Shown here in pieces: positions 1 through 64,000 of a DNA stretch of 64,000 bases. The DNA lies in NCBI RefSeq assembly GCF_014696345.1, contig NZ_JACJPY010000011.1:1-64000 (forward strand). The letters are read 5' to 3'. Below the pieces are notes generated by a model. It was not told the origin of the DNA and made no database searches. It saw only the letters and a program-made list of their open reading frames with translations. A program made the translations under genes and the position numbers. The DNA comes from Pseudanabaena cinerea FACHB-1277 (GTDB lineage Bacteria; Cyanobacteriota; Cyanobacteriia; Pseudanabaenales; Pseudanabaenaceae). Position 1 is the first letter of the stretch. Each line of letters begins with the position of its first letter.

Positions 1-143
1 TTGTTCGTCCATTTCGCGGTATCCATAAAAAGTATCTGCATCTCTATGTAGCCATGTTTGAGTGGGCTTACAATTTACGTTGGATTGATTTTGACTTCCT
101 CCGCCGTCTTCTTGTCCCTCCTTTCACCTATTTACCCACATGA
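1..143 (+). mobile_element. 3' end of a probable transposase gene (IS fragment)
   Basis: The frame open from the window edge to the TGA at 141-143 reads VRPFRGIHKKYLHLYVAM, then FEWAYN and FLRRLL, ending in PPFTYLPT. This pattern (basic stretch, aromatic YLHLYVA, FEWAYN) resembles the C-terminus of DDE transposases, possibly IS1595-like; the family is uncertain from so short a piece. It occupies the DNA where the first membrane helices of the following MFS gene should be encoded, so I read it as the right end of an insertion sequence that cut into that gene. No terminal inverted repeat could be recognised because the rest of the element lies outside the window. Confidence 0.5.
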
Positions 144-1167
144 GCGACCCCTATTAATCCTCAGTCTCGCAGGTACGGTCATCGCCAACCTCATGGCAGG
201 AACCGCCACCACTGCGGCAGTATTATTCTTCGCCAGATTTCTTGATGGCATCACAGGGGGAAATGCCTCCGTTGCTCAGGCTGTGATTTCTGATGTCACG
301 CCACCAGAGCAACGCGCTAGAGCCTTTGGTATTAATGGAGCCGCCTTTGGCATGGGCTTCATTATGGGACCTGCGATTAGTTTACTTGCCCAAAAAGCGG
401 CGCTAAATACACCCCTCGGCAAATCCTTCGGCGCGTCCTTTTTGGTATCCGCAGTTATCGCGGCGATCGCTCTGATATTGACCATTTTTGGGCTACCTGA
501 AACCCTCAAAACTAACCCTAGCCAATCCCCCAAGAAAATCAACTTTTTCGATCTTGGTCTAGAAAGTCTGCTAAAGGGGCTATTTATGCCCAAGATTGGT
601 ATTTTATTAATGATCAACTTCCTGACAGGCTTAACCTTTACCCTGTTTACCTTTGCCTTTCAGCCCTACTTTATTAATGTAATCAAACAAAATAGTGATG
701 CACTGACCTTGATGTTTCTGCTGTTTGGGGTATTGGGCGTAATCATGCAGACCTTGGGCATTGCCCAAATGACTAAACGTCTGCAATTAGTACAGATTCT
801 CTTTTTAGGTCTATTTATCCGCAGTCTATCCTTTGTCCTGATGCCGATTTGGGTAAACCTCTATTATTTTGTCGCCGTATGTATTCTTTTCTCTTTGCTA
901 AATTCAGTCGTGCAACCGATGATCAGTGCCTTAATTTCTCTCAACACTAGTCCCGCAGAACAAGGCACAATGCTGGGAATCAATTCCTCTTATCTGAGCA
1001 TATCCAATGCCTTTGGACCTGTAATTGCAGGGCTAGTCGTCAATCAAAATAATCCCTCCTCCTACGGCTATCCCCTTTACATCGCGGGGATTTGTACATT
1101 TCTCGTTCTCATGCTAGCGATCGCCAAGCAAAAAGATTACGCAATCGCCACAAACAGAGAGCGATAA
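58..1167 (+). pseudogene. MFS transporter, 5'-truncated
   Basis: This is a major facilitator superfamily (DHA1-like) drug or metabolite exporter of the inner membrane. From about residue 30 (RPLLILSLAGT) onward it matches the family: helix 3-4 region with RFLDGITGGN and DVTPPEQRARAFG, then a long central loop and six further hydrophobic segments to residue 369. Helices 1-2 and the GxLaDrxGrr loop (motif A) are missing. The only start available is a TTG at 58, and the first ~28 codons overlap a transposase-like tail in another frame. I infer that an IS insertion removed the 5' end, so function is doubtful. An assembly error at the contig edge would look the same. Confidence 0.6.
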
Positions 1168-1217
1168 CTGTGAAAAATCCACTGTGAATAGAGACAATAA
1201 GGAGTCGGGATTTTTGA

Positions 1218-3224
1218 TTACCAGCTACGCCCATTGACTGGTCGCCTTAGACCCGCACCAACGAGTTCTCTTTCTTCGCCTTTGGGTCTAACACCAGAAT
1301 TACCAGAACTATTAAATGTGGGCAGTTGATCAAGATATTGCTGATTTAGCTTTTGATCCTGCTTCAGCTCTTGATAGTTGCGCTCATTCTTAAGCAACAC
1401 TTGCCGAACTGCCCTTACGATTGAGCGTTGGGCAAGCTTAGACATTACATCGCGCCCGATCGCTAAGGTTTGGGGCTTACTGAGAATACGGGTGGCTAGG
1501 GGCAGCATCTCATTGGGGGCGATCGCTTGATCCTTTTGGAGGATATTCCATAATTTAGCAATGTAACCAAGACTAGAAACAGATTCTTCCTTGCCAGAAT
1601 TCGTGTTCCCTGATTGAGTTCCCGAACCAACAGCCTTACCAATCAAAGAATCCCGTAATGTTGAGGGTAAACGCTTACTTGCTTCCATTTCAATGCCTTT
1701 AACGATTTCCTCAATAATGCGATCGTGCATAAACTCACTGCGATCGGATAGAAGAAAATCAATTCCCTTATCTAAGGTTCCTGTTAGGTTATATTCAGGG
1801 TTAGTCTGGGCATTGGTGAGCAGATTCTCAAGGCGATTCCAACGAAATTCCCCATTGCGAAATAGTAAATCCTTAAGGGCTGCTCTTAATTCGGGAGCCG
1901 AATCATTGAGCAAGCGATTGGCAACATAAGGATAGGCAACCGCCAATACTTTGAACTTAGGATCGACACTAAAGGCAATGCCCTCAAGGGTGACGAGCGA
2001 TCGGATAATCAACGCATAGTAAGCTGGCACTTGAAAGGGATAGTCATACATGATCTGGGATAGTTGATCGGTCATGTCTTTAAAATCCATTTGGGTTAAG
2101 CTCTGCCCCTCTGGAGGATTAAAAACGCTAGATAAAGCAGGCACGATCGCCGCAAAATCAATGTCTTCAGTCAAAAATCCCAAACGTACATAGTCCTTTG
2201 ACAAAGCATCAAAATCACGATTAACTAGATGCACGATCGCCTCAATCAGTCCAAAACGCTGATCGGCAGACACCTCACTCATCATCCCAAAATCTAAGTA
2301 GGCAAGCTTGCCATCACTCATTACCAGTAAGTTGCCTGGATGAGGATCGGCATGAAAATAGCCATAGTCTAATAGCTGTTTGAGAGAACATTGCACGCCA
2401 ACTTCAATAATCTGGCGACTGTCAAAGCCTGCTGCCTTTACCTTTTCCACATTAGTCAGCTTAATTCCCTCAATCCATTCCATCGTCAAAACCCGTTTGG
2501 CGGTGTATTCCCAATAGATCTTAGGAACGTAAATGCCTTCAAGATCACCGTAATATTTCGCAAATTTCTCGGCATTATGTCCTTCAAAGGTATAGTCCAT
2601 TTCCTCAAAAATGCGACTTGCAAACTCATCAAGAATTGCAGCGAGGTTGCTCCGCACAAATTTGAAGGTTTTGCGTAGCCATAGGGCAATACCACGCAGA
2701 ATATACATATCAAGAGCAATTCCTGCGGCAATATCTGGACGTTGCACTTTGATCGCCACCAACTCTCCCGATCGCAACTTTCCTTTATAAACCTGTCCTA
2801 ATGAAGCGGCGGCGATGGGGTTTTCTGAAATCTCGGCATATACTACCAACGGCTCTGCGCCTAAAGCTTCACGAATAAACTGAAAAGCAATTTCATTAGG
2901 AAATGCAGGTAATTGATCCTGTAGTTCTGATAGCTCATCCATAAAAACAGGCGGCACAATGTCGGGGCGTGTCGATAGCGCCTGCCCAATTTTGATGAAG
3001 GCAGGACCAAGGCGGGTTAATAATTTGCGTGACTCGATCGCTAGTTTTTTTAATTGCGTTGGTGATGACTTTTGACTAAAGCGTAGTCTAATCAACAACC
3101 AAACCAATGGTACAAAAATCACGATGCAGCGCCACCAAACCCGCAAAGGCTGGTTGCGGTAATACTGGGCGATCGCTTCAATATCGTAGCGATCTAGCTC
3201 AAAGACAGATTTGGTGGTAGGCAT
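1218..3224 (-). CDS. ABC1/AarF/UbiB-family atypical kinase
   Basis: This 668-residue protein belongs to the ABC1K (UbiB/AarF) family of atypical kinases/ATPases, which in cyanobacteria and plastids are linked to prenylquinone metabolism and stress. A hydrophobic segment lies near residues 30-45. Family motifs are present in order: the KxGQ-type signature FIKIGQALSTRPD (about 75-90), the alanine-rich nucleotide loop AAASLGQVYKG (about 138-150), the VAIKVQRPDI lysine, the catalytic HADPHPGNLLV and the metal-binding DFGMM. The C-terminal ~200 residues are a helical extension ending in a basic, low-complexity tail. The ATG start at 3224 follows a ~140-bp gap with no gene. It appears monocistronic. 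The substrate cannot be told from sequence. Confidence 0.93.
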   Translation of the reverse strand: MPTTKSVFELDRYDIEAIAQYYRNQPLRVWWRCIVIFVPLVWLLIRLRFSQKSSPTQLKKLAIESRKLLTRLGPAFIKIGQALSTRPDIVPPVFMDELSELQDQLPAFPNEIAFQFIREALGAEPLVVYAEISENPIAAASLGQVYKGKLRSGELVAIKVQRPDIAAGIALDMYILRGIALWLRKTFKFVRSNLAAILDEFASRIFEEMDYTFEGHNAEKFAKYYGDLEGIYVPKIYWEYTAKRVLTMEWIEGIKLTNVEKVKAAGFDSRQIIEVGVQCSLKQLLDYGYFHADPHPGNLLVMSDGKLAYLDFGMMSEVSADQRFGLIEAIVHLVNRDFDALSKDYVRLGFLTEDIDFAAIVPALSSVFNPPEGQSLTQMDFKDMTDQLSQIMYDYPFQVPAYYALIIRSLVTLEGIAFSVDPKFKVLAVAYPYVANRLLNDSAPELRAALKDLLFRNGEFRWNRLENLLTNAQTNPEYNLTGTLDKGIDFLLSDRSEFMHDRIIEEIVKGIEMEASKRLPSTLRDSLIGKAVGSGTQSGNTNSGKEESVSSLGYIAKLWNILQKDQAIAPNEMLPLATRILSKPQTLAIGRDVMSKLAQRSIVRAVRQVLLKNERNYQELKQDQKLNQQYLDQLPTFNSSGNSGVRPKGEERELVGAGLRRPVNGRSW

Positions 3225-3367
3225 AGACTTTGGATAATCTCAACAGGATCAACGAATTTCGGGGCTTGTGCCTTTGCCATCAGTTGTTAGCAAAGCTAGA
3301 TTTCAATAAAAATCAACTATAGATTATTTTAACAATTTGTTACACAATTGGCGATCGCTCTCTGTGC

Positions 3368-4156
3368 CTATATTTGTAGCTTACAGCGCAAAATTAAAGC
3401 CTGTTGCCAATCCACATCAGTGACAAGGGCATGGGAAAAATCACAACTAATCAAATTTGCCTTATGAAATGACGCATTGGTGAGATCGGCATATTGAAAC
3501 TGCGTACCAATCAATGTTCGGGCGCGATATAAATTCCATTGAAATAAATAAAGACTGCCAAAAACTTGGAGTGGTTGAATTGCCAAAAATGTTAACGAGG
3601 CCAGCCAAATATTCTCGGTCATAGAATTAGCGATCCCCTTAAAAGCACCATGAACCAACATTTTGACTAAAGGCGATCCCCAAAACCCCGCACAAAATGC
3701 AGTTGCTAGACAAATAAAAATTGCCAAAGTAATTTGCCTACGGCTCACATATGCCATGCCCCCATTGCAACCGAGCATAAAGGCGATCGCAAAACTCACT
3801 GCAAAAATCACAACTACAGCGATCGCCACCCCTGTCAAAATATCTGGGCTAAAACTATTACTGCCACTCAACCAAGTCATCATTAGAGTTGTGACAAACA
3901 CCAGACATAGAATGGCAGAAACCATCACTGTCCCTGCAAATATAGCTGATATGCCATAGGCAATCAGCGAATGCCATAGGATCTGGCGATCGCTTAATCC
4001 CGATCTGACATTCGCAAAATTCGCAAACTTAAGCTGAGCGCGGTAAAAATTGCAACCACGAATATCAGCACCACTAAAATCCGCACCAATGAGGTTACGC
4101 CCTTTAAAAGAGCGATCGCGTAAATCTTGGTTAGCAAAGTTAAGACCTTGACTCAT
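3368..4156 (-). CDS. Pentapeptide-repeat membrane protein
   Basis: This 262-residue protein has two blocks of A(D/N)LXX pentapeptide repeats: residues ~10-50 (ANQDLRDRSFKGRNLIGADF and on) and ~212-255 (QYADLTNASFHKANLISCDF). Between them lie about four hydrophobic helices, so two small right-handed beta-helix segments flank a membrane domain. Such proteins are abundant in cyanobacteria and mostly of unknown function. I chose the ATG at 4156; the longer frame begins with TTG four codons upstream, and a GAGGCGG sequence lies a little further upstream. The gene is separated from nadK by a hairpin at 4214-4237. No specific function can be assigned. Confidence 0.85.
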   Translation of the reverse strand: MSQGLNFANQDLRDRSFKGRNLIGADFSGADIRGCNFYRAQLKFANFANVRSGLSDRQILWHSLIAYGISAIFAGTVMVSAILCLVFVTTLMMTWLSGSNSFSPDILTGVAIAVVVIFAVSFAIAFMLGCNGGMAYVSRRQITLAIFICLATAFCAGFWGSPLVKMLVHGAFKGIANSMTENIWLASLTFLAIQPLQVFGSLYLFQWNLYRARTLIGTQFQYADLTNASFHKANLISCDFSHALVTDVDWQQALILRCKLQI

Positions 4157-4213
4157 ATAGTATTCCAATCCGCCTCAAACCTATGCAGCCTAGCTATATA
4201 ACCTATTTAGAGC

Positions 4214-4237
4214 TTCTTGGTAACACCAAACCAAGAA
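4214..4237 (-). terminator. Hairpin between the pentapeptide gene and nadK
   Basis: TTCTTGGT pairs with ACCAAGAA around an 8-base loop. It lies upstream of the pentapeptide gene start and just past the end of the nadK gene (4273) on the minus strand, where a nadK terminator is expected. It lacks a clear U-tract. Confidence 0.45.
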
Positions 4238-4272
4238 AAGGCATAGTCATCTTGGAGTTGGGTATTACTGGA

Positions 4273-5190
4273 CTAAGGCAGCTCTGCCGTAGTCGGCTTA
4301 GAAATATGGGGCAGCCCCCAACCTAATTTTTCGCGCAAAACTTGGAAAAATTCACCTTTTTGTAAACGAATAAATCTAGCAGGATAATGTGATCGCTCCA
4401 CCTCCACCCGATAATCTGGATACACATAGCATCCTGCATTACCATCCACCACTAGCACCAAGCGATGTCGGTTGGCAGGAGTGACGATCACTTTTTCAGT
4501 ATTAGCAAATACCAAAGCGCGGGATGCCATCGAGTGGGCGCAAATTGGCACAAGCTGAAAGACAGGAATTCCCGGCTCAATCACAGGTCCACCTGCCGAA
4601 AGCGCATAGGCAGTCGAGCCAGTAGGCGTACAGATAATTACCCCATCTGCGGCAATATCTACAGGCACATGATGACCAATCTGCACCTCAAAATGACACA
4701 TACTAGTTAGCGGCTCACGGTGCAGCACCATTTCATTCAAGGATAGAGCTTCCCAAAGCAAGCCTTTACTGTCATAAACCCTAACCGTCATCATCGATCG
4801 CTGCTCAATTACATAGCGCCCTTCCAACACCTGATCAAGCGCCTCCTGCCACTTCGTCACATATACCTCTGTCAAAAAACCCATATGCCCTGTATTGACA
4901 GTTAGTACAGGTAGGGCTAGGGGCGCAATTTGGCGGCAGGTGGATAGAACCGTGCCATCACCACCCAAGGCAATGACAAACATTACCTCAGAGTCAAAAC
5001 CCATTGGTACTAAACTATCTATGGGCGTATGACATACGGGCGCGTCTGGCTTGCCATAGCCCAAAATACCGCCCTTACCAGTTGCCAATACGGTCTGGAT
5101 ATCGTGCTTTTCCAGCCACAACCTCATATCCATCGCCACACTTTCGGCAACAGGCTTTGCGTCGTTATACACAATCCCGACTTTTGGCAC
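4273..5190 (-). CDS. nadK: NAD kinase (first of two)
   Basis: This 305-residue cytosolic enzyme phosphorylates NAD to NADP using ATP. The family motifs are visible: GGDGT ([12 protein letters not shown], about residues 74-85), the TGHMGFLTE segment, the conserved LNE, and the glycine-rich [14 protein letters not shown] (about 189-202). Length is typical. Cyanobacteria commonly carry two NAD kinases of different subgroups, and a second, diverged copy lies at 13870-14799 here. The ATG at 5190 begins [10 protein letters not shown] as expected. The gene is monocistronic, facing away from the gene-free stretch at 5191-5406. Confidence 0.94.
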
Positions 5191-5314
5191 GCTTAATGAC
5201 TACCTATGACTATTCAAAATTTCCGTCAATCTGCTAATTATATCTTTGATACCCAATTAAAAAATGGTAACGCCGTTTTTTAATTTAAAAAATCTCGCTG
5301 ACTCAAATCATCAA

Positions 5315-5348
5315 ACAAAAGAAGCGACACATGGTATCGCTTCTTTGT
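5315..5348 (-). terminator. Terminator hairpin downstream of crtR
   Basis: CAAAAGAAGCGA and TCGCTTCTTTG form an 11-12 bp stem around a short loop, followed on the minus strand by T-rich sequence. It sits about 60 bases past the crtR stop codon. Confidence 0.7.
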
Positions 5349-5406
5349 TCTGGCTTATTTTTAAGGCAATATGTCCATTTGCATGACACACTAGTTAGCC
5401 AGTCAG

Positions 5407-6345
5407 CTAATTAGCAGTGAGGTCAACTGGCTTTTTTGAACGCTTAGCAGACTTTGACTCATGTTTTGCCTTGTGACCATGAAAACGAATGCCAAGGAAT
5501 AAATCATAGAGAAACCCAGCAAGGTCAGGCATTTTGAAGATACCTAGGGTCTGAGGAGAACCATTGGCATCTAGCAAAGGCTTCATTTGATAATAAGCTG
5601 ATTCGTAGTAGTACCAAGGTACGTTTGGCCAAAGGTGATGGATCAGGTGATAGTTTTGACCTAAAAGCAAAATGTTCAAAAATCGACCAGGGTAAACTCT
5701 GGCATTTTTCCAACGCGATCGCTCGACAAAGGGGCGATGGGGTAAGTAATCAAAGAACAGACCCAGCAGTAAACCCATCACGGCGGCGGGGACAAACCAG
5801 AAATTGAGCATATATCCCAAGAAGCCCCAATAGTAACCGACCACAATTGTTGCAATCACAATCAGACGGCTAACTGCCCATTCTAATAGTTCATAGTTGC
5901 GCCATAGACGGCGCTGAAAAAAGAAGATCTCATGGTAAAAGAATCGAGCAGCTATTAGCCAAAGGGGGCCGCCTGTAGAAACATAGTGATCAGGATCATC
6001 TTCCTCATCATTAACATGGGCATGATGCTGCATATGCACCCTTGTAAATACGGGAAATACAAATCCTTGCAAAATTGCCGAAATATGACCGATCGCCGCG
6101 TTAACGATTCGATTGGGATGCGCGACCCCATGGGAAGCATCATGGATGACGGTTCCTAGCACATATAATGCAGAAAAATTGCAAACGAATACCAGCCAGT
6201 GTGACCAGCCCCATACCCAATACCCTGTCGTTGATGCGGTTCCCAAAACGATAGAACCTAGTAACAGTATTATTGTTGGATTAAATCCCTGTGCTGCACC
6301 CATCAAACCGACTGGAACAGTTAGGGCTTTGCCCTGCTGCTGCAT
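5407..6345 (-). CDS. crtR: Beta-carotene hydroxylase (CrtR type)
   Basis: This 312-residue membrane di-iron hydroxylase of the fatty-acid-desaturase fold adds 3-hydroxyl groups to carotenoid rings, giving zeaxanthin and related xanthophylls. The histidine boxes are clear: HDASH (about residue 68), HMQHHAH (about 104) and HLIHHLW (about 234). Several hydrophobic helices flank them. The overall sequence, with HVNDEEDDPDHYVSTGGPLW after the second box, matches cyanobacterial CrtR rather than a fatty acid desaturase. The C-terminus is lysine-rich. The ATG at 6345 is preceded by an AAGGAGTGA-like ribosome binding site. A terminator hairpin follows. It is monocistronic. Confidence 0.9.
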   Translation of the reverse strand: MQQQGKALTVPVGLMGAAQGFNPTIILLLGSIVLGTASTTGYWVWGWSHWLVFVCNFSALYVLGTVIHDASHGVAHPNRIVNAAIGHISAILQGFVFPVFTRVHMQHHAHVNDEEDDPDHYVSTGGPLWLIAARFFYHEIFFFQRRLWRNYELLEWAVSRLIVIATIVVGYYWGFLGYMLNFWFVPAAVMGLLLGLFFDYLPHRPFVERSRWKNARVYPGRFLNILLLGQNYHLIHHLWPNVPWYYYESAYYQMKPLLDANGSPQTLGIFKMPDLAGFLYDLFLGIRFHGHKAKHESKSAKRSKKPVDLTAN

Positions 6346-6579
6346 TGTGTCACTCCTTACTGAATTTCTAATCTTTTATTTTATGAATTTGGATCCGCCA
6401 TAGTTAGACTTAACTAACCTATGCTTAACTAACCCATGCTTAACTAACCTATGCCTAAGCTTGTACAAGGCTAGAAACTAGCTTTGTATATTGTTTAGTT
6501 TTATTACGTTTATTATTATGACCCATGCTATCTGTATTGGGGTAAGATTGCAACTATTTTTAATCGGTGACAATTCATC

Positions 6580-7809
6580 ATGGCAACTATCAACGACAAC
6601 TACCTCAAGCTCAAAGCAGGTTATTTATTTCCTGAAATTGCGCGAAGGGTTAACACTTTCATCGAAGCAAATCCTGAAGCCCAAGTAATTCGCCTTGGCA
6701 TCGGTGATGTCACCGAACCTCTGCCCCAAGCTTGTCGAGATGCCATGATCAAGGCTGTGGAAGATATGGGTGATCGCCATTCCTTTAAGGGCTATGGTCC
6801 CGAACAGGGCTACGCATGGTTGCGTGAGAAAATTGCCAGCCATGATTTTCAAGCTAGAGGTTGTGACATTGACGCTTCCGAAATTTTTATTTCCGATGGT
6901 TCTAAGTGCGACTGCGGCAATATCCTCGATATTTTTGGCAATGATAATGTCATCGCCGTTACCGATCCTGTTTATCCCGTTTATGTGGACACCAACGTGA
7001 TGGCAGGGCATACAGGCGACATCAATGACAAGGGCGAATATGAGGGGTTAGTTTATTTACCAATTACTGCTGAGAATAATTTCACTGCCACCCTGCCCAC
7101 ACAAAAGGTGGATCTAATCTATCTCTGCTTCCCCAACAATCCCACGGGTGCAACTGCCACTAGAGAATATCTGCAAGCTTGGGTCGACTATGCTAGAGCC
7201 AATGGATCGATTATTTTCTATGATGCCGCCTATGAAGCTTTCATCACCGATCCCAGTATTCCCCATTCCATTTATGAGATTGCAGGCGCAAAGGAATGTG
7301 CGATCGAGTTCCGTTCTTTCTCTAAAAATGCTGGCTTTACGGGAACCCGTTGTGCTTTGACCGTAGTTCCTAAAAACTTGATCGGCAAAGCCAAAGATGG
7401 CGCGGATGTCGAGGTATGGAAGCTATGGAATCGTCGTCAATCCACTAAATTTAATGGCGTATCCTACATTGTTCAGCGCGGTGCTGAAGCGGTATATTCA
7501 GCAGAGGGGAAAGCGCAAATCAAGGCACTGATCGATTTCTATATGGAAAATGCTCAAATCATTCGCGATCGCCTAACTGAGGCAGGTCTAGCGGTATATG
7601 GCGGTGTCAATGCGCCCTATGTGTGGGTCAAAACTCCCGATGGTCTGACCAGTTGGGACTTCTTCGATAAGCTGCTCCATAACTGTCATGTGGTGGGTAC
7701 ACCAGGTTCAGGCTTTGGTGCAGCAGGGGAAGGCTATTTCCGTATTTCCGCATTCAACAGCCGCGACAATGTGAACGAGGCAATGCGGCGCATCCTTGAG
7801 AAGTTCTAA
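6580..7809 (+). CDS. dapL: LL-diaminopimelate aminotransferase
   Basis: This 409-residue PLP enzyme converts tetrahydrodipicolinate directly to LL-diaminopimelate in lysine and peptidoglycan synthesis, the route used by cyanobacteria and plants. The start [20 protein letters not shown] and the [12 protein letters not shown] segment are characteristic of DapL. The PLP-binding lysine is in [13 protein letters not shown] (about residue 245), with the CFPNNPTGA motif before it and the C-terminal substrate arginine in [13 protein letters not shown]. Length is normal for the family. The gene is monocistronic and ends at a strong bidirectional hairpin. A separate class I/II aminotransferase lies at 28637-29818. 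Confidence 0.95.
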
Positions 7810-7840
7810 CAAATAGGCGGTGCATTGCACCGCCTATTTG
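7810..7840. terminator. Bidirectional terminator between dapL and a lipoprotein gene
   Basis: CAAATAGGCGGTGCA pairs perfectly with TGCACCGCCTATTTG around a single-base loop. It begins at the dapL stop codon, between convergent genes, and can serve both strands. Confidence 0.85.
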
Positions 7841-7857
7841 TTCACGCATTATCAAAC

Positions 7858-8445
7858 TTATTTTCTAACTAACTTTACAGGTTGACCATCTGCCTGTAAT
7901 TCTTTGCCATCGGCGGATATGGTGTAGGGCTGTTTGGGCGGGGTTTGGGGTGGCTTTTCACCATTGGCTAGTTCAACCTGTGAGGTCACTTTGCCATCTT
8001 CAATGCTCATTTTGCCAGTAATTTTAATTTCCTGCTCCTCCCCTTTAATCGAGACTGCCTTGAGGGTTGCGTCAAATTTGCCTTCAGGCTTAATTGTCCA
8101 TATGCCTGTTACTGACTTCACCCCATCTTTTTCGGCTTCAGCCAATAATTTAGGATCTAAAACTACGTCATACGCACCTGCAATTTTATCTAAGCTGAGA
8201 TCGCCCGTATTGGCGGCGGCAGGAGTCGGGCTGGCGGTTGACTCAGGAGACTTAGTGACCTGAACTTCAGGAGATTTTGCTGGGGTGGGGGTTGCGGCGG
8301 GAGTCGTGGCAGTGGGGCTGGCGGTAGGAGTGGCGGCGGTTTCTACCTTAGGAGGTTCGGGCTGTTGACAAGCAGACAGTACCGCAACGCAGGCGATCGC
8401 TGTAATAATTCTATGCTTGGCAGGAAGGTTGAATGATTGTTTCAC
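7858..8445 (-). CDS. Hypothetical lipoprotein with Pro/Thr/Ala-rich linker
   Basis: This 195-residue protein has a signal peptide ending in the lipobox LSAC (Cys about residue 26), so it should be lipid-anchored. Residues ~30-80 are a low-complexity linker of alternating A, T, P and S with SPE repeats. The C-terminal ~110 residues (from DLSLDKIAGAYDVVLD) form a small predicted beta-rich domain with GIWTIKPEGKFDATLK, likely facing the periplasm. I do not recognise the domain. It converges with dapL and shares its terminator. The gene is divergent from the aldehyde dehydrogenase gene, with a ~290-bp gap that holds a conspicuous hairpin. Confidence 0.8.
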   Translation of the reverse strand: MKQSFNLPAKHRIITAIACVAVLSACQQPEPPKVETAATPTASPTATTPAATPTPAKSPEVQVTKSPESTASPTPAAANTGDLSLDKIAGAYDVVLDPKLLAEAEKDGVKSVTGIWTIKPEGKFDATLKAVSIKGEEQEIKITGKMSIEDGKVTSQVELANGEKPPQTPPKQPYTISADGKELQADGQPVKLVRK

Positions 8446-8604
8446 GATTAAATTTATGGTCGGTGGATTGAAAATTGCATACAGGATGAGGGTATGCCTT
8501 TGATGACAGGTTTAAGTCGATCTAAGTTGCCTGATGTGGCAAACAGATCATCGATAGTTACTCATAATATATAGCGATCGCTAGTCTTATTAGGACACAA
8601 AACT

Positions 8605-8644
8605 AGAAGACGAGTAGTGGCGCGAAGAGCCGCTACTCGCTTCT
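8605..8644. repeat. Long hairpin in a divergent intergenic region
   Basis: AGAAG-A-CGAGTAGTGGC pairs with GCCGCTACTCG-C-TTCT around a 7-base loop (one G-T pair, one internal mismatch). Both flanking genes start here and transcribe away, so a normal terminator is not expected. A related hairpin with the same CGAGT/ACTCG ends lies at 40796-40836, so it may be a dispersed repeat. The rest of 8446-8738 shows no gene. Confidence 0.6.
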
Positions 8645-8738
8645 TGGGCTGTGATTTGTCCCAATATAAGTGGCTATAGCTATACTGTAGGTATTATTGA
8701 CTATACACTCCCTCATCAGCAACACCTCAGTAATACCT

Positions 8739-10124
8739 ATGGTCATTAGTGAATCGAAACTGGATATCAAAGCAGAGATCGCTTTGCAGCGTGAATTTTT
8801 TGCTACTGGTAAAACCAAAAGCTATGAATTTCGGAAAACGCAACTAGAAAAGCTGGAACGGCTGATCAAGGAGCATGATCAAATCATCCTTGATGCACTG
8901 CACCAAGATTTGCGAAAACCTGCGATCGAAGCATTTGGCAGTGAAGTCTTAGTGACTACTAGCGAAATCAAGTATATTTTGAAGCATTTGCGGGCTTGGA
9001 TGAAGCCGCAAAAGGTGAGTACTCCCCTCAATCTGTTTCCTAGCTCTAGCTATATCCATACAGAGCCCTTGGGCGTGGTCTTGATTGTTGCTCCTTGGAA
9101 TTATCCCTTTTCCTTGACGATTCAGCCTTTGTTGGGGGCGATCGCCGCAGGTAACTGTGCCATCCTCAAACCCTCAGAGCATACGCCTAATACATCACGG
9201 GTAATTGCTCAGATCATTAACAATAACTTTGATCCCAGCTTTATTACCGTCATCGAAGGGGGCATTGAAACCAATCAAGCTCTACTAGCGGAGAAGTTTG
9301 ATCATATTTTCTTCACTGGCGGCACGGCGATCGGCAAAATTGTGATGGCCGCCGCCGCGAAACACCTCACCCCCGTCACCCTAGAGCTTGGTGGTAAAAG
9401 CCCTTGCATTGTTGACGCAACCTGCGATCTCGAAATTACAGCCAAACGGATCATTTGGGGCAAATTCTATAACTGCGGACAAACCTGTATTGCGCCAGAT
9501 TATTTATTGGTGCAAAAAAGCATTAAGCCGATTTTGCTAGAGAAATTGATTAGCTATATCAAAACTTTCTTTGGTGACAATCCTCAACAAAGCGCCGATC
9601 TGGGGCGTATCGTCAATGAGCGCCAATTCGATCGCCTCGTGGGACTGCTCGATGAAGGCAAAATTTTAATTGGTGGACAACATGATCGCGGCGATCGCTA
9701 CATTGCCCCGACTTTAATTGATCAGGTTTCCCCCGATGCTAAGGTGATGGCGGATGAGATCTTTGGTCCGATTTTGCCAATTTTGGAATATGACCAAATT
9801 GAGGAGGCGATCGCCTTAGTTAACGCTCAGCCCAAACCCCTTGCCCTATACTTGTTTTCCAAGAATGAGCAGCTTCAACAAAGGATCGTGCAGGAAGTTG
9901 CCTATGGCGGTGGTTGTTTTAATGACATCATTCTCCATGTTGGCAATCCTGAACTGCCCTTTGGCGGTGTCGGCAATAGCGGCATCGGCAACTATCACGG
10001 TAAAGCCAGCTTTGATACCTTTTCCCACCGCAAGAGTATCCTCAAAAACTCTTTCCGCTTTGATTTGAAGTGGCGTTACCCTCCCTATACAATGAGTTTA
10101 GAGACTTTAAAAAAATTCATTTAG
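8739..10124 (+). CDS. Aldehyde dehydrogenase (class 3 type)
   Basis: This 461-residue NAD(P)-dependent aldehyde dehydrogenase oxidises aldehydes to acids. Motifs in order: PWNYPFSLTIQPLLGAIAAGN (cofactor region), KPSEHTP, FTGGTAIGK (glycine motif), the catalytic glutamate in LELGGKSPCIVD and the nucleophile cysteine in FYNCGQTCIAPDY. The short N-terminus, hydrophobic C-terminal tail and IHTEPLGVVLIVAPWN resemble ALDH3-like enzymes acting on fatty or apocarotenoid aldehydes (cyanobacterial slr0091 group), but the substrate is an inference. I chose the ATG at 8739 (MVISESKLD); an in-frame TTG at 8697 would add 14 residues without family support. A strong terminator follows. Confidence 0.9.
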   Translation: MVISESKLDIKAEIALQREFFATGKTKSYEFRKTQLEKLERLIKEHDQIILDALHQDLRKPAIEAFGSEVLVTTSEIKYILKHLRAWMKPQKVSTPLNLFPSSSYIHTEPLGVVLIVAPWNYPFSLTIQPLLGAIAAGNCAILKPSEHTPNTSRVIAQIINNNFDPSFITVIEGGIETNQALLAEKFDHIFFTGGTAIGKIVMAAAAKHLTPVTLELGGKSPCIVDATCDLEITAKRIIWGKFYNCGQTCIAPDYLLVQKSIKPILLEKLISYIKTFFGDNPQQSADLGRIVNERQFDRLVGLLDEGKILIGGQHDRGDRYIAPTLIDQVSPDAKVMADEIFGPILPILEYDQIEEAIALVNAQPKPLALYLFSKNEQLQQRIVQEVAYGGGCFNDIILHVGNPELPFGGVGNSGIGNYHGKASFDTFSHRKSILKNSFRFDLKWRYPPYTMSLETLKKFI

Positions 10125-10146
10125 TTAGTATTAGAAAAGGAGAAAT

Positions 10147-10195
10147 AGAAAGATTTTGAGCATCGGCGCTAAGCGTTGCTGCTCAAAATCTTTCT
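10147..10195 (+). terminator. Terminator hairpin after the aldehyde dehydrogenase gene
   Basis: AGAAAGATTTTGAGCA pairs perfectly (16 bp) with TGCTCAAAATCTTTCT around a 17-base loop, 23 bases past the stop codon. Confidence 0.8.
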
Positions 10196-10241
10196 GGGTT
10201 TTAAATTAGTAATATTTATCAAGCATAAATTAGGAATTAAT

Positions 10242-10880
10242 ATGGATATCCATGCACTGAGAGAAGAATATAAAAAAGGTCAGCTAAGGCGTAAGGATTT
10301 ACAGGAAGATCCATTTAAACAATTTGAGACATGGTTTCAACAAGCTTGTAATGCCGAATTGCTAGAGCCCAATGCCATGACCATTACCACGGTTTCACCA
10401 CAGGGAAGCCCCTTTGCCCGAACAGTGCTTTTGAAATATTTTGACCAACAGGGCTTAGTCTTTTTTACCAATTACAAAAGCCGTAAGGCACAGCATATCG
10501 AACAAAATCCCCAGGTTTCTCTGCTTTTTACTTGGCTACCACTTCAGCGCCAAGTGCATATCACAGGCAAAGCGGTCAAAGTCTCTCAAAAGGAATCTTG
10601 GGAATATTTTACATCGCGTCCCCGTGGTAGTCAGCTAGGTGCTTGGACTTCTCAACAAAGCGAAGTGATTTCTTCTAAACAGCTATTGCTAATGCAGTTT
10701 GAAGAAGTAAAGCGTAAGTTTTTAGAAGGGGAAATTCCTCTGCCAGATTTTTGGGGTGGTTTTCGCATTGTGCCTGATAGCTTTGAGTTTTGGCAGGGCT
10801 GCCCTAATCGGCTGCACGATCGCTTTTTATACAGCCTGCAAGACGATCAACAATGGAATATCCAGAGGCTCTCGCCATAA
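10242..10880 (+). CDS. pdxH: Pyridoxamine 5'-phosphate oxidase
   Basis: This 212-residue FMN-dependent oxidase makes pyridoxal 5'-phosphate from pyridoxine or pyridoxamine phosphate. Family features: the N-terminal LREEYKKGQL, PFARTVLLKYFDQQGLVFFTNYKSRKA (FMN and substrate binding), LQRQVHITGKAVKV, and the C-terminal WGGFRIVPDSFEFWQGCPNRLHDR. Length is typical. The frame is open 22 codons further upstream from a TTG, but that stretch runs into the preceding terminator. The ATG at 10242 (MDIHALREEY) with AGGAATTAAT before it is the right start. A hairpin follows the stop. Confidence 0.95.
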   Translation: MDIHALREEYKKGQLRRKDLQEDPFKQFETWFQQACNAELLEPNAMTITTVSPQGSPFARTVLLKYFDQQGLVFFTNYKSRKAQHIEQNPQVSLLFTWLPLQRQVHITGKAVKVSQKESWEYFTSRPRGSQLGAWTSQQSEVISSKQLLLMQFEEVKRKFLEGEIPLPDFWGGFRIVPDSFEFWQGCPNRLHDRFLYSLQDDQQWNIQRLSP

Positions 10881-10891
10881 AGGATAAAAGT

Positions 10892-10920
10892 ATGAAAGAG
10901 CTGCGAAGCAGCGCTTTCAT
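10892..10920 (+). terminator. Hairpin after pdxH
   Basis: ATGAAAG-A-GCTGC and GCAGC-G-CTTTCAT form a stem with a GAA loop just past the pdxH stop codon. No long U-tract is visible. Confidence 0.6.
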
Positions 10921-10973
10921 GTCGGTTCTCATTAAAAAACATTGATCGCTTGACAGTTCTAGATGCAGAATTA

Positions 10974-11480
10974 TTAGATTTTGGATAATGGCGCAAAACC
11001 AAAGGTGGCGTTATATTGACGACACCAAATAGCAACAGAATTGAATTGTTCGGATTGAACGTTCTTGGGGATCTCGTAACGCTGTGTTCCGTTATAGCTT
11101 TTGAGAGGGGCGATTACCACATAGTCACCTGAAGCGATCGCGTAGTCAGGGGGCTTAGATATTTGCAGGATATTTGGTGATTTATGCAAAATCACGAATA
11201 GGTCGGGGCCATTTGGTGAAGTGCTAAAGTTTTGATCCAGCTCAATGAAATAAGTTCCATTTTCTTGCATAACTTGAGTTTTACCACTGGTCGTATGTTC
11301 GCCACTGATAAAGCTTCCAGACCTGATTTTGGCGGTTGCCACCTTTTCAGCTTTAGGTGAAGTTGGACTCTCGGCGGTAAGGCTTGCGGTTGGTGGCTCT
11401 GTCTGAGTGTTTATGGGAGCAACATTGGCGCATCCCATTGCTAAAATTAGCATTGTAGCGATCGCAGTAAATTTTTTCAT
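10974..11480 (-). CDS. Lipoprotein with DM13 domain
   Basis: This 168-residue exported lipoprotein starts MKKFTAIATMLILAMGCANV, with the lipobox cysteine near residue 18. A Pro/Thr/Ser-rich linker follows. Residues ~55-165 look like a DM13 domain: SGSFISGEHTTSGKTQV, GPDLFVILHKSPN, YVVIAPLKSYNGTQRYEIP and the terminal FNSVAIWCRQYNATFGFAPL with its conserved cysteine. DM13 domains are proposed extracytoplasmic redox or electron-transfer modules; the partner is unknown. The frame extends 66 codons upstream without a family match and overlaps menC, so I use the ATG at 11480. It is divergent from menC. Confidence 0.82.
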   Translation of the reverse strand: MKKFTAIATMLILAMGCANVAPINTQTEPPTASLTAESPTSPKAEKVATAKIRSGSFISGEHTTSGKTQVMQENGTYFIELDQNFSTSPNGPDLFVILHKSPNILQISKPPDYAIASGDYVVIAPLKSYNGTQRYEIPKNVQSEQFNSVAIWCRQYNATFGFAPLSKI

Positions 11481-11558
11481 GTTCACGTATTCATCAAAAT
11501 TGGTGCTGGTCAAATTACATGGATACACTTGCTCACACTCACCTAATATTATCGCATT

Positions 11559-12548
11559 TTGATTATTCAATGCCTTGCCTTTGAGCCTTACCGTTTTACC
11601 TTGACTAGTCCTTTGCAAACGGCAAGAGGGGAGATCGCTTGTCGTGAGGGTTTTGTAATTAGCATCGGCGATCGCCAAGGTTTAGTTGGCTATGGCGAGG
11701 CGACTCCCCTTGATGGTTTGGCAATGGAGCCTTTGGGGATGACTAGGGAATGCTTGGCAAATGCTCAGCGATCGCTAGTTAATATGCAGATATCAAGTCT
11801 GGCTGACATTGAGAATCTATTGAGTGAATATGAACCATATCCTGCGGCAAGGCATGGCTTAGAACTTGCTTTAGTCGATCTCTATGCCAAACAGCAGGGG
11901 CTAACATTACCGCCATTAATAATCAAGCATTTTGGTGGCGTGATCCATCTGCCCAAGGTGAATGCGGTCATTGGCGCGATCGCTCCGCAATTAGCAGTAA
12001 TCAAAGCTCAAGGTCAGATCCAAACGGGTTATCGCTGTCTCAAAATTAAAGTGGGATCTGACGATTTTGCAACAGATTGGCAGAGGGTGGCGGCGGTGCG
12101 ATCGCAGGTGGGCAATGATATCCAAATTCGCATTGATGCCAATCAAGCTTGGACAGAGGCGGCGGCGATCGCCAATTTAAACAAATTAGCACCCTTGGAT
12201 ATTGAATATGTGGAACAGCCCGTTCCCTTTGATGACCTAGCGGCAATGGCAAGATTACGGCGATCTCAACCAATCGCGATCGCGGCGGATGAATCGGTTA
12301 ATCATCTTGCACAGTTACAGCAAATAATTAATAGGCAAGCCGCCGATATTGTAATTTTAAAGCCCATGGTCTTAGGCGGCATTTTAACCACCCATCGAGC
12401 GGCGATAATTGCCCTAGATGCAGGTTTAGATGTGGTGATCACCACAACCCTCGATGGCGCGATCGCCTGTCAAGGAGCAATGGATTTAGCCTCGACTTTA
12501 CCAATTACCAGAGCCTGTGGGTTATCAACATTGCACTTAGCGCGGTAA
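11559..12548 (+). CDS. menC: o-Succinylbenzoate synthase
   Basis: This 329-residue enolase-superfamily enzyme dehydrates SHCHC to o-succinylbenzoate in phylloquinone (photosystem I quinone) synthesis. Superfamily residues are visible: KIKVG (catalytic lysines, about 163), RIDANQAW (first metal Asp), EQPVPFDD, AADESV and ILKP. A related dipeptide epimerase would look similar; the cyanobacterial context favours MenC. The start is a TTG at 11559 (MIIQCLAFEPYRF), the only codon that retains the N-terminal domain. The last 12 bases overlap the 3' end of mobA on the opposite strand. Confidence 0.82.
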   Translation: MIIQCLAFEPYRFTLTSPLQTARGEIACREGFVISIGDRQGLVGYGEATPLDGLAMEPLGMTRECLANAQRSLVNMQISSLADIENLLSEYEPYPAARHGLELALVDLYAKQQGLTLPPLIIKHFGGVIHLPKVNAVIGAIAPQLAVIKAQGQIQTGYRCLKIKVGSDDFATDWQRVAAVRSQVGNDIQIRIDANQAWTEAAAIANLNKLAPLDIEYVEQPVPFDDLAAMARLRRSQPIAIAADESVNHLAQLQQIINRQAADIVILKPMVLGGILTTHRAAIIALDAGLDVVITTTLDGAIACQGAMDLASTLPITRACGLSTLHLAR

Positions 12549-13112
12549 ATCTTCAGGCTTGTTGCAATTTAGCAACATCCTTGGCGGCACTGAAGTAATC
12601 TCGATCACCTCATGTTTACTTAACCATTTTTGAAAGGAGCGCCCTCCCTGCTCAATAAATTGATGAAGAGATATGTGCGCTTGCCATCGATAAAAACCGC
12701 ATAAAGGTTCCCAGTTTTTGCCATCGGCAGAACGTGGCAAATAGGCGATCGCCGCCATCGGTAACGCTGCTAAATCACGCGCCCAAGCCTGTAAAACCGC
12801 GCCTTGCAAATTCGGCAAATCGCAAGCCAATAGTAAGATCCAATCCACAGGAGGCGCGATCGCCTCTATGCCCAGACTAAAACCCACCAAAGCGCCATCT
12901 AGTTTGTTATCAATCACCAAGGTAAAATTACCAGCGATCGCCTGTTGATATGGCGCTGGTTCCCGCACCACCACATAGCCTTGCTCTGTCACCTGTGCCG
13001 CCGCCAAACATACACGCCGCAACATCGGCTCCCCATCAATTAAGATTAGTGCCTTGTCCTGCCCCATCCTTGAGCTTCTGCCCCCTGCAAGAGCGATCGC
13101 GGCGATTTGCAT
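12537..13112 (-). CDS. mobA: Molybdenum cofactor guanylyltransferase
   Basis: This 191-residue nucleotidyltransferase attaches GMP to molybdopterin for molybdoenzymes such as nitrate reductase. The N-terminal LAGGRSSRMGQDKAL is the family signature for GTP/Mg binding (about residues 8-22). LLLACDLPNL carries the catalytic aspartate, and PLCGFYRW is also typical. The ATG at 13112 (MQIAAIALAGG) is preferred over a GTG 12 codons upstream because it places the signature at the normal distance. It overlaps menC tail to tail by 12 bases. Downstream of the HNH gene on the same strand, it could share a transcript with it. Confidence 0.9.
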   Translation of the reverse strand: MQIAAIALAGGRSSRMGQDKALILIDGEPMLRRVCLAAAQVTEQGYVVVREPAPYQQAIAGNFTLVIDNKLDGALVGFSLGIEAIAPPVDWILLLACDLPNLQGAVLQAWARDLAALPMAAIAYLPRSADGKNWEPLCGFYRWQAHISLHQFIEQGGRSFQKWLSKHEVIEITSVPPRMLLNCNKPEDLPR

Positions 13113-13160
13113 AATGTTTATACGGCTAAGAGTGATGCCGCGTTCCACACAGCATTACTG

Positions 13161-13655
13161 TCAGTTAATAATGTATTTCTGCCATTCGTCATGGTTGCCC
13201 GATCGCAAATACTTACTAACCTCAAAATGCAAACCACTATGGGGACGGCGGGGCTGCTTTTTGAGGGGCATTCCTGCCTCCTTGGGCGTGCGGTTGCCCT
13301 TTTTGACATTACAACGCACACAGGCAGTGGTAATATTTTCCCAACTGTCGCCGCCACCACGCGATCGCGGCAAAACATGATCGAGGGTCAAATCATCCCC
13401 GATATGTCCACAATATTGGCAGGAATGGGCATCACGGTGGAGAATATTGCGGCGGGTGAGGGGAATTTCTTTGTAAGGGATATTGATGTAATGCAGCATT
13501 CGGATCACAGTGGGCAGGGGCATCCCTGGATAAATCATCTTGCCATTATGCTCCACCTGTTCTGCCTTGCCTTTTATAACCAACACAATAGCCCGCTGCC
13601 AATTGGTAATGTTCAGCGGCTCATAGGATGCGTTGAGTACTAAGACTTTTGCCAT
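13161..13655 (-). CDS. HNH endonuclease family protein
   Basis: This 164-residue protein starts MAKVLVLNASYEPLNITNWQ, the hallmark of a widespread cyanobacterial HNH family. The zinc-bound HNH core is complete: CQYCG, LTLDHVLPRSRGG (catalytic His), then N and CVRCNVKKGNRTP. The C-terminal ~40 residues are basic. A nuclease fold is clear, but the biological role (repair, mobile DNA or restriction) is not known for this family. The ATG at 13655 is preferred over an upstream GTG/TTG start. It is 48 bp upstream of mobA on the same strand. Confidence 0.88.
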   Translation of the reverse strand: MAKVLVLNASYEPLNITNWQRAIVLVIKGKAEQVEHNGKMIYPGMPLPTVIRMLHYINIPYKEIPLTRRNILHRDAHSCQYCGHIGDDLTLDHVLPRSRGGGDSWENITTACVRCNVKKGNRTPKEAGMPLKKQPRRPHSGLHFEVSKYLRSGNHDEWQKYIIN

Positions 13656-13869
13656 TACTATCCATCTGACGTACAAAAGATGCTAACACAGCTAACCGAA
13701 AATTTACATAAGGCTTATATATCAATTTTCAGGATCTCAAAGGAATCGATTTTTGATGGCGCGGCTCAGTTGCGTCTTCAGAAACCGATTCTCTTACTTT
13801 TACGACACAGCCCTAAGCTAGGATTTAACAAATGTTTAGTCATCTCAATTTAGCTGCGGAGCAACATTT

Positions 13870-14799
13870 GTGAATATTCGTAAAGCAATCATTGCCTATA
13901 AGTCAGGTAGTCAAGTTGGGAAAGATTGGGCTGAGCGTTGTAGTTGCGAATTAGAATCTTTGGGGGTAAAGGTGCTGATGGGGCCAACAGGCGCAAATGA
14001 TAATCCTTACCCTGTGTTTATTGAGTCTTTGCACCGCGAAATAGATTTTGCCTTGATCTTGGGGGGCGATGGCGCAACCTTGGGAGCCGCGAGATATTTG
14101 GCGAGGTTGGGAGTGCCAATTTTAGCGATCAATGTCGGGGGGCATCTGGGGTTTCTCACCCATGCGATCGAGGAATGTCAAAATACACAGGAAATTTGGG
14201 AGCGCTTGTTGTCTGATCGCTTTGCAATCGAGCGCCGCATGATGTTAGAGGCAAAAGTTATTACTGTTGATAAATGCTTAGGTATGAATATCAGCCAGCC
14301 GCAGGAGTCTTTTTTATGCCTCAATGAAATGTGTGTTAAACCTGCTTCGCCCGATCGCATGGTCACAGCATCCCTAGAGCTAGAAATCGATGGCGAAATC
14401 GTGGATCAATATCATGGAGATGGATTAATTGTGGCAACGCCCACAGGCTCAACCTCCTATACTGTTGCTGCCAATGGTCCAATCGTACATCCTGGAATGC
14501 ACGCGATCGCCATTACACCGATTTGTCCATTGAGTTTATCTAGTCGAGCGATCGTGATCCCCCCCAAGCTCACTGTCAGCATCTGGCCTCTTTCGATTGA
14601 TGACCTGAGTTTAAAACTTTGGACAGATGGTGTGATTGCTAGTTCCATCTTTCATGGTCAAAAGGTAGACATTCGGATGTCTGAACATCAAGCCCAATTT
14701 ATCGTACTGCGCGAAGACTATTCCTATTACCAAGCATTGCGCCAAAAATTACTATGGACTGGGGCTAGGGTGCGCTATCCCAATCAAAACCGTGATTAA
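13870..14799 (+). CDS. nadK: NAD kinase (second copy)
   Basis: This 309-residue protein is a second NAD kinase, diverged from the copy at 4273-5190. It has LILGGDGATLGAARYLA (GGDGA in place of GGDGT), INVGGHLGFLTH, LNEMCVKPAS and ATPTGSTSYTVAANGPIV. The GGDGA variant and GTG start are consistent with the second cyanobacterial NAD kinase group. The GTG at 13870 follows GCGGAGCAACATTT, giving a plausible ribosome binding site. The two cyanobacterial isozymes are thought to serve different NADP demands; which is which cannot be told here. It ends at a long hairpin shared with the convergent DUF3177 gene. Confidence 0.92.
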   Translation: MNIRKAIIAYKSGSQVGKDWAERCSCELESLGVKVLMGPTGANDNPYPVFIESLHREIDFALILGGDGATLGAARYLARLGVPILAINVGGHLGFLTHAIEECQNTQEIWERLLSDRFAIERRMMLEAKVITVDKCLGMNISQPQESFLCLNEMCVKPASPDRMVTASLELEIDGEIVDQYHGDGLIVATPTGSTSYTVAANGPIVHPGMHAIAITPICPLSLSSRAIVIPPKLTVSIWPLSIDDLSLKLWTDGVIASSIFHGQKVDIRMSEHQAQFIVLREDYSYYQALRQKLLWTGARVRYPNQNRD

Positions 14800-14843
14800 T
14801 TATTAAAAGTGTGGCTACGCCACATTTTCAATAATTAATCACG
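14791..14843. terminator. Long bidirectional hairpin between nadK and a membrane protein gene
   Basis: A ~25-bp stem (CGTGATTAATTATT...GTGGC with GCCAC...AATAATTAATCACG) has a TAC loop and a few mismatches. It contains the stop codons of both convergent genes, so each gene's last codons are part of the terminator. Confidence 0.85.
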
Positions 14844-15425
14844 AAAGGCAATCCGCCCTGTTTTAGGCAGACTAAACACCAAAAATATAGATAAATACAG
14901 CATATAAACTATGCCTGCAACTGCCCCCGCAAAGGCGAGATTTTCGGGCGCGATGAAGCCACTGAAAAATTTACCAAAACTAGCGGGTGGTTCAAACCAA
15001 ACCTTACAAACATCGCTAAGGCGATCGCTGCTCACAAAGGCACAGTTGGCAAAGATGAGGCGAAATATGCCAGTGAGAACACAGTAAAAACTAGCAGCCC
15101 AGCGCCATCCTAAATAAATAGGTTTGAGAATATGACGTGATGCATTGATATCTTCGTTAAGATCGCGCCAAAACCATAGTGCTAAGACAATCAAAATATT
15201 GGCAAGGATGCCAGAAATAAACGATGCACCAATATTACCGATCGCCAAATAAATTGTAATTAGCACCATGCTGGCAACTCGCCAATACAATAGCAGCGAT
15301 CGCTTGATGGCAATATTATCTACGCGCAATGACCAAATCAACAGTACAAGGGGGGCGATCGCTGTAAATATTAAAGCTAATCGATAGTCTAGCCAAACTA
15401 ATTGACGAATAAGGGCGACATCCAT
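14835..15425 (-). CDS. DUF3177-like integral membrane protein
   Basis: This 196-residue protein has about five hydrophobic helices: residues ~17-33, 48-64, 68-86, 108-125 and 160-185. It resembles the cyanobacterial DUF3177 family, judged from its start MDVALIRQLVWLDYRLALIF and its layout, with a loop containing two cysteines (FANCAFVSSDRLSDVCKVWF). The function is unknown. Its stop codon is embedded in the hairpin shared with nadK. Upstream, 85 bp away on the same strand, is a response regulator gene, so they might be cotranscribed. Confidence 0.75.
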   Translation of the reverse strand: MDVALIRQLVWLDYRLALIFTAIAPLVLLIWSLRVDNIAIKRSLLLYWRVASMVLITIYLAIGNIGASFISGILANILIVLALWFWRDLNEDINASRHILKPIYLGWRWAASFYCVLTGIFRLIFANCAFVSSDRLSDVCKVWFEPPASFGKFFSGFIAPENLAFAGAVAGIVYMLYLSIFLVFSLPKTGRIAFRD

Positions 15426-15510
15426 AGATTAGAGAGAGATGGGAGAAAAATTAGAGAGAGATAACTTTGAGATTTGGTTGATTTGGCTGATCAAAAGAGG
15501 CGGCGTTATG

Positions 15511-16194
15511 CTATTTTACCAACCCTGCCCTCAAAGCGCGAACAGCAGCTTGGGTACGATCATCAGCACAGAGTTTGTTGAGGATGTTACGCACATGGGT
15601 TTTGACCGTGCCGACCGTAATGTATAGCTTCGTTGCAATTTCAGCATTGCTATTACCATTGACAATCTCCGAAAGAACTTCTAGCTCTCTTTCGGTCAGA
15701 GGTGTGGCCTCTAGTACCTGTTTGTAATCAGCTTCTGCGGCATCTATTTCCACGGTTGCCTCTCGACGGCGCACCTGTTGCAATACGATACTGGCGATCG
15801 CTGGGTCAATCCATGAATTGCCCTCGGCTGTAAGCTTTAAGGCTTGAACGAGATTTTCAGAACTGATGTCTTTGATGCAGTAAGAGTCAGCACCTGCGGC
15901 AAAGGCGGCTAGTACTGTTTCTTGGTTGTCAGTCAAGGTCAAAATTAAAACCTTAGTGGCTTTGCCAGTTTCGGTTGCCTTGATTTGACGGGTCACTTCC
16001 ACCCCATCCATATCAGGCAAACCCAAGTCCACGATCGCCACATCTGGCTGTTGGCTATTGATGATCGCCACACCTTCCGCGCCCGTGGCAGCTTCACCTA
16101 CAAATTCCAACTCGCCTTGTTGTTGCAGGGCTATCTTCATGCCCATACGGGTAAGGTCATGGTCTTCAATTAGAACAACACGAATTGAACTCAT
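15511..16194 (-). CDS. NarL/FixJ-family response regulator
   Basis: This 227-residue two-component regulator has an N-terminal receiver domain with acidic pocket ED (about 10-11), the phosphoacceptor Asp in AIVDLGLPDMDG (about 56), T/S in LTLTDNQ and the lysine in YCIKDIS. The C-terminal LuxR-type helix-turn-helix is LTERELEVLSEIVNGNSNAEIATKLYITVGTVKTHVRNILNKL (about 167-209, given here as one domain). It should bind DNA as a phosphorylated dimer. No histidine kinase is adjacent, so its partner and targets are unknown. The ATG at 16194 is preceded by an A-rich leader. Confidence 0.93.
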   Translation of the reverse strand: MSSIRVVLIEDHDLTRMGMKIALQQQGELEFVGEAATGAEGVAIINSQQPDVAIVDLGLPDMDGVEVTRQIKATETGKATKVLILTLTDNQETVLAAFAAGADSYCIKDISSENLVQALKLTAEGNSWIDPAIASIVLQQVRRREATVEIDAAEADYKQVLEATPLTERELEVLSEIVNGNSNAEIATKLYITVGTVKTHVRNILNKLCADDRTQAAVRALRAGLVK

Positions 16195-16408
16195 AAGCAG
16201 TTTTGCAAATTATGCGGATCTATATTGCTATCAGAATCTCACAGAAGTGGTAATAAAAACAGTTTATTTTTTTATGCTTAGCCAAGGCAGCCTATTGAGG
16301 GAAAGAGTAGCTCAAGAATATAGGCTATCAATCTGGCGATCGCCTTAAGATCGCATTTTAAGACCCTCAGCAAAATGAAGCCCATCAAGTTTTGCTAACA
16401 TTGAGTCT

Positions 16409-18295
16409 ATGACTGAGCCGTTACTACAAAACCCTGAAAAACTACAGGCTAGACTCAAAGAAATACCCCTAGAGGCGGGGGTTTACTTTATGCGCGATCG
16501 CCTTGACGGAGTGATCTATATTGGCAAATCTAAGGCTTTGCGAAATCGGGTGCGCTCTTACTTTCGCAATAGTCTGGACTTGTCGCCACGCATTGCGATG
16601 ATGGTGCAATTGGTGCATGAGATTGAGTTTATTGTCACTGATTCGGAAGCCGAAGCACTTGCCCTAGAAGCCAACTTAATTAAGCAATATCAGCCTTATT
16701 ACAACGTCCTCCTTAAAGATGACAAGAAATATCCCTATGTCTGCATTACTTGGTCAGAGGATTATCCGCGCATTTTTATCACCCGTAAGCGGCGCATGGG
16801 CGGCACAAAAGACAAATATTACGGTCCCTACGTTGATGTTTTTAATCTCAAGCGTACTTTAGGAATTATTAAACGGGCTTTTCCATTACGGCAGCGTCCT
16901 ATTCCTGTTTTTAAAGATCGACCTTGCCTAAATTATGATATGGGTCTATGCCCTGGGGTATGCCAAGAAAAGATTTCACCCCAAGACTATCGACAGACAA
17001 TGCTCAAGGTGGCGATGGTTTTTCAAGGGCGATCTAGTGAATTAGTGCAGTCTTTTACTGAGAAGATGGAATTAGCGGCGGCAAATCTGGAGTTTGAGAA
17101 GGCGGCAGATCTACGCGATCGCATACAGGTATTGCAAAATTTGGGTGCAAATCAAAAGGTGTCATTGCCCGATGATACTGTCTCCCGTGATGCGATCGCC
17201 CTAGCCTATGACGAGCAGCACACCTGCATCCAGCTATTCCAAATTAGGGCAGGACGTTTGGTGGGCAGGTTGGCTTTTGTTGCCGATAGTCAGAGTGCTA
17301 GTCCAGAGGGGATTTTGCAAAGAACCTTGGAGGCTCATTATCAAAACTGCGATCCTGTGGAAATTCCCAATGAAATACATACACAATTGGAACTGCCTGA
17401 ACTTGAGATCTTGCAAGCATGGCTCAGCGATCGCAAGGGGCGCAAAGTGGCGATCGCGACTCCACAGAGGCAACTTAAAGCAGAATTAGTCGAAATGGTG
17501 GAGCGTAACGCTCAGTACGAATTAGCCAGAATCCAAAAACAAAGCGATCGTAGCGATCGTAATTTACAAGGATTAGAGGATCTCGCTGAGATCCTCAATC
17601 TCGATCACCTGCCCCATCGTATTGAGGGCTATGACATTTCCCACATTCAAGGCTCTGATGCCGTTGCCAGCCAAGTTGTTTTTGTCGATGGTATCCCTGC
17701 AAAGCAGCACTATCGCCATTACAAAATCCGCAATCCTGATATTCAATCTGGTCACTCCGATGATTTCGCCAGTCTAGCAGAAGTAATTGCGAGAAGATTC
17801 AAAAATCACACCAATCCCCAATCTCCAATCCCCAGTTCCCCTGAACCCGATTTTCCTGATTTGATCATGATTGATGGCGGTAAGGGGCAGCTATCTTCGG
17901 TGATGAAAATTATTGATAAGCTAGGACTGCGCGATCGCCTAACGGTGATTAGCTTAGCCAAGAAGCGCGAAGAAATATTTCTGCCCGAACAGTCGGAACC
18001 ATTAATTAGTGGCGATCCTGAACGGGCGGGAGTGCAGGTATTGCGACGCTTGCGCGATGAGGCTCACCGTTTCGCGATTACCTTTCATCGTAAAAAACGG
18101 AGCCAAAGAATGCAGCGATCGCACCTTGATCAAATTAATGGTCTGGGTCATCACCGCCAAAAAATTCTCCTAGAGAAATTCCACTCTGTAGAATATATTC
18201 GTCAAGCAACTGTGGAACAAATTGCGGAAACCGATGGCATCGGCAAAAAGTTAGCCCAACTTATTTACAATCATTTTCACCCTCAAAATGATTAA
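16409..18295 (+). CDS. uvrC: Excinuclease ABC subunit C
   Basis: This 628-residue nuclease makes both incisions in nucleotide excision repair with UvrB. Domains in order: GIY-YIG 3'-incision nuclease ([19 protein letters not shown], about 24-42), a cysteine cluster [13 protein letters not shown] (about 174-186), the UVR UvrB-binding helix pair ([17 protein letters not shown], about 227), the RNase H-like 5'-incision domain with [12 protein letters not shown] and MIDGGKGQL, and C-terminal HhH repeats ([16 protein letters not shown]). Length is normal. An ATG start is used at 16409. It is monocistronic, with a hairpin about 40 bases downstream. Confidence 0.97.
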
Positions 18296-18333
18296 TCCCT
18301 TACACCCTATTGATATAAAAAGTTGATTCTAAA

Positions 18334-18366
18334 AAGCTGTCCCACCTGCATAGCGGGGGACAGCTT
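18334..18366. terminator. Bidirectional hairpin between uvrC and clpP
   Basis: AAGCTGTCCC pairs with GGGGACAGCTT around a 12-base loop, between two convergent genes. Confidence 0.75.
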
Positions 18367-18435
18367 CTGATTTTAGGTTTTAATTATGGTGAACTACTTA
18401 CTACAGAAAGTCTCCGTAGGCTGTAATTTCAATTT

Positions 18436-19029
18436 TTATTGAGGTGAACTTAGTACGCGATCAATCAAGCCATAATTTAGCGCTTCTTCCGCAGACATAT
18501 AGTAATCGCGGTTCATATCGCGTTCAATCTTTTCCAAAGGTTGACCAGTGCGCTTAGCATACTCCTCATTCAGCTTTTGGCGAATTCGCAAAATTTCCCT
18601 TGCTTCGATTTCAATATCTGAGGCTTGTCCCCTAGTACCGCCCGAAGGTTGGTGAATCATGATTCGCGCATTGGGCAGAGCAAAGCGTTTACCCTTAGTG
18701 CCAGCCATGAGCAGATAGGAACCCATCGAAGCCGCCAAACCAACGCAAATCGTGGTTACTTCAGCCTTGATATGTTGCATCGTATCAAAGATTGCTAAAC
18801 CTGCGGATACAGAACCACCTGGGGAGTTGATATACATATAGATATCTTTGGTTTGATCCTCAGAGTCAAAGTATAGAAGACGCGCAATAATCGAATTAGC
18901 CATACCATCTGTCACTTCACCACTCATAAAAATGATGCGCTCCATGGACAGACGCTCATAGATACTAATCCACTGCGTGAAAGTATCACCAGGATAGCGA
19001 TAGGGAACTCTAGGAACACCGATAGGCAT
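18436..19029 (-). CDS. clpP: ATP-dependent Clp protease proteolytic subunit
   Basis: This 197-residue serine peptidase forms the Clp degradation barrel with a Clp ATPase. The catalytic triad is intact: Ser in [11 protein letters not shown] (about 97), His in MIHQPSGG (about 122) and Asp in [22 protein letters not shown] forms the oxyanion region. It lies downstream of clpR on the same strand, as in other cyanobacteria where ClpP3 and ClpR form a mixed core; this pairing suggests the same complex here. The ATG at 19029 starts [15 protein letters not shown], typical of this subgroup. The spacer to clpR contains an unusual heptamer array. Confidence 0.95.
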
Positions 19030-19061
19030 AGGTTTGTTTTTGGGATTGGTGGGATTTTGAT

Positions 19062-19153
19062 TTTTAGCTTTTAGCTTTTAGCTTTTAGCTTTTAGCTTTT
19101 AGCTTTTAGCATTTAGCTTTTAGCGATTGGCTTTTAGCATTTAGCTTTTAGCT
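19062..19153 (-). repeat. Tandem heptamer array (TTTTAGC)n in the clpR-clpP spacer
   Basis: About eleven copies of (T/A)TTTAGC, most identical, are interrupted once by GATTGGC. The array lies just upstream of clpP, in the likely clpR-clpP transcript. Short tandem heptamers of this kind are known in filamentous cyanobacteria. Confidence 0.85.
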
Positions 19154-19199
19154 TCTGATGGATGTCTTTATGTTGGCTATGGAATTTAGAATCAATTGA

Positions 19200-19225
19200 G
19201 CTAACAGCTAACAGCTAACAGCTTA
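19200..19225 (-). repeat. Inverted-sense heptamer array (GCTAACA)3 at the clpR stop
   Basis: Three tandem GCTAACA units run into the clpR stop codon. The unit is nearly the reverse complement of the TTTTAGC heptamer at 19062-19153 (one mismatch), so the two arrays could pair in RNA. Confidence 0.75.
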
Positions 19226-19951
19226 AACAAGTGCAGGCAAAGCTTTTGGCAAGTCTTTGGCACTTTCCAAGACGCGATCGATTAGCCCGTATTCTTTTGC
19301 CTGCTCTGGGGTCATGTAAAACATCCGATCCATGTCTTTGGTCAATACTTCAGGCTCCTTGCCCGTTGTGTTGGACAGGATTTTGAGCATGGCGGCGCGG
19401 TTGGTCAATACTTCCTTCGCCTGTATTTGCAGGTCAGAGGCTTGCCCTCTAGTTTGGCGGCGGGCTTGGTGAAGTACGATGGTGGCGTTGGGTAAGCTGG
19501 CTCTGAAGCCCTTTGTGCCAGAGGCAAGGATCATCGCGGCGGTTCCCATTGCTTGACCAAGACAGATGGTATGTACGGGCGGTTTGATATAGTTGAGGGT
19601 GTCACAGATGGCAAAGGCTTCGGTTTCAAAGCCGATCGCATCGCCTGTGTACCAAGATGTCCCCGTAGAGTTGATGTATAGGAAAATCGGTTTTTCGGGA
19701 TCTTCGTATTGCAAATAGAGGAGTTGGGCGATTAGCAATTCGGTAACATCGACACCAAGCTGCTGTTTGTATTCGTCAGGCGATACAAGCGGCAACCCAA
19801 AGTAAATAATCCGCTCTTTTAGCAATAGCGAAGGTAAGTCAGGCGGCGGTGTGCGTCCGTATGACGAATCCCCGTAATAGGCGGCTTGGGCGGCGCGGGG
19901 AACAGAGCGAGAAGGTCGATCCATGTTTATTCGTGTTAATGACACTGACAT
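19223..19951 (-). CDS. clpR: ClpR, inactive ClpP-like subunit
   Basis: This 242-residue ClpP homologue aligns with the clpP product but has lost the catalytic serine: the [11 protein letters not shown] region reads GQAMGTAAMIL. The histidine (VLHQARRQ) and downstream aspartate region (MDRMFYMTPEQA) remain. The YINSTGTSWYTGDAIGFETEA segment is specific to ClpR, where it replaces the canonical SPGGSV. It is expected to form mixed rings with an active ClpP. Two start codons are possible: ATG at 19951 or ATG nine codons later at 19924 (MDRPSRSVP); the latter fits usual N-terminal lengths slightly better, but neither has a strong ribosome binding site. Confidence 0.94.
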   Translation of the reverse strand: MSVSLTRINMDRPSRSVPRAAQAAYYGDSSYGRTPPPDLPSLLLKERIIYFGLPLVSPDEYKQQLGVDVTELLIAQLLYLQYEDPEKPIFLYINSTGTSWYTGDAIGFETEAFAICDTLNYIKPPVHTICLGQAMGTAAMILASGTKGFRASLPNATIVLHQARRQTRGQASDLQIQAKEVLTNRAAMLKILSNTTGKEPEVLTKDMDRMFYMTPEQAKEYGLIDRVLESAKDLPKALPALV

Positions 19952-20159
19952 TGTTAGCTTATCACAGCGATCCCACTGTCTTGGTCAGGGTTGGTTAGGT
20001 TTTGAGGTAGGGTTAGCCGTCAAATTTCCAAAATCCAAGAAGCGAGTGATGGGGAGAAGCACAGCCATCCGATTCTTAGACTTATCTCTTTGCAGGTTTT
20101 GAGACAGCCCAAAGCGCTGTATTATTTTTATGTGTATTTATTCTACAAAATAAAATTTC

Positions 20160-21434
20160 GTGTTAGACATTAAGCTTCTGCGATCGCAGCCTGAACAAAT
20201 CCAAACGCGCCTCAATAGTCGTGGCAAGGGCTATGACCTTAGTCAATTATTGGCACTAGAGCAGCAGGCAAGGGAGTTAGAAACCCAGCGATCGCACTTG
20301 CAGGCAGAAAGCAATGACATCGGTAAGCAGGTGGGCATGAAGATGAAGGCGGGTGCGCCTGCCGCCGAAATCGAGCAACTTAAGGGGCGATCGCTAGAAA
20401 TTAAGCAACTATTAGCCGCATTGGAGCCGCAGGAAAAGTCATTGCGGGAGGCAAGCAACGGAATTTTAATGACCTTGCCCAACCTGCCTAGTGAAAGCGC
20501 CCCCATCGGTAAGGATGAGAAAGAAAATGTAGAAGTGCGGCGTTGGGGCGATGAGTATAAAACTACTCGCACCGATATTCAGCCCCATTGGGAAATTGGC
20601 GAAAAACTAGGCATCCTTAATTTTGAACGCGCTGTTAAAATCTCCCAAGCAAGGTTTGTTAATCTCATTGGGGCGGGGGCAGCGTTGGAACGTGCCTTAA
20701 TTCAGTTTATGCTCAATACCCACACTGCCAATGGTTACACTGAGGTTGCGCCGCCGCTATTGGTGAATAGTGACAGCATGACTGGCACAGGGCAGTTACC
20801 CAAATTTGCCGAAGATCTATTTAAATGTGCAGAGGACGATCTCTGGCTGATTCCCACGGCGGAAGTGCCTGTGACGAATTTATATCGCGATGAAATTTTG
20901 GAGGGTGAAAATCTGCCCATTTATCATTGCGCCTATACCCCTTGTTTTCGCCGTGAGGCAGGTAGCTATGGACGGGATACGCGGGGACTGATTCGCTTGC
21001 ACCAATTTAATAAGGTGGAATTAGTCAAATTTGTCCTGCCCGAAAATTCTGCGGCTGAGCATGAGCAACTGGTAAGTGATGCCGAATCAATTTTGCAAGC
21101 GCTAAAACTGCCCTATCGGGTGGTAGAACTCTGCACGGGCGATATGGGTTTTAGTGCCGCTAAGTGCTATGACCTCGAAGTTTGGTTGCCCACCGCCAAT
21201 ACTTACCGCGAAATTTCTAGCTGCTCGAATTTCCATGATTTTCAAGCTAGACGTGCCAATATTCGCTTTAGGAGCAAGGGCAAGAAGGGAACCGAGTTTG
21301 TGCATACCCTCAATGGCTCAGGTTTGGCGGTGGGGCGGACGATGACCGCAATTCTCGAAAATTATCAACAGGCAGACGGACGGGTGCTAATTCCTGAAGT
21401 GTTGCAACCTTTACTCAACAGGGAATATCTCTAA
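20160..21434 (+). CDS. serS: Seryl-tRNA synthetase
   Basis: This 424-residue class II synthetase charges tRNA-Ser. The N-terminal ~110 residues form the long antiparallel coiled coil that grips the tRNA ([20 protein letters not shown]). Class II motifs follow: motif 2 in [21 protein letters not shown] (about 261-281; 20 shown at most) and motif 3 in [19 protein letters not shown] near the end. The TAEVP and [13 protein letters not shown] serine-binding segments are present. It uses a GTG start ([13 protein letters not shown]). Its stop overlaps the start of the downstream YciO-type gene (TAATG), so they are translationally coupled. Confidence 0.97.
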
Positions 21435-22120
21435 TGGCAACTATCCATCGGCTCAATCCCGACAACCCGCAAGAGCGCACGATCACTCAGATTGTCAATG
21501 CGTTGCGGGGTGGCGCGATCATGCTTTATCCCACGGATACGGTCTATGCGATCGGCTGCGATCTGATGTCAAAGTCGGCGGTGCAGCGTGTGCGACAGCT
21601 TAAGCAAATGTCTAATGACAAGCCCTTGACCTTTTTATGTTCTTCTTTGTCGAATATTGCGGAATATGCGATCGTTTCTAATGCCAACTATCGCACCATG
21701 AAAAGCCTAGTGCCAGGTCCTTTCACCTTCATTTTGCCTGCCACAAAACAAGTGCCGAAACTGGTCATGAACCCGAAGCGCAAAACCACAGGTATCCGCG
21801 TTCCCGATCACAAACTATCGCAAATGATCATTGAAAGGCTTCAAAATCCGATTATTTCCACCTCAGCCAATCTTCGGGATATGCAAGCAGATGATGATGA
21901 GTTTGATTATGCGGTCAAGGGTGTTAAGCAGCGTCATGTTTGCGAGTTGCCCAAAATTGAGTTATTCGATCGCTTCTCTAAACTAGTGGATTTGATCATC
22001 GATGATGGTTCAGAAAATGGCTCGGAAGTTTCGACTATTGTCGATCTCACCGATGATTTACATCCTGAGGTAATCCGTCAAGGTTTAGGCAACTTCTTTG
22101 ATGTTGCATCGCGATTATAA
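21434..22120 (+). CDS. Sua5/YciO/YrdC-family protein
   Basis: This 228-residue protein belongs to the YrdC-fold family that makes threonylcarbamoyl-AMP for t6A tRNA modification, or its YciO relatives. YrdC-fold motifs: YPTDTVYAIGCD (about 34-45), KQMSNDKPLTFLC, GPFTFILPAT, GIRVPDH and ISTSANL. The acidic insertion DMQADDDEFDYAV and lack of the extra Sua5 domain make it closer to YciO, whose role is less certain. It overlaps the serS stop by one base (coupled translation), a tRNA-related context. Confidence 0.88.
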   Translation: MATIHRLNPDNPQERTITQIVNALRGGAIMLYPTDTVYAIGCDLMSKSAVQRVRQLKQMSNDKPLTFLCSSLSNIAEYAIVSNANYRTMKSLVPGPFTFILPATKQVPKLVMNPKRKTTGIRVPDHKLSQMIIERLQNPIISTSANLRDMQADDDEFDYAVKGVKQRHVCELPKIELFDRFSKLVDLIIDDGSENGSEVSTIVDLTDDLHPEVIRQGLGNFFDVASRL

Positions 22121-22388
22121 GCATTTGGATCTGCGCGATCGCCTATATGCCCTGTATCTAATCTTGCATCTAATCTAAATTAAAGCAAATTCAGCAAATT
22201 AGTGAGCGTCAAAACTATTGACTTGGGCAAAGCCCATCCCGATATTGCTTGGATTCATATTAGTTTCGCCTGTGGCAAATATAAAATCAAAGTAAAGCTC
22301 AAAAGCTTGCATAGTTGTGACTAAACAATAAATAAACTTTTGTCATGACATTCTGGTATGTTTGAGATCCGCCGTTAGCTGAATATCC

Positions 22389-24161
22389 ATGACCGTTAGA
22401 GAAACCTTTCGTCGCACCAAAATTGTTGCCACCATTGGCCCCGCCACCAGTAGCCCAGAGATGCTACGCCAGCTTATCGAAGCAGGTGCAACCACTTTTC
22501 GCTTAAATTTCTCCCATGGGGTCCATGCCGATCACCATCGCAGTATTTGTAATATTCGCCAAGTATCCAGTGAACTTAACCAACCTGTCGGTATATTACA
22601 GGACTTACAAGGACCCAAAATTCGCCTTGGAGTATTTAAAGAGGGGCCAATTCAATTAAATAGAGGCGATAAGTTTACGTTAACCAGTCGCAGAGTCGAT
22701 GGTACAAACGAAATTAGCTGTATTACTTACGACAAGCTTGCCGAGGAAGTGCCAATTGGAGCAGTGATTATGCTCGATGATGGCAAAGTGGAAATGGTTG
22801 TCGAAGATGTCAATGCAGATTTGGGAGATCTTTACTGCCGTGTGGTGATTGGCGGTACACTCTCGAATAATAAAGGCGTAAATTTTCCCAATGTACATTT
22901 GTCGGTTAGTGCTATGACAGACAAAGATCGTGAGGATCTTAGGTTTGGCTTGTCCGAAGGTGTGGATTGGGTGGCGCTAAGCTTTGTTTGCCATCCTGAG
23001 GATGTGCTAGAGGTTAAGGATTTAATCGCAGCTTCGGGGCGCAATGCCAGTGTGATTGCCAAGATCGAAAAGCATGAGGCAATTACTAACATGGAGGCAA
23101 TCCTAGCAGTATGTGATGGAGTGATGGTGGCCAGGGGTGATTTGGGCGTGGAAATCCCTGCGGAGGATGTGCCGATCGCCCAAAAGCAATTGATCAAAAC
23201 CGCCAACCGTATGGGCATCCCTGTAATTACAGCGACCCAAATGCTCGACAGCATGGTGAATAGTCCTCGTGCTACTCGTGCCGAAATTTCAGATGTCGCC
23301 AATGCGATCATTGATGGTACGGATGCGGTGATGCTTTCCAATGAAACGGCTGTAGGCAAATATCCGATTTTGGCTGTGGAGACGATGGCAAGGATCGCGG
23401 TGCGGATCGAGAGGGAGCAGGATCTAAAAATGCAGCCCATTGAAAGTATGGGGCGAGCCGTCCCCAATGCCATTAGCCAAGCGGTGGGGCGGATTGCCAT
23501 GCAACTTGATGCGGCAGCGATCGTCACGCTCACCAAAACAGGCTCTACTGCCCGCAATGTCAGCAAATTCCGTCCACCGATTCCCATTTTGGCAGTGACT
23601 CCCAATGTGCAGGTGGCAAGGCGATTGCAAATGGTTTGGGGCGTGCAACCTTTAGTGATGTTGTCTTTGCCATCGGCTAGACAAAATTTTGAGGCGGCGC
23701 TAAACCTTGCTCAAGAGATGAAGCTCCTGACCGCAGGAGATTTGGTGGTAATGTCCGCAGGCACTTTACAGGATGTCTCAGGTTCCACAGATCTAATCAA
23801 GGTCGAGTTTGTGTCATCAGTGGTTGGACGTGGTTTGAGTGTCGGCTCTGGTATGGTGCATGGTCGGGCTAGGGTGGCTTTCCATCACCTTGATGTGCGT
23901 GATTTTAATAAGGGTGAGATCTTAGTCATTGATAATACTGATGCTGACTATGTGGAAGTAATTCGTAAGGCGGCGGCGGTGATTACGGAGGAGGGAAGTT
24001 TGGATTCCCATGCAGTAGTAATCGGACGCAGGCTGGGCATCCCAATCCTGATTGGGGTAAAAAATGCTACGGGCTTTATCCGTGATGGTGAACCTTTAAG
24101 TATCAATTTCCATAAAGGGATGATCTATTCTGGCTCACGTACCGATGAGTTAGCTTTTTAA
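22389..24161 (+). CDS. pyk: Pyruvate kinase with C-terminal PEP-utiliser domain
   Basis: This 590-residue glycolytic enzyme transfers phosphate from PEP to ADP. The N-terminal barrel begins RRTKIVATIGPATSSPEML; the catalytic and metal region is IAKIEKHEAI and MVARGDLGVEIP, with TQMLDSM and DAVMLSNETAVGKYP. After the regulatory C domain (ends about 480) there is an extra ~80-residue swivelling domain similar to the phosphohistidine domain of PEP synthase/PPDK: AVITEEGSLDSHAVVIGRRLGIP (His retained; positions ~535-557). This extension occurs in Bacillus and many cyanobacterial pyruvate kinases. The ATG start and monocistronic arrangement are clear. The 268-bp gap upstream has no convincing gene. 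Confidence 0.96.
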   Translation: MTVRETFRRTKIVATIGPATSSPEMLRQLIEAGATTFRLNFSHGVHADHHRSICNIRQVSSELNQPVGILQDLQGPKIRLGVFKEGPIQLNRGDKFTLTSRRVDGTNEISCITYDKLAEEVPIGAVIMLDDGKVEMVVEDVNADLGDLYCRVVIGGTLSNNKGVNFPNVHLSVSAMTDKDREDLRFGLSEGVDWVALSFVCHPEDVLEVKDLIAASGRNASVIAKIEKHEAITNMEAILAVCDGVMVARGDLGVEIPAEDVPIAQKQLIKTANRMGIPVITATQMLDSMVNSPRATRAEISDVANAIIDGTDAVMLSNETAVGKYPILAVETMARIAVRIEREQDLKMQPIESMGRAVPNAISQAVGRIAMQLDAAAIVTLTKTGSTARNVSKFRPPIPILAVTPNVQVARRLQMVWGVQPLVMLSLPSARQNFEAALNLAQEMKLLTAGDLVVMSAGTLQDVSGSTDLIKVEFVSSVVGRGLSVGSGMVHGRARVAFHHLDVRDFNKGEILVIDNTDADYVEVIRKAAAVITEEGSLDSHAVVIGRRLGIPILIGVKNATGFIRDGEPLSINFHKGMIYSGSRTDELAF

Positions 24162-24218
24162 TATCTTTTCTAGCTTGGGTTTGAGCGCAAAGTGATGAAT
24201 AATCACAGAGCCAACGTC

Positions 24219-24776
24219 CTAAAGACTTAGCCAGCTAAAAATCTGCTCAACCGTCAGATCCAAATCAATTCCTGTTAAAACTGGCAAGCGATCGCTATGG
24301 GTAAATTCCTTAACACGGCGATCGCCATCCACCACCAAAATACTCTCATCTTCTGCATCAAGCAGCCAGCCCAATTCAGTACCATACTCCACACAATGCA
24401 GAAGTTTACCCAAAACTTGCTTATATCGTTGATCAGGGGAAAGAATTTCAATAGCCCAATCAGGATGAATTTCAAAACGGTTAGCAATACGACCTGATGG
24501 AAGACGAGGAATTCTTTCCCAACGAAATACAGATATGTCTGGGACAATAGCTAACCCACCAAAAACACAGCGCAATTCTGGAAAAGCCTTGGCAATTTTT
24601 TGTGGTTTAGTGACTTGATTAATAGCTTCGCATAGATCTATCTGAAGTTCACTATGTTCACCTTGTGGCATTGCTTTTTGAATGATTTGTCCATGAATAA
24701 ATTCAGAGGCAGGTTTAGTTTCGGGCAGTTGCAAAAACGCATCTATAGTTATGGGTTTAATTGCTGTAGTAGTCAT
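24219..24776 (-). CDS. Uma2 (DUF820) family putative endonuclease
   Basis: This 185-residue protein belongs to the Uma2/DUF820 family, restriction-endonuclease-like (PD-(D/E)XK) proteins greatly expanded in cyanobacteria. Family features: the start TIDAFLQLPETKPASEFIHGQ, GEHSELQIDLCEAIN, VPDISVFRWERIP (PDI motif), WAIEILSPDQRYKQVLGK (E...K pair) and GWLLDAEDESILV. It may have nuclease activity, but no cellular role is established. A ribosome binding site (GGAG) precedes the ATG at 24776. It is monocistronic. Confidence 0.9.
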   Translation of the reverse strand: MTTTAIKPITIDAFLQLPETKPASEFIHGQIIQKAMPQGEHSELQIDLCEAINQVTKPQKIAKAFPELRCVFGGLAIVPDISVFRWERIPRLPSGRIANRFEIHPDWAIEILSPDQRYKQVLGKLLHCVEYGTELGWLLDAEDESILVVDGDRRVKEFTHSDRLPVLTGIDLDLTVEQIFSWLSL

Positions 24777-24882
24777 AGCTCCATACCCTCAAAAACTAAT
24801 CTAATAGTAACAGCGATCGCTTCCCCACAAACAAATCAACAAGCAAGGGGCGATCGCCATAATATTCTCAACTACTCAACAC

Positions 24883-26979
24883 TTACCAAATTTTCCAATC
24901 TTCCCAATTGAGATTGAATATAGAAGTATCGGGAAAAGCGATCGCATTCTGATTTTGGACTAGTCTTTGTTGCAACTGGGTCAATAGCGGATTGATTCTG
25001 GGCAAACTTGCCACCAATTGATAAGGAAAAATCCCTTCAGCAAGGGCAAAAGCAGCCGTTGTGCCTGCGGCGGCTCCCACTGACCACTCATAGGAATGCA
25101 CCCGATAACCTGCGGCAACAATATAACTGAAGGCAATATTTTTGCCCGAAACAATCAAATTATCAACCCTTTGCGGAATCAGCGATCGCAAGGGAATTTG
25201 TCCAGGAAAAGCCGCTCCGTGACCATTGCGAACCCCTGCTCGTTCGGTATTACCAGCCTTCTCCACAGGATATTCACTGAGGCAGGGATGGAAATCTAGA
25301 TAATATTGGGCAATACCGATCGCATCAGGATAGATAGTGGAACGAGTGCGCCGAGGAATATTTTGCGGGGCAGTATTATTTCTAATGGCACTAGCGGCTT
25401 CTAAACCAGCGATCGCCTTCCATAGGCTGCGATATTGCGACTCCGAAAGATTATTGCGATATACTTCTGTACTAAAATCCACCCGCGACACATCAATTTC
25501 CGACATACTAAAGCCTTCAGGATAGCCATAGGCAGGTCTGCCGATGATCCGCCGTGACTCGCGGATATAGGGATATTTCGATAGTCCATGCATCGTTCCC
25601 ATTGGTGAGTTTAAACCCGTGAGCAAGCGATGGTTGGGAAATGGCTTTTTCCAATTTGTCTTTTGCTGTGAATCAGTTGTGCCTGCTACTAGCCAATAGT
25701 AAAAACCGAGGGCAATTTCTTCACCGCTTTTGAGGGTTTCTGTGCGTAACCCGCCCATCCAGCCATGGGGTTCCAACTGCCCCGATCGCTGCAATTGTTC
25801 CCTTGTGTAAATTAGATTATCCTTGGCAGTACCTGGGCGATAGTCATTTCCCCAAACCCAGTTCTGCATGGAGATATCCCCCGCCTTCATTGGCGAAACA
25901 CCAAAAGCATTCTTTTTCTGAGAATTAGAACCTTCCGTAATTGCACTCCAAATGCGGCGATAGGTAAAAATCACATCAAAATTGGCAAGATTTGGTTTGG
26001 GGTCAGAGCCGTAGTAGGGTAAGTAGCGATCGTAAAAGGGCGGCTTGGTTTGTGGTTGTGGTTCCGCAGTCTGCTCCATTGCAAAGGTATAGGTGAAGCC
26101 TTGGGTGCAGTAAGGATCATTTACAGTTACGGGGGAAGAAGGGTTGAGATGCGATCGCGGATCGATGCCCAGTCGATAGGGAACATCGGCAAGAGCAATA
26201 ATTTCCCCTGTTTCCGTAGAATCAATCACAAACCAATTATTAGTTTGCGCTTTAGTTTGCGCTCTAGTTTGCGTTTTTGTTGCAGGTTTGAATTTAATCA
26301 CCTGTTTGTGCAGACGGGAAGAATTTTCGTAACGATAGGCATCTTCAATAATGGCTGAAAGCGGCTCCGTATTTAGGACAGCACTATTGGGCGCAGGACG
26401 ATGTTGAATGGCGATCGCACCTTCAATTAATTGGCGATCAGTAGACATTTCTAACTTTTTGATCACCGTATTTGGGAACCATTTTAATTTGCCATTCCCT
26501 TTTTGTGCCGCCTCATCAAGCATTGCCACTAGAATCTTTTGGGCAGTATTGGGAATAAAGCAGGATACACTTACCCAGCAGTCTCCTGGGTTTAACTTGC
26601 CATAGGTTTGTTCTATCCGTTTGCGAAATTCACTATAGCCTTTAGGAAAGAACCAGAGATTGCGCTGCTTTTTCGCTTCATCTAAAGCCGAAGTCCCCTG
26701 CGCGGTAATCTGTCCACCCATCCAATCTGTAATCTCGGTCATGCAGACTATGCGCCCCGCAAGGAGTGCTTCGTAGGCGGCAGCAGTACCTGCCACACCA
26801 CCACCCACAATTAGGACTTCGCAATCTTCTACTACATCAGGGTTGCGTGGGGTAGATGGTGATAAATTTTGGGCGATCGCTTGATTGGGAAATAGCGTGA
26901 ATATAGTGGCGATCGCTGAGGATGCAATTATTGCGCCACAGTATTTATTGAGAACTCTATGGAAATGGGAATGTCGCAT
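24883..26979 (-). CDS. Exported FAD-dependent oxidoreductase
   Basis: This 698-residue flavoprotein has an N-terminal signal sequence (about 1-36, ending AIAQN) and an FAD-binding Rossmann motif VLIVGGGVAGTAAAYEAL (about 54-72), followed by MGGQITAQGTSALDE. It resembles the FAD-dependent oxidoreductase family PF12831, whose substrates are largely unknown. The C-terminal VDNLIVSGKNIAFSYIVAAGYRVHSYEWSVGAAAG is a typical FAD-closing segment. A short repetitive stretch (TQTRAQTKAQTN, about 243-254) is an in-frame microrepeat. The export signal suggests a periplasmic or thylakoid lumen role. No operon partner is obvious. Confidence 0.83.
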   Translation of the reverse strand: MRHSHFHRVLNKYCGAIIASSAIATIFTLFPNQAIAQNLSPSTPRNPDVVEDCEVLIVGGGVAGTAAAYEALLAGRIVCMTEITDWMGGQITAQGTSALDEAKKQRNLWFFPKGYSEFRKRIEQTYGKLNPGDCWVSVSCFIPNTAQKILVAMLDEAAQKGNGKLKWFPNTVIKKLEMSTDRQLIEGAIAIQHRPAPNSAVLNTEPLSAIIEDAYRYENSSRLHKQVIKFKPATKTQTRAQTKAQTNNWFVIDSTETGEIIALADVPYRLGIDPRSHLNPSSPVTVNDPYCTQGFTYTFAMEQTAEPQPQTKPPFYDRYLPYYGSDPKPNLANFDVIFTYRRIWSAITEGSNSQKKNAFGVSPMKAGDISMQNWVWGNDYRPGTAKDNLIYTREQLQRSGQLEPHGWMGGLRTETLKSGEEIALGFYYWLVAGTTDSQQKTNWKKPFPNHRLLTGLNSPMGTMHGLSKYPYIRESRRIIGRPAYGYPEGFSMSEIDVSRVDFSTEVYRNNLSESQYRSLWKAIAGLEAASAIRNNTAPQNIPRRTRSTIYPDAIGIAQYYLDFHPCLSEYPVEKAGNTERAGVRNGHGAAFPGQIPLRSLIPQRVDNLIVSGKNIAFSYIVAAGYRVHSYEWSVGAAAGTTAAFALAEGIFPYQLVASLPRINPLLTQLQQRLVQNQNAIAFPDTSIFNLNWEDWKIW

Positions 26980-27026
26980 ACTTTTACGGTCTCTCTCTTC
27001 ATTTCGAGGTGTAGATACCCCCCCAG

Positions 27027-27075
27027 CCCCCCTTGTAAAGGGGGGAGAATAAATTAAGTAAGGGGGATTGAGGGG
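27027..27075. repeat. GC-rich palindromic intergenic repeat
   Basis: CCCCCCTTGTAAAGGGGGG forms a short palindrome, followed by AGGGGGATT-GAGGGGGATC repeats. A related CCCCCTTTACAAGG...AGGGGGATC segment is at 46818-46853. Such repeats are common between cyanobacterial genes. Confidence 0.55.
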
Positions 27076-27088
27076 GATCTCTGGAAGA

Positions 27089-27715
27089 CTATTCTAGCAA
27101 TCCTTCAATCCACTTGGGCGGATGGGGGATCGGGTTGCCAAGGCGATCTAAGACAATCCAAGCTACTAAATGCACCAGCAATTGATAGGCAAAATTACTA
27201 AAAACAATTCCCGCGATCGCAAAGGCTTGAATTGCTGCAAAATCTGGCTGCTCTAAAGAACCAAACAACTGCATTAACCAATTGAGAAAACTGGTAATTT
27301 GGACAATGGAATAATTCCACACATTTTCGCCAAGCAGCAATGACACAAACGCAAATTGGAAGCCCGTACCGATCGCCCCAATGATCGTGGCAATGCTCAG
27401 GGACCCCGCCCAAGGAAAGTTCCGTTTCCAGAGATAGCCCAATGTCACACCCACTATGCCGTGGGGAATTAGATATTGAATGCTGCGGGTGGGACCCATC
27501 AAAATTGCCAATAGTAGCGCCGTGACGATGACAGACATCCATGCAGCCCGTCCATGCCAACGCAAATAGGCGAGAGCAGTGGGTAATGGAAATAACATCC
27601 GCAGTAAAGGACCTACGGGAAAATAAAAATTAATCAGGAATAGCATGGCGGTGGTACTGGCAAGAAAGGCAGTCTCTACCATTTCACGGGGATGATTTTG
27701 TGGTGATTGGGACAT
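27089..27715 (-). CDS. DUF2232-like integral membrane protein
   Basis: This 208-residue protein has about six hydrophobic helices and the motif FYFPVGPLLRMLFPLPTALAYLRWHGRAAW near the N-terminus (about 29-58, abbreviated as FPLPTALAYLRWHG), consistent with the DUF2232/YybS-like family in cyanobacteria. The family resembles substrate-binding (S) components of ECF-type transporters, but this is inference. Its ATG overlaps or abuts the region three bases from the lgt stop (27719), so it is the downstream partner of lgt on the same transcript. Confidence 0.75.
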   Translation of the reverse strand: MSQSPQNHPREMVETAFLASTTAMLFLINFYFPVGPLLRMLFPLPTALAYLRWHGRAAWMSVIVTALLLAILMGPTRSIQYLIPHGIVGVTLGYLWKRNFPWAGSLSIATIIGAIGTGFQFAFVSLLLGENVWNYSIVQITSFLNWLMQLFGSLEQPDFAAIQAFAIAGIVFSNFAYQLLVHLVAWIVLDRLGNPIPHPPKWIEGLLE

Positions 27716-27718
27716 ACT

Positions 27719-28570
27719 CTAATCTTGGGCTTCCGCAATGACTTCCTGTGAATTGGTATCAGGCAGGCGGCGGCGCATGGCATAGAGCCAAACTAACCCG
27801 ATGCTCCCTGCGGCGATCGCCACTAGACTTACAATTTGTGCCGTCCGCAAAGAGCCGACCATCAAACTATCAGTGCGAAGCCCTTCGATCCAAAATCTGC
27901 CGATGCTATAGGCGATCGCATAGATCATCGTGATTGTACCTGCCCTTAGCTTGGGAAATCGCAAAAATGTAATCATCAAAATCGCAAATACGCCCAAATT
28001 CCAGAGAGATTCATATAAAAAAGTGGGATGAAAGTAAGCCTCATTAATCAAATCAGGGGGGCGGCGGTTAATGGGAATCAATAGTTTCCAAGGTAAATCT
28101 GTGGGAGCGCCAAAGGCTTCAGAATTGAAGAAATTGCCCCAACGCCCGATCGCCTGTCCGAGAATTACCGCAGGCATAAAAATATCTGCCATCACCCATG
28201 TGGAAATTTTGTGGCGGCTGCAAAAAATAATAGCGGCGATCGTGCCACCAATAATTGCGCCATGAATGGCGATGCCCCCTTCCCAAATGGCAAAAGCCTT
28301 ATGCCAAGGCTGACTTTGAAAGCGTTGCCACTCAAATAGGACATAGTATAGCCGCGCAAAGGGAATCGCGCCGACCACTAGCCAAATTGCCAGATCGCCG
28401 ACCATTTCGGGGTCAACTTTGCGCCGCTTTGCCAGATTCTGTGCCAGGGTTGTCCCTAAGATAATTGCCGAAGCGATCAATAGTCCATACCAACGGATCG
28501 ACAATGGACCAATCTCAAAGGCGATCGGTCCTGGGGAAGTAAACTCAAAAGCAAGCGGCAACAAATTCAT
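27719..28570 (-). CDS. lgt: Prolipoprotein diacylglyceryl transferase
   Basis: This 283-residue inner-membrane enzyme adds diacylglycerol to the lipobox cysteine of prelipoproteins. Motifs: [13 protein letters not shown] (N-terminal), [13 protein letters not shown] (essential His), the signature [17 protein letters not shown] (about 147-163) and [13 protein letters not shown]. About seven helices are visible. The frame is open ten codons further upstream, but the ATG at 28570 ([10 protein letters not shown]), with GAAAAAGTG before it, fits the family. The downstream DUF2232 gene is three bases away. The lipoproteins at 7858 and 10974 in this window are plausible substrates. Confidence 0.95.
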
Positions 28571-28636
28571 CACTTTTTCTTTTTTTCCTATGGCGATCAA
28601 ATCAAACAGAAAGGTTAGTGCATTGCGCCAACCTCT

Positions 28637-29818
28637 CTAATGATATCTAATGCCTGCCTGTTTGAGCCTAGCGAGAGCTTCACCAAGGCGATCGCAATCG
28701 GCAATCAGACTAATGCGGACATAACCTTCGCCGCCCTGACCAAAGGCACTACCAGGCGTGAAGACAACGCCCGTACTTTCTAATACCTTCAGAGCAAAGT
28801 CAGCCGAACTCATGCCACTGGGGACAGGAATCCATAAATACATAGTCGCATAGGTCTTGGGGATATCCCAACCCAATGCGCCCAAACCTGCAATCAAGAA
28901 ATCACGGCGTTCTTTGTAGCGATCGCACACTTCTTCGAGATACTTGTCAGGCAGTTGCAAAGCGGTTTCTGCCGCAACTTGGATCGCTGAAAAAATGCCA
29001 TAGTCGAGGTTAGTCTTGAGGGTGCGTAAGCCTTGGATCACATGGCGATTGCCCACCACAAAGCCCACGCGCCAGCCTGCCATATTATAGGTTTTGGAGA
29101 GGGTATGAAACTCCACGCCCACATCCTTGCCCCCTTCGATCTCTAACAAGCTGGTAGGGACATAGCCATCAAAGGCAAGCTCCGCATAACAGAGATCATG
29201 GACAAGCAGAATTTCGTATTTCTTGGCAAAGGCAACCACTTCCTCAAAAAATTCACGGGGGGCGATCGCACCTGTGGGGTTGGCGGGATAGTTGAAGTAC
29301 ATTACCTTGGCGCGTTTGGCGATGTCTTCAGGAATCCCCTTGAGATCAATCAGCCAATTATTTTCGGCGGTGAGAATCATCTCATAGATTTCACCACCCG
29401 CCAGTAAGGGCCCACGAAAATGGGCGGGATAGGCGGGGCTAGGCACAAGGACGACATCCCCAGGATTGATATAGGCGATCGCCAAATGCCCTAGCCCTTC
29501 CTTAGAGCCAATCAATGGCAGCGCCTCACCCTCTGGGTCAAGCTGCACGTTATAGCGGCGATGATACCAGTCAGTAATGGCACGGCGAAAACTGGCAGTA
29601 CCTTCAAAGGGCGGATAGCCGTGATTTTTTGGGTTTTGCAAAGCCGCGATCGCCGAATCGATCACAGGTTGCGGGGTCGGGCCATCGGGATTACCCATAC
29701 CGAGGTCAATTAAATCTAAACCTTGCTCCTTCGCTCGCAACTTCAACTCATCCAAGCGGGCAAACACATATTGAGGGAGTTTTTCTAGTCTCTGAGCAGG
29801 TTTGAGCCAAGTTTTCAT
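28637..29818 (-). CDS. Class I/II aminotransferase (AspC/DapL-like)
   Basis: This 393-residue PLP-dependent aminotransferase begins MKTWLKPAQRLEKLPQYVFA and contains DLGMGNPDGPTP, NYPANPTGAIA (Asn/Tyr pocket), HDLCYAELAFDG, the PLP lysine in HTLSKTYNMAGWRVGF (about 236) and the C-terminal arginine in GYVRISLIADCDR. It belongs to the subgroup annotated variously as aspartate, alanine (AlaC) or succinyl-diaminopimelate aminotransferase; a dedicated dapL is already present at 6580. The exact amino acid pair is unknown. The ATG at 29818 is chosen over a longer frame whose first 21 codons lack family similarity. Confidence 0.87.
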   Translation of the reverse strand: MKTWLKPAQRLEKLPQYVFARLDELKLRAKEQGLDLIDLGMGNPDGPTPQPVIDSAIAALQNPKNHGYPPFEGTASFRRAITDWYHRRYNVQLDPEGEALPLIGSKEGLGHLAIAYINPGDVVLVPSPAYPAHFRGPLLAGGEIYEMILTAENNWLIDLKGIPEDIAKRAKVMYFNYPANPTGAIAPREFFEEVVAFAKKYEILLVHDLCYAELAFDGYVPTSLLEIEGGKDVGVEFHTLSKTYNMAGWRVGFVVGNRHVIQGLRTLKTNLDYGIFSAIQVAAETALQLPDKYLEEVCDRYKERRDFLIAGLGALGWDIPKTYATMYLWIPVPSGMSSADFALKVLESTGVVFTPGSAFGQGGEGYVRISLIADCDRLGEALARLKQAGIRYH

Positions 29819-29881
29819 CGGTATTTTGCAAGCGTATAGGTTTAGTGTCTTCACAAGACTGGCAATAGCCATAAAAGCCAT

Positions 29882-30101
29882 AGAGATTCAATCTTACAGT
29901 GCTTTGCGCCCAAATCAAACTCAATAATTTTGGGAAAGTATTGCTTCAACGCACTTTCACCGCCTTTCACTGGGAAGGAGGCAAATCATAGCTAGAAATC
30001 AATGATATTCATTAGTACAATGAGTATTTATAGATGAATATCCATCTAAAGCCTAATATATCAAGCTAGGTATAGATTCTGCTCTATTTTGATGATTTGA
30101 T
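29882..30101. other. Gene-free stretch before ndhD
   Basis: No coding frame is supported. It contains one copy of the dispersed palindrome (ACAGTGCTTTGCGC at 29896-29909) and AT-rich sequence that probably holds the ndhD promoter. Confidence 0.5.
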
Positions 30102-30148
30102 AAATTGTTAACTTTTATGTCGAAAGACTTAATACAAGTTAACAATTT
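30102..30148. promoter_or_regulatory. Perfect 13-bp inverted repeat upstream of ndhD
   Basis: AAATTGTTAACTT (30102-30114) and AAGTTAACAATTT (30136-30148) are exact inverted repeats separated by 21 bases, ending 41 bases before the ndhD start. It could be an operator for a dimeric regulator or a 5' leader hairpin. The regulator is not known. Confidence 0.6.
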
Positions 30149-30189
30149 CTTCATACAATAATAAAAAAGAGTAAGTATTTATCCTCATC

Positions 30190-31809
30190 ATGTCTGTTGC
30201 AGAGTTCCCTTGGCTTACCGCGATTCTCCTGTTTCCCCTAATTGCCGCCTGTGCAATTCCCGTCATTCCTGATAAGTACGGCAAAAATGTGCGCTCCTAC
30301 GCGATCGCCGTGGCTTTTACAGAACTGTCCCTGATGATCTACGCATTTTGGCAGCAATACAATTGGCAAGTGCCAACACTTCAGATGGCGGAGAGCTATC
30401 CCTGGATTCCTCAGCTAGGTTTAAATTGGGCAGTGGCGGTTGATGGTTTATCCATGCCCCTGATTGTATTGACAGGTTTAATCACCACCTTAGCGATTTT
30501 TGCGGCGGGAAATGTTCAGCAAAAGCCCAGACTGTTTTACTTCTTGATGCTATGCCTTTACAGCGCTCAGATTGGTGTATTTGCGGCGCAAGATTTATTG
30601 CTATTTTTCTTCATGTGGGAATTGGAATTGATTCCCGTTTATTTGCTAATCGCGATTTGGGGGGGAAGCAAGCGACTCTATGCAGCGACAAAGTTTATTT
30701 TATATACGGCGATCGGTTCGATTTTCATTTTGGTAGCTGGTTTGGCGATGGCTTTTTATGGTGATACCGTCACTTTCAATATGGCGGAAATGGGACTGAA
30801 GCAATACCCGATCGCCTTTGAATTATTGGCCTATGCAGGTTTCTTAATTGCCTTTGGTGTGAAGCTGCCCATGTTCCCTTTGCATACATGGTTGCCCGAT
30901 GCCCATGGTGAAGCTTCCGCACCCGTATCGATGGTTTTGGCAGGCGTACTATTAAAAATGGGTGGCTATGCGCTGATCCGTTTCAATATTGAAATGCTGC
31001 CCAATGCCCATGTTTATTTTGCGCCCCTATTGGCAGTATTAGGTGTAGTTGGCATTGTTTACGGCGCGATCGCTGCCTTTGGTCAACAACATCTCAAGCG
31101 CCGTCTTGCCTATTCTTCCATTTCCCACATGGGTTTTATTTTAGTGGGCTTAGCCTCCTTCAATGCCCTTGGCGTTAGTGGCGCAGTATTGCAAATGCTG
31201 TCCCACGGGTTAATTGCCGCCGCCCTCTTCTTCCTTGCTGGTGTCACTTACGATCGCACCCATACTTTAATGATGGATGAAATGGGCGGTATTGCCAAAT
31301 CCATGCCCAAAGCATTCGCCCTAATGACCGCCGCCGCGATGGCATCCCTTGCCTTACCAGGGATGAGTGGCTTTGTAAGTGAGTTGCAGGTATTTCTTGG
31401 AATTACCACTAGTGATGTTTATTCTGCCAATTTCAAAACTGTCATGGTGGCGATCGCTGCCTTTGGCGTAATCATCACGCCTATCTATTTACTCTCCACC
31501 CTGCGCCAAGTGTTCTATGGCAAACCTAATCCCACCTTGCACCTTGAGCAGGTTAGTTCATATTTCACCGATGCCAATCCCCGTGAAGTATTTATCGCTG
31601 CCTGTTTGATCGTGCCGATTGTGGCGATCGGGCTATATCCTAAGCTGGCTACTCAAACCTATGATGTCAAAACCGTAGCTGTCACCGAGCAAGCAAGGGA
31701 TGCCTTTAGTACTGTTGCTCAAGCCCATCCCACTCTATATTCGGCGGGTTGGGTTGCCCCCAAGTTGCCAAGTTCGCCATCCCCAACTTTGTTGGGCATC
31801 GTTGAATAA
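30190..31809 (+). CDS. ndhD: NAD(P)H-quinone oxidoreductase chain 4 (NdhD)
   Basis: This 539-residue subunit of the thylakoid NDH-1 complex is a proton-pumping antiporter-like chain with about 14 helices. Family landmarks: [18 protein letters not shown] (conserved Glu in the fifth helix), [19 protein letters not shown] (conserved Lys/His), [10 protein letters not shown]-type segment [14 protein letters not shown], and [16 protein letters not shown]. Cyanobacteria have several ndhD copies for respiration/cyclic flow or CO2 uptake; no ndhF or cup genes are adjacent, so this is likely the stand-alone NdhD1/D2 type. It starts with ATG at 30190 ([11 protein letters not shown]) after a leader containing a perfect inverted repeat. 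An unpaired chain here is normal for this lineage. Confidence 0.93.
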
Positions 31810-31912
31810 TGATCGGGATTTTAAACCCAAGTCTGCGGCGATTCGATAAAATGAGTTCAGCGCTAATGAAGACTGTAATTTTATCGCGATCGCCCCTTTA
31901 ATTTCCCCGTTC

Positions 31913-33169
31913 ATGATTTTACAAAAATGGCTCTCGGTAGTTGGTATTGGTGAAGATGGTCTAGCAGGATTGAACGCGATCGGGCGATCGCTAATTGAGC
32001 AAGCAGAAATCATTTTTGGGGGCGATCGCCATTTAGCAATGTTGCAGGATCTTGATTCGAGCCATCGGCAAGGGCAACAACTGCGGCTAGCTTGGCAAGC
32101 TCCCATCGAAAAATCTGTTGCACAAATCCTGAGCTATCGAGGTAAGCGGGTTTGTGTGTTGGCAAGTGGTGATCCTCTATGGTTTGGCATCGGCACAACC
32201 CTATTGAAAAAGATTGCCATCGCCGAAATAACCATTTTGCCATCACCCTCCACATTTAGTTGGATTTGTGCGCGTTTGGGTTGGACACTCAATGAAGTAG
32301 AAACCCTGAGCCTATGTGGTCGCTCAGCCGCCCTCATCCAAACTTACATCTACCCCAACGCCAAGCTTTTAATTCTCAGCGCCAACCATAAGACTCCGCA
32401 AATCGTGGCAAATACACTCTGCGATCGCCACTTTAGCAACAGTAAAATCACTGTGTTTGAACATCTCAATGGGGTTAAAGAGCGCATCGTTACGACTACG
32501 GCAATGGAACTAGAGCATCTTGGCGCATTTGCCGATCTCAATGCGATCGCTGTGGAATGTGTGGCAAGCTTTGAGACAAGCACCGAAGCAGTATTGGCGG
32601 CAAAAACGCGATCGCGTATGGCAGGGCTACCCGATAGCGCTTATCACCATGATGGACAGCTAACTAAGCGCGAAGTCCGTGCTGTCACCCTATCCTCCCT
32701 TGCCCCCAATGCTGGTGAAATGCTGTGGGATGTGGGTGCTGGCTGTGGCTCGATCGCCATTGAATGGATGCGAAGTCATCCCCGTTGCCAAGCGATCGCC
32801 ATTGAGAAGTCGCGTACCCATTTCATTACAGAAAATGCGATCGCCCTCGGCACACCTAATTTGCAAATCATCGCAGGACAAGCTCCCGATGTCTTGCAAG
32901 GTTTGCCCACCCCTGATGCCATATTTATCGGCGGTGGCGCAACCACGACAGGCTTAATGGATATTTGTTGGCAAAGTCTGCGATCTCAGGGGCGGATAGT
33001 GGCGAATGTTGTCACTCTGGAAGGCGAGCAGCAATTATGGCAATGGCAACAAAAATATGGTGGTACACTTACCCAAATAGCCATTAGCCGTGCAGAAGCG
33101 ATCGGTTCATTTTTAGGATGGAAGCCAATGCGACCTGTTACGCAATGGCAGGTTATTAAGCTTGTTTAG
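31913..33169 (+). CDS. cobL: Precorrin-6Y C5,15-methyltransferase (decarboxylating)
   Basis: This 418-residue bifunctional enzyme of cobalamin synthesis methylates C5 and C15 of the corrin ring and removes the acetate carboxyl. The N-terminal CbiE-type domain (1-~205) has VVGIGEDGLAGL, FGGDRHL and LASGDPLWFGIGTTL. The C-terminal CbiT-type domain (~215-418) has LTKREVRAVTLSSLAPNAGE, the SAM loop WDVGAGCGSIAIEW and AIFIGGGAT. This fused form is the common cyanobacterial state. ATG start at 31913. The stop codon sits inside the following hairpin. No cobalamin riboswitch is recognisable in the 100-bp leader. Confidence 0.95.
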   Translation: MILQKWLSVVGIGEDGLAGLNAIGRSLIEQAEIIFGGDRHLAMLQDLDSSHRQGQQLRLAWQAPIEKSVAQILSYRGKRVCVLASGDPLWFGIGTTLLKKIAIAEITILPSPSTFSWICARLGWTLNEVETLSLCGRSAALIQTYIYPNAKLLILSANHKTPQIVANTLCDRHFSNSKITVFEHLNGVKERIVTTTAMELEHLGAFADLNAIAVECVASFETSTEAVLAAKTRSRMAGLPDSAYHHDGQLTKREVRAVTLSSLAPNAGEMLWDVGAGCGSIAIEWMRSHPRCQAIAIEKSRTHFITENAIALGTPNLQIIAGQAPDVLQGLPTPDAIFIGGGATTTGLMDICWQSLRSQGRIVANVVTLEGEQQLWQWQQKYGGTLTQIAISRAEAIGSFLGWKPMRPVTQWQVIKLV

Positions 33170-33193
33170 CGTGAGAGACTTCTCAAACAAGCT
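33159..33193 (+). terminator. Hairpin overlapping the cobL stop
   Basis: AGCTTGTTTAG and CTCAAACAAGCT pair around a ~12-base loop and include the cobL stop codon. It is 19 bases upstream of mutL, so it may attenuate cobL-mutL readthrough. Confidence 0.6.
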
Positions 33194-33211
33194 CTAGAAA
33201 AAATATAAATT

Positions 33212-34885
33212 ATGTCCAATATCCAGACTTTACCGCTTGAAGTTGTGCATCTCATCGCCGCAGGGGAGGTGATTGACTCGCTGGCGGCTGTCGTGCGGGA
33301 GCTTGCGGAAAATGCGATCGATGCTCAAGCTAATCGGATTGTGGTTAACGTTTGGACAGATTCCCTGTCGATGCAGGTTAGCGATAATGGTTGTGGCATG
33401 GCGATCGCCGATCTTATGCAAGCCGCCACACCTCACTCCACCAGCAAAATTAGTAATGCGGCAGATTTGCGCCAAATCCGTAGTCTTGGCTTTCGCGGTG
33501 AAGCCCTCTATAGTCTTGCCCAGCTTGCCGATCTGAGTATTTGTAGTCGTCCCAAATTAGAGCCTGTGGGCTATCAGGCGCATTACGATCAATCAGGCGC
33601 AGTTAATGAACGTCCAAAAGTAATCGCGATCGCCACAGGGACAGTCGTTACAGTTAAACAGCTTTTCAAACGCTATCCCAATCGCCAACAGTCACTGCCT
33701 AGTGCCGCGCAGCAAATTCGTAAAGTCCAGTTACAGGTGCAGCATATGGCGATCGCCCATCCGCACATTAGTTGGCAGATCTATTTAGATGATCGCGATT
33801 GGCTCTCGATTTGGGCAGGGGCAAATGTTAGCGAGATTTTGCCGCAAATTGTCAATTCTATTCAGCCCTACGATTTATTGTATAAACACTTTGACTTCTT
33901 CCCTAACCACTCTCTTCATCAGAACCCTGAAACGCAGATAGAGAATCAGAGAGAGTCTATTACCATTACCCTCGGCTTACCCAGTCGCATCTCTCGCCCT
34001 CGCCTTGATTGGCTCAAAATCATTCTCAATGGTCGCGTAATTAATTTCCCTGAACTAGAGCAAATAATTTTAGCTAGTTTAGAGAGAACCTTGCCGCGCA
34101 ATCGCTTCCCCATCTGTATTGTGCAGTTAGATCTTCCCTGCGATCGCATCGATTGGAATCGACATCCTGCCAAAACTGAAGCATATATTCAAGACTTAGC
34201 GGCATTGCAAAGTCGACTTAAGGAATGCTTAGCGGAAATGCTGAAAATACCCAATACACCTGTCACCTATACCAATGCCACTAATGAGCTATTAAGAGCC
34301 GCCGAGCGCAAAACTGCCTATCTAGTTCCTGCAAAACGTGAGAATTTCAATCAATCTCATCCTTCCATCAAAGCGATCGCCCAAGTATTGCGGACTTATA
34401 TTTTGGCAGAACATGCAGGGGGGCTTTGGTTAGTGGAACAGCACGTTGCCCATGAAAGGGTAATTTTTGAGCGCATTGAAGCCCAATGGCAGGTGGTTGA
34501 AATTGAGCAGCCAATTTTGTTGAAAAACTTAGATGATGATGGTGTGGCAAGGTTGCAAGCGCTGGGGCTAGAGGTTGTCGCTTTTGGAACGCAGATTTGG
34601 GCGGTGCGATCGCTGCCTGAAATATTGGTTGGGCATAGAGATTGCGAATTGATCCTACGAGAGATGAGTCAACAGGATGATCCCACCCTAGCGAGAGCTA
34701 CCGCCGCTTGCCGCAGTGCCATTCGCAATGGTGAAGTTTTAGATCTCGCAACGATGGGCGATCTGCTTAGCCAATGGCAACAAACCCGCAATCCCCATAC
34801 CTGTCCCCACGGTCGTCCCATTTGCCTAGCGATCGATCAAACCGATCTTGCCAAATTTTTTCACCGCAATTGGCTAATCAAATAA
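33212..34885 (+). CDS. mutL: DNA mismatch repair protein MutL
   Basis: This 557-residue GHKL ATPase couples MutS mismatch recognition to strand removal. ATPase motifs: ELAENAIDA (motif I), DNGCGM (II), the TPHSTSKI and LGFRGEALYSL lid segments. The middle region is variable. The C-terminal domain has EQHVAHERVIFERIE, matching the DQHA(X)2E(X)4E endonuclease motif with D to E and A to V changes, plus ACRSAIRNGE and CPHGRP; nicking activity is therefore plausible but uncertain. The N-terminal signature AAGEVIDSLAAVVREL departs from the usual AGEVVERPASVVKEL. It is 42 bp downstream of cobL, same strand. Confidence 0.95.
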   Translation: MSNIQTLPLEVVHLIAAGEVIDSLAAVVRELAENAIDAQANRIVVNVWTDSLSMQVSDNGCGMAIADLMQAATPHSTSKISNAADLRQIRSLGFRGEALYSLAQLADLSICSRPKLEPVGYQAHYDQSGAVNERPKVIAIATGTVVTVKQLFKRYPNRQQSLPSAAQQIRKVQLQVQHMAIAHPHISWQIYLDDRDWLSIWAGANVSEILPQIVNSIQPYDLLYKHFDFFPNHSLHQNPETQIENQRESITITLGLPSRISRPRLDWLKIILNGRVINFPELEQIILASLERTLPRNRFPICIVQLDLPCDRIDWNRHPAKTEAYIQDLAALQSRLKECLAEMLKIPNTPVTYTNATNELLRAAERKTAYLVPAKRENFNQSHPSIKAIAQVLRTYILAEHAGGLWLVEQHVAHERVIFERIEAQWQVVEIEQPILLKNLDDDGVARLQALGLEVVAFGTQIWAVRSLPEILVGHRDCELILREMSQQDDPTLARATAACRSAIRNGEVLDLATMGDLLSQWQQTRNPHTCPHGRPICLAIDQTDLAKFFHRNWLIK

Positions 34886-34926
34886 ACAGATCAAAGAAAC
34901 TAACTAAAGATAATCTCCAGCAGCAT

Positions 34927-35781
34927 TCAAGCATTTAACAGCAATTGGTATAGATCAGGACGGCGATCGCGAAAGAATCCGAAGGAAGCTCGATTTAGCC
35001 TAACAATATCCAAATCAAACTCAGCCGTAATTACTCCCTCTTCTATATCGTTGAGCTCTGCCACCTTATCACCACGCTGATCAGCAATAAACGAATGTCC
35101 ATAAAAAGTTTGACTGCCCTCCAAGCCAATGCGATTAGCTGCCGCCACAGGGATCACATTGCTCACCGCATGACCGATCATCGCCCTTTGCCAAGGATCT
35201 TTAGTGTTTAAATTTGGCTCCTCTGGCTCTGACCCGATCGCCGTTGGATAAAGCAAAATTTCTGCACCCATCAGCACCATTGCCCGCGCACATTCAGGAA
35301 ACCATTGATCCCAGCAAATTCCTACACCAATCTTGCCAAATGTGGTATCCCAAACCCTAAAGCCCGTATCGCCATTGCGGAAGTAGAACTTCTCTTCATA
35401 ACCAGGTCCATCGGGAATATGACTTTTGCGATATACACCTAACATTGCACCATCGGCATTAATCATTGCCAAACTGTTGTAATAAACCTGACCCGATCGC
35501 TCAAAAAAAGAAACAGGAATCACCACCTTCAATGCCTGTGCCAACTGTTGAAAATGGGCAATTGTCGGATGATCGGCAACAGGATAAGCCCAATCGAAGA
35601 AGCGATCGCGCTCCTCGCGACAAAAATAAGCACCTTCAAATAGTTCTGGTGGCAAGATCACCTGCGCTCCTTGATGCGCTGCCTTGCTCACCAATTCCGA
35701 GATTTTAGCAACATTTGTCGCCCTATCCGCATTTAGAAATGCCTGAATTACGGCAATCTTGACAGTCTTAGATGATGGCAT
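34927..35781 (-). CDS. aguB: N-carbamoylputrescine amidohydrolase-like enzyme
   Basis: This 284-residue carbon-nitrogen hydrolase is most like N-carbamoylputrescine amidase, the last step from agmatine to putrescine. The catalytic triad of the nitrilase fold is visible: Glu in LPPELFEGAYFCREE (about 46), Lys in YRKSHIPDGPGYEEKFYF (about 119) and Cys in GVGICWDQWFPE (about 155). The substrate-linked RRPDLY tail also fits AguB. ATG start at 35781. It converges with mutL across 40 bp. Agmatine deiminase is not in the window. Confidence 0.9.
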   Translation of the reverse strand: MPSSKTVKIAVIQAFLNADRATNVAKISELVSKAAHQGAQVILPPELFEGAYFCREERDRFFDWAYPVADHPTIAHFQQLAQALKVVIPVSFFERSGQVYYNSLAMINADGAMLGVYRKSHIPDGPGYEEKFYFRNGDTGFRVWDTTFGKIGVGICWDQWFPECARAMVLMGAEILLYPTAIGSEPEEPNLNTKDPWQRAMIGHAVSNVIPVAAANRIGLEGSQTFYGHSFIADQRGDKVAELNDIEEGVITAEFDLDIVRLNRASFGFFRDRRPDLYQLLLNA

Positions 35782-35785
35782 CAGT

Positions 35786-35810
35786 ACTTACAGCGCTTTG
35801 CGCTGACATA
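35786..35810. repeat. Clear copy of a dispersed intergenic palindrome
   Basis: ACAGCGCTTTGCGCTG is an almost perfect palindrome just upstream of the aguB start. Similar TACAGC(G/A)CTTTGCGC elements recur between genes throughout the window (see findings). Confidence 0.6.
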
Positions 35811-35986
35811 AAGCTCAAGTTTTGCATACATCAAGTTTTGCATAAATAGGGCTGTACCTTATTTGCTCAAAATTAATTTTCCCCATTAATTTTCCCCATT
35901 AATGTTGGCAAGTTACAAAGCAATCTTTACAAGCTACAGACAAGCTACATACAAGCTACAATTGTCTCATTGCCTAGCTGTCAGCC

Positions 35987-36217
35987 ATGAAGCAACTAGT
36001 AATTATCCTAATTCAACTTTACCGCATCCTAATTTCACCATTATTTCCGCCCAGATGTCGTTTTCAGCCGACTTGCTCCCAATATGCTCTCACGGCGATC
36101 GAGCGATTTGGACTCATTACAGGCGGCACAATGGCAACTAAACGAATCCTACGCTGCCATCCTTGGCACATCGGTGGCTATGATCCAGTGCCACAAAACT
36201 CTCAAGAAGAAGTGTAA
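35987..36217 (+). CDS. yidD: Membrane protein insertion efficiency factor YidD
   Basis: This 76-residue protein starts [20 protein letters not shown], an amphipathic membrane-binding helix, followed by the invariant [19 protein letters not shown] and [14 protein letters not shown]. YidD assists membrane protein insertion through YidC. In many bacteria it neighbours rnpA and yidC; here it stands alone. It is followed by a short terminator hairpin. Confidence 0.95.
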
Positions 36218-36239
36218 GAGATGGCTTAGCCATGTCTTA
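36215..36239 (+). terminator. Terminator after yidD
   Basis: TAAGAGATGGC and GCCATGTCTTA pair around a TTA loop and run into an A-rich tract. It begins at the yidD stop codon. Confidence 0.7.
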
Positions 36240-36267
36240 AAAAACGTTTAGGAATTACTTTCTGCGG

Positions 36268-36726
36268 TCAAAGGTTTTCATTCTCATTAAATTTCCCGAT
36301 CGTTAATAAGCCTGTTGCCAATGAACCCATATAGGCTAATAGGAATCCGAAAAAAGCATCTTCCACGGCTTGCCAATGCGGTGCATTGCTAAATCCAGTT
36401 CTCGGTACATCAGTCAATATAACTTGCAGGTTTGAGTAACATCTAGAACCCTGTTTGAATCCATAACAATTGGCGGGAGAAACTAATAAGGTAGCGAGTT
36501 GCAAGGACAAAACCATACCGAATATCCAATATTTAATATGTCTGAACTGATATTTTTTACGCCGATTTTGCCAGCTAGCAACCCAACATATCAGCAGGAT
36601 AATTCCATAGAATGGCATTAGTAAAAATAGATAGAAAATCCAGCCAGCGATCGTATTGGAAACCACTAAAAACAGAATGCAGCTTACAACAATATAGACT
36701 GTGAGGAGCAAAGCAAATTTGATCAT
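36268..36726 (-). CDS. Hypothetical small membrane protein coupled to larC
   Basis: This 152-residue protein has about four hydrophobic segments (residues ~3-25, 29-50, 68-85, 128-148) and two cysteines in a loop (NCYGFKQGSRCY). I do not recognise the family. Its start codon overlaps the stop of the larC second half by four bases (ATGA), so it is translationally coupled and lies last in the larC operon. Nothing else indicates its role. Confidence 0.6.
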   Translation of the reverse strand: MIKFALLLTVYIVVSCILFLVVSNTIAGWIFYLFLLMPFYGIILLICWVASWQNRRKKYQFRHIKYWIFGMVLSLQLATLLVSPANCYGFKQGSRCYSNLQVILTDVPRTGFSNAPHWQAVEDAFFGFLLAYMGSLATGLLTIGKFNENENL

Positions 36727-37199
36727 GGTTTTATGGGAAGTTGGAATGCAGCTTTTACAGACTCTTGGATCATGCTTAAAGGCAGATTATGCGATCGCGC
36801 TAATTTGGCACAGTCTTCATATTCAGGCTGCACCGTGCAGAAACCATTACGCCAGGCAATTTTGACCCTAGCATTACCATATTCGGTGGTCACTTCCTGA
36901 AGTTCACGCTGGAGGATTTGCCGCTCTTGCTGACGCACCCGAATGCCTAGGGTGCTAGTTTCTTGAAAGAGAATCTGTTCGCAAATAGCTTGGCGATCGC
37001 AGGGACAAATCACCGTAATTAAGATGCCATGACGTGATTTTTTCATGGTAATTGCTTGGGTATAGACATCCAGCGCCCCCTGTGATAGCAACTGCTCCAT
37101 AGTGTAGGCGATCGCTTGGGCGGTCATATCATCCACCTGTGTCTCCAAAATACTAATCACTTCGGAGGTGGGTGCAAATTCTGAATCTTCCCAAATCAA
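36723..37199 (-). CDS. larC: LarC, C-terminal half (frame -1)
   Basis: This 158-residue frame is the C-terminal domain of the nickel pincer cofactor protein LarC: VISILETQVDDMTAQAI, ALDVYTQAITMKKSRHG, VICPCDRQAICEQILFQETSTLGIRVR and VQPEYEDCAKLARSHNLPL are family landmarks. It has no good start codon of its own (a TTG at 37199, no ribosome binding site). It continues upstream in frame (SLALQAAD) to an A9 run shared with the N-terminal half, so it is normally reached by a -1 shift. LarC inserts nickel into the pyridinium-dithiocarboxylate cofactor using CTP. The four-base overlap with the next gene shows it is translated. Confidence 0.85.
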   Translation of the reverse strand: MIWEDSEFAPTSEVISILETQVDDMTAQAIAYTMEQLLSQGALDVYTQAITMKKSRHGILITVICPCDRQAICEQILFQETSTLGIRVRQQERQILQRELQEVTTEYGNARVKIAWRNGFCTVQPEYEDCAKLARSHNLPLSMIQESVKAAFQLPIKP

Positions 37200-37216
37200 A
37201 TCAGCAGCTTGCAGAG

Positions 37217-38197
37217 CTAAGCTTTTTTTTTGCTAGAACCAAGCCATAGACGCAAAATGTTAGGGATTTCTAAGTCTTGACTGCCAGCCCCCAAGCCGAC
37301 TTTTTTGATGGTCATTAATGGGACTTCGCCAAAACTCTCGCTAATTGTAACAGCGATCGCTGCCCCTGTGGGCGTGACTAACTCTTTTCTGATGCCATTG
37401 TCAAAGGTCATGACGGCGTGAGTTTCCCATAACTTGAGGGTGGCAGGGGCAGGCACGGGCATAATGCCATGCTCGCAATGCACATAGCCGCCCCCCGCAG
37501 GCAATGGTGAGCAGTAAATCTGCTCGACCCCTAAATAGGCTAAGCCTGCACAGGTACAAACAATATCCACGATCGCATCCAGCGCCCCCACTTCATGAAA
37601 ATGTACCTGTTCGGGGGCAATGCCATGCACCAATCCCTCCGCGATCGCCAATTCTCGAAATGTGGCAATGCTCCATATTTCCACCTGTTTGGGCAGTTTA
37701 GCATTACGGATGATCTGCTCTATTGCGGGCAAATGACGATGGGCTTTATGAATTTGAGGAATAACTGCATGGGCATGGTTAAGCTCATGATCATGGGAAT
37801 GCGGGTGATCATGATGGTCATGGTGATTATGATCATTATGATCATCGACTACTAAGACTTGGACATCTGATTCAAATACCGATAGAGCCGCGATCTCGAT
37901 CGTTTCCTTATCAGGGTCGCGATCGGCAGCTATAGCCTTTACTATTTTCTTAGGTGGTTCACTAGGTTTTGGTTGCGGCTCTGGTGCTGGGCTTTCTAGG
38001 ATTTCAACGTGCATTTTTAAGGCTTCGATGCCCCTGCGCTTAACTGTTTCTGTCCATAATTTCACCTGACTCTCTAGCCCTAGTTTCTGCACAACGTCCT
38101 GCAAATATTCTAAAGGCACACCCGCATTAACCAATGCACCCAAACACATATCCCCTGCGATTCCTGTCGGGCAGTCCCAATAGGCAATGGTTCCCAT
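37217..38197 (-). CDS. larC: LarC, N-terminal half with His-rich insertion
   Basis: This 326-residue frame is the N-terminal domain of LarC (nickel insertion into the pincer cofactor). It begins MGTIAYWDCPTGIAGDMCLGAL, with the conserved CxxGIAGDM. It ends LRLWLGSSKKKA at a TAG three bases after nine A residues (37223-37231). A -1 slip there joins it to the C-terminal half for a ~490-residue protein. An acidic/proline-rich insert of ~60 residues ends in a histidine-rich stretch (DHNDHNHHDHHDHPHSHDHE, about 128-147), probably a metal store or sensor. HFHEVGALDAIVDI and GGGYVHCEHGIMPVPAP follow. I use the ATG at 38197 rather than the longer frame. Confidence 0.9.
   Translation of the reverse strand: MGTIAYWDCPTGIAGDMCLGALVNAGVPLEYLQDVVQKLGLESQVKLWTETVKRRGIEALKMHVEILESPAPEPQPKPSEPPKKIVKAIAADRDPDKETIEIAALSVFESDVQVLVVDDHNDHNHHDHHDHPHSHDHELNHAHAVIPQIHKAHRHLPAIEQIIRNAKLPKQVEIWSIATFRELAIAEGLVHGIAPEQVHFHEVGALDAIVDIVCTCAGLAYLGVEQIYCSPLPAGGGYVHCEHGIMPVPAPATLKLWETHAVMTFDNGIRKELVTPTGAAIAVTISESFGEVPLMTIKKVGLGAGSQDLEIPNILRLWLGSSKKKA
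37219..37234 (-). promoter_or_regulatory. larC: A9 slippery site joining the two larC frames
   Basis: On the minus strand the codons AGC AAA AAA AAA GCT TAG end the first frame. Slipping back one base gives A-AGC TTA GCT CTG, in frame with the second half. Nine A residues can support ribosomal or polymerase slippage. Confidence 0.7.
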
Positions 38198-38286
38198 AGT
38201 GATCTCTCTCTTTTTTTGCAAATTGTAGCTTTTTTTTGCGTAAGTCCCAACTGATAAAGAAGAGCCGTGCCTTGCGTGGATCTTCT

Positions 38287-39186
38287 TTATAAATTTGCAA
38301 TTGCGTTGCGTTGCCAGCGATCGCGCTTAATTCTTCGTAGCGCCGAGCCTGTAAACCTGCGTTCCCATTCAGCATCGGTCATATTTGCCAAATCCGCCAA
38401 TGGTGGATCGATGTTATGGTCAAAGGGCTGAAAATCAGTTTCCGCCGTCTCTTGGGCAAAGCGTTGATTCCAAGGGCAAACATCTTGGCAAATGTCACAG
38501 CCTGCAACCCAATTGTTGAGATTAATCGCCTCAGGGATCACCTCTGCCCTGTTCTCAATGGTGTGATAGGCAATACAACGATTGGCATCTACCACAAAGG
38601 GCTGGGCGATCGCCCCCGTTGGACAAGCATCAAGGCAACGGGTACAAGTGCCACAATGCTCCGTATGGGGTTGATCAGGCTCCAATTCTAAATTGGTCAG
38701 AATTTCTCCTAAAAATAACCAAGAACCATATTCGCGGCTAATCACATTACTATGCTTGCCGATCCAACCGATCCCCGCCCTCTGTGCCAAGGCTTTTTCA
38801 GCGATCGGTCCTGTATCCACATAATACCTTGCCTCAATATTTTCCCCTTGGGCAGTTAGCCAATGTGCCAAAGCCTTGAGTTTCTTTGTCAATACCTTGT
38901 GATAATCACGCCCCCAGCCATATCTAGATATTTTGCCCACAGCGCGATCGCCCGAATGTTGATGAGGTGTGTAATAATTCAGCGCCACACAAATTACCGA
39001 CTTCACCCCCGCCATTACCTGCGTAATATCTTGACGCTTAGGATTTGCCATCCATGCCATATCCGCCTGATAGCCAAGATCGAGCCAAGCTTGCAGATGT
39101 GCTGCCTCCTGCCCCGTCTCCGCTTTCGTAAAGCCAATCTTACTAAACCCTAATTCCTGAGATTTCGCAGCGATCGTCCGCTTCAT
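38287..39186 (-). CDS. queG: Epoxyqueuosine reductase
   Basis: This 299-residue cobalamin-dependent iron-sulfur enzyme reduces epoxyqueuosine to queuosine in tRNA. It has the N-terminal DUF1730-type domain (FSKIGFTKAE, RYGWGRDYHKVL), RYYVDTGPIAEKALAQRAGIGWIGKH, and two [4Fe-4S] cysteine sets CGTCTRCLDACPTGAI (about 183-198) and CDICQDVCPWN (about 232-242). Length is slightly short because the C-terminal HEAT extension is absent, as in many homologues. I choose the ATG at 39186 since GGAG lies five bases before it; a GTG three codons upstream is the alternative. It lies upstream of larC on the same strand, 90 bp away. Confidence 0.93.
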   Translation of the reverse strand: MKRTIAAKSQELGFSKIGFTKAETGQEAAHLQAWLDLGYQADMAWMANPKRQDITQVMAGVKSVICVALNYYTPHQHSGDRAVGKISRYGWGRDYHKVLTKKLKALAHWLTAQGENIEARYYVDTGPIAEKALAQRAGIGWIGKHSNVISREYGSWLFLGEILTNLELEPDQPHTEHCGTCTRCLDACPTGAIAQPFVVDANRCIAYHTIENRAEVIPEAINLNNWVAGCDICQDVCPWNQRFAQETAETDFQPFDHNIDPPLADLANMTDAEWERRFTGSALRRIKRDRWQRNAIANL

Positions 39187-39198
39187 TGCCTCCACAAA

Positions 39199-40338
39199 CT
39201 AACCTCCCCCCAACCAACCAAAAAAGCCCCCTTTCTTGCCTTTATCATCCTTAGATTTTGCCTGTCTATTACCAGCCACATTGGGCATAGTACCACTTAC
39301 CTGATCAATATATTGCAGCGCTAAAGGCTCATTAGGATTCAACTTTAAAGCCTGTTGAAAACTAACCTTAGCCATCCCCGCCAACTTTTGATTGAGATAC
39401 ACAAACCCCAAAAGAGCGTGACACTTACTGTTATTGCAATCAATTTGGATCGCCGCCCGCAACTCCTTCAGCGCCGAAGCCCATAGCTGCTGTTGAATAT
39501 AACTTTCCGCCTGACGGATATAATTATCAAGCGCCCCTGAACTTACCCGCCCAGCCCCAGTATCTTTGGGCTTAGAGCCATTATCACTTCGCATTTGGTA
39601 ACTGCCTTGATAGCCGCCTTGATAGCTGCTGCCATAGCTATTTGATTTTGTCGTTCCAGTATCACCAGCAGTCCGATCCCCATTGCTATTTAAGCCATAA
39701 CCTTTACTATCCTTCCTATCAACCCCATTTTTAGCATTTCCATTAATAGCAGTATCATCGCTATTAAGATCACGGCTAACCTGACTACCACCACCCGTAT
39801 TAAGTCCAGCGTTTGAGCGACTGTTATAACTAATTACTTCACCACTATGACGATACCCTTCCTGCAACAAGATGTAAACTAAATTTAGTTCACTAAGTAA
39901 GCCAATATTCTCTATGGCTTCGGTTAGATTTTGATACTGAATTTTGGCAATTTCATTAATACTCTGTTCATAACTTGTCGCCTGAGCAGACAAAAGTAAT
40001 TGCTTAGCAATCTCAGACTGTGGCTCAAACCTTTGATTGCGTTTCATCAGCCGCTTACCCAACAACTTGAGAATTGCGTAATATTCAGTGCGCTCTCGCT
40101 CTTGTGATAGCACATCATAGGCAGGGTTGACTAATTTAGACAGGTATTGGGTCGCAATTAGCTTTTCTTCATCAGTACGCCCATGCACATCGGGATGCAG
40201 ACATTTTGCAATACTCAAATATCGTTTACGCACATGGGATGCTGGCGCTGTTAGTGGTAATCCCAAAACAGCATAATAATCGTTGAAATCATATTGACCG
40301 ATGCCTCGTTCAATCCGAAAAGTTTTGGGATGTGCCAC
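39199..40338 (-). CDS. DnaJ-domain protein with TPR repeats
   Basis: This 379-residue co-chaperone-like protein has an N-terminal J domain (FNDYYAVLGLPLTAPASHVRKRY, HPD in CLHPDVHGR, about residues 18-85). A helical region follows (100-165), then a low-complexity Gly/Ser/Asn linker with YQGGYQGSYQ repeats (170-265). TPR units complete it (YIRQAESYIQQQLWASALKELRAAI and GMAKVSFQQALKLNPNEPLAL), with a basic glycine tail GGFFGWLGGG. The HPD motif predicts Hsp70 stimulation. It uses a GTG start at 40338. It lies 12 bases upstream of queG on the same strand, likely one transcript. Confidence 0.88.
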   Translation of the reverse strand: MAHPKTFRIERGIGQYDFNDYYAVLGLPLTAPASHVRKRYLSIAKCLHPDVHGRTDEEKLIATQYLSKLVNPAYDVLSQERERTEYYAILKLLGKRLMKRNQRFEPQSEIAKQLLLSAQATSYEQSINEIAKIQYQNLTEAIENIGLLSELNLVYILLQEGYRHSGEVISYNSRSNAGLNTGGGSQVSRDLNSDDTAINGNAKNGVDRKDSKGYGLNSNGDRTAGDTGTTKSNSYGSSYQGGYQGSYQMRSDNGSKPKDTGAGRVSSGALDNYIRQAESYIQQQLWASALKELRAAIQIDCNNSKCHALLGFVYLNQKLAGMAKVSFQQALKLNPNEPLALQYIDQVSGTMPNVAGNRQAKSKDDKGKKGGFFGWLGGG

Positions 40339-40517
40339 TATCTAACCTCACTATCAAACTAAATTTGCGTCAATATACCAATTCACAAAAGCGTAATCAA
40401 ACCTCTGCAAACCATAAACTAAACCCAGTCATGACTCTCAAATTAGGGGAGCTGTATCAGGAAATGCGATCAACCATGGGAGGGGTAGGAAAATCCCAAA
40501 AATCAACTGAAGTTTAG

Positions 40518-40972
40518 CAAGTTTTAGAAGGGCAATGCAGTCTGATTTAAGCAATTTTAACTATTCCTTAGCTAATCTTAATTAAATTACAGCCTATTGC
40601 GGCTTTGAGTAATACAGATAAATTTTAGAAAGCGGCGCTTTCTAAATCTGCTTTGGGTTTAAATCAAGCGCAAGGCTCTGTAAAACAGAAATATTTTTTG
40701 TTTAAGTTATTGCTTGGCGCTGTAGTTGATAAATTTTCAGAGCCATATAAATAATACCTGATTTAGATATTGCTTTTATGGTAAATTCTAAAAACAAAAA
40801 ACGAGTGGCAGCGCGGGGCGGTGCTACTCGTTTTTATATGGTTTATAAAAAATACTCCCAAAAGTGTTGTTATATTTTCGTGAGTTGACAACTAAACCCA
40901 GTATTGATGTCCTCAGTTGAGCATCTCAACTTCAAGATTATTGCCGCATGGGCATCTTGCCCACTTCAATAA
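40518..40972. other. Gene-free stretch rich in hairpins and repeats
   Basis: No coding frame is supported. It holds a hairpin TTTAGAAAGC/GCTTTCTAAA (40624-40646), two partial copies of the dispersed GCGCAAAG motif (about 40668-40690 and 40719-40735), the CGAGT hairpin at 40796-40836 and AGTTGAG-CAT-CTCAACT (40915-40931). The last may help terminate sodB. Confidence 0.5.
40796..40836. repeat. CGAGT/ACTCG hairpin
   Basis: AAAAACGAGTGGCA pairs with TGCTACTCGTTTTT around an 11-base loop. It resembles an intrinsic terminator in both directions and shares stem ends with the hairpin at 8605-8644. Confidence 0.65.
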
Positions 40973-41575
40973 CTAGATGGCTGCAAAGTTGGCTGCAACA
41001 AACTCCCAGTTGATCAAATTCTCAACAAAGTTGGTCATGAAGTTAGGACGACTATTTTGGAAATCTAGATAGTAGGCGTGTTCCCACACATCCATTGTCA
41101 ATAGTGGTACTTGACCTTCATGGATCAAGGGATTTTCGGCGTTGGGGGTTTTGGTGATTTTCAATGAGCCGCCTTCAGCGACAAGCCATGCCCAGCCACT
41201 ACCAAATTGAGTTGCCCCAGCATTTTTAAATTCGGTTTTGAAGTTGTCTAGGCTGCCAAAACTGGCGTTGATGGCTTCTAATAATTCACCAGTGGGCGAT
41301 CCACCACCCGCAGGTTTGATCCCATTCCAATAAAATGTGTGATTCCAAACTTGGGCGGCATTGTTAAAGATGCCAGCTTTGCCTTCTTTATAGCTGATCT
41401 TGATGATATCTTCTAGAGACTTATCAGCAAGGTCAGTATCTTTGATCAGGTTGTTTAGATTGTCAACATAGGCTTTATGGTGTTTGCCATAGTGAAAGGA
41501 TAGGGTTTCCGCAGACATACCCGAAGCAGCTAGAGCATCTTGGGCGTAAGGTAGGGGTGCTAGTTCAAATGCCAT
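40973..41575 (-). CDS. sodB: Superoxide dismutase (Fe/Mn family)
   Basis: This 200-residue cytosolic enzyme converts superoxide to peroxide and oxygen. Metal ligands are visible: His in [17 protein letters not shown] (about 27), His in [11 protein letters not shown] (about 78), and Asp and His in [13 protein letters not shown] (about 162 and 166). The pattern [18 protein letters not shown] and [10 protein letters not shown] is of the Fe-type. ATG start at 41575 ([15 protein letters not shown]). It is divergent from msrB across a 230-bp gap, so two oxidative-stress genes share an intergenic region. Confidence 0.96.
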
Positions 41576-41804
41576 TGTTTTTTATTACCTTTTAAAGTCA
41601 GAATTGCTTTCTCAGCTTTAAGTATTGTTACAATTATATAATGATTCGGGTTGAATTAGAAACTAGTAAAATTTTGGAAAGTGTTGCAAATCCGCCATCT
41701 CCAAAAAGTTTCATGTCATTTGACGGATCAGCGGTCTATGGGATTATTCATAAACTGTAGCTGAAAATACAAAAATTAAATTTGCGTAATAATGGTCTTT
41801 ACCC

Positions 41805-42374
41805 ATGAAAAAGCGCGAGCTGTTGATAACTGGAGTGACTGTATTTGGTGGTGCTTGGCTATGGCAGTTTTTCAATAACCATGAAGATCTCCCACTTGCC
41901 AGTACAAATCAGCTAATTGCTGCCAGTCCTCCCGATCAATCTACAAATAAGTCCACAAGTCAATCTAAGAATCAATTGGTGAATAAAGTTATGAAAACTG
42001 AGGCAGAATGGCAACAGGAGCTAACTCCTGAGCAGTTTTATGTGTTGCGGAAACATGGTACAGAGAGAGCTTTTACTAGTCCCCTTGATAAAACCTACGA
42101 TAAGGGGATCTATTATTGTGCGGGGTGTAATCAGGCTTTGTTTACTTCAGATACTAAGTTTAATAGTGGCACGGGGTGGCCTAGCTTTTTTGATCCTATT
42201 GAGGGGGCGATCGCCACTAAGAGCGACAATACTTTTTTTATGCGCCGCACGGAAGTCCATTGCAGCCGTTGCGAGGGGCATTTGGGTCATGTGTTTGATG
42301 ATGGCCCACGCCCGACGGGTAAACGCTATTGCATGAATGGCGTGTCGCTTAGGTTTGAGCCTGCTCAGGCTTGA
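41805..42374 (+). CDS. msrB: Peptide-methionine (R)-S-oxide reductase, membrane-anchored or exported
   Basis: This 189-residue enzyme reduces the R-form of methionine sulfoxide. Residues ~65-185 are the MsrB domain: zinc CxxC pairs CAGCNQ and CSRCEG, GTGWPSF, and the catalytic cysteine in KRYCMNGVSL (about 175). The N-terminus is unusual for a cytosolic MsrB: KKRE then a hydrophobic helix (LLITGVTVFGGAWLWQFF) and a low-complexity linker rich in Ser, Asn and Gln. This suggests anchoring or export to the periplasm or lumen. An internal ATG at 41991 would give the bare domain. It is divergent from sodB. Confidence 0.93.
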   Translation: MKKRELLITGVTVFGGAWLWQFFNNHEDLPLASTNQLIAASPPDQSTNKSTSQSKNQLVNKVMKTEAEWQQELTPEQFYVLRKHGTERAFTSPLDKTYDKGIYYCAGCNQALFTSDTKFNSGTGWPSFFDPIEGAIATKSDNTFFMRRTEVHCSRCEGHLGHVFDDGPRPTGKRYCMNGVSLRFEPAQA

Positions 42375-42401
42375 CACTAAATTGCCTTGCATTCACGGCT
42401 A

Positions 42402-42458
42402 AATAACAGAGGCTTTGCGAAAATCGACCAATCTGATCTTTGCAAGGTCTTTGTTATT
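42402..42458. terminator. Bidirectional hairpin between msrB and ribF
   Basis: AATAACAGAGGCTTTGC pairs (with wobble pairs) with GCAAGGTCTTTGTTATT around a ~23-base loop. It overlaps the ribF stop codon, between convergent genes. Confidence 0.65.
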
Positions 42459-43434
42459 GGGGAACAGTGCAGAGCTGCTCAGTATCAAGATATCTTTGCG
42501 CTGATTGGCAGTCTTGGTGAATTTGTGATTGCAGCGCATCTAGGGACTCAAATTTTTGTTCGGGACGGATAAATTGCTTTAACTCAACGTTGAGCCTTTG
42601 ACCATAAATATCCCCTTGCCATGCAAATAGATGTACTTCCAGCGATCGCAGATTGCCGTTAACCGTTGGGCGCATCCCGATATTCATTACCCCACTTATG
42701 TATGGGTGGGCATTATTTATCAGTACCTGTACAGCATAGACCCCATCGCGGGGTAAGCATTTTGCTTCGGGTATGGCGATATTGGCGGTGGGGAAGCCAA
42801 TTGTCCTGCCTAATTGCTTGCCATAGACAACTTCACCAAGAAGATTGTAAGGACGACCAAGGAGCGCATTGGCAAGGTCAATATTTCCTTCGGCAAGGGC
42901 TGCGCGAATGTTAGAACTGCTGATGCGTACTGCTTGGTTCGATGTCCCCACATTCATAGTCTGCTCAGGGATCACCGTGAGGCGATCGCCCCAGATCTGC
43001 TGCAAGTCATTGATGCTGCCCTGACGTTGCTTGCCAAATCGAAAATCACAGCCCACGCTGATCATTTCTACCTGCATTGATTTAATCAAAATTTGCTGAA
43101 TAAATTCAGCCGCCGTGAGTTTGGCGAGTGCCGCATTAAAGGGCAACAATACTAATTGCTCTACGCCTAAATCTGCTAATAATGATACTTTCTCTTCAAA
43201 GGGGGCTAGTAGTTGACGCGGTTGGTTGCTAAAGAATTCTTGAGGGTGCGGGGCAAAGGAGACAACGGTGCTGGTCAAGTGGCGATCGTCCAAGGCGGTA
43301 GGCAAAATTGGGGCAATTACGCGGCGATGTCCTATATGCACGCCGTCAAAATTGCCTAGGGCGATCGCCGTTGGGCGGGAAATTTCGGTTGGGTCAAAAA
43401 TTATTCTCACACTTAATATTTTGACACAATTCAT
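42454..43434 (-). CDS. ribF: Bifunctional riboflavin kinase / FAD synthetase
   Basis: This 326-residue enzyme converts riboflavin to FMN and FAD. The N-terminal FAD synthetase domain has ALGNFDGVHIGHRRVI (HxGH nucleotidyltransferase motif, about 25-40), DFRFGKQRQG and SSNIRAALAEG. The C-terminal kinase domain has LGRTIGFPTANIAIP, DGVYAVQV, GVMNIGMRPTVNG and the LNVELKQFIRPEQKFESLDAL tail. Both domains are complete. ATG at 43434. Convergent with msrB; a shared hairpin separates them. Confidence 0.95.
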   Translation of the reverse strand: MNCVKILSVRIIFDPTEISRPTAIALGNFDGVHIGHRRVIAPILPTALDDRHLTSTVVSFAPHPQEFFSNQPRQLLAPFEEKVSLLADLGVEQLVLLPFNAALAKLTAAEFIQQILIKSMQVEMISVGCDFRFGKQRQGSINDLQQIWGDRLTVIPEQTMNVGTSNQAVRISSSNIRAALAEGNIDLANALLGRPYNLLGEVVYGKQLGRTIGFPTANIAIPEAKCLPRDGVYAVQVLINNAHPYISGVMNIGMRPTVNGNLRSLEVHLFAWQGDIYGQRLNVELKQFIRPEQKFESLDALQSQIHQDCQSAQRYLDTEQLCTVPQ

Positions 43435-43551
43435 GGATTTACATTACTATTCAAAGCCGCAATGGGCTGTAGTGATTATAAATATTGTCAAGAGGCAGTT
43501 AGGCTGCTGCTGGTGCAAAGGTTTTAAACTTTTGTCAATTTCTCTGGGGTG

Positions 43552-45963
43552 TTAGTTTGACTGGCATTGGATTGTAATTGGATCGAATAAGTCTGCGTCA
43601 TCTGGCAACAGGTTGTTCAATAGTTTTGCCACTTCATCGGCATTTAGAGGAGAAAATAGGTGATGCCCTTGCCCTGCATGGCAGTTATGGAATTTCAGGA
43701 AATTCAGTTGTTCTTCGGTCTCTATTCCTTCTGCAATCACATTTAATCCTAAATTAATGCCCAAAATGATGATCGCCTTCACGATTTCGCCATCACCGCT
43801 ATCCATTTTTAAATGAGAGATAAAGGAGCGATCAATTTTTAGCGTATGAATCGGGAATTGGTGTAAATAGCTCAGAGAGGAATAACCTGTGCCGAAGTCA
43901 TCAATGCAGATCCGAACATTTTGGTCGCTTAGTTCCGATAAAATTTGATTGGCGATCGAAGTTTTCTCAAGGAGAATACTTTCTGTAATCTCAATTTTTA
44001 AATTAGCATTTCGCAAGTTGGTTTGTGCCAAAATCTGATTGATCTGCTCGGTCAATCCATATTGATTGAATTGTCGCGCCGATAGATTTACATGGATAGT
44101 AAGTTGTTCGGCGGCGGGATAAAGCTGCTGCCAGATTTGCATTTGACGACAGGCTTCCTGCAATACCCAGAAATCAATCATGACAATTAGTCCAATATCC
44201 TCGGCTAATGGCACAAATGAAGCTGGATATATTATGCCCCTTTCGGGATGTTGCCATCGGATCAGCGATTCAAGACCAATAATTTTCCTTGATTGCAGAC
44301 ATACAATCGGTTGATATTGCAGAATAAATTCATTGCGCTCGATCGCTCGGCGTAGTTCATTTTCAAGACGTAGCTTTTGAAAAGCCTCACTATGCATTAC
44401 CGTAGTAAATACTTCATAGCGATCCCTGCCCGACTCTTTGGCGCGATACATGGCGGTATCTGCATCTCGCAGCAATTCTTCGGGGCTAAGATAATTGCTA
44501 CTATTTAGCGCAATGCCAATACTGGTACTAACAAATATTTCCTGACCATTGATTAAGATTGGCAACTTTAGGCGTTCTTGGATTCTTTGAGCGACATCAA
44601 TCACATCCTTTACGCCATTGATGCTTTCCAGCAGCATCACAAATTCATCACCTCCCAACCTTGCCACCGTGTCCCCCGTTCGCAAACATCCTACTAATCG
44701 TTCGGAAACCGTTTGTAATAGTACATCCCCTGCTAAATGTCCAAGGCTGTCATTGATCAATTTGAAGCGATCTAGGTCTAGAAACATGACGGCGAAATCG
44801 GCGGCTGGCAATGCTTCTGCCTGGACATACGATCGCCTCTGGGAAAGGTGCATCGCGTGATTGAGTCGGTCTAGAAAGAGGGAACGATTGGGCAGTCCTG
44901 TTAAGGCATCATGGAAAGCATCATGGCGCAGTTGGGCTTCAATCTTTTGACGTTCCATCAGTTCCTTTTGGGCGCTTTGATAGAGATTGGCTTGATGGAT
45001 GGCGATCGCGCATTGATCCGCAATTACCTTAACCAGCGATCGCACCTCCTCCGACCATTGCCCATGATGCTCAAGGAAATATAGACTAATGCCCCCGCAG
45101 TAAATATTTTGATAAATTAAAGGTGTAATCAACATTGAGAGAATGCCGTAGGATTCCGCCAGTTCGCGTACCTCCGTATGGGTATCTTCATCCACACGCT
45201 CGATCGCAATTTGCTCCCCCTGCGCCAAATGCTGCTGATAGAAATCATAAAATCCACAGTAAACGCCTAAAAATTCATCATTTTGCTGTTGCTGAAGAGT
45301 TGAGGGTAATTTGCTGATGTAACTAGATCGCATTTTGCCATTATGGTCAGGGCGAAAGATCAAACAATGTGAAACCTGCAAGGATTCTTGTAATAGATTG
45401 GCGGTAATTTGTAAGACCTCATCGAGAATAAGCGTACCGCGCATGGCTTGGAGAATGCGATTGATGATTGTTTCTCGCCATGCCTGTCGCTGGATTTTGG
45501 CGATCGCCTCCCTCTGTTGTTGTCGCAAATCAAACTCTGCCAATGCTCTGTGCAGTACCAATGGCAGTCGAAAGAGCCGCTCCTTTAATACATAGTCGGT
45601 CATCCCCGCCTTGATACATTCCACTGCCGCCTCTTCACCAAGGCTGCCCGTAACCAAAATAAAAGGAATATCCTGCGATGATTGCTGGAGATATTGCAGC
45701 GCCTGTAAGCCATTGAGCTTTGGTAAGCGATAATCTGACAATACTGCATCATAGCTAGTTTCTCGCAGAAATTGCTGACATTCTGCGGATGTGGCAGCCA
45801 CGTCATAGGTGACATTAATGTTGGCTGCTGCCAATTCCAAAATGACCAACTCAGCATCGGCGCTTACATCTTCGATGAGCAGTAAGTGCAGCGATCGCGA
45901 TTGTGTGAGTTGCTGCATCTCTATCTCGCTAGATCTTCTGGATTCCGATGTAAAGTCTTGCAT
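43552..45963 (-). CDS. REC-GAF-GGDEF-EAL signalling protein
   Basis: This 803-residue protein predicts cyclic-di-GMP synthesis and breakdown under two sensory inputs. Domains in order: receiver (~25-150; acidic pair in LLLIEDVSAD, phospho-Asp in AVLSDYRLPKLNG), GAF-like (~185-335), GGDEF (~345-515; intact LGGDEFVMLLES and an upstream Arg-rich strand) and EAL (~525-790). In the EAL domain the motif reads ESLIRW, but ITESILLE, DDFGTGYSSL, LKIDRSF and AEGIETEEQ are kept, so phosphodiesterase activity is plausible. It lies downstream of an Rcp1-like regulator and a histidine kinase on the same strand, separated by ~285-bp gaps. Confidence 0.93.
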   Translation of the reverse strand: MQDFTSESRRSSEIEMQQLTQSRSLHLLLIEDVSADAELVILELAAANINVTYDVAATSAECQQFLRETSYDAVLSDYRLPKLNGLQALQYLQQSSQDIPFILVTGSLGEEAAVECIKAGMTDYVLKERLFRLPLVLHRALAEFDLRQQQREAIAKIQRQAWRETIINRILQAMRGTLILDEVLQITANLLQESLQVSHCLIFRPDHNGKMRSSYISKLPSTLQQQQNDEFLGVYCGFYDFYQQHLAQGEQIAIERVDEDTHTEVRELAESYGILSMLITPLIYQNIYCGGISLYFLEHHGQWSEEVRSLVKVIADQCAIAIHQANLYQSAQKELMERQKIEAQLRHDAFHDALTGLPNRSLFLDRLNHAMHLSQRRSYVQAEALPAADFAVMFLDLDRFKLINDSLGHLAGDVLLQTVSERLVGCLRTGDTVARLGGDEFVMLLESINGVKDVIDVAQRIQERLKLPILINGQEIFVSTSIGIALNSSNYLSPEELLRDADTAMYRAKESGRDRYEVFTTVMHSEAFQKLRLENELRRAIERNEFILQYQPIVCLQSRKIIGLESLIRWQHPERGIIYPASFVPLAEDIGLIVMIDFWVLQEACRQMQIWQQLYPAAEQLTIHVNLSARQFNQYGLTEQINQILAQTNLRNANLKIEITESILLEKTSIANQILSELSDQNVRICIDDFGTGYSSLSYLHQFPIHTLKIDRSFISHLKMDSGDGEIVKAIIILGINLGLNVIAEGIETEEQLNFLKFHNCHAGQGHHLFSPLNADEVAKLLNNLLPDDADLFDPITIQCQSN

Positions 45964-46248
45964 TATTTACGGATATCAAGTTGTAAGTAAATTCAGATTA
46001 ATTATTTATACTCATTAATGCCCATCAGTTACTAGGAATTAGTCAACCAACTAAATATTCTTAGTTGCTGATTGGTCTGCTCATAAATGGGGTAGAAATA
46101 ATATTTTTTCAGTGTATCTAAAAAAATTATTGAATATACTCCCTTTTGTCATAAATTGCTACCCTTTAGCGAGCAAATTGATTAACAAAAAAGCCAAACT
46201 GGCGATCGCTAACTGGTCAAATGAAACTTTCCGTTACTTTCTACTGAT

Positions 46249-46698
46249 TTATGAGGGCAATTGGTTGAGCATCATCCAATAAAAACCAACTTGTCTGGAC
46301 ACCTCCACAAATTGATGAAAATCTAGCGGCTTAACGATGTAACTATTTACACCAAGGTCATAACAAGCCTGCAAATCACGATTCTCCGCAGATGAGGTCA
46401 TCACTACCACTACCAAATTACGAGTGCGCGGCGCTTCGCGAATAAGTTGCAGGACGCTAATGCCATTAATTTTCGGGAGTTTGAGATCCAAGAGAACTAG
46501 ACGTGGCAGGGGGGCTGTTGGGGGTTGTCCATCTCGCCCAAACAGGTAATGTACTGCTTGTTCGCCGTCATAGACAATATCGATCTTATTAACAAAGTTA
46601 TAGTTGCTCAGTGCGATCTGAATTAGTTCAACGTCATTGGGATCATCTTCAACTAACAAGATTTGACTTGGTTCCATATTGTGCCAAAAGTTAATCAT
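46249..46698 (-). CDS. Single-domain response regulator (Rcp1-like)
   Basis: This 149-residue receiver has no output domain. Motifs: ILLVEDDPNDVELIQIAL, the phospho-Asp in LVLLDLKLPKINGISVLQ (about 72), Thr in VVVMTSSAENRDL and Lys in YIVKPLDFHQF. The insert GRDGQPPTAPLPRLVLLD is typical of the Rcp1 group that partners phytochrome-like or hybrid kinases. Starts at 46698 (MINFWHN, with GGAAAAG before it) or 46677 (MEPSQILLVEDD) are possible. The histidine kinase upstream at 46983 is a plausible partner. Confidence 0.9.
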   Translation of the reverse strand: MINFWHNMEPSQILLVEDDPNDVELIQIALSNYNFVNKIDIVYDGEQAVHYLFGRDGQPPTAPLPRLVLLDLKLPKINGISVLQLIREAPRTRNLVVVVMTSSAENRDLQACYDLGVNSYIVKPLDFHQFVEVSRQVGFYWMMLNQLPS

Positions 46699-46817
46699 AA
46701 CTTTTCCATGACATTTTACAGCTAAGCAAAAGGGAAGAGATGATCTTATTTGGGTAAAGCAGTTAGATCCTGTTGGAAAAGTCTTGGTATTCGCCTTATG
46801 AAAGGCGGGAAAGATTA

Positions 46818-46936
46818 AAAAAGTCCCCCTTTACAAGGTAGATTTAGGGGGATCAAAACTTTTAAAACACGTTCTTACCGATCAAAATAGCTAAAGGAAA
46901 AGACTTGAAAGTCTCGCTTAGCAAAATTTCCAAGTC
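46818..46936 (-). terminator. Palindromic repeat and terminator hairpin after the histidine kinase gene
   Basis: AAAAGACTTG (46898-46907 region) and CAAGTCTTTTT form a stem with a long loop just past the histidine kinase stop codon. Next to it is a CCCCCTTTACAAGG...AGGGGGATC repeat related to the one at 27027. Confidence 0.5.
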
Positions 46937-46982
46937 TTTTTGGGGTTTATATTGGAGCGCAAAGCAATGTAAATGCTAGGTT

Positions 46983-48953
46983 TTAAGTGCTGGGTAATAA
47001 GACTTCAAATTCAGTACCGATGGTGACATCACCGTTATTGTTCAAGTAAGGCGATCGCAGGATAATTTTGCCATTATGCTGCTGGGTGATGATTTGATGA
47101 CAAATTGCTAAACCTAAACCCGTACCCTTGCCCTGCCCCTTGGTGGTGAAGAAGTTGTCAAAAATACGACTTTGAATTTCCTTAGGAATACCCATACCAT
47201 TGTCTGAAATTTTGATCGATAGCCAATTGCGATTATCAAGCTCGGTAATGGCGCTATGGATCATTACAATGGGCTGCCAATGGGCAAGCGTTTGGGTGGC
47301 AGCACGCTCTGTCCCATCATCAGCAACTAGCAAATGACTGCGCTGTTCAATGAGTTCAGGACGCGATTGCATCTCCATCAACGCATCTAAGGCATTGCTG
47401 ATCAAATTCATAAATACTTGAATTAGGCGATCGCTGTAGCCATTGACCGATGGCAGCTTTGTATAGCTCTTAACAATCTGCACATTTCTAATCCGCCCAC
47501 TGAGGATCGTCAAGCTGCTATCAACACAGTCTAATAAATCGATCAGTCCAGGATTTGTATGCTCCTCCATATGGGACAGGCTCTGCAAAGTATCCACCAA
47601 ACGCCGCAAATATTTTGCCCCAGACTGAATGCTCCGCACCACCTGCGGTAAGTCAGAGCGCACAAACTCCCAATCCACATTTTCAAGGGTTTCCACAACC
47701 AAAGGCGAAACAGTTCCATACTCTTTCTCATAGGCACGGAGAATCTTCATCACCCCTTCGATGTAGGTTAATAAACATTCAGTATTGCCATAGATTGCTG
47801 AAACAGGATTGCGGATATCATGGGATACTTCAGCCACGATCTGCCCCAAGCTTGCCATTTTCTCGGTTTGGATCATTGTGCTTTGGGTCTGTTCTCGCAG
47901 CAGTTTGGTGGCTAATTCATGGATATAAGACTGTGACTGCAACAGATCATGGACATCTAGTATGCGGTACTGTTCATCTTCTAGCTGCACCACCAATGGC
48001 TCGTAAATATCATCACTGCCACGACCAAGGGCTAACTGGGAAGCCATCACAATGGACATATTGCCAATCAACTTCAAAGGCTCACCATTAAACTGCTCAT
48101 ACATCACCCGCAAAGGTCTTTTAGTAAATAATTCCAGTGCGTAGGGACGGCTAAGGCATTCTAGAAAACGCCGCCGCGATATCATTCCGATATATTTGCC
48201 CTTGTCGGAAATCAATAATGCTGGCAATAGAGGATCAGCTTTAAACAACTCCTTGGCAAATGCCCCTGTTTTGTCTAGCTCCACTTGCACATGATAAAGA
48301 TGTAACTGCGAAATTGTGGAGTCTAGAGCTAAATGCTGCATGGGATTGTCATCCACAACTGTATCTGATGTCGCAGGCTCTGCTTCGGTTGCCATGACCA
48401 TGAGGGGGATCATTGCCATCTTTCGCGCCAACTCTTGAGTGGCGGTTTGGCGAATATTTCTACCCTTGATAGCGCCGCGATCTAATTGGTTTTGTTGTTG
48501 CTTAAAACTATTAATTACCGATGCCAAAGAATCGGGATTAATTTCAATACCTAACGTTGTGGCGACAGTCTCAAAGGCGATCGCTAGGTTATCTAAGGAA
48601 GTCTTAGGCAGCAAATCTACAGCACCACGACGGGTTGCCCAGCGTTTTTCTACTTCTTTTATTTGTGATTGTCGAGGATTAATCAGCAGAACTTTGGTTT
48701 CGGGTGCATTTTCGGTACACCATTTACATAGTTCAGTTGCTAATAAAGAAGTACCGCCACCATAACGAATGCCAATGTCAGAAATTATTAATGATGGCAA
48801 GTTTTGCTGAGATTGTTGCTTTTGTTCTAGGAGTTTTAATAAATTTTCACTGTCAGGAGCAGCCCACACTTCTAGGTTGTGGGAAGACAGGGTGGTGTGC
48901 CAAATTAAAGACTCTTCCTCAGATAACTGAGCAAGTAAAATAGATTTAGCCAT
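46983..48953 (-). CDS. Sensor histidine kinase with receiver-like and CBS-like N-terminus
   Basis: This 656-residue kinase starts with a receiver-like domain (~1-135; SLIISDIGIRYGGG has an Asp but other pocket residues are poorly kept). A region ~195-345 resembles CBS or similar ligand-binding modules (LLISDKGKYIGMISRRRFLECL). The core follows: dimerisation/phosphoacceptor EVSHDIRNPVSAIYGN (His about 381) and HATPase motifs FMNLISNALDAL, ISDNGMGIP and GKGTGLGLAICHQI. No transmembrane helix is seen, so it is soluble. A terminator-like hairpin follows (AAAAGACTTG/CAAGTCTTTTT). The Rcp1-like regulator downstream is a possible partner. Confidence 0.92.
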   Translation of the reverse strand: MAKSILLAQLSEEESLIWHTTLSSHNLEVWAAPDSENLLKLLEQKQQSQQNLPSLIISDIGIRYGGGTSLLATELCKWCTENAPETKVLLINPRQSQIKEVEKRWATRRGAVDLLPKTSLDNLAIAFETVATTLGIEINPDSLASVINSFKQQQNQLDRGAIKGRNIRQTATQELARKMAMIPLMVMATEAEPATSDTVVDDNPMQHLALDSTISQLHLYHVQVELDKTGAFAKELFKADPLLPALLISDKGKYIGMISRRRFLECLSRPYALELFTKRPLRVMYEQFNGEPLKLIGNMSIVMASQLALGRGSDDIYEPLVVQLEDEQYRILDVHDLLQSQSYIHELATKLLREQTQSTMIQTEKMASLGQIVAEVSHDIRNPVSAIYGNTECLLTYIEGVMKILRAYEKEYGTVSPLVVETLENVDWEFVRSDLPQVVRSIQSGAKYLRRLVDTLQSLSHMEEHTNPGLIDLLDCVDSSLTILSGRIRNVQIVKSYTKLPSVNGYSDRLIQVFMNLISNALDALMEMQSRPELIEQRSHLLVADDGTERAATQTLAHWQPIVMIHSAITELDNRNWLSIKISDNGMGIPKEIQSRIFDNFFTTKGQGKGTGLGLAICHQIITQQHNGKIILRSPYLNNNGDVTIGTEFEVLLPST

Positions 48954-49117
48954 GCAACCCCCAAGTTATTATTAATAGTTATCATAAATTATCAATAGTT
49001 AGGCTATGAATTCAAGAAAAGACAGATAACCAAAGGTTAACCTAATGTTAATAAATTGGTTTAGCGATAGAATAGGGCAAAGCAAGAATAAAGCAACAAC
49101 AGGGCATTAGACTTTTC

Positions 49118-50323
49118 ATGATACGAATTTGTATTCTTGGTGGTGGTTTTGGGGGCTTATATACAGCCTTACATCTTGCGCGTCTGCCTTGGGTGGTTAG
49201 CCCTGAAATTATCCTGATTGATCGCCGCGATCGCTTTTTATTTACGCCGTTTCTCTATGAGCTAGTGACAGCCGAACTGCAAGAATGGGAGGTCGCGCCC
49301 ACCTTTGCCGAGCTATTGGTGGGTACGAATATTAAGTTTGTGCAAGCTGATGTTGTCGGCATTGATCTAGACCAGCATTGCTTGCAAATGGATACAGGCA
49401 ATATTGGGCAGCCGACGATGCTCAATTATGATCGCCTTGTAATAGCGATCGGTGGCGAAACGCCGATGCAAATGGTATCGGGGGCAGCAACCTATGCGAT
49501 CGCTTTCCGTAACCTGCAAGATTTCCATCGACTAAATAGTAAATTGTCGCTTTTAGAAGCTAGCAATCGCGATAAAATTCGGGTTTGTGTGGCGGGAGGC
49601 GGTAGCAGTGGGGTGGAACTTGCCTGTAAGCTTGCCGATCGCCTCAAAGAGAGGGGCAGGGTTAGGCTGGTTGATCGCAATGACAAAATTCTGAGCCGAT
49701 CTACTGACGCGAATCGGGCGATCGCAGAGAAGGCTTTATCTGCCCGTGGGGTCTGGACTGACCTGAATACAAGGGTTGTCGAAATTACAGATACTGAGAT
49801 TACCCTTGATTATGCTGGCGGTAGTGATACCCTGCCCGTTGATCTGGTGATGTGGACGGTGGGCAGTGCCTTCTCTAGTTTGTTGCGCGATTTGCCGATT
49901 CGCCATAGTGCTAAGGGGGCGATCGTGACTGAACCCACCTTGCAAGTATCAGGATTCCCAGATGTCTGGGCGATCGGGGATGCGGCTGAATGTCTTGATG
50001 CAGATGGCAAGGTCTTACCCGCTACCGCCCAAGTTGCCTTTCAACAGTCTCAATATTGTGCATGGAATATTTGGGCGAGCCTCAACCAAAAGCCCTTGGT
50101 CAACTTCAGCTATATTCCCCTTGGTGAATTTATTAGCTTAGGCATTGATGGGGCAACTGCTTCTATTTTTGGGAAATTTAGTATTGAAGGTTTACCTGCC
50201 CATGTACTGCGCCGCTTTGCCTATTTACTAAGAATGCCAACCCTACAACATCAATGGAAAATTGGCACCCATTGGGTTACTAAGCCGCTCATTGAGCTAT
50301 TTAGAAATTCGGTTATTAAATAA
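49118..50323 (+). CDS. NDH-2 type NAD(P)H-quinone oxidoreductase
   Basis: This 401-residue two-dinucleotide-binding flavoprotein transfers electrons from NAD(P)H to quinone without proton pumping. FAD site: ICILGGGFGGLYTALHLARL (1-22). NAD(P)H site: RVCVAGGGSSGVELACKLAD (about 155-175). FAD closing motif: VWAIGDAAECLD, followed by the quinone-side AQVAFQQSQYCAWNIWASL. It most resembles the cyanobacterial Ndb proteins; NdbB-like demethylphylloquinone reductase is one possibility, not provable here. ATG at 49118 gives MIRICILGGG. Its stop lies inside a perfect hairpin shared with the next gene. Confidence 0.88.
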   Translation: MIRICILGGGFGGLYTALHLARLPWVVSPEIILIDRRDRFLFTPFLYELVTAELQEWEVAPTFAELLVGTNIKFVQADVVGIDLDQHCLQMDTGNIGQPTMLNYDRLVIAIGGETPMQMVSGAATYAIAFRNLQDFHRLNSKLSLLEASNRDKIRVCVAGGGSSGVELACKLADRLKERGRVRLVDRNDKILSRSTDANRAIAEKALSARGVWTDLNTRVVEITDTEITLDYAGGSDTLPVDLVMWTVGSAFSSLLRDLPIRHSAKGAIVTEPTLQVSGFPDVWAIGDAAECLDADGKVLPATAQVAFQQSQYCAWNIWASLNQKPLVNFSYIPLGEFISLGIDGATASIFGKFSIEGLPAHVLRRFAYLLRMPTLQHQWKIGTHWVTKPLIELFRNSVIK

Positions 50324-50359
50324 AAGAAATGGAGTGCTTGGCACTCCATTTCTTTTATT
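50319..50359. terminator. Perfect 19-bp bidirectional terminator
   Basis: AATAAAAGAAATGGAGTGC pairs exactly with GCACTCCATTTCTTTTATT around a TTG loop. It includes the stop codons of the convergent NDH-2 and HpsJ-like genes. Confidence 0.9.
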
Positions 50360-51161
50360 CTTCTGTTTCAGGGTTTGTTTCTTCTGTTTCTAGGGTAGGG
50401 GCGCTGGCGATATCTGATAGACTGGCGGCTCCAGATTTAGCACCTTTTTTCTTCCGTTTTTTCACGACAGAGCGTGTCCATTTGGTTTGATTCCAGATGC
50501 AGATAAAAACTATTGCCGATACCAAAGCTTCAAAGTAAGACTTGCCAGACTGCTTGACCAACTGACGAAAAGCCCTAGCCTTTTGATCTTCCAGTCTAGT
50601 TCTTAACTCATTTTCATTTTTGGCAATTTCTGCTGCCAATTGTGTGCGTAGCTCTGCGGGGTTTTCCTTATTGAGCTTGATATTAGGAGACTGACGTTCA
50701 ATAAATTCAGCCGCCTTTTTGAGGTTACTGTCATCGGTGTTTTTGAGGTTTTCTTTAGCAGTATTGAACTGGGCTAGTTGTTGGGTGGCAACCGAACTTG
50801 CCTGATTATTATTGTCATTGTTAATGCGAATGGCGGCACTAATACCAATTAGGAGCATCACGATATAGATAACACCCAATAATAAACTCAGCCAAGATAA
50901 TACCTTGAGGAGGGTTTTGCCGAAGGAAGATCGCGCTGTAGATTCTCCATAAAATATTAAAACCATGCCGATAATTGGCACAGGCGAACTGCCCGAAAAC
51001 TTTGTTAAAGTGCTTAGCTCCCAGACGGGATCTTGCCCAAATCTGGGCGGCAATAGGGCTTCGCCAAAGTTAGCAAGGGCGAGTAGTAGCAAACCATAAC
51101 CTGCAAGACGGAGGAGATTAGCAGTAATAGTTTCGGTACTACTTGAGGTGGAATTACTCAT
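50355..51161 (-). CDS. HpsJ-like membrane protein
   Basis: This 268-residue protein has N-terminal helices (NLLRLAGYGLLLLALANFGEALLPPRF, ~12-38; PVPIIGMVLIFYGES, ~58; and a third ~78-105), a long charged coiled-coil-like region (~115-200) and a last helix before a lysine-rich tail (VVKKRKKKGAKSG). The GYGLL...PPRF and VP-GMVLIFYGE pattern matches the HpsJ family named from hormogonium polysaccharide secretion. A function in motility or slime is inferred from the family only. The start ATG at 51161 is itself formed by the end of an (AAAAAT)n tract. A longer frame begins inside a terminator and is unlikely. Confidence 0.72.
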   Translation of the reverse strand: MSNSTSSSTETITANLLRLAGYGLLLLALANFGEALLPPRFGQDPVWELSTLTKFSGSSPVPIIGMVLIFYGESTARSSFGKTLLKVLSWLSLLLGVIYIVMLLIGISAAIRINNDNNNQASSVATQQLAQFNTAKENLKNTDDSNLKKAAEFIERQSPNIKLNKENPAELRTQLAAEIAKNENELRTRLEDQKARAFRQLVKQSGKSYFEALVSAIVFICIWNQTKWTRSVVKKRKKKGAKSGAASLSDIASAPTLETEETNPETEE

Positions 51162-51196
51162 TTTTATTTTTATTTTTATTTTTATTTTTATTTTTG
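51160..51196 (-). repeat. (AAAAAT)6 hexamer tract forming the HpsJ-like start codon
   Basis: On the minus strand six AAAAAT units run into ATG, the U of the start codon keeping the 6-base period. No Shine-Dalgarno sequence is visible within the tract. Confidence 0.8.
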
Positions 51197-51240
51197 GCTT
51201 GTGTTTGGTTTGATACAGTCTGCTGTGGATTAAATTAGCA

Positions 51241-51292
51241 TAAAAGGAATGTGTGAAAAGGCGGCTTAGATGTCTTTTCACGCATTCCTTTT
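51241..51292 (-). terminator. Long hairpin downstream of the gene at 51343
   Basis: AAAAGGAATGTGTGAAAAG pairs with CTTTTCACGCATTCCTTTT around a 13-base loop, about 50 bases past the stop of the 51343-52191 gene. Confidence 0.8.
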
Positions 51293-51342
51293 AGTTTCCA
51301 GTAAGCGCAAAGTGCTGTATTTATTATTTATTGCTTGACACT

Positions 51343-52191
51343 CTAAGGTTGTGGAAAACGAATTTTCCACCATTCATACCATAAAATCCAGACCTTCTCT
51401 AGTTTTTGATCGATTATGGCGCGATCACCACCAGTATTAAAGGGGGTGGATAAAACTGTCCAGAGACAACGGCGATCGCGCAAATCTGTTTGTCCTAATA
51501 GCCACTTAATCACCACAACGCGATCAGTAGCACTTTTACTAGCATTATCATCAAACTGTTCTCTTGTAACCGTAGAAATGCCTCGTGGATTGATGCAAGC
51601 GGTCAAGTAAACTCGGTTTTGATACTCAAAAATAAGGTAATAACCTAGATCGTTTTTACGAACTTGTTGCCGCAGTTTATCTTCATCAATTTCAAGATTG
51701 GCTAACTCTTTTAGAAACAATAAAATATTGCCTTCGGTTCCAAAAAGATAGCGAATATCTAGATCTAGGGGTAAGCCATCGACTAAATATTTATAGCTTT
51801 GACCAGAAACATAGCGCGGCTTGCCATAAAATTCTTTTTTGTCAATAATTACCTTTGGCTTGTCATTTGGTGAAATGTTTGGCACAACATTAGGGTTTGT
51901 CCAATCTATTTGTTCGGGAAATGTAAATGCGGTGGGTTTGCCAATATTGCCATCAAGTAGCGATCGCCCCAAAATCAGTAAAGCCCCACCCAAGAAAATA
52001 CTCAATAAACTAATCCGTAATTGGTATTGTCTTTTAGGCTCTGGCGATCTGACCTCTGGTGATTGCATCTCTGGCGATATGTTTGGATCTGGCTTTGGCT
52101 CAAGATCCAGCCCTGGATCTAAATCCTTGTTCTCCAAGATATTTAGATCTTGCTCAACATTACTATTTTCTTCGTTAGTTAAATCATTCAT
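51343..52191 (-). CDS. Membrane-anchored protein, possibly cyanoexosortase-associated
   Basis: This 282-residue protein has an acidic, Pro/Glu-rich N-terminus (PDPNISPEMQSPEVRSPEP), one membrane helix (LSIFLGGALLILGRSLL, ~63-79) and a ~190-residue extracytoplasmic domain. The latter contains YKYLVDGLPLDLDIRYLFGTEGNILLFL, YYLIFEYQNRVYLTACINPRG and DRRCLWTVLSTPF (positions given as short pieces of one domain). The layout recalls cyanoexosortase-system-associated proteins, but I am not certain and no exosortase gene is in view. The ATG at 52191 (MNDLTNEE), with AGG four bases before it, is preferred over an upstream GTG. It is divergent from the membrane gene at 52262. Confidence 0.55.
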   Translation of the reverse strand: MNDLTNEENSNVEQDLNILENKDLDPGLDLEPKPDPNISPEMQSPEVRSPEPKRQYQLRISLLSIFLGGALLILGRSLLDGNIGKPTAFTFPEQIDWTNPNVVPNISPNDKPKVIIDKKEFYGKPRYVSGQSYKYLVDGLPLDLDIRYLFGTEGNILLFLKELANLEIDEDKLRQQVRKNDLGYYLIFEYQNRVYLTACINPRGISTVTREQFDDNASKSATDRVVVIKWLLGQTDLRDRRCLWTVLSTPFNTGGDRAIIDQKLEKVWILWYEWWKIRFPQP

Positions 52192-52261
52192 TAACCTATC
52201 CACTAAATCACTTCATGTCTGTAGCCTAATATATCTGTAGCCCAAAAACTTGCAGCACAGT

Positions 52262-53863
52262 ATGAATAACTCTCCTATTGATATTCCTAATGCCCCAACA
52301 TGGCTTGATCGCTTAGGTAATTGGAACCCACAACTATTGCGAGAAATTCGAGGCAGATTAAAACGGCGTAACCTAATTGTTGCCGTCAGTGTATCACTGT
52401 TATTTCAGGTCTTGCTTTTGTTGTTTTACAGTCAGCGATTACCTGTCAATGATTGCTATATTCAACCTGGGGGCTTTGGCTGTGCTACATCATGGACAGA
52501 GTGGTGGCGGGAACAGTTTCGTTTCTTGGCATGGGTTGAGCCATTTCTACTGTTTTTAACAGGAATCTACAGCATTGTTGCCGATTTGTCCCTAGAGGAT
52601 TATAAAGGTACGCTCAATTTTATTCGCATTAGTCCGCGATCAAGTGTCAGCATCTTGTTGGGTAAAGTGATGGGTGTGCCTTTGCTTGCCTATATTAGTT
52701 TGGGGCTGATTATTCCCTATCACCTAGTCACCGCGATCAAGGGTGATGTGGCGATCGCCTTTATGTTGAGCTTTTATATAATGCTAATCGGCACAGCTTT
52801 TTTGCTATTTAGTGCGTCACTGCTGATCGCATTGCTGAGTGGGTGGCAAGCAAAATTTGGCGGACAGGTATCGGCAGGGGCTTTGTTATTTGCCTTTATT
52901 AGTTTTATTTGGATTAGCCCCGCATTTATGTGGTGGAATTCCATCACAACATGGAGCGCCTATAGTGAATTTTTGTATGGACGTGCTATTGCACCCATAA
53001 CGGCCGAATGGTGGTACTTGCCAATTAGCAATAACATTTGGGCGGCTCATGGGTTTAATATCGGTAATTTATTGGTGTTTAATCTGGCAATTTGGCGCAT
53101 TCTCGAACGCAGGTTTCATAACCCCACCGCCACGATCGCCAGCAAAGGACAGAGCTATGTGATTACCGCCTATCTAGAGATTTTGATGTTGGGCTTTTGT
53201 GTGCAGTCTTGGGTGAATCAAAGTGATGCTAATGAGTTTGAATTGCAACTAATCATGTTGCTGCTCCTGTATATTGCGAATTCCTTGATCTTTTTGTCAG
53301 CGATCGCCGCCCTCACGCCGCCCCGCCAAGCGCTACTGGATTGGGTCAGATTTGGGGCTCTATCGACCACTGAGGAGCATCCTTCAGGTTGGCTTTACAT
53401 TCTCCGCGACCTGATCTGGTCAGATAAAAGCCCTGCACCCGTGGCAATTTTGCTGAATTTACTATTCACCCATCTCCCAATTTTGATCTGGGTTAATTCT
53501 TGGAAAAACCCCTCAGCCCAAGCCAAGGCTTTGATTGTAATTGCATCCTTTGTTTTAACATCCCTATTGATTTCCTTGATCAATCAATTGATCATGTTCC
53601 TCAAAACCCGTAACCCTAGCGCTTGGTCGACGGGAGCAATTTTGGGGCTGATCGTTTTGCCAAGCCTGACCATGCTGAGCTTATCGATTAGCCCCGATCG
53701 CTATGGCAGTGTTTGGTTGTTTTTTGGCTATCCTTGGGCAATTTTAACTAATATCAAACAAATCGACCTAATTGCAGGCTTCAGCGCCCAAATTTCTGTA
53801 ATTATTGCCCTCTCATTGCAGTTCGTCCATCGATTGCAACGCGCAAATAATATGGCAAAGTAA
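52262..53863 (+). CDS. Polytopic membrane protein, ABC-2 permease-like
   Basis: This 533-residue protein has about 11-12 hydrophobic helices. The soluble start NPQLLREIRGRLKRRN leads into the first helix (~42-60). The segment SIVADLSLEDYKGTLNFIRISP and SILLGKVMGVPLLAYISLGL is like the permease subunits of ABC-2 exporters (short lines from one region). No ATPase gene lies beside it, so its partner is unknown. The ATG at 52262 is preferred over a TTG four codons upstream. The gene is divergent from 51343-52191 and near the HpsJ-like gene, which may hint at cell-surface export. Confidence 0.65.
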   Translation: MNNSPIDIPNAPTWLDRLGNWNPQLLREIRGRLKRRNLIVAVSVSLLFQVLLLLFYSQRLPVNDCYIQPGGFGCATSWTEWWREQFRFLAWVEPFLLFLTGIYSIVADLSLEDYKGTLNFIRISPRSSVSILLGKVMGVPLLAYISLGLIIPYHLVTAIKGDVAIAFMLSFYIMLIGTAFLLFSASLLIALLSGWQAKFGGQVSAGALLFAFISFIWISPAFMWWNSITTWSAYSEFLYGRAIAPITAEWWYLPISNNIWAAHGFNIGNLLVFNLAIWRILERRFHNPTATIASKGQSYVITAYLEILMLGFCVQSWVNQSDANEFELQLIMLLLLYIANSLIFLSAIAALTPPRQALLDWVRFGALSTTEEHPSGWLYILRDLIWSDKSPAPVAILLNLLFTHLPILIWVNSWKNPSAQAKALIVIASFVLTSLLISLINQLIMFLKTRNPSAWSTGAILGLIVLPSLTMLSLSISPDRYGSVWLFFGYPWAILTNIKQIDLIAGFSAQISVIIALSLQFVHRLQRANNMAK

Positions 53864-53864
53864 A

Positions 53865-53935
53865 TGTAGAAATAGCACGACCATTTCTACAATTCAAAAA
53901 CCATAAAAGCGCCGCCTTTATGATTTCTAGATTTT
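53865..53935. terminator. Two hairpins between convergent genes
   Basis: TGTAGAAAT/ATTTCTACA (53865-53891) and CATAAA-GC/GC-TTTATG (53901-53925) form stems between the permease-like gene and the TIGR03943 gene, serving either strand. Confidence 0.6.
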
Positions 53936-53944
53936 AAAGCAGCC

Positions 53945-54730
53945 TTAGTAATCGTAGGGATTTTTGGGCTCGGCAATCTCGGTAATATTGTTAGCTACGA
54001 TCAGCACCTGCCGATTACTACCAGTGCCATCCACATCGATTTGCCCTTCCACCTTAAGCCAGCGATCGGGCGGATAGTTAACTCGACTGCCTGAGATTTT
54101 GACGGGTAAACTCACGGGATAAACATCGGCGGCGCAGCAGGTAATGATGAACCGCGTAATCAAAAACATATTGTCGGGCTGGTCGGGAGAATGCACCACA
54201 AATCCCGTCACATTTACCTTCTGCCCCCTATAGGCATCAGGCTCAGGATAGGCACTGACAGTCCGTACCCATTCCACCAAGGTGCGTTGTTCGGGGCGGT
54301 TACTAGCACGGAAAGATTGCGGCACAGTACGGGCATCGGCAATGGTTTCAATTACACCGCGATGAATGGCTTTTTCGCTAGTGAAGGGGCGCGGCTCGAT
54401 CAAGAAAGAAGAGATCGCCACCAATAATAGTAAGCTGCTGCCTAGGGATGGCTTAAAAAGGGTGGTATGACCTTGCCGATTAGACCGCCGCCTCTGCCAT
54501 ACGCGCCATGCCTCGGTAAATCCCACCATAGTAAGCAGAAATGCGGCGATGATCGTTAGAGGGATATAGTTAGGATGAATTAGTAGGTACAGTCTTCCCG
54601 TCAGCCACAATCTAAATAGGGCAATTCCCCATGCGGCGATCGCCCATGATTCCAGCCAAGGGGCAAACCTTTGCCAGATTTTTTGCCACAGATTCGGGTG
54701 ACGGACGGGGTTAGCAGATTTCGATGACAT
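53945..54730 (-). CDS. TIGR03943-family putative permease subunit
   Basis: This 261-residue protein has three N-terminal helices (~27-50, 55-75, 95-115) and a C-terminal soluble domain with YRGQKVNVTGFVVHSPDQPDNMF, the characteristic RFIITCCAADVYPVSLPVK (double cysteine) and WLKVEGQIDVDG (short pieces of one domain). This is the TIGR03943/DUF1980 pattern. Family members usually sit beside a DUF318 permease; none is present here. It is the last gene before the mobile-element scar preceding the MIB operon. ATG at 54730 (MSSKSANPVRHP). Confidence 0.85.
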   Translation of the reverse strand: MSSKSANPVRHPNLWQKIWQRFAPWLESWAIAAWGIALFRLWLTGRLYLLIHPNYIPLTIIAAFLLTMVGFTEAWRVWQRRRSNRQGHTTLFKPSLGSSLLLLVAISSFLIEPRPFTSEKAIHRGVIETIADARTVPQSFRASNRPEQRTLVEWVRTVSAYPEPDAYRGQKVNVTGFVVHSPDQPDNMFLITRFIITCCAADVYPVSLPVKISGSRVNYPPDRWLKVEGQIDVDGTGSNRQVLIVANNITEIAEPKNPYDY

Positions 54731-54790
54731 TATGCCAAGAGGGATACGGTTTTTGTGAATAGTGGCGATCTAATTGATTGGTGTCTTTAC

Positions 54791-55106
54791 TTGAAACTCC
54801 CCGTACTCTCTGTAACGGGGATTCCTGATTCAACGAGACAATTTAGCAAGCAGACTTCCATCAACTTGACAAAGGTCTAACTCAACCTAAGTGTTAATTT
54901 GGGTATACCCTAACCTCTAATCGACCAATAGCTAAGATATTCAAAGATGCATTGTGGTCACGATCTAATATAATTCCACAATGTCCACAATGATGTGTTC
55001 TGTTGCTCAATGTTCTGACAACTTGCTTGTCGCAAAAGGAATCTATTAGATTTGCGAGAGATGTAATCACACATCCCCATGAGTAAGACCTAATACTTTT
55101 CAACAT
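54791..55106 (-). mobile_element. Decayed IS200/IS605-type element with tnpB remnant
   Basis: The frame at 54894-55106 (70 residues) ends with HHCGHCGIILDRDHNASLNIL, the zinc-finger and DRDxNA region of TnpB; the preceding residues are scrambled and lack the first CxxC, so the gene is a remnant. About 75 bases downstream is the hairpin CCCCGTTACAGAGAGTACGGGG (54800-54820), followed by AGTTTCAA (ends at 54791). This is the form of an IS605 right end and of the 3' end of a TnpB guide RNA. The left end is not recognisable. Confidence 0.65.
54894..55106 (-). pseudogene. tnpB: tnpB C-terminal remnant
   Basis: These 70 codons retain only the last zinc-finger pair and the RuvC-III-type DRDHNASLN motif of an RNA-guided TnpB nuclease. 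The nuclease core and first cysteine pair are missing, so it cannot be active. Confidence 0.7.
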
Positions 55107-55402
55107 ATCTATATCATCCTTAGTACCACTTAATCAAGGTGAATTTTATACTGGGAAGGGAACAGAAACATCCTTGAGTCTCTCAGTATAGTTATCACAT
55201 AGCTTTTGTCAATTGTTGCAAGATAGTGACTAGCTTGTTAGAATACTTGTGTAGTTCCCCTAAGTTTCCAGCTTCCTTAATTTGCAGAGTGACAGAAGAG
55301 AGCTACAATCTCCTACTCGCTAGGGGGACGCAATCGACTGCAAATTAATATTAAGACTCGATTCAATTGGTATTACATCGGTATTATATTTATGGTACTG
55401 TC

Positions 55403-55629
55403 AAATATCAGGCACTGGTTCCGCCCAATGAGGAGCAGAAAGTCTTATTCAGCAAGGAGTGTAGGAATCTGTTGTCAAAGCTGGTTAACGTGGTTTTTGA
55501 GCAAAAAGTGCCTGTACACCCTGTTTTTGTGTTAGGTTACTGCCATACAAGATTCTTTTAATTAAAACCATAACCCTTGCTATGCTTGGCTTTTACTTCC
55601 TCACTGGGCGGAACCAGTGCCAAATATCA
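55403..55629. mobile_element. MITE-like element (211 bp) with 8-bp target duplication
   Basis: The element runs 55411-55621. Its ends are inverted repeats: GGCACTGGTTCCGCCCA matches exactly at both ends (17 bp), with similarity continuing for another ~17 bases. It is flanked by direct repeats AAATATCA (55403-55410 and 55622-55629). The interior has no transposase. An 8-bp duplication and a GGCACTG start recall IS6-type ends, but the family is uncertain. Confidence 0.85.
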
Positions 55630-55804
55630 AAACTGTCTAAAATTACAGCAACCATCCAAGGGGGGTGGTGGTGTGTTTGAGTCTCATCACATGACTTAAA
55701 GTAAGACAAATCAGTGTTAGATCACATCAAAAATTGCTGGAATAACCTTTGCTTGCTCACCCCTTGGATAAGTACAAACCATCAATACAATCAGAGGGTT
55801 AAAC
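55630..55804 (+). promoter_or_regulatory. Leader and probable promoter region of the MIB operon
   Basis: The 175 bases between the MITE and cnbA must contain the operon promoter, or the MITE supplies it. There is a purine-rich AGAGGGTTAAAC ribosome binding site before cnbA. A CRP-like half-site (TAGATCACAT, around 55713) is visible, but the other half is poor. No clear -10/-35 pair could be fixed. Confidence 0.4.
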
Positions 55805-57205
55805 ATGACAGAAAATCTAGATTCTAATCAGCAGACGCTGGCAGAGCGGTCTAGCCTGAGTACTCGCGCAGCGAAGCAGTTGGCTACAACCACCAAGACT
55901 GCTCCGCAGATGCAGGGCATCACATCGCGCTGGATTAGTCGCCTGTTGCCTTGGGTGGAGCTGCGCGGCGGCTCCTACCGTGTCAATCGCCGCTTGACCT
56001 ATGCACTAGGTGATGGTCGTGTCACTTTTACGAACGTTGGGTCAACGATTCAAGTAATTCCTCAAGAGTTGCGCGAACTAGCCTTTCTGCGAGACTTTGA
56101 AGATGAGGCTGTTTTGAATGCCTTGGCTGATCGCTTTGTGCAGCAAGAGTTTCAACCTGGTGATGTGCTGGTAGACAAGGGAACCCCCGCCGACCAGATA
56201 GTACTGATTGCTCACGGCAAGGTCAGTAAGATTGGTACAGGCAAGTATGGCGATGAGGTAGAGCTTGCGGTGTTGACCAATGGCGATCACTTTGCCTATC
56301 AAGCCATTCTTGAATCAGAAGATCTATGGGACTTCACCATCAAAGCGATCACACGTTGTACGGTCTTAGCACTAACACAAAGCTCCTTTGAAGAACTGCT
56401 CAACTCCTCAGAGTCACTTCAGGCACACATTGAGGCATTTCGCACCCAACCCCAAAAAGATCAGGATCGGTACGGTCAATCCGCCATTGATCTAGCCGCC
56501 GGTCACAGTGGTGAACCAGTGCTGCCCGCAACCTTTGTCGACTACGAAACCTCTCCACGTGAATATGAGCTAAGCTTGGCGCAGACAGTACTGCGTGTTC
56601 ATACCCGCGTTGCCGACCTCTACAACGAGCCAATGAACCAGATTGCGGAACAGCTTAAGCTAACAGTACACGAGTTGCGTGAACGTCAAGAGTACGAGTT
56701 GGTTAACAACCGAGAATTTGGGCTACTGCACAATGCTGACCTCGGTCAGCGCTTCTCTACCCGCAATGGTCCGCCCACACCAGATGATTTTGATGAGCTG
56801 ATCACCCGCCGCCGCAATGCACAGTACATTTTTGCCCACCCGCGTGCCATTGCAGCCTTCGGTCGGGAGTGCAGCAAGCTAGGGCTCTATCCCGACAGCA
56901 TTGATATGGGGGGCGAACGAGTGTTGACTTGGCGCAACATCCCGATTTTGCCCTGCGACAAGATTCCCATTAGCAACACCCAGACCAGTTCTGTGATCGT
57001 TGTCCGTACTGGTGAAGATAATCAGGGCTTAGTAGGGCTTCGCCCCGCAGCATTGCCCGATCAACATGAGCCGGGGTTAAACGTGCGCTTCATGGGCATC
57101 AATGAAAAAGCCATCATCTCCTACCTCGTTAGCAACTACTTCTCTGCCGCCATCCTCGTACCCGATGCCGTTGGCGTACTCGAAGATGTCGAACTCGGAC
57201 GCTAG
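55805..57205 (+). CDS. cnbA: CnbA, Family 2B encapsulin-like shell protein with CNB-like insert
   Basis: This 466-residue protein, annotated in MIB operons as cyclic nucleotide-binding protein, matches the EshA/Family 2 encapsulin group. An N-terminal arm (~1-45) leads to [23 protein letters not shown] and then a CNB-like domain (~85-205; [23 protein letters not shown]). The C-terminal half is the HK97-like shell fold ([62 protein letters not shown]; short pieces). The phosphate-binding Arg of true CNB domains is missing. It has no helix-turn-helix. It is the first operon gene, a close paralogue of cnbB. Shell role is from family knowledge. Confidence 0.9.
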
Positions 57206-57299
57206 TAGCTCTAGCTCCCGTTAGAGTTATACAAACATCCAAATGTCGGCATCTTCACCACATAATCATTGAAACACCTATTTAGCAGTAACACATCCC

Positions 57300-58169
57300 A
57301 TGTCCACGCCCCACACTATCACTGCCAATAATGTTTTGCGCAGTGAATATCAGAAGTCAGTTGCTAACTATTGGAACCAAGAAAAAAATCCCGTTAATCT
57401 TCTGCTTGGTCACGTTGACGGTTATTACCATCATCACTACGGGATCGGCGATGTCGATTGGTCGGTATTGGAATCTCCCGAAAGTGAGCGCGATGATCAG
57501 ATTATTCGCGAGCTACACCGACTCGAACACGCTCAGGCGGTTTTCCTGCTCGACCATCTGGGCAACGTCAAGCCTGATGACCGCGTGATGGATGGCGGTT
57601 CTGGTCGCGGCGGTACCAGTTTCATGGTCAATGAGCGCTTTGGCTGTCAGGTTGATGGAGTGTCCATCTCAAAGTCTCAAGTCGAGTTTGCTAACGACCA
57701 GGCTGAACAGCGTGGTGTGGCGGACAAGGTCAAGTTCCACTTTCGCAATATGCTGGATACCGGCTTCGAGACGGGAGCCATGCGTAGCATTTGGACGAAT
57801 GAGACCACAATGTATGTAGATCTGTTCAATCTGTTCGCCGAGTTTTCTCGCCTTTTGCAGGATGGTGGTCGCTATGCCTGCATTACGGGTTGCTACAACG
57901 ATGTTACGGGAGGGCGATCGCGAGCTGTCAGCCAGATCGATGCACATTACATCTGTAACATCCATCCGCGCAGTCAATATTTCAAGGCACTAGCGGCGAA
58001 CAATCTCGTCCCGATTACTGTAACCGATCTGACTCCCCTAACGATTCCCTACTGGGAACTGCGAGCCAAGTCTTCCCTAGTTACAGGGGTCGAGGATTAC
58101 TTCCTTACTGCATATAAAGAAGGCAGTTTCCACTATCTGCTCATCGTTGCTGACCGCATCATTCGGTAA
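57300..58169 (+). CDS. mtf: Geranyl diphosphate 2-C-methyltransferase
   Basis: This 289-residue SAM-dependent enzyme methylates C2 of geranyl diphosphate, giving 2-methyl-GPP, the first committed MIB step. Sequence signs: NVLRSEYQKSVANYWN and VNLLLGHVDGYYHHHYGIGDVDW near the start, SAM loop RVMDGGSGRGGTSFMV (about 98-113), VDGVSISKSQVEFAN, TNETTMYVDLFNLFAEFSRLLQDGG and CYNDVTGG. Length and order match known GPPMTs. It lies 94 bp after cnbA and 95 bp before the cyclase, same strand, so the operon is read as one unit. ATG at 57300. Confidence 0.95.
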   Translation: MSTPHTITANNVLRSEYQKSVANYWNQEKNPVNLLLGHVDGYYHHHYGIGDVDWSVLESPESERDDQIIRELHRLEHAQAVFLLDHLGNVKPDDRVMDGGSGRGGTSFMVNERFGCQVDGVSISKSQVEFANDQAEQRGVADKVKFHFRNMLDTGFETGAMRSIWTNETTMYVDLFNLFAEFSRLLQDGGRYACITGCYNDVTGGRSRAVSQIDAHYICNIHPRSQYFKALAANNLVPITVTDLTPLTIPYWELRAKSSLVTGVEDYFLTAYKEGSFHYLLIVADRIIR

Positions 58170-58191
58170 GGATTATCCAAAATACAACCCG

Positions 58192-58235
58192 CACCATGGT
58201 GTGGTGCGTAGCACGCATACTGCAAACGCACCACA
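58192..58235 (+). promoter_or_regulatory. Hairpin in the mtf-mic spacer
   Basis: TGTGGTGCGT (58200-58209) pairs exactly with ACGCACCACA (58226-58235), and CACCATGGTG (58192-58201) is an overlapping palindrome. There is no U-tract, so it may act as an RNA processing or stability element inside the operon. Confidence 0.55.
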
Positions 58236-58264
58236 CATCACTGCCCTAATACAGGGATAAGAGC

Positions 58265-59458
58265 ATGAAAGATACCAACTTGGATAATACGAGTACCACA
58301 TTTTTATTTGGTCCGACTGGTCTTGGTACATCCGCCGCTCGCTTTGTGAGTGAGATAGCCAAGGCTGCTCGTACCGATAACCTAGATTCAGGACTACTCC
58401 AGACAGATCTCGCCTCGGTGGGGGATTGTGATCCTGCCTATGCAGAGAGAGATTGGGGCGATGGAACTGCCTCACCACTCTACTGCCCCATTACCGAGCG
58501 ATTCAACGAGCCACTAGCGGACGAGGTCGATGATCGGCTGGCGGTCTGGGCATTGGAATGCGGGTTTGATGAGGACGAGGCGCAGAAAATTCGCAAGGTG
58601 CGGTTTGGACGGCTGGTGATGCTAGCTCACCCAGACTGCGATGACCCATCTCGGCTGTTGATTGGGGCCAAGTTGAACATGGCTTGGTGGGCTGCTGATG
58701 ACTACTATGCTGACGACAGCGAGCTTGGGGCAGATCCAAAGCTGCTCCCCCCTCGTCTTCTGTTGGCGATGACCGCTATGGACCCGCCCCCGCCAGCAGG
58801 GGAATTTACGCCCCCGCTAGAAGCCGCGATCGCCGAAGAGCGGGTATTAGTAGCCCTCGGTAGGGGCATTGACTATTTGAGCCAGTATGCCACACCAGAG
58901 CAAGTCCAGCGTACCTGTTACGCCACCTTCTCCATGTTCGTCTCTTGGGGGGCTTACGCGGCGTGGCGCTATACCGGCGATTACCCGCCAGCTTGGAAGT
59001 ATCTGGCTGCGCGACAGCACGACAGCTTCTACACCTCCATGACACTAATCGACCCCATCGGAGGCTACGTCCTCCCACCAGATCTTTTCTTCGATCCACG
59101 CGTCCGTCACGCAGCGTTCCTAGCTGGAACGGCAGTCGTTCTGGTCAACGATCTCCTTTCGGTTGCCAAAGATCTGGCAGACGAGCAGCCACCTGTCAAC
59201 ATGGTGCTACAGATTGCGGCGGATCGGGGCTGCTCTATCCAAGAGGCGACGGAGATCACTGTCAAGTTTCATAACGACTTGGTTCATGACTTTCGGGAAC
59301 GCCACCAGAAGCTCCAAGCTGTACCCAACGTTGAGCTTCAGAGGTTCCTGCGCGGATTGCGCGGCTGGATGGGCGGCGCATTTGAATGGCATAACAGCAA
59401 CCCGCGCTATAAAAACAGCAACGGTGCTTCACAGCCAGATTCACAATCACTAGCCTAA
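58265..59458 (+). CDS. mic: 2-Methylisoborneol synthase
   Basis: This 397-residue class I terpene cyclase converts 2-methyl-GPP to 2-methylisoborneol. Metal-binding motifs: the aspartate-rich DDYYADD (about 143-149) and NDLLSVAKD (about 298-306), an NSE variant with Asp in the last place. The N-terminal ~85 residues precede the cyclase fold and look disordered, with a conserved-looking GPTGLGTSAARF (16-27). Similar N-terminal extensions in Streptomyces MIB synthases load the enzyme into Family 2B encapsulins. The gene has high GC in third positions compared with the window. Known names include mic, mtc and tpc. Confidence 0.95.
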   Translation: MKDTNLDNTSTTFLFGPTGLGTSAARFVSEIAKAARTDNLDSGLLQTDLASVGDCDPAYAERDWGDGTASPLYCPITERFNEPLADEVDDRLAVWALECGFDEDEAQKIRKVRFGRLVMLAHPDCDDPSRLLIGAKLNMAWWAADDYYADDSELGADPKLLPPRLLLAMTAMDPPPPAGEFTPPLEAAIAEERVLVALGRGIDYLSQYATPEQVQRTCYATFSMFVSWGAYAAWRYTGDYPPAWKYLAARQHDSFYTSMTLIDPIGGYVLPPDLFFDPRVRHAAFLAGTAVVLVNDLLSVAKDLADEQPPVNMVLQIAADRGCSIQEATEITVKFHNDLVHDFRERHQKLQAVPNVELQRFLRGLRGWMGGAFEWHNSNPRYKNSNGASQPDSQSLA

Positions 59459-59543
59459 TTATAGAAGCGCACATAGTTCAACCAGATTTCATGCGGTTGA
59501 ATAAACCAGAGTATGTGTATGTATATAGAAAGCGAGGTAAAAA

Positions 59544-60941
59544 ATGACCCAAGACTTTAACTCCCATGGGCTGGCGGAGCAGTCGAGCCTGAGTACAGAT
59601 GCGGCGCGGAAGTTAGCCACAACTACCAAGACTACTCCGCAAACTCAGGGTATTAGTTCGCGCTGGATCAGCCGCCTGTTGCCTTGGGTGGAGCTACGCG
59701 GCGGATCCTATCGGGTCAACCGACGTTTGACCTATGCGCTGGGTGATGGACGAGTGACCTTTACCAACGTGGGGGCTACCATACGAGTGATCCCGCAAGA
59801 GTTGCGCGAAATAGCCCTGTTGCGCGACTTTGACGAGGAGGCAGTGCTAAACAGGTTGGCAGAGCGTTTTGTGCAGCAGGAGTTTCAACCCGGTGATGTG
59901 CTGGTGGAAAAGGGAACCCCTGCTGATCAGGTTGTGCTAATTGCCCACGGCAAGGTCAGCAAGATCGGTACGGGGAAGTATGGGGATGACATGGAGCTTG
60001 CGGTATTGACCGACGGAGACCACTTCACCTACCAGGCTATTATCGAATCCGCCGATCTCTGGGACTTCACGATGAAGGCGGTTACACGCTGCACAGTCTT
60101 GGTGCTAACACAGCAATCGTTTGAAGAGGTGGTGGCTTCCTCTGAATCACTGCAAGCCCACATCGAAGAATTTAAGGCTCGCCCGCCAAAAGCCCAAGAT
60201 AAATATGGCCAGTCCGCAATTGCGTTAGCTGCTGGTCATACAGGCGAACCCTTGCTGCCCACGACTTTTGTTGATTACGAGACCTCGCCGCGAGAATACG
60301 AGTTGAGCCTAGTGCAGACGGTGCTGCGTGTCCATACGCGAGTTGCCGATCTCTACAACGATCCAATGAACCAAATCGAACAACAGCTCAAATTGACTGT
60401 GCATGAGTTGCGCGAGCGTCAGGAGTACGAATTGGTCAATAATCAAGAGTTTGGTCTGCTGCACAACGCCGACCTCAGCCAACGCTTCCCCACCCGCAAC
60501 GGTCTACCTCACCCAGATGATTTTGATGAGCTGATCACCCGCCGCCGCAATTCACAGTATATTTTTGCCCACCCACGTGCCATCGCTGCCTTTGCGCGTC
60601 AGTGCAACAAGATGGGGATTGATTTAGAAAGTATCGATGTAGGTGGAAACCGAATTCCAGCTTGGCGCGGCATTCCTATCTATCCTTGTGGCAAAATCCC
60701 CATTGACAGAACGACTCAAACCACATCGATTATCGTTATGCGTACTGGTGAGGACAATCAGGGCGTGGTAGGTCTTCGACCTGCGGAGTTGCCTGATCAA
60801 TATGAGTCAGGATTGAATGTACGCTTTATGGGTATTAACGAAAAGGCCATCATCTCCTATCTAGTCAGCAACTACTTCTCCGCTGCGATCCTTGTCCCCG
60901 ATGCTGTCGGCATTCTCGAGGATGTCGAGATCGGGCGGTAG
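59544..60941 (+). CDS. cnbB: CnbB, second Family 2B encapsulin-like shell protein
   Basis: This 465-residue paralogue of CnbA is similar along its whole length. It has the same order: N-terminal arm with [36 protein letters not shown]-like domain (~85-205) and HK97-like half ending [23 protein letters not shown] (given in pieces). The clearest differences are in the C-terminal third (about 355-395) and around 195-215. The CNB arginine is also missing. It closes the operon 85 bp after mic, with GCGAGG before its ATG. Retention of two distinct shell paralogues suggests a mixed shell or two shells. Confidence 0.9.
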
Positions 60942-61098
60942 GAAGTCAGTTTGTTTTTTTGATGTTGATTTTGGAAAATATTCTTGTCAATAACCTGTGC
61001 AGTTGCCCTATGTTTGTTCAGTAGTTGCTATAAATCAGTCTAAAGGGCTGTAATATGTTGCATAATGCCTTGCCATTGTTGTCACCATAGTATAAGCC

Positions 61099-62046
61099 AT
61101 GCCGCAAACATTACCCCAGACAAGTCCTTTAGGTATAAGCCCTGATTTAAGCCTAGATGCAGACTTTGATTTGAATAAGTACCTAGGCGAACTCAAGCTG
61201 GAGGTAGAAACTGCCCTCGATGAGTCGATCGCCATTACTTATCCTGAAAAAATTTACGAGTCGATGCGCTATTCACTGCTGGCAGGGGGCAAGCGACTAC
61301 GACCTATTTTATGTATTGCCGCCTGTGAGATGCTCGGTGGCGATCGCCATGCCGCCATGCCCACCGCCTGCGCGATGGAAATGGTGCATACCATGTCTTT
61401 GATCCATGATGATTTGCCAGCTTTGGACAATGATGACTATCGGCGGGGCAAACTGACCAATCACAAGGTTTATGGCGATGATATTGCGATCTTGGCGGGG
61501 GATGCCTTACTGGCATATGCCTTTGAATTTATCGCCACCCAGACTAAAAATGTGCCACCTGATCGCATTTTGAAAGCGATCGCCCATCTTGGTCATGCAG
61601 TGGCAGCAACAGGGCTAGTTGGGGGGCAGGTCGTTGATCTTGAATGTGAAGGCAAAGCCGATGTGGATGCTGACACTCTGACATTTATCCATATCCATAA
61701 AACGGCAGCCCTGCTGGAGTCCTGCGTGATCTGCGGCGCATTATTGGCTGGTGCAAATGATACCGACATTGATCGCCTCTCCGTTTATGCTAAAAATATT
61801 GGGCTTGCCTTTCAGATCATTGATGACATCCTTGACATCACCGCCACCTCTGAGCAACTAGGTAAGACCGCAGGCAAGGATCTCGTTGCCCAAAAAGTCA
61901 CCTATCCAAGCCTTTGGGGAATCGAAACCTCTCAGCAAAAGGCTCTAGAATTGGTGGAACAGGCTAAAGCGCAACTAGTTGGCTATGGCAAATTGGCTAT
62001 ACCACTGATGGCGATCGCCGATTACATCACGACTCGCCAATCTTAA
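61099..62046 (+). CDS. crtE: Geranylgeranyl diphosphate synthase
   Basis: This 315-residue short-chain prenyltransferase builds GGPP (through GPP and FPP) for carotenoids, chlorophyll and quinones. Motifs: GGKRLRP (IPP binding), first aspartate-rich [15 protein letters not shown] (about 95-109), [19 protein letters not shown] and second DDILDIT (about 236-242). The residues before the first DD motif match CrtE-type bacterial enzymes. It is downstream of the MIB operon on the same strand, 158 bp away. It has its own leader, so cotranscription is not shown. It belongs to the pathway that provides GPP for the neighbouring operon. Confidence 0.94.
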
Positions 62047-62106
62047 AGCTATCCACAACACCCCACCAAACCTATCCTAGAAATATCCTCAATAACTGCA
62101 ATTGAT

Positions 62107-62547
62107 ATGAACCTCCATCCCGTTGGCGAAATCCTCGATAATCAAGTTCTGCTAATTGCTCTTTGTTCTAGCTTAACCGCCCAACTTCTCAAATTATTTA
62201 TTGAGTTAGCACAGTTGCGGCGGCTACGATTTAAGGTGCTTTTTGAAACAGGCGGGATGCCTAGCGCCCACTCTGCCTTGGTGTCGGCATTGGCAACAGG
62301 CATCGGACGCACCCAAGGTTGGGATACGCCCCAATTTGCGATCGCCACTGTTTTTGCTTTTATCGTGATGTATGACGCGGCGGGAATTCGCCGTGCGGCG
62401 GGTAAACAGGCTAAGGTTCTCAATCAAATTATGGTTGAGGTTTTTGAAGAGGAACATGATCCATTAAAGGAATTATTGGGACATACGCCAGCACAGGTAG
62501 TTGCAGGCTCTATATTAGGGATTATTTTAATGTGGTGGTTTTTGTAA
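62107..62547 (+). CDS. DUF212 (acid phosphatase/haloperoxidase-related) membrane protein
   Basis: This 146-residue protein has four hydrophobic helices and the family core FETGGMPSAHSALVSALATG and MYDAAGIRRAAGKQAKVLNQI (given in short pieces). The SAH motif is shared with PAP2-type phosphatases. It follows crtE by 60 bp on the same strand, an order I recall from other cyanobacteria. A role as a prenyl or lipid phosphate phosphatase is possible, but not proved. ATG at 62107. Confidence 0.85.
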   Translation: MNLHPVGEILDNQVLLIALCSSLTAQLLKLFIELAQLRRLRFKVLFETGGMPSAHSALVSALATGIGRTQGWDTPQFAIATVFAFIVMYDAAGIRRAAGKQAKVLNQIMVEVFEEEHDPLKELLGHTPAQVVAGSILGIILMWWFL

Positions 62548-62673
62548 AGGTAAAGCTATTTAGCAGCTTTTGGTAGTAATCCGAAAGTAGTGAAAAGGCT
62601 CAAACGGTTGCAATACGGGAATTATCATCATGTATGAAGTACTAGATAGCGCCAATATAATTTTCTAAAATTT

Positions 62674-63081
62674 TTATGACATCGCAAGGTGGAGAATTCT
62701 TTGCCAATAGAACTCAGATACAGGCACGACTGAGAGACGACTAATCCGAATCAGGTCAAAGCCTTCAAATGCTTGATCTTGTTTGATTTGGGCAAGGGTG
62801 ACAGGCTGAGGTAATGGCTTTACGGCTTTGACATCCACAACGGCGCGTTTAGGATCATCTAGCTGTGGATCGGCGTAGGGCATTGTGATCACCTCTGCAA
62901 TTCCCATTGCCCTACGCTCATCGTCTGTATGATAAATCAACGCCAGATCACCAATTTGCATCGTGCGAATATGTTTGAGGGCTAAGTTATTATTTACGCC
63001 ATCCCATATGGTTTGGCGATCGCGCTCTAAGTCAGCATAGGAATATACATGGGGTTCGCTTTTGAGTAACCAGTAAGCCAT
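62674..63081 (-). CDS. EVE-domain protein
   Basis: This 135-residue protein is a single EVE domain (PUA-like fold), starting MAYWLLKSEPHVYSYADLER and containing TIWDGVNNNLALKHIRTMQIGD, LIYHTDDERRAMGIAEV and DLIRISRLSVVPVSEFYWQRIL (pieces). EVE domains bind modified bases in DNA or RNA; some are linked to restriction or defence. No restriction genes are near, so a housekeeping role is likely. A 14-bp inverted repeat lies just upstream. Confidence 0.9.
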   Translation of the reverse strand: MAYWLLKSEPHVYSYADLERDRQTIWDGVNNNLALKHIRTMQIGDLALIYHTDDERRAMGIAEVITMPYADPQLDDPKRAVVDVKAVKPLPQPVTLAQIKQDQAFEGFDLIRISRLSVVPVSEFYWQRILHLAMS

Positions 63082-63104
63082 AGAGTTGTCTCTTGAGTTT
63101 TATA

Positions 63105-63149
63105 TATGGTGAAACCATACAATGCTTTTCACTACATGGTTTTACCATA
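63105..63149. promoter_or_regulatory. Inverted repeat upstream of the EVE-domain gene
   Basis: TATGGTGAAACCAT (63105-63118) and ATGGTTTTACCATA (63136-63149) are inverted repeats with one mismatch, each half itself nearly palindromic. It could be an operator or a leader hairpin. Confidence 0.45.
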
Positions 63150-63310
63150 CCTCTCCCCCCTCTTTCCTTTTTTCCTGTGATGCTTGAGCTAAAGCGCTGT
63201 ACTACAACACTTTGAGAAAAGCTATGCAATATGTAGCCTGATAGTCGCAATAAAGTTACCAAAGTCATTAATATAGACTACTGTGCTGTTTATTTGCCGA
63301 ATTTGCCACC

Positions 63311-63850
63311 ATGAAACATACTCTCTCCGTCGTTGTCCAAGATGAGGCAGGCGTACTGACCCGTATTGCCAGCTTGTTTGCCCGCCGAGGTTTTAACATC
63401 GAAAGCCTAGCGGTAGGAACCGCCGAACAAGATGGATTTACGCGCATTACGATGGTTGTCTCTGGCGATGATCACACGATTGAGCAGATCACCAAGCAGT
63501 TGCATAAACTGATTAATGTGATTACCATTCTTGATTTTACTGATATTCCTTGTGTTGAACGCGAGTTGATGCTCGTTAAGGTAAATGCAGCTCCCAATGT
63601 ACGCTCCGAAATTATTGAAATATCACAAATATTTCGCGCTCGTATCGTAGATGTAGCCGATGACTTCTTGACGGTCGAAGTTGTGGGTGATCCAGGCAAG
63701 ATGGTAGCAATTTTAAAAATGCTCAATAAGTTTGGCATTCGTGAAATTGCCCGTACTGGCAAGGTTTCTCTGACCCGCGAATCTGGGGTTAATACGGAAT
63801 ATCTCAAAGTTAATCGCGAAGGCATACGCGGCGCATTGTCGAATCTTTAA
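63311..63850 (+). CDS. ilvH: Acetolactate synthase small subunit
   Basis: This 179-residue regulatory subunit gives valine feedback control and stimulates the large subunit in branched-chain amino acid synthesis. The N-terminal ACT domain begins [36 protein letters not shown] (about 1-36; cited in pieces); the second domain has [21 protein letters not shown]-like [20 protein letters not shown] and [10 protein letters not shown]. Length is typical for the family. The large subunit is not adjacent, which is usual in cyanobacteria. ATG at 63311. A terminator follows eight bases after the stop. Confidence 0.96.
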
Positions 63851-63857
63851 CCCAAAA

Positions 63858-63884
63858 AAGGTGCAGCATTTCACACTGCACCTT
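63858..63884 (+). terminator. Terminator after ilvH
   Basis: AAGGTGCAG and CTGCACCTT form a 9-bp stem with a 9-base loop, followed by a T-rich run. It also suits the minus-strand gene ending at 63921. Confidence 0.75.
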
Positions 63885-63920
63885 CTTTGATTGAGGGTTT
63901 AAGCTAATTTAAAAAACACT

Positions 63921-64000
63921 TTAAAATAAAGCTTCAATATCTTTACGCAAACCCGCATCTTCAGGAGAAATACTGGAAGGGTAATATTTGACGACTTTAC
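63921..64000 (-). CDS. C-terminal end of an unidentified gene (partial)
   Basis: Read on the minus strand from the window edge, the frame gives KVVKYYPSSISPEDAGLRKD then IEALF and a TAA at 63921. Its codon use is normal and it converges on the ilvH terminator. Too little is visible to name the product. Confidence 0.45.
   Translation of the reverse strand, partial: KVVKYYPSSISPEDAGLRKDIEALF

Follow-up and report, generated by a model that had tools for sequence, protein, structure and literature searches.

Probable programmed −1 ribosomal frameshifting at a conserved A9 run in larC of Pseudanabaena and related cyanobacteria

We analysed a 64,000-nucleotide stretch of the genome of Pseudanabaena cinerea FACHB-1277 (the window), in which larC lies on the minus strand in two reading frames that change over at a run of nine A residues. 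The features of the locus are as follows.

36723 to 38197, minus strand: whole recoded larC, predicted fused protein of 491 aa
37217 to 38197, minus strand: larC zero frame, LarC1, 326 aa, MGTIAYWD...LRLWLGSSKKKA, start at 38197
36723 to 37223, minus strand: −1 frame part, LarC2, 166 aa, SLALQAADLIWEDSEF...AAFQLPIKP, stop at 36723-36725
37223 to 37231, minus strand (T9 on the plus strand): A9 slippery run, AAA AAA AAA in the zero frame, A_AAA_AAA in register
37217 to 37219, minus strand: zero-frame stop TAG, three bases past A9
37233 to 37235, minus strand: −1 frame stop TAG, one base upstream of A9
37153 to 37222, minus strand: the 70 nt downstream of A9, without a stable hairpin here, versus 15 of 24 congeners with one

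In the zero frame the junction reads ...AGC AAA AAA AAA GCT TAG, and past the run the −1 frame continues as K-S-L-A-L-Q-A-A-D-L-I-W-E-D-S-E-F and then enters LarC2. The initial annotation had held that larC is split at the A9 run and that a −1 shift would restore the full enzyme, and both points were confirmed. Profile searches placed the LarC1 half on positions 1-238 of PF01969 (E 3.7e-89) and on TIGR00299 (nickel_LarC1; E 2.5e-64), and the LarC2 half on positions 240-374 of PF01969 (E 2e-49) and on NF052512 (nickel_LarC2; E 1.5e-44). The matches of both halves exceed the curated cut-offs and jointly span the whole family profile. Solved LarC structures were also matched by both halves, LarC2 matching chain 6bwo_A (E 6.8e-26) and its relatives. 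Judged from these matches, the two halves make up one complete predicted LarC of 491 aa, split over two frames. A 152-aa ORF (window 36268-36726, minus strand) comes next and is probably co-transcribed with larC, because its start codon overlaps the larC stop.

The −1 frame stop at one end and the zero-frame stop at the other confine the shift to the 13 nt in which both frames are open (37220-37232). This overlap holds a slippery sequence of the type X_XXY_YYZ, namely A_AAA_AAA in the zero-frame register. The 4.77-Mb genome contains 36 A9 matches on both strands, about 75 being expected under independence, and five of the 36 belong to a single sequence that recurs at contig ends. The run in larC is the sole A9 in the window. 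Since A9 is rare in the genome and single in the window, and since A9 or A10 stands at the homologous place throughout the genus copies, its presence at the larC junction is far beyond chance.

The same site was compared in 24 congeners that carry larC; several of the relatives analysed are MAGs, and counts over related genomes are not independent. The relatives do not have an uninterrupted gene, and the A-run is conserved: all 25 genus copies (24 relatives plus the window) carry A9 (21 copies) or A10 (4 copies) in phase 0 and have their LarC2 part in the −1 frame. The single-contig assemblies G001 and G023 show the same frame relation. All same-genus genomes found have larC split at the same point, except the 99%-complete G014, where a search for LarC2 gave no match and the LarC1 match was weak, which reflects either loss of larC or an assembly gap. 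The four A10 copies still need a −1 shift because their flanks differ, and a miscounted homopolymer therefore does not account for the split. The three Lys codons of the run are AAA in 75 of 75 cases, which is no P-value because the copies are related; elsewhere in LarC1, lysine is encoded by 279 AAA versus 150 AAG (65% AAA). Two additional LarC2 pieces were noticed: a second copy without an adjacent LarC1 match (G024:C17:476612-477025, L178), and a degraded copy that is interrupted by several stops and lies directly downstream of larC (G007:C9:40-246, L137).

We estimated selection on the two halves separately. Read in the −1 frame, LarC2 differs at rates of 0.175, 0.119 and 0.442 at codon positions 1, 2 and 3, and its median dN/dS is 0.14, versus 0.055 for LarC1. 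As these estimates indicate, purifying selection acts on both LarC1 and LarC2. No conserved start codon was found in the LarC2 frame among the genus copies. Loci L002 and L025 have no start at all in the stretch scanned, and in several copies the only ATG stands about 36 codons in, inside the LarC2 domain. The earlier observation that LarC2 has no credible start of its own is thus borne out, several relatives having no ATG, GTG or TTG between the run and the LarC2 domain.

The stimulatory structure that had been envisaged downstream of the run turned out to be a likely hairpin in most relatives and to be missing from the window's genome. The downstream fold has a z below −3 in 15 of the 25 genus copies; the 70 nt after A9 in the window's copy gave nothing significant when folded, and nine congeners besides it are without a strong hairpin. 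The corresponding linker of fused homologues reaches a z below −3 in 3 of 75, a difference (Fisher P 7e-9) between copies that are related and between folds with slightly different window choice, the control's anchor motif occurring in only 9 of the 25 genus copies. A symmetric-stem scan placed the apex of the best stem of all fifteen 26.5-28 nt past the first nine A's; these stems have 7-25 pairs. Covariation was scored in nine copies that belong to three unrelated sequence types; they were picked for having the hairpin, and the figures describe them only. Pairing holds in 94% of their cells, and 20 of the 25 pairs are changed on both sides, versus 40-48% pairing and 2-5 such pairs in slid controls. 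The hairpin core CATCGGGCNNNGCCCGATG occurs once per genome, and only at larC, in the 4 genomes, out of 7, that gave a match. For the commonest hairpin type, the idea of a dispersed palindromic repeat that landed in a neutral linker was rejected, the core being single-copy and at larC. It is geometrically possible that the hairpin and the T9 of the opposite strand form an antisense terminator, although this leaves the A9 of the hairpin-less copies unexplained.

The arrangement extends beyond the genus. Six genomes from five further genera of the family have A9 with LarC2 in the −1 frame. The site is the same as in the genus in G027, G034, G029 and G032, and A9 takes the two other codon registers in G028 (GCA AAA AAA AAC) and G030 (CAA AAA AAA ACA). 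G031 and its sister MAG SM2_2_1 (L094) have CCA AAA AAG followed directly by a TAG or TAA stop, that is, a canonical A_AAA_AAG with only six A's. Linker folds of the other split genera gave no downstream hairpin. In a fragmented MAG, G059 (L135), the run is A8 and LarC2 lies in the +1 frame, unlike the A9 and −1 of its congener G030; either the assembly is wrong here or the direction has really changed. In the genus g2 (G026, G033, G058), larC is in one frame without an A-run. The LarC tree recovers the family as a clade (SH-aLRT 97) with g2 nested beside G029 (93), and the simplest history suggested by this topology would therefore be one gain and one reversion, in g2, plus a separate gain in L102; the backbone within the family is poorly supported and the order of events among its genera unsure.

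Outside the family, nearly all matches listed in the class-wide sample are single-frame proteins with a length of at least about 390 aa. The short matches among those listed lie at contig starts, except in G141, where larC is broken elsewhere, inside LarC1. Three named-genome loci outside the family are split (L102, L124 and L125), of which L102 alone has its junction at an A-run. This locus, from the Phormidesmis-like LEGE 11477, has A9 and a −1 split (junction near 2837-2849) and is apparently an independent gain in a distant cyanobacterial lineage, with an indel possible in its single assembly. The splits of L124 and L125 may be MAG errors.

Several explanations other than frameshifting on the ribosome were weighed against these results. 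Nine-base homopolymers are typical error sites, and one extra base would give a single frame; the initial annotation had named an indel in the homopolymer as the main alternative. This alternative did not withstand the comparison, in which the frame change and the A-run were kept, single-contig assemblies included, in all 25 genus copies and in eight more from the family, in which the A10 copies still need −1, and in which codons, flanking stops and hairpin have evolved around the run. Sequencing or assembly error concealing a one-frame larC is rejected for the family by this conservation and by the selection on both frames, and we regard it as practically out of the question. Poly-A runs can be hypermutable. 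Replication slippage that alters the run length could thereby turn larC on and off as phase variation, or the gene could be a decaying pseudogene, and hypermutability of this kind is discussed in PMC3711429. However, no genus copy is in an in-frame state, and the dN/dS medians given above signify purifying selection; conservation together with selection on both frames leads us to reject both ideas as barely conceivable. A third possibility is that there are two proteins, with LarC2 started separately by re-initiation or translational coupling and acting as a subunit. The LarC2 frame does begin near the zero-frame stop, and coupling exists in some bacterial overlapping pairs, but the start codon is not conserved, being absent from L002 and L025 in the stretch scanned and present in others only inside the domain, and the A9 and the AAA-only lysines are left unexplained. 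An independent LarC2 start is rejected for want of a conserved start codon and seems very unlikely.

The weightiest alternative is programmed transcriptional slippage, in which the polymerase would add one A, or drop two, on A9, and part of the mRNA would be in one frame. Runs of at least nine A's are kept in all three registers where six or seven would do for the ribosomal heptamer, which also fits slippage during transcription. A or T homopolymers that reach a length of about 8-9 or more are taken as its mark, and A9 or A10 is present in all genus copies; A9 is moreover rare in this genome, and a second gene, described below, has an A9 −1 junction in four species. Some bacteria use transcriptional slippage in dnaX (PMC3711429). 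On the other side, the shift direction is −1 in all split A-run family copies but one MAG (G059), including the A10 copies, whereas under transcriptional realignment orthologues need not share a direction, and one direction among orthologues is a published criterion for ribosomal frameshifting (PMC3711429). The lineage of G031 and L094 manages with six A's, and the covarying structure sits downstream of the run. Being transcribed after the run, the hairpin could act on ribosomes but could not affect the polymerase by which the run was transcribed. Because the direction is constant, one lineage has A_AAA_AAG with six A's and the structure is downstream, we favour the ribosome over RNA polymerase and hold transcriptional slippage to be possible, yet on balance improbable; both may contribute, and lineages may differ. 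The original proposal of a programmed −1 frameshift is therefore supported, the ribosomal mechanism being favoured and polymerase slippage not fully separable from it by sequence.

Recoding of larC as such, whatever the mechanism, is close to certain, and the case is probably one of programmed −1 ribosomal frameshifting that would yield a 326-aa LarC1 and a 491-aa LarC. Ribosomes translating LarC1 would reach AAA AAA AAA, where a fraction would slip back by one base, both tRNA-Lys re-pairing on the A-run (A_AAA_AAA). The slipped ribosomes would go on through LarC2 and produce the nickel-inserting cyclometallase of 491 aa, presumably the active form; the unslipped ones would terminate after one further residue and set free LarC1 of 326 aa. 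The hairpin directly after the run probably raises efficiency in most congeners; in the window's genome, A9 would have to suffice without one. The ribosomal nature of the shift and its efficiency are inferred, and the reporter figures for DUF111 frameshifting stem from other organisms.

Frameshifting in this protein family has been described before. DUF111, which equals PF01969 and LarC, was one of four new frameshift families of Antonov et al. 2013, whose E. coli reporter showed frameshifting of up to 39% for it (PMC3711429). The locus studied here resembles that cluster in belonging to the same protein family, in having LarC1 and LarC2 as two adjacent ORFs in different frames, and in having homologues that are fused in other organisms; the cluster's members are not named in the text of PMC3711429 and may or may not include this cyanobacterial family. 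Our literature search found no paper treating LarC frameshifting under the LarC name, PMC3711429 speaking of DUF111. What is described here beyond that report is conservation across the family, a hairpin that covaries and a reversion to one frame. In Lactiplantibacillus plantarum, a −1 shift between LarC1 and LarC2 has reportedly been found in larC1/larC2. The enzyme and the LarC1/LarC2 split are the same there, but that organism is distant and has larA, whereas this cyanobacterium has LarB and LarE with no LarA found.

Two other systems offer parallels. Magnesium chelatase, also a metal-inserting enzyme, has an A-run or A_AAA_AAR site, at which −1 frameshifting rises in efficiency with run length, from 10% with 7 A's to 40% with 9 (PMC3711429), and its downstream structure is strong but variable in sequence (review PMC5009743). 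Its protein is unrelated to LarC, however, and nothing points to a common origin of the device. Thermus-type dnaX likewise has a poly-A run of 9-10 between two frames (PMC3711429). It acts at transcription, whereas larC has a one-direction shift, a hairpin in relatives and one relative with A_AAA_AAG; for dnaX itself, the mechanism differs between lineages (PMC3711429). On the present comparisons, the split larC of this cyanobacterial family is most likely an unusually well-conserved new case of the known LarC/DUF111 frameshifting.

A second A9 junction was found in the same genome, outside the window.

G000:C136:10790-10798 (L163 1001-1009, L173 1492-1500; also L174, L175, L176): second A9 junction

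Here a TPR ORF of 408 aa and an ORF of 557 aa with a CHAT domain (PF12770, E 1.9e-68) are joined at A9 in the −1 direction. The same junction is present in the congeners G014, G006 and G012, four genomes in all, and a nearby paralogue in the window's genome is in one frame. Separately, another A9 (L144, G000:C79 near 31425) lies inside regularly spaced repeats whose translation VSIPERVLEALK recurs in changing frames, and this array looks like a CRISPR array.

The genome of the window has LarB and LarE, and the search of it for LarA gave no match. Most cyanobacteria are without LarA, and Synechocystis LarB, LarC and LarE make the cofactor in E. coli, the LarC homologue being active (PMC11796402). 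A broader reading, which we offer as doubtful speculation, is that A9 serves the genus as a standing recoding device in two or more unrelated genes, larC and the TPR/CHAT gene among them, and that a hairpin fast-evolving in sequence and conserved in structure sets the LarC1:LarC ratio; lone LarC1 would then have a role of its own, e.g. in nickel binding or in control of cofactor supply without LarA.

These results mean that an apparently broken cyanobacterial larC has been kept so by selection across most of the family, and its annotation as two genes or as a pseudogene is therefore wrong. They extend LarC recoding to a lineage with nickel-pincer cofactor genes and, in the genome examined, no LarA. 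For measuring the requirements of a frameshift site, the family also offers a natural series of junctions, which comprises A9 by itself, A9 or A10 followed by a hairpin, A_AAA_AAG, and larC that has secondarily gone back to a single frame.
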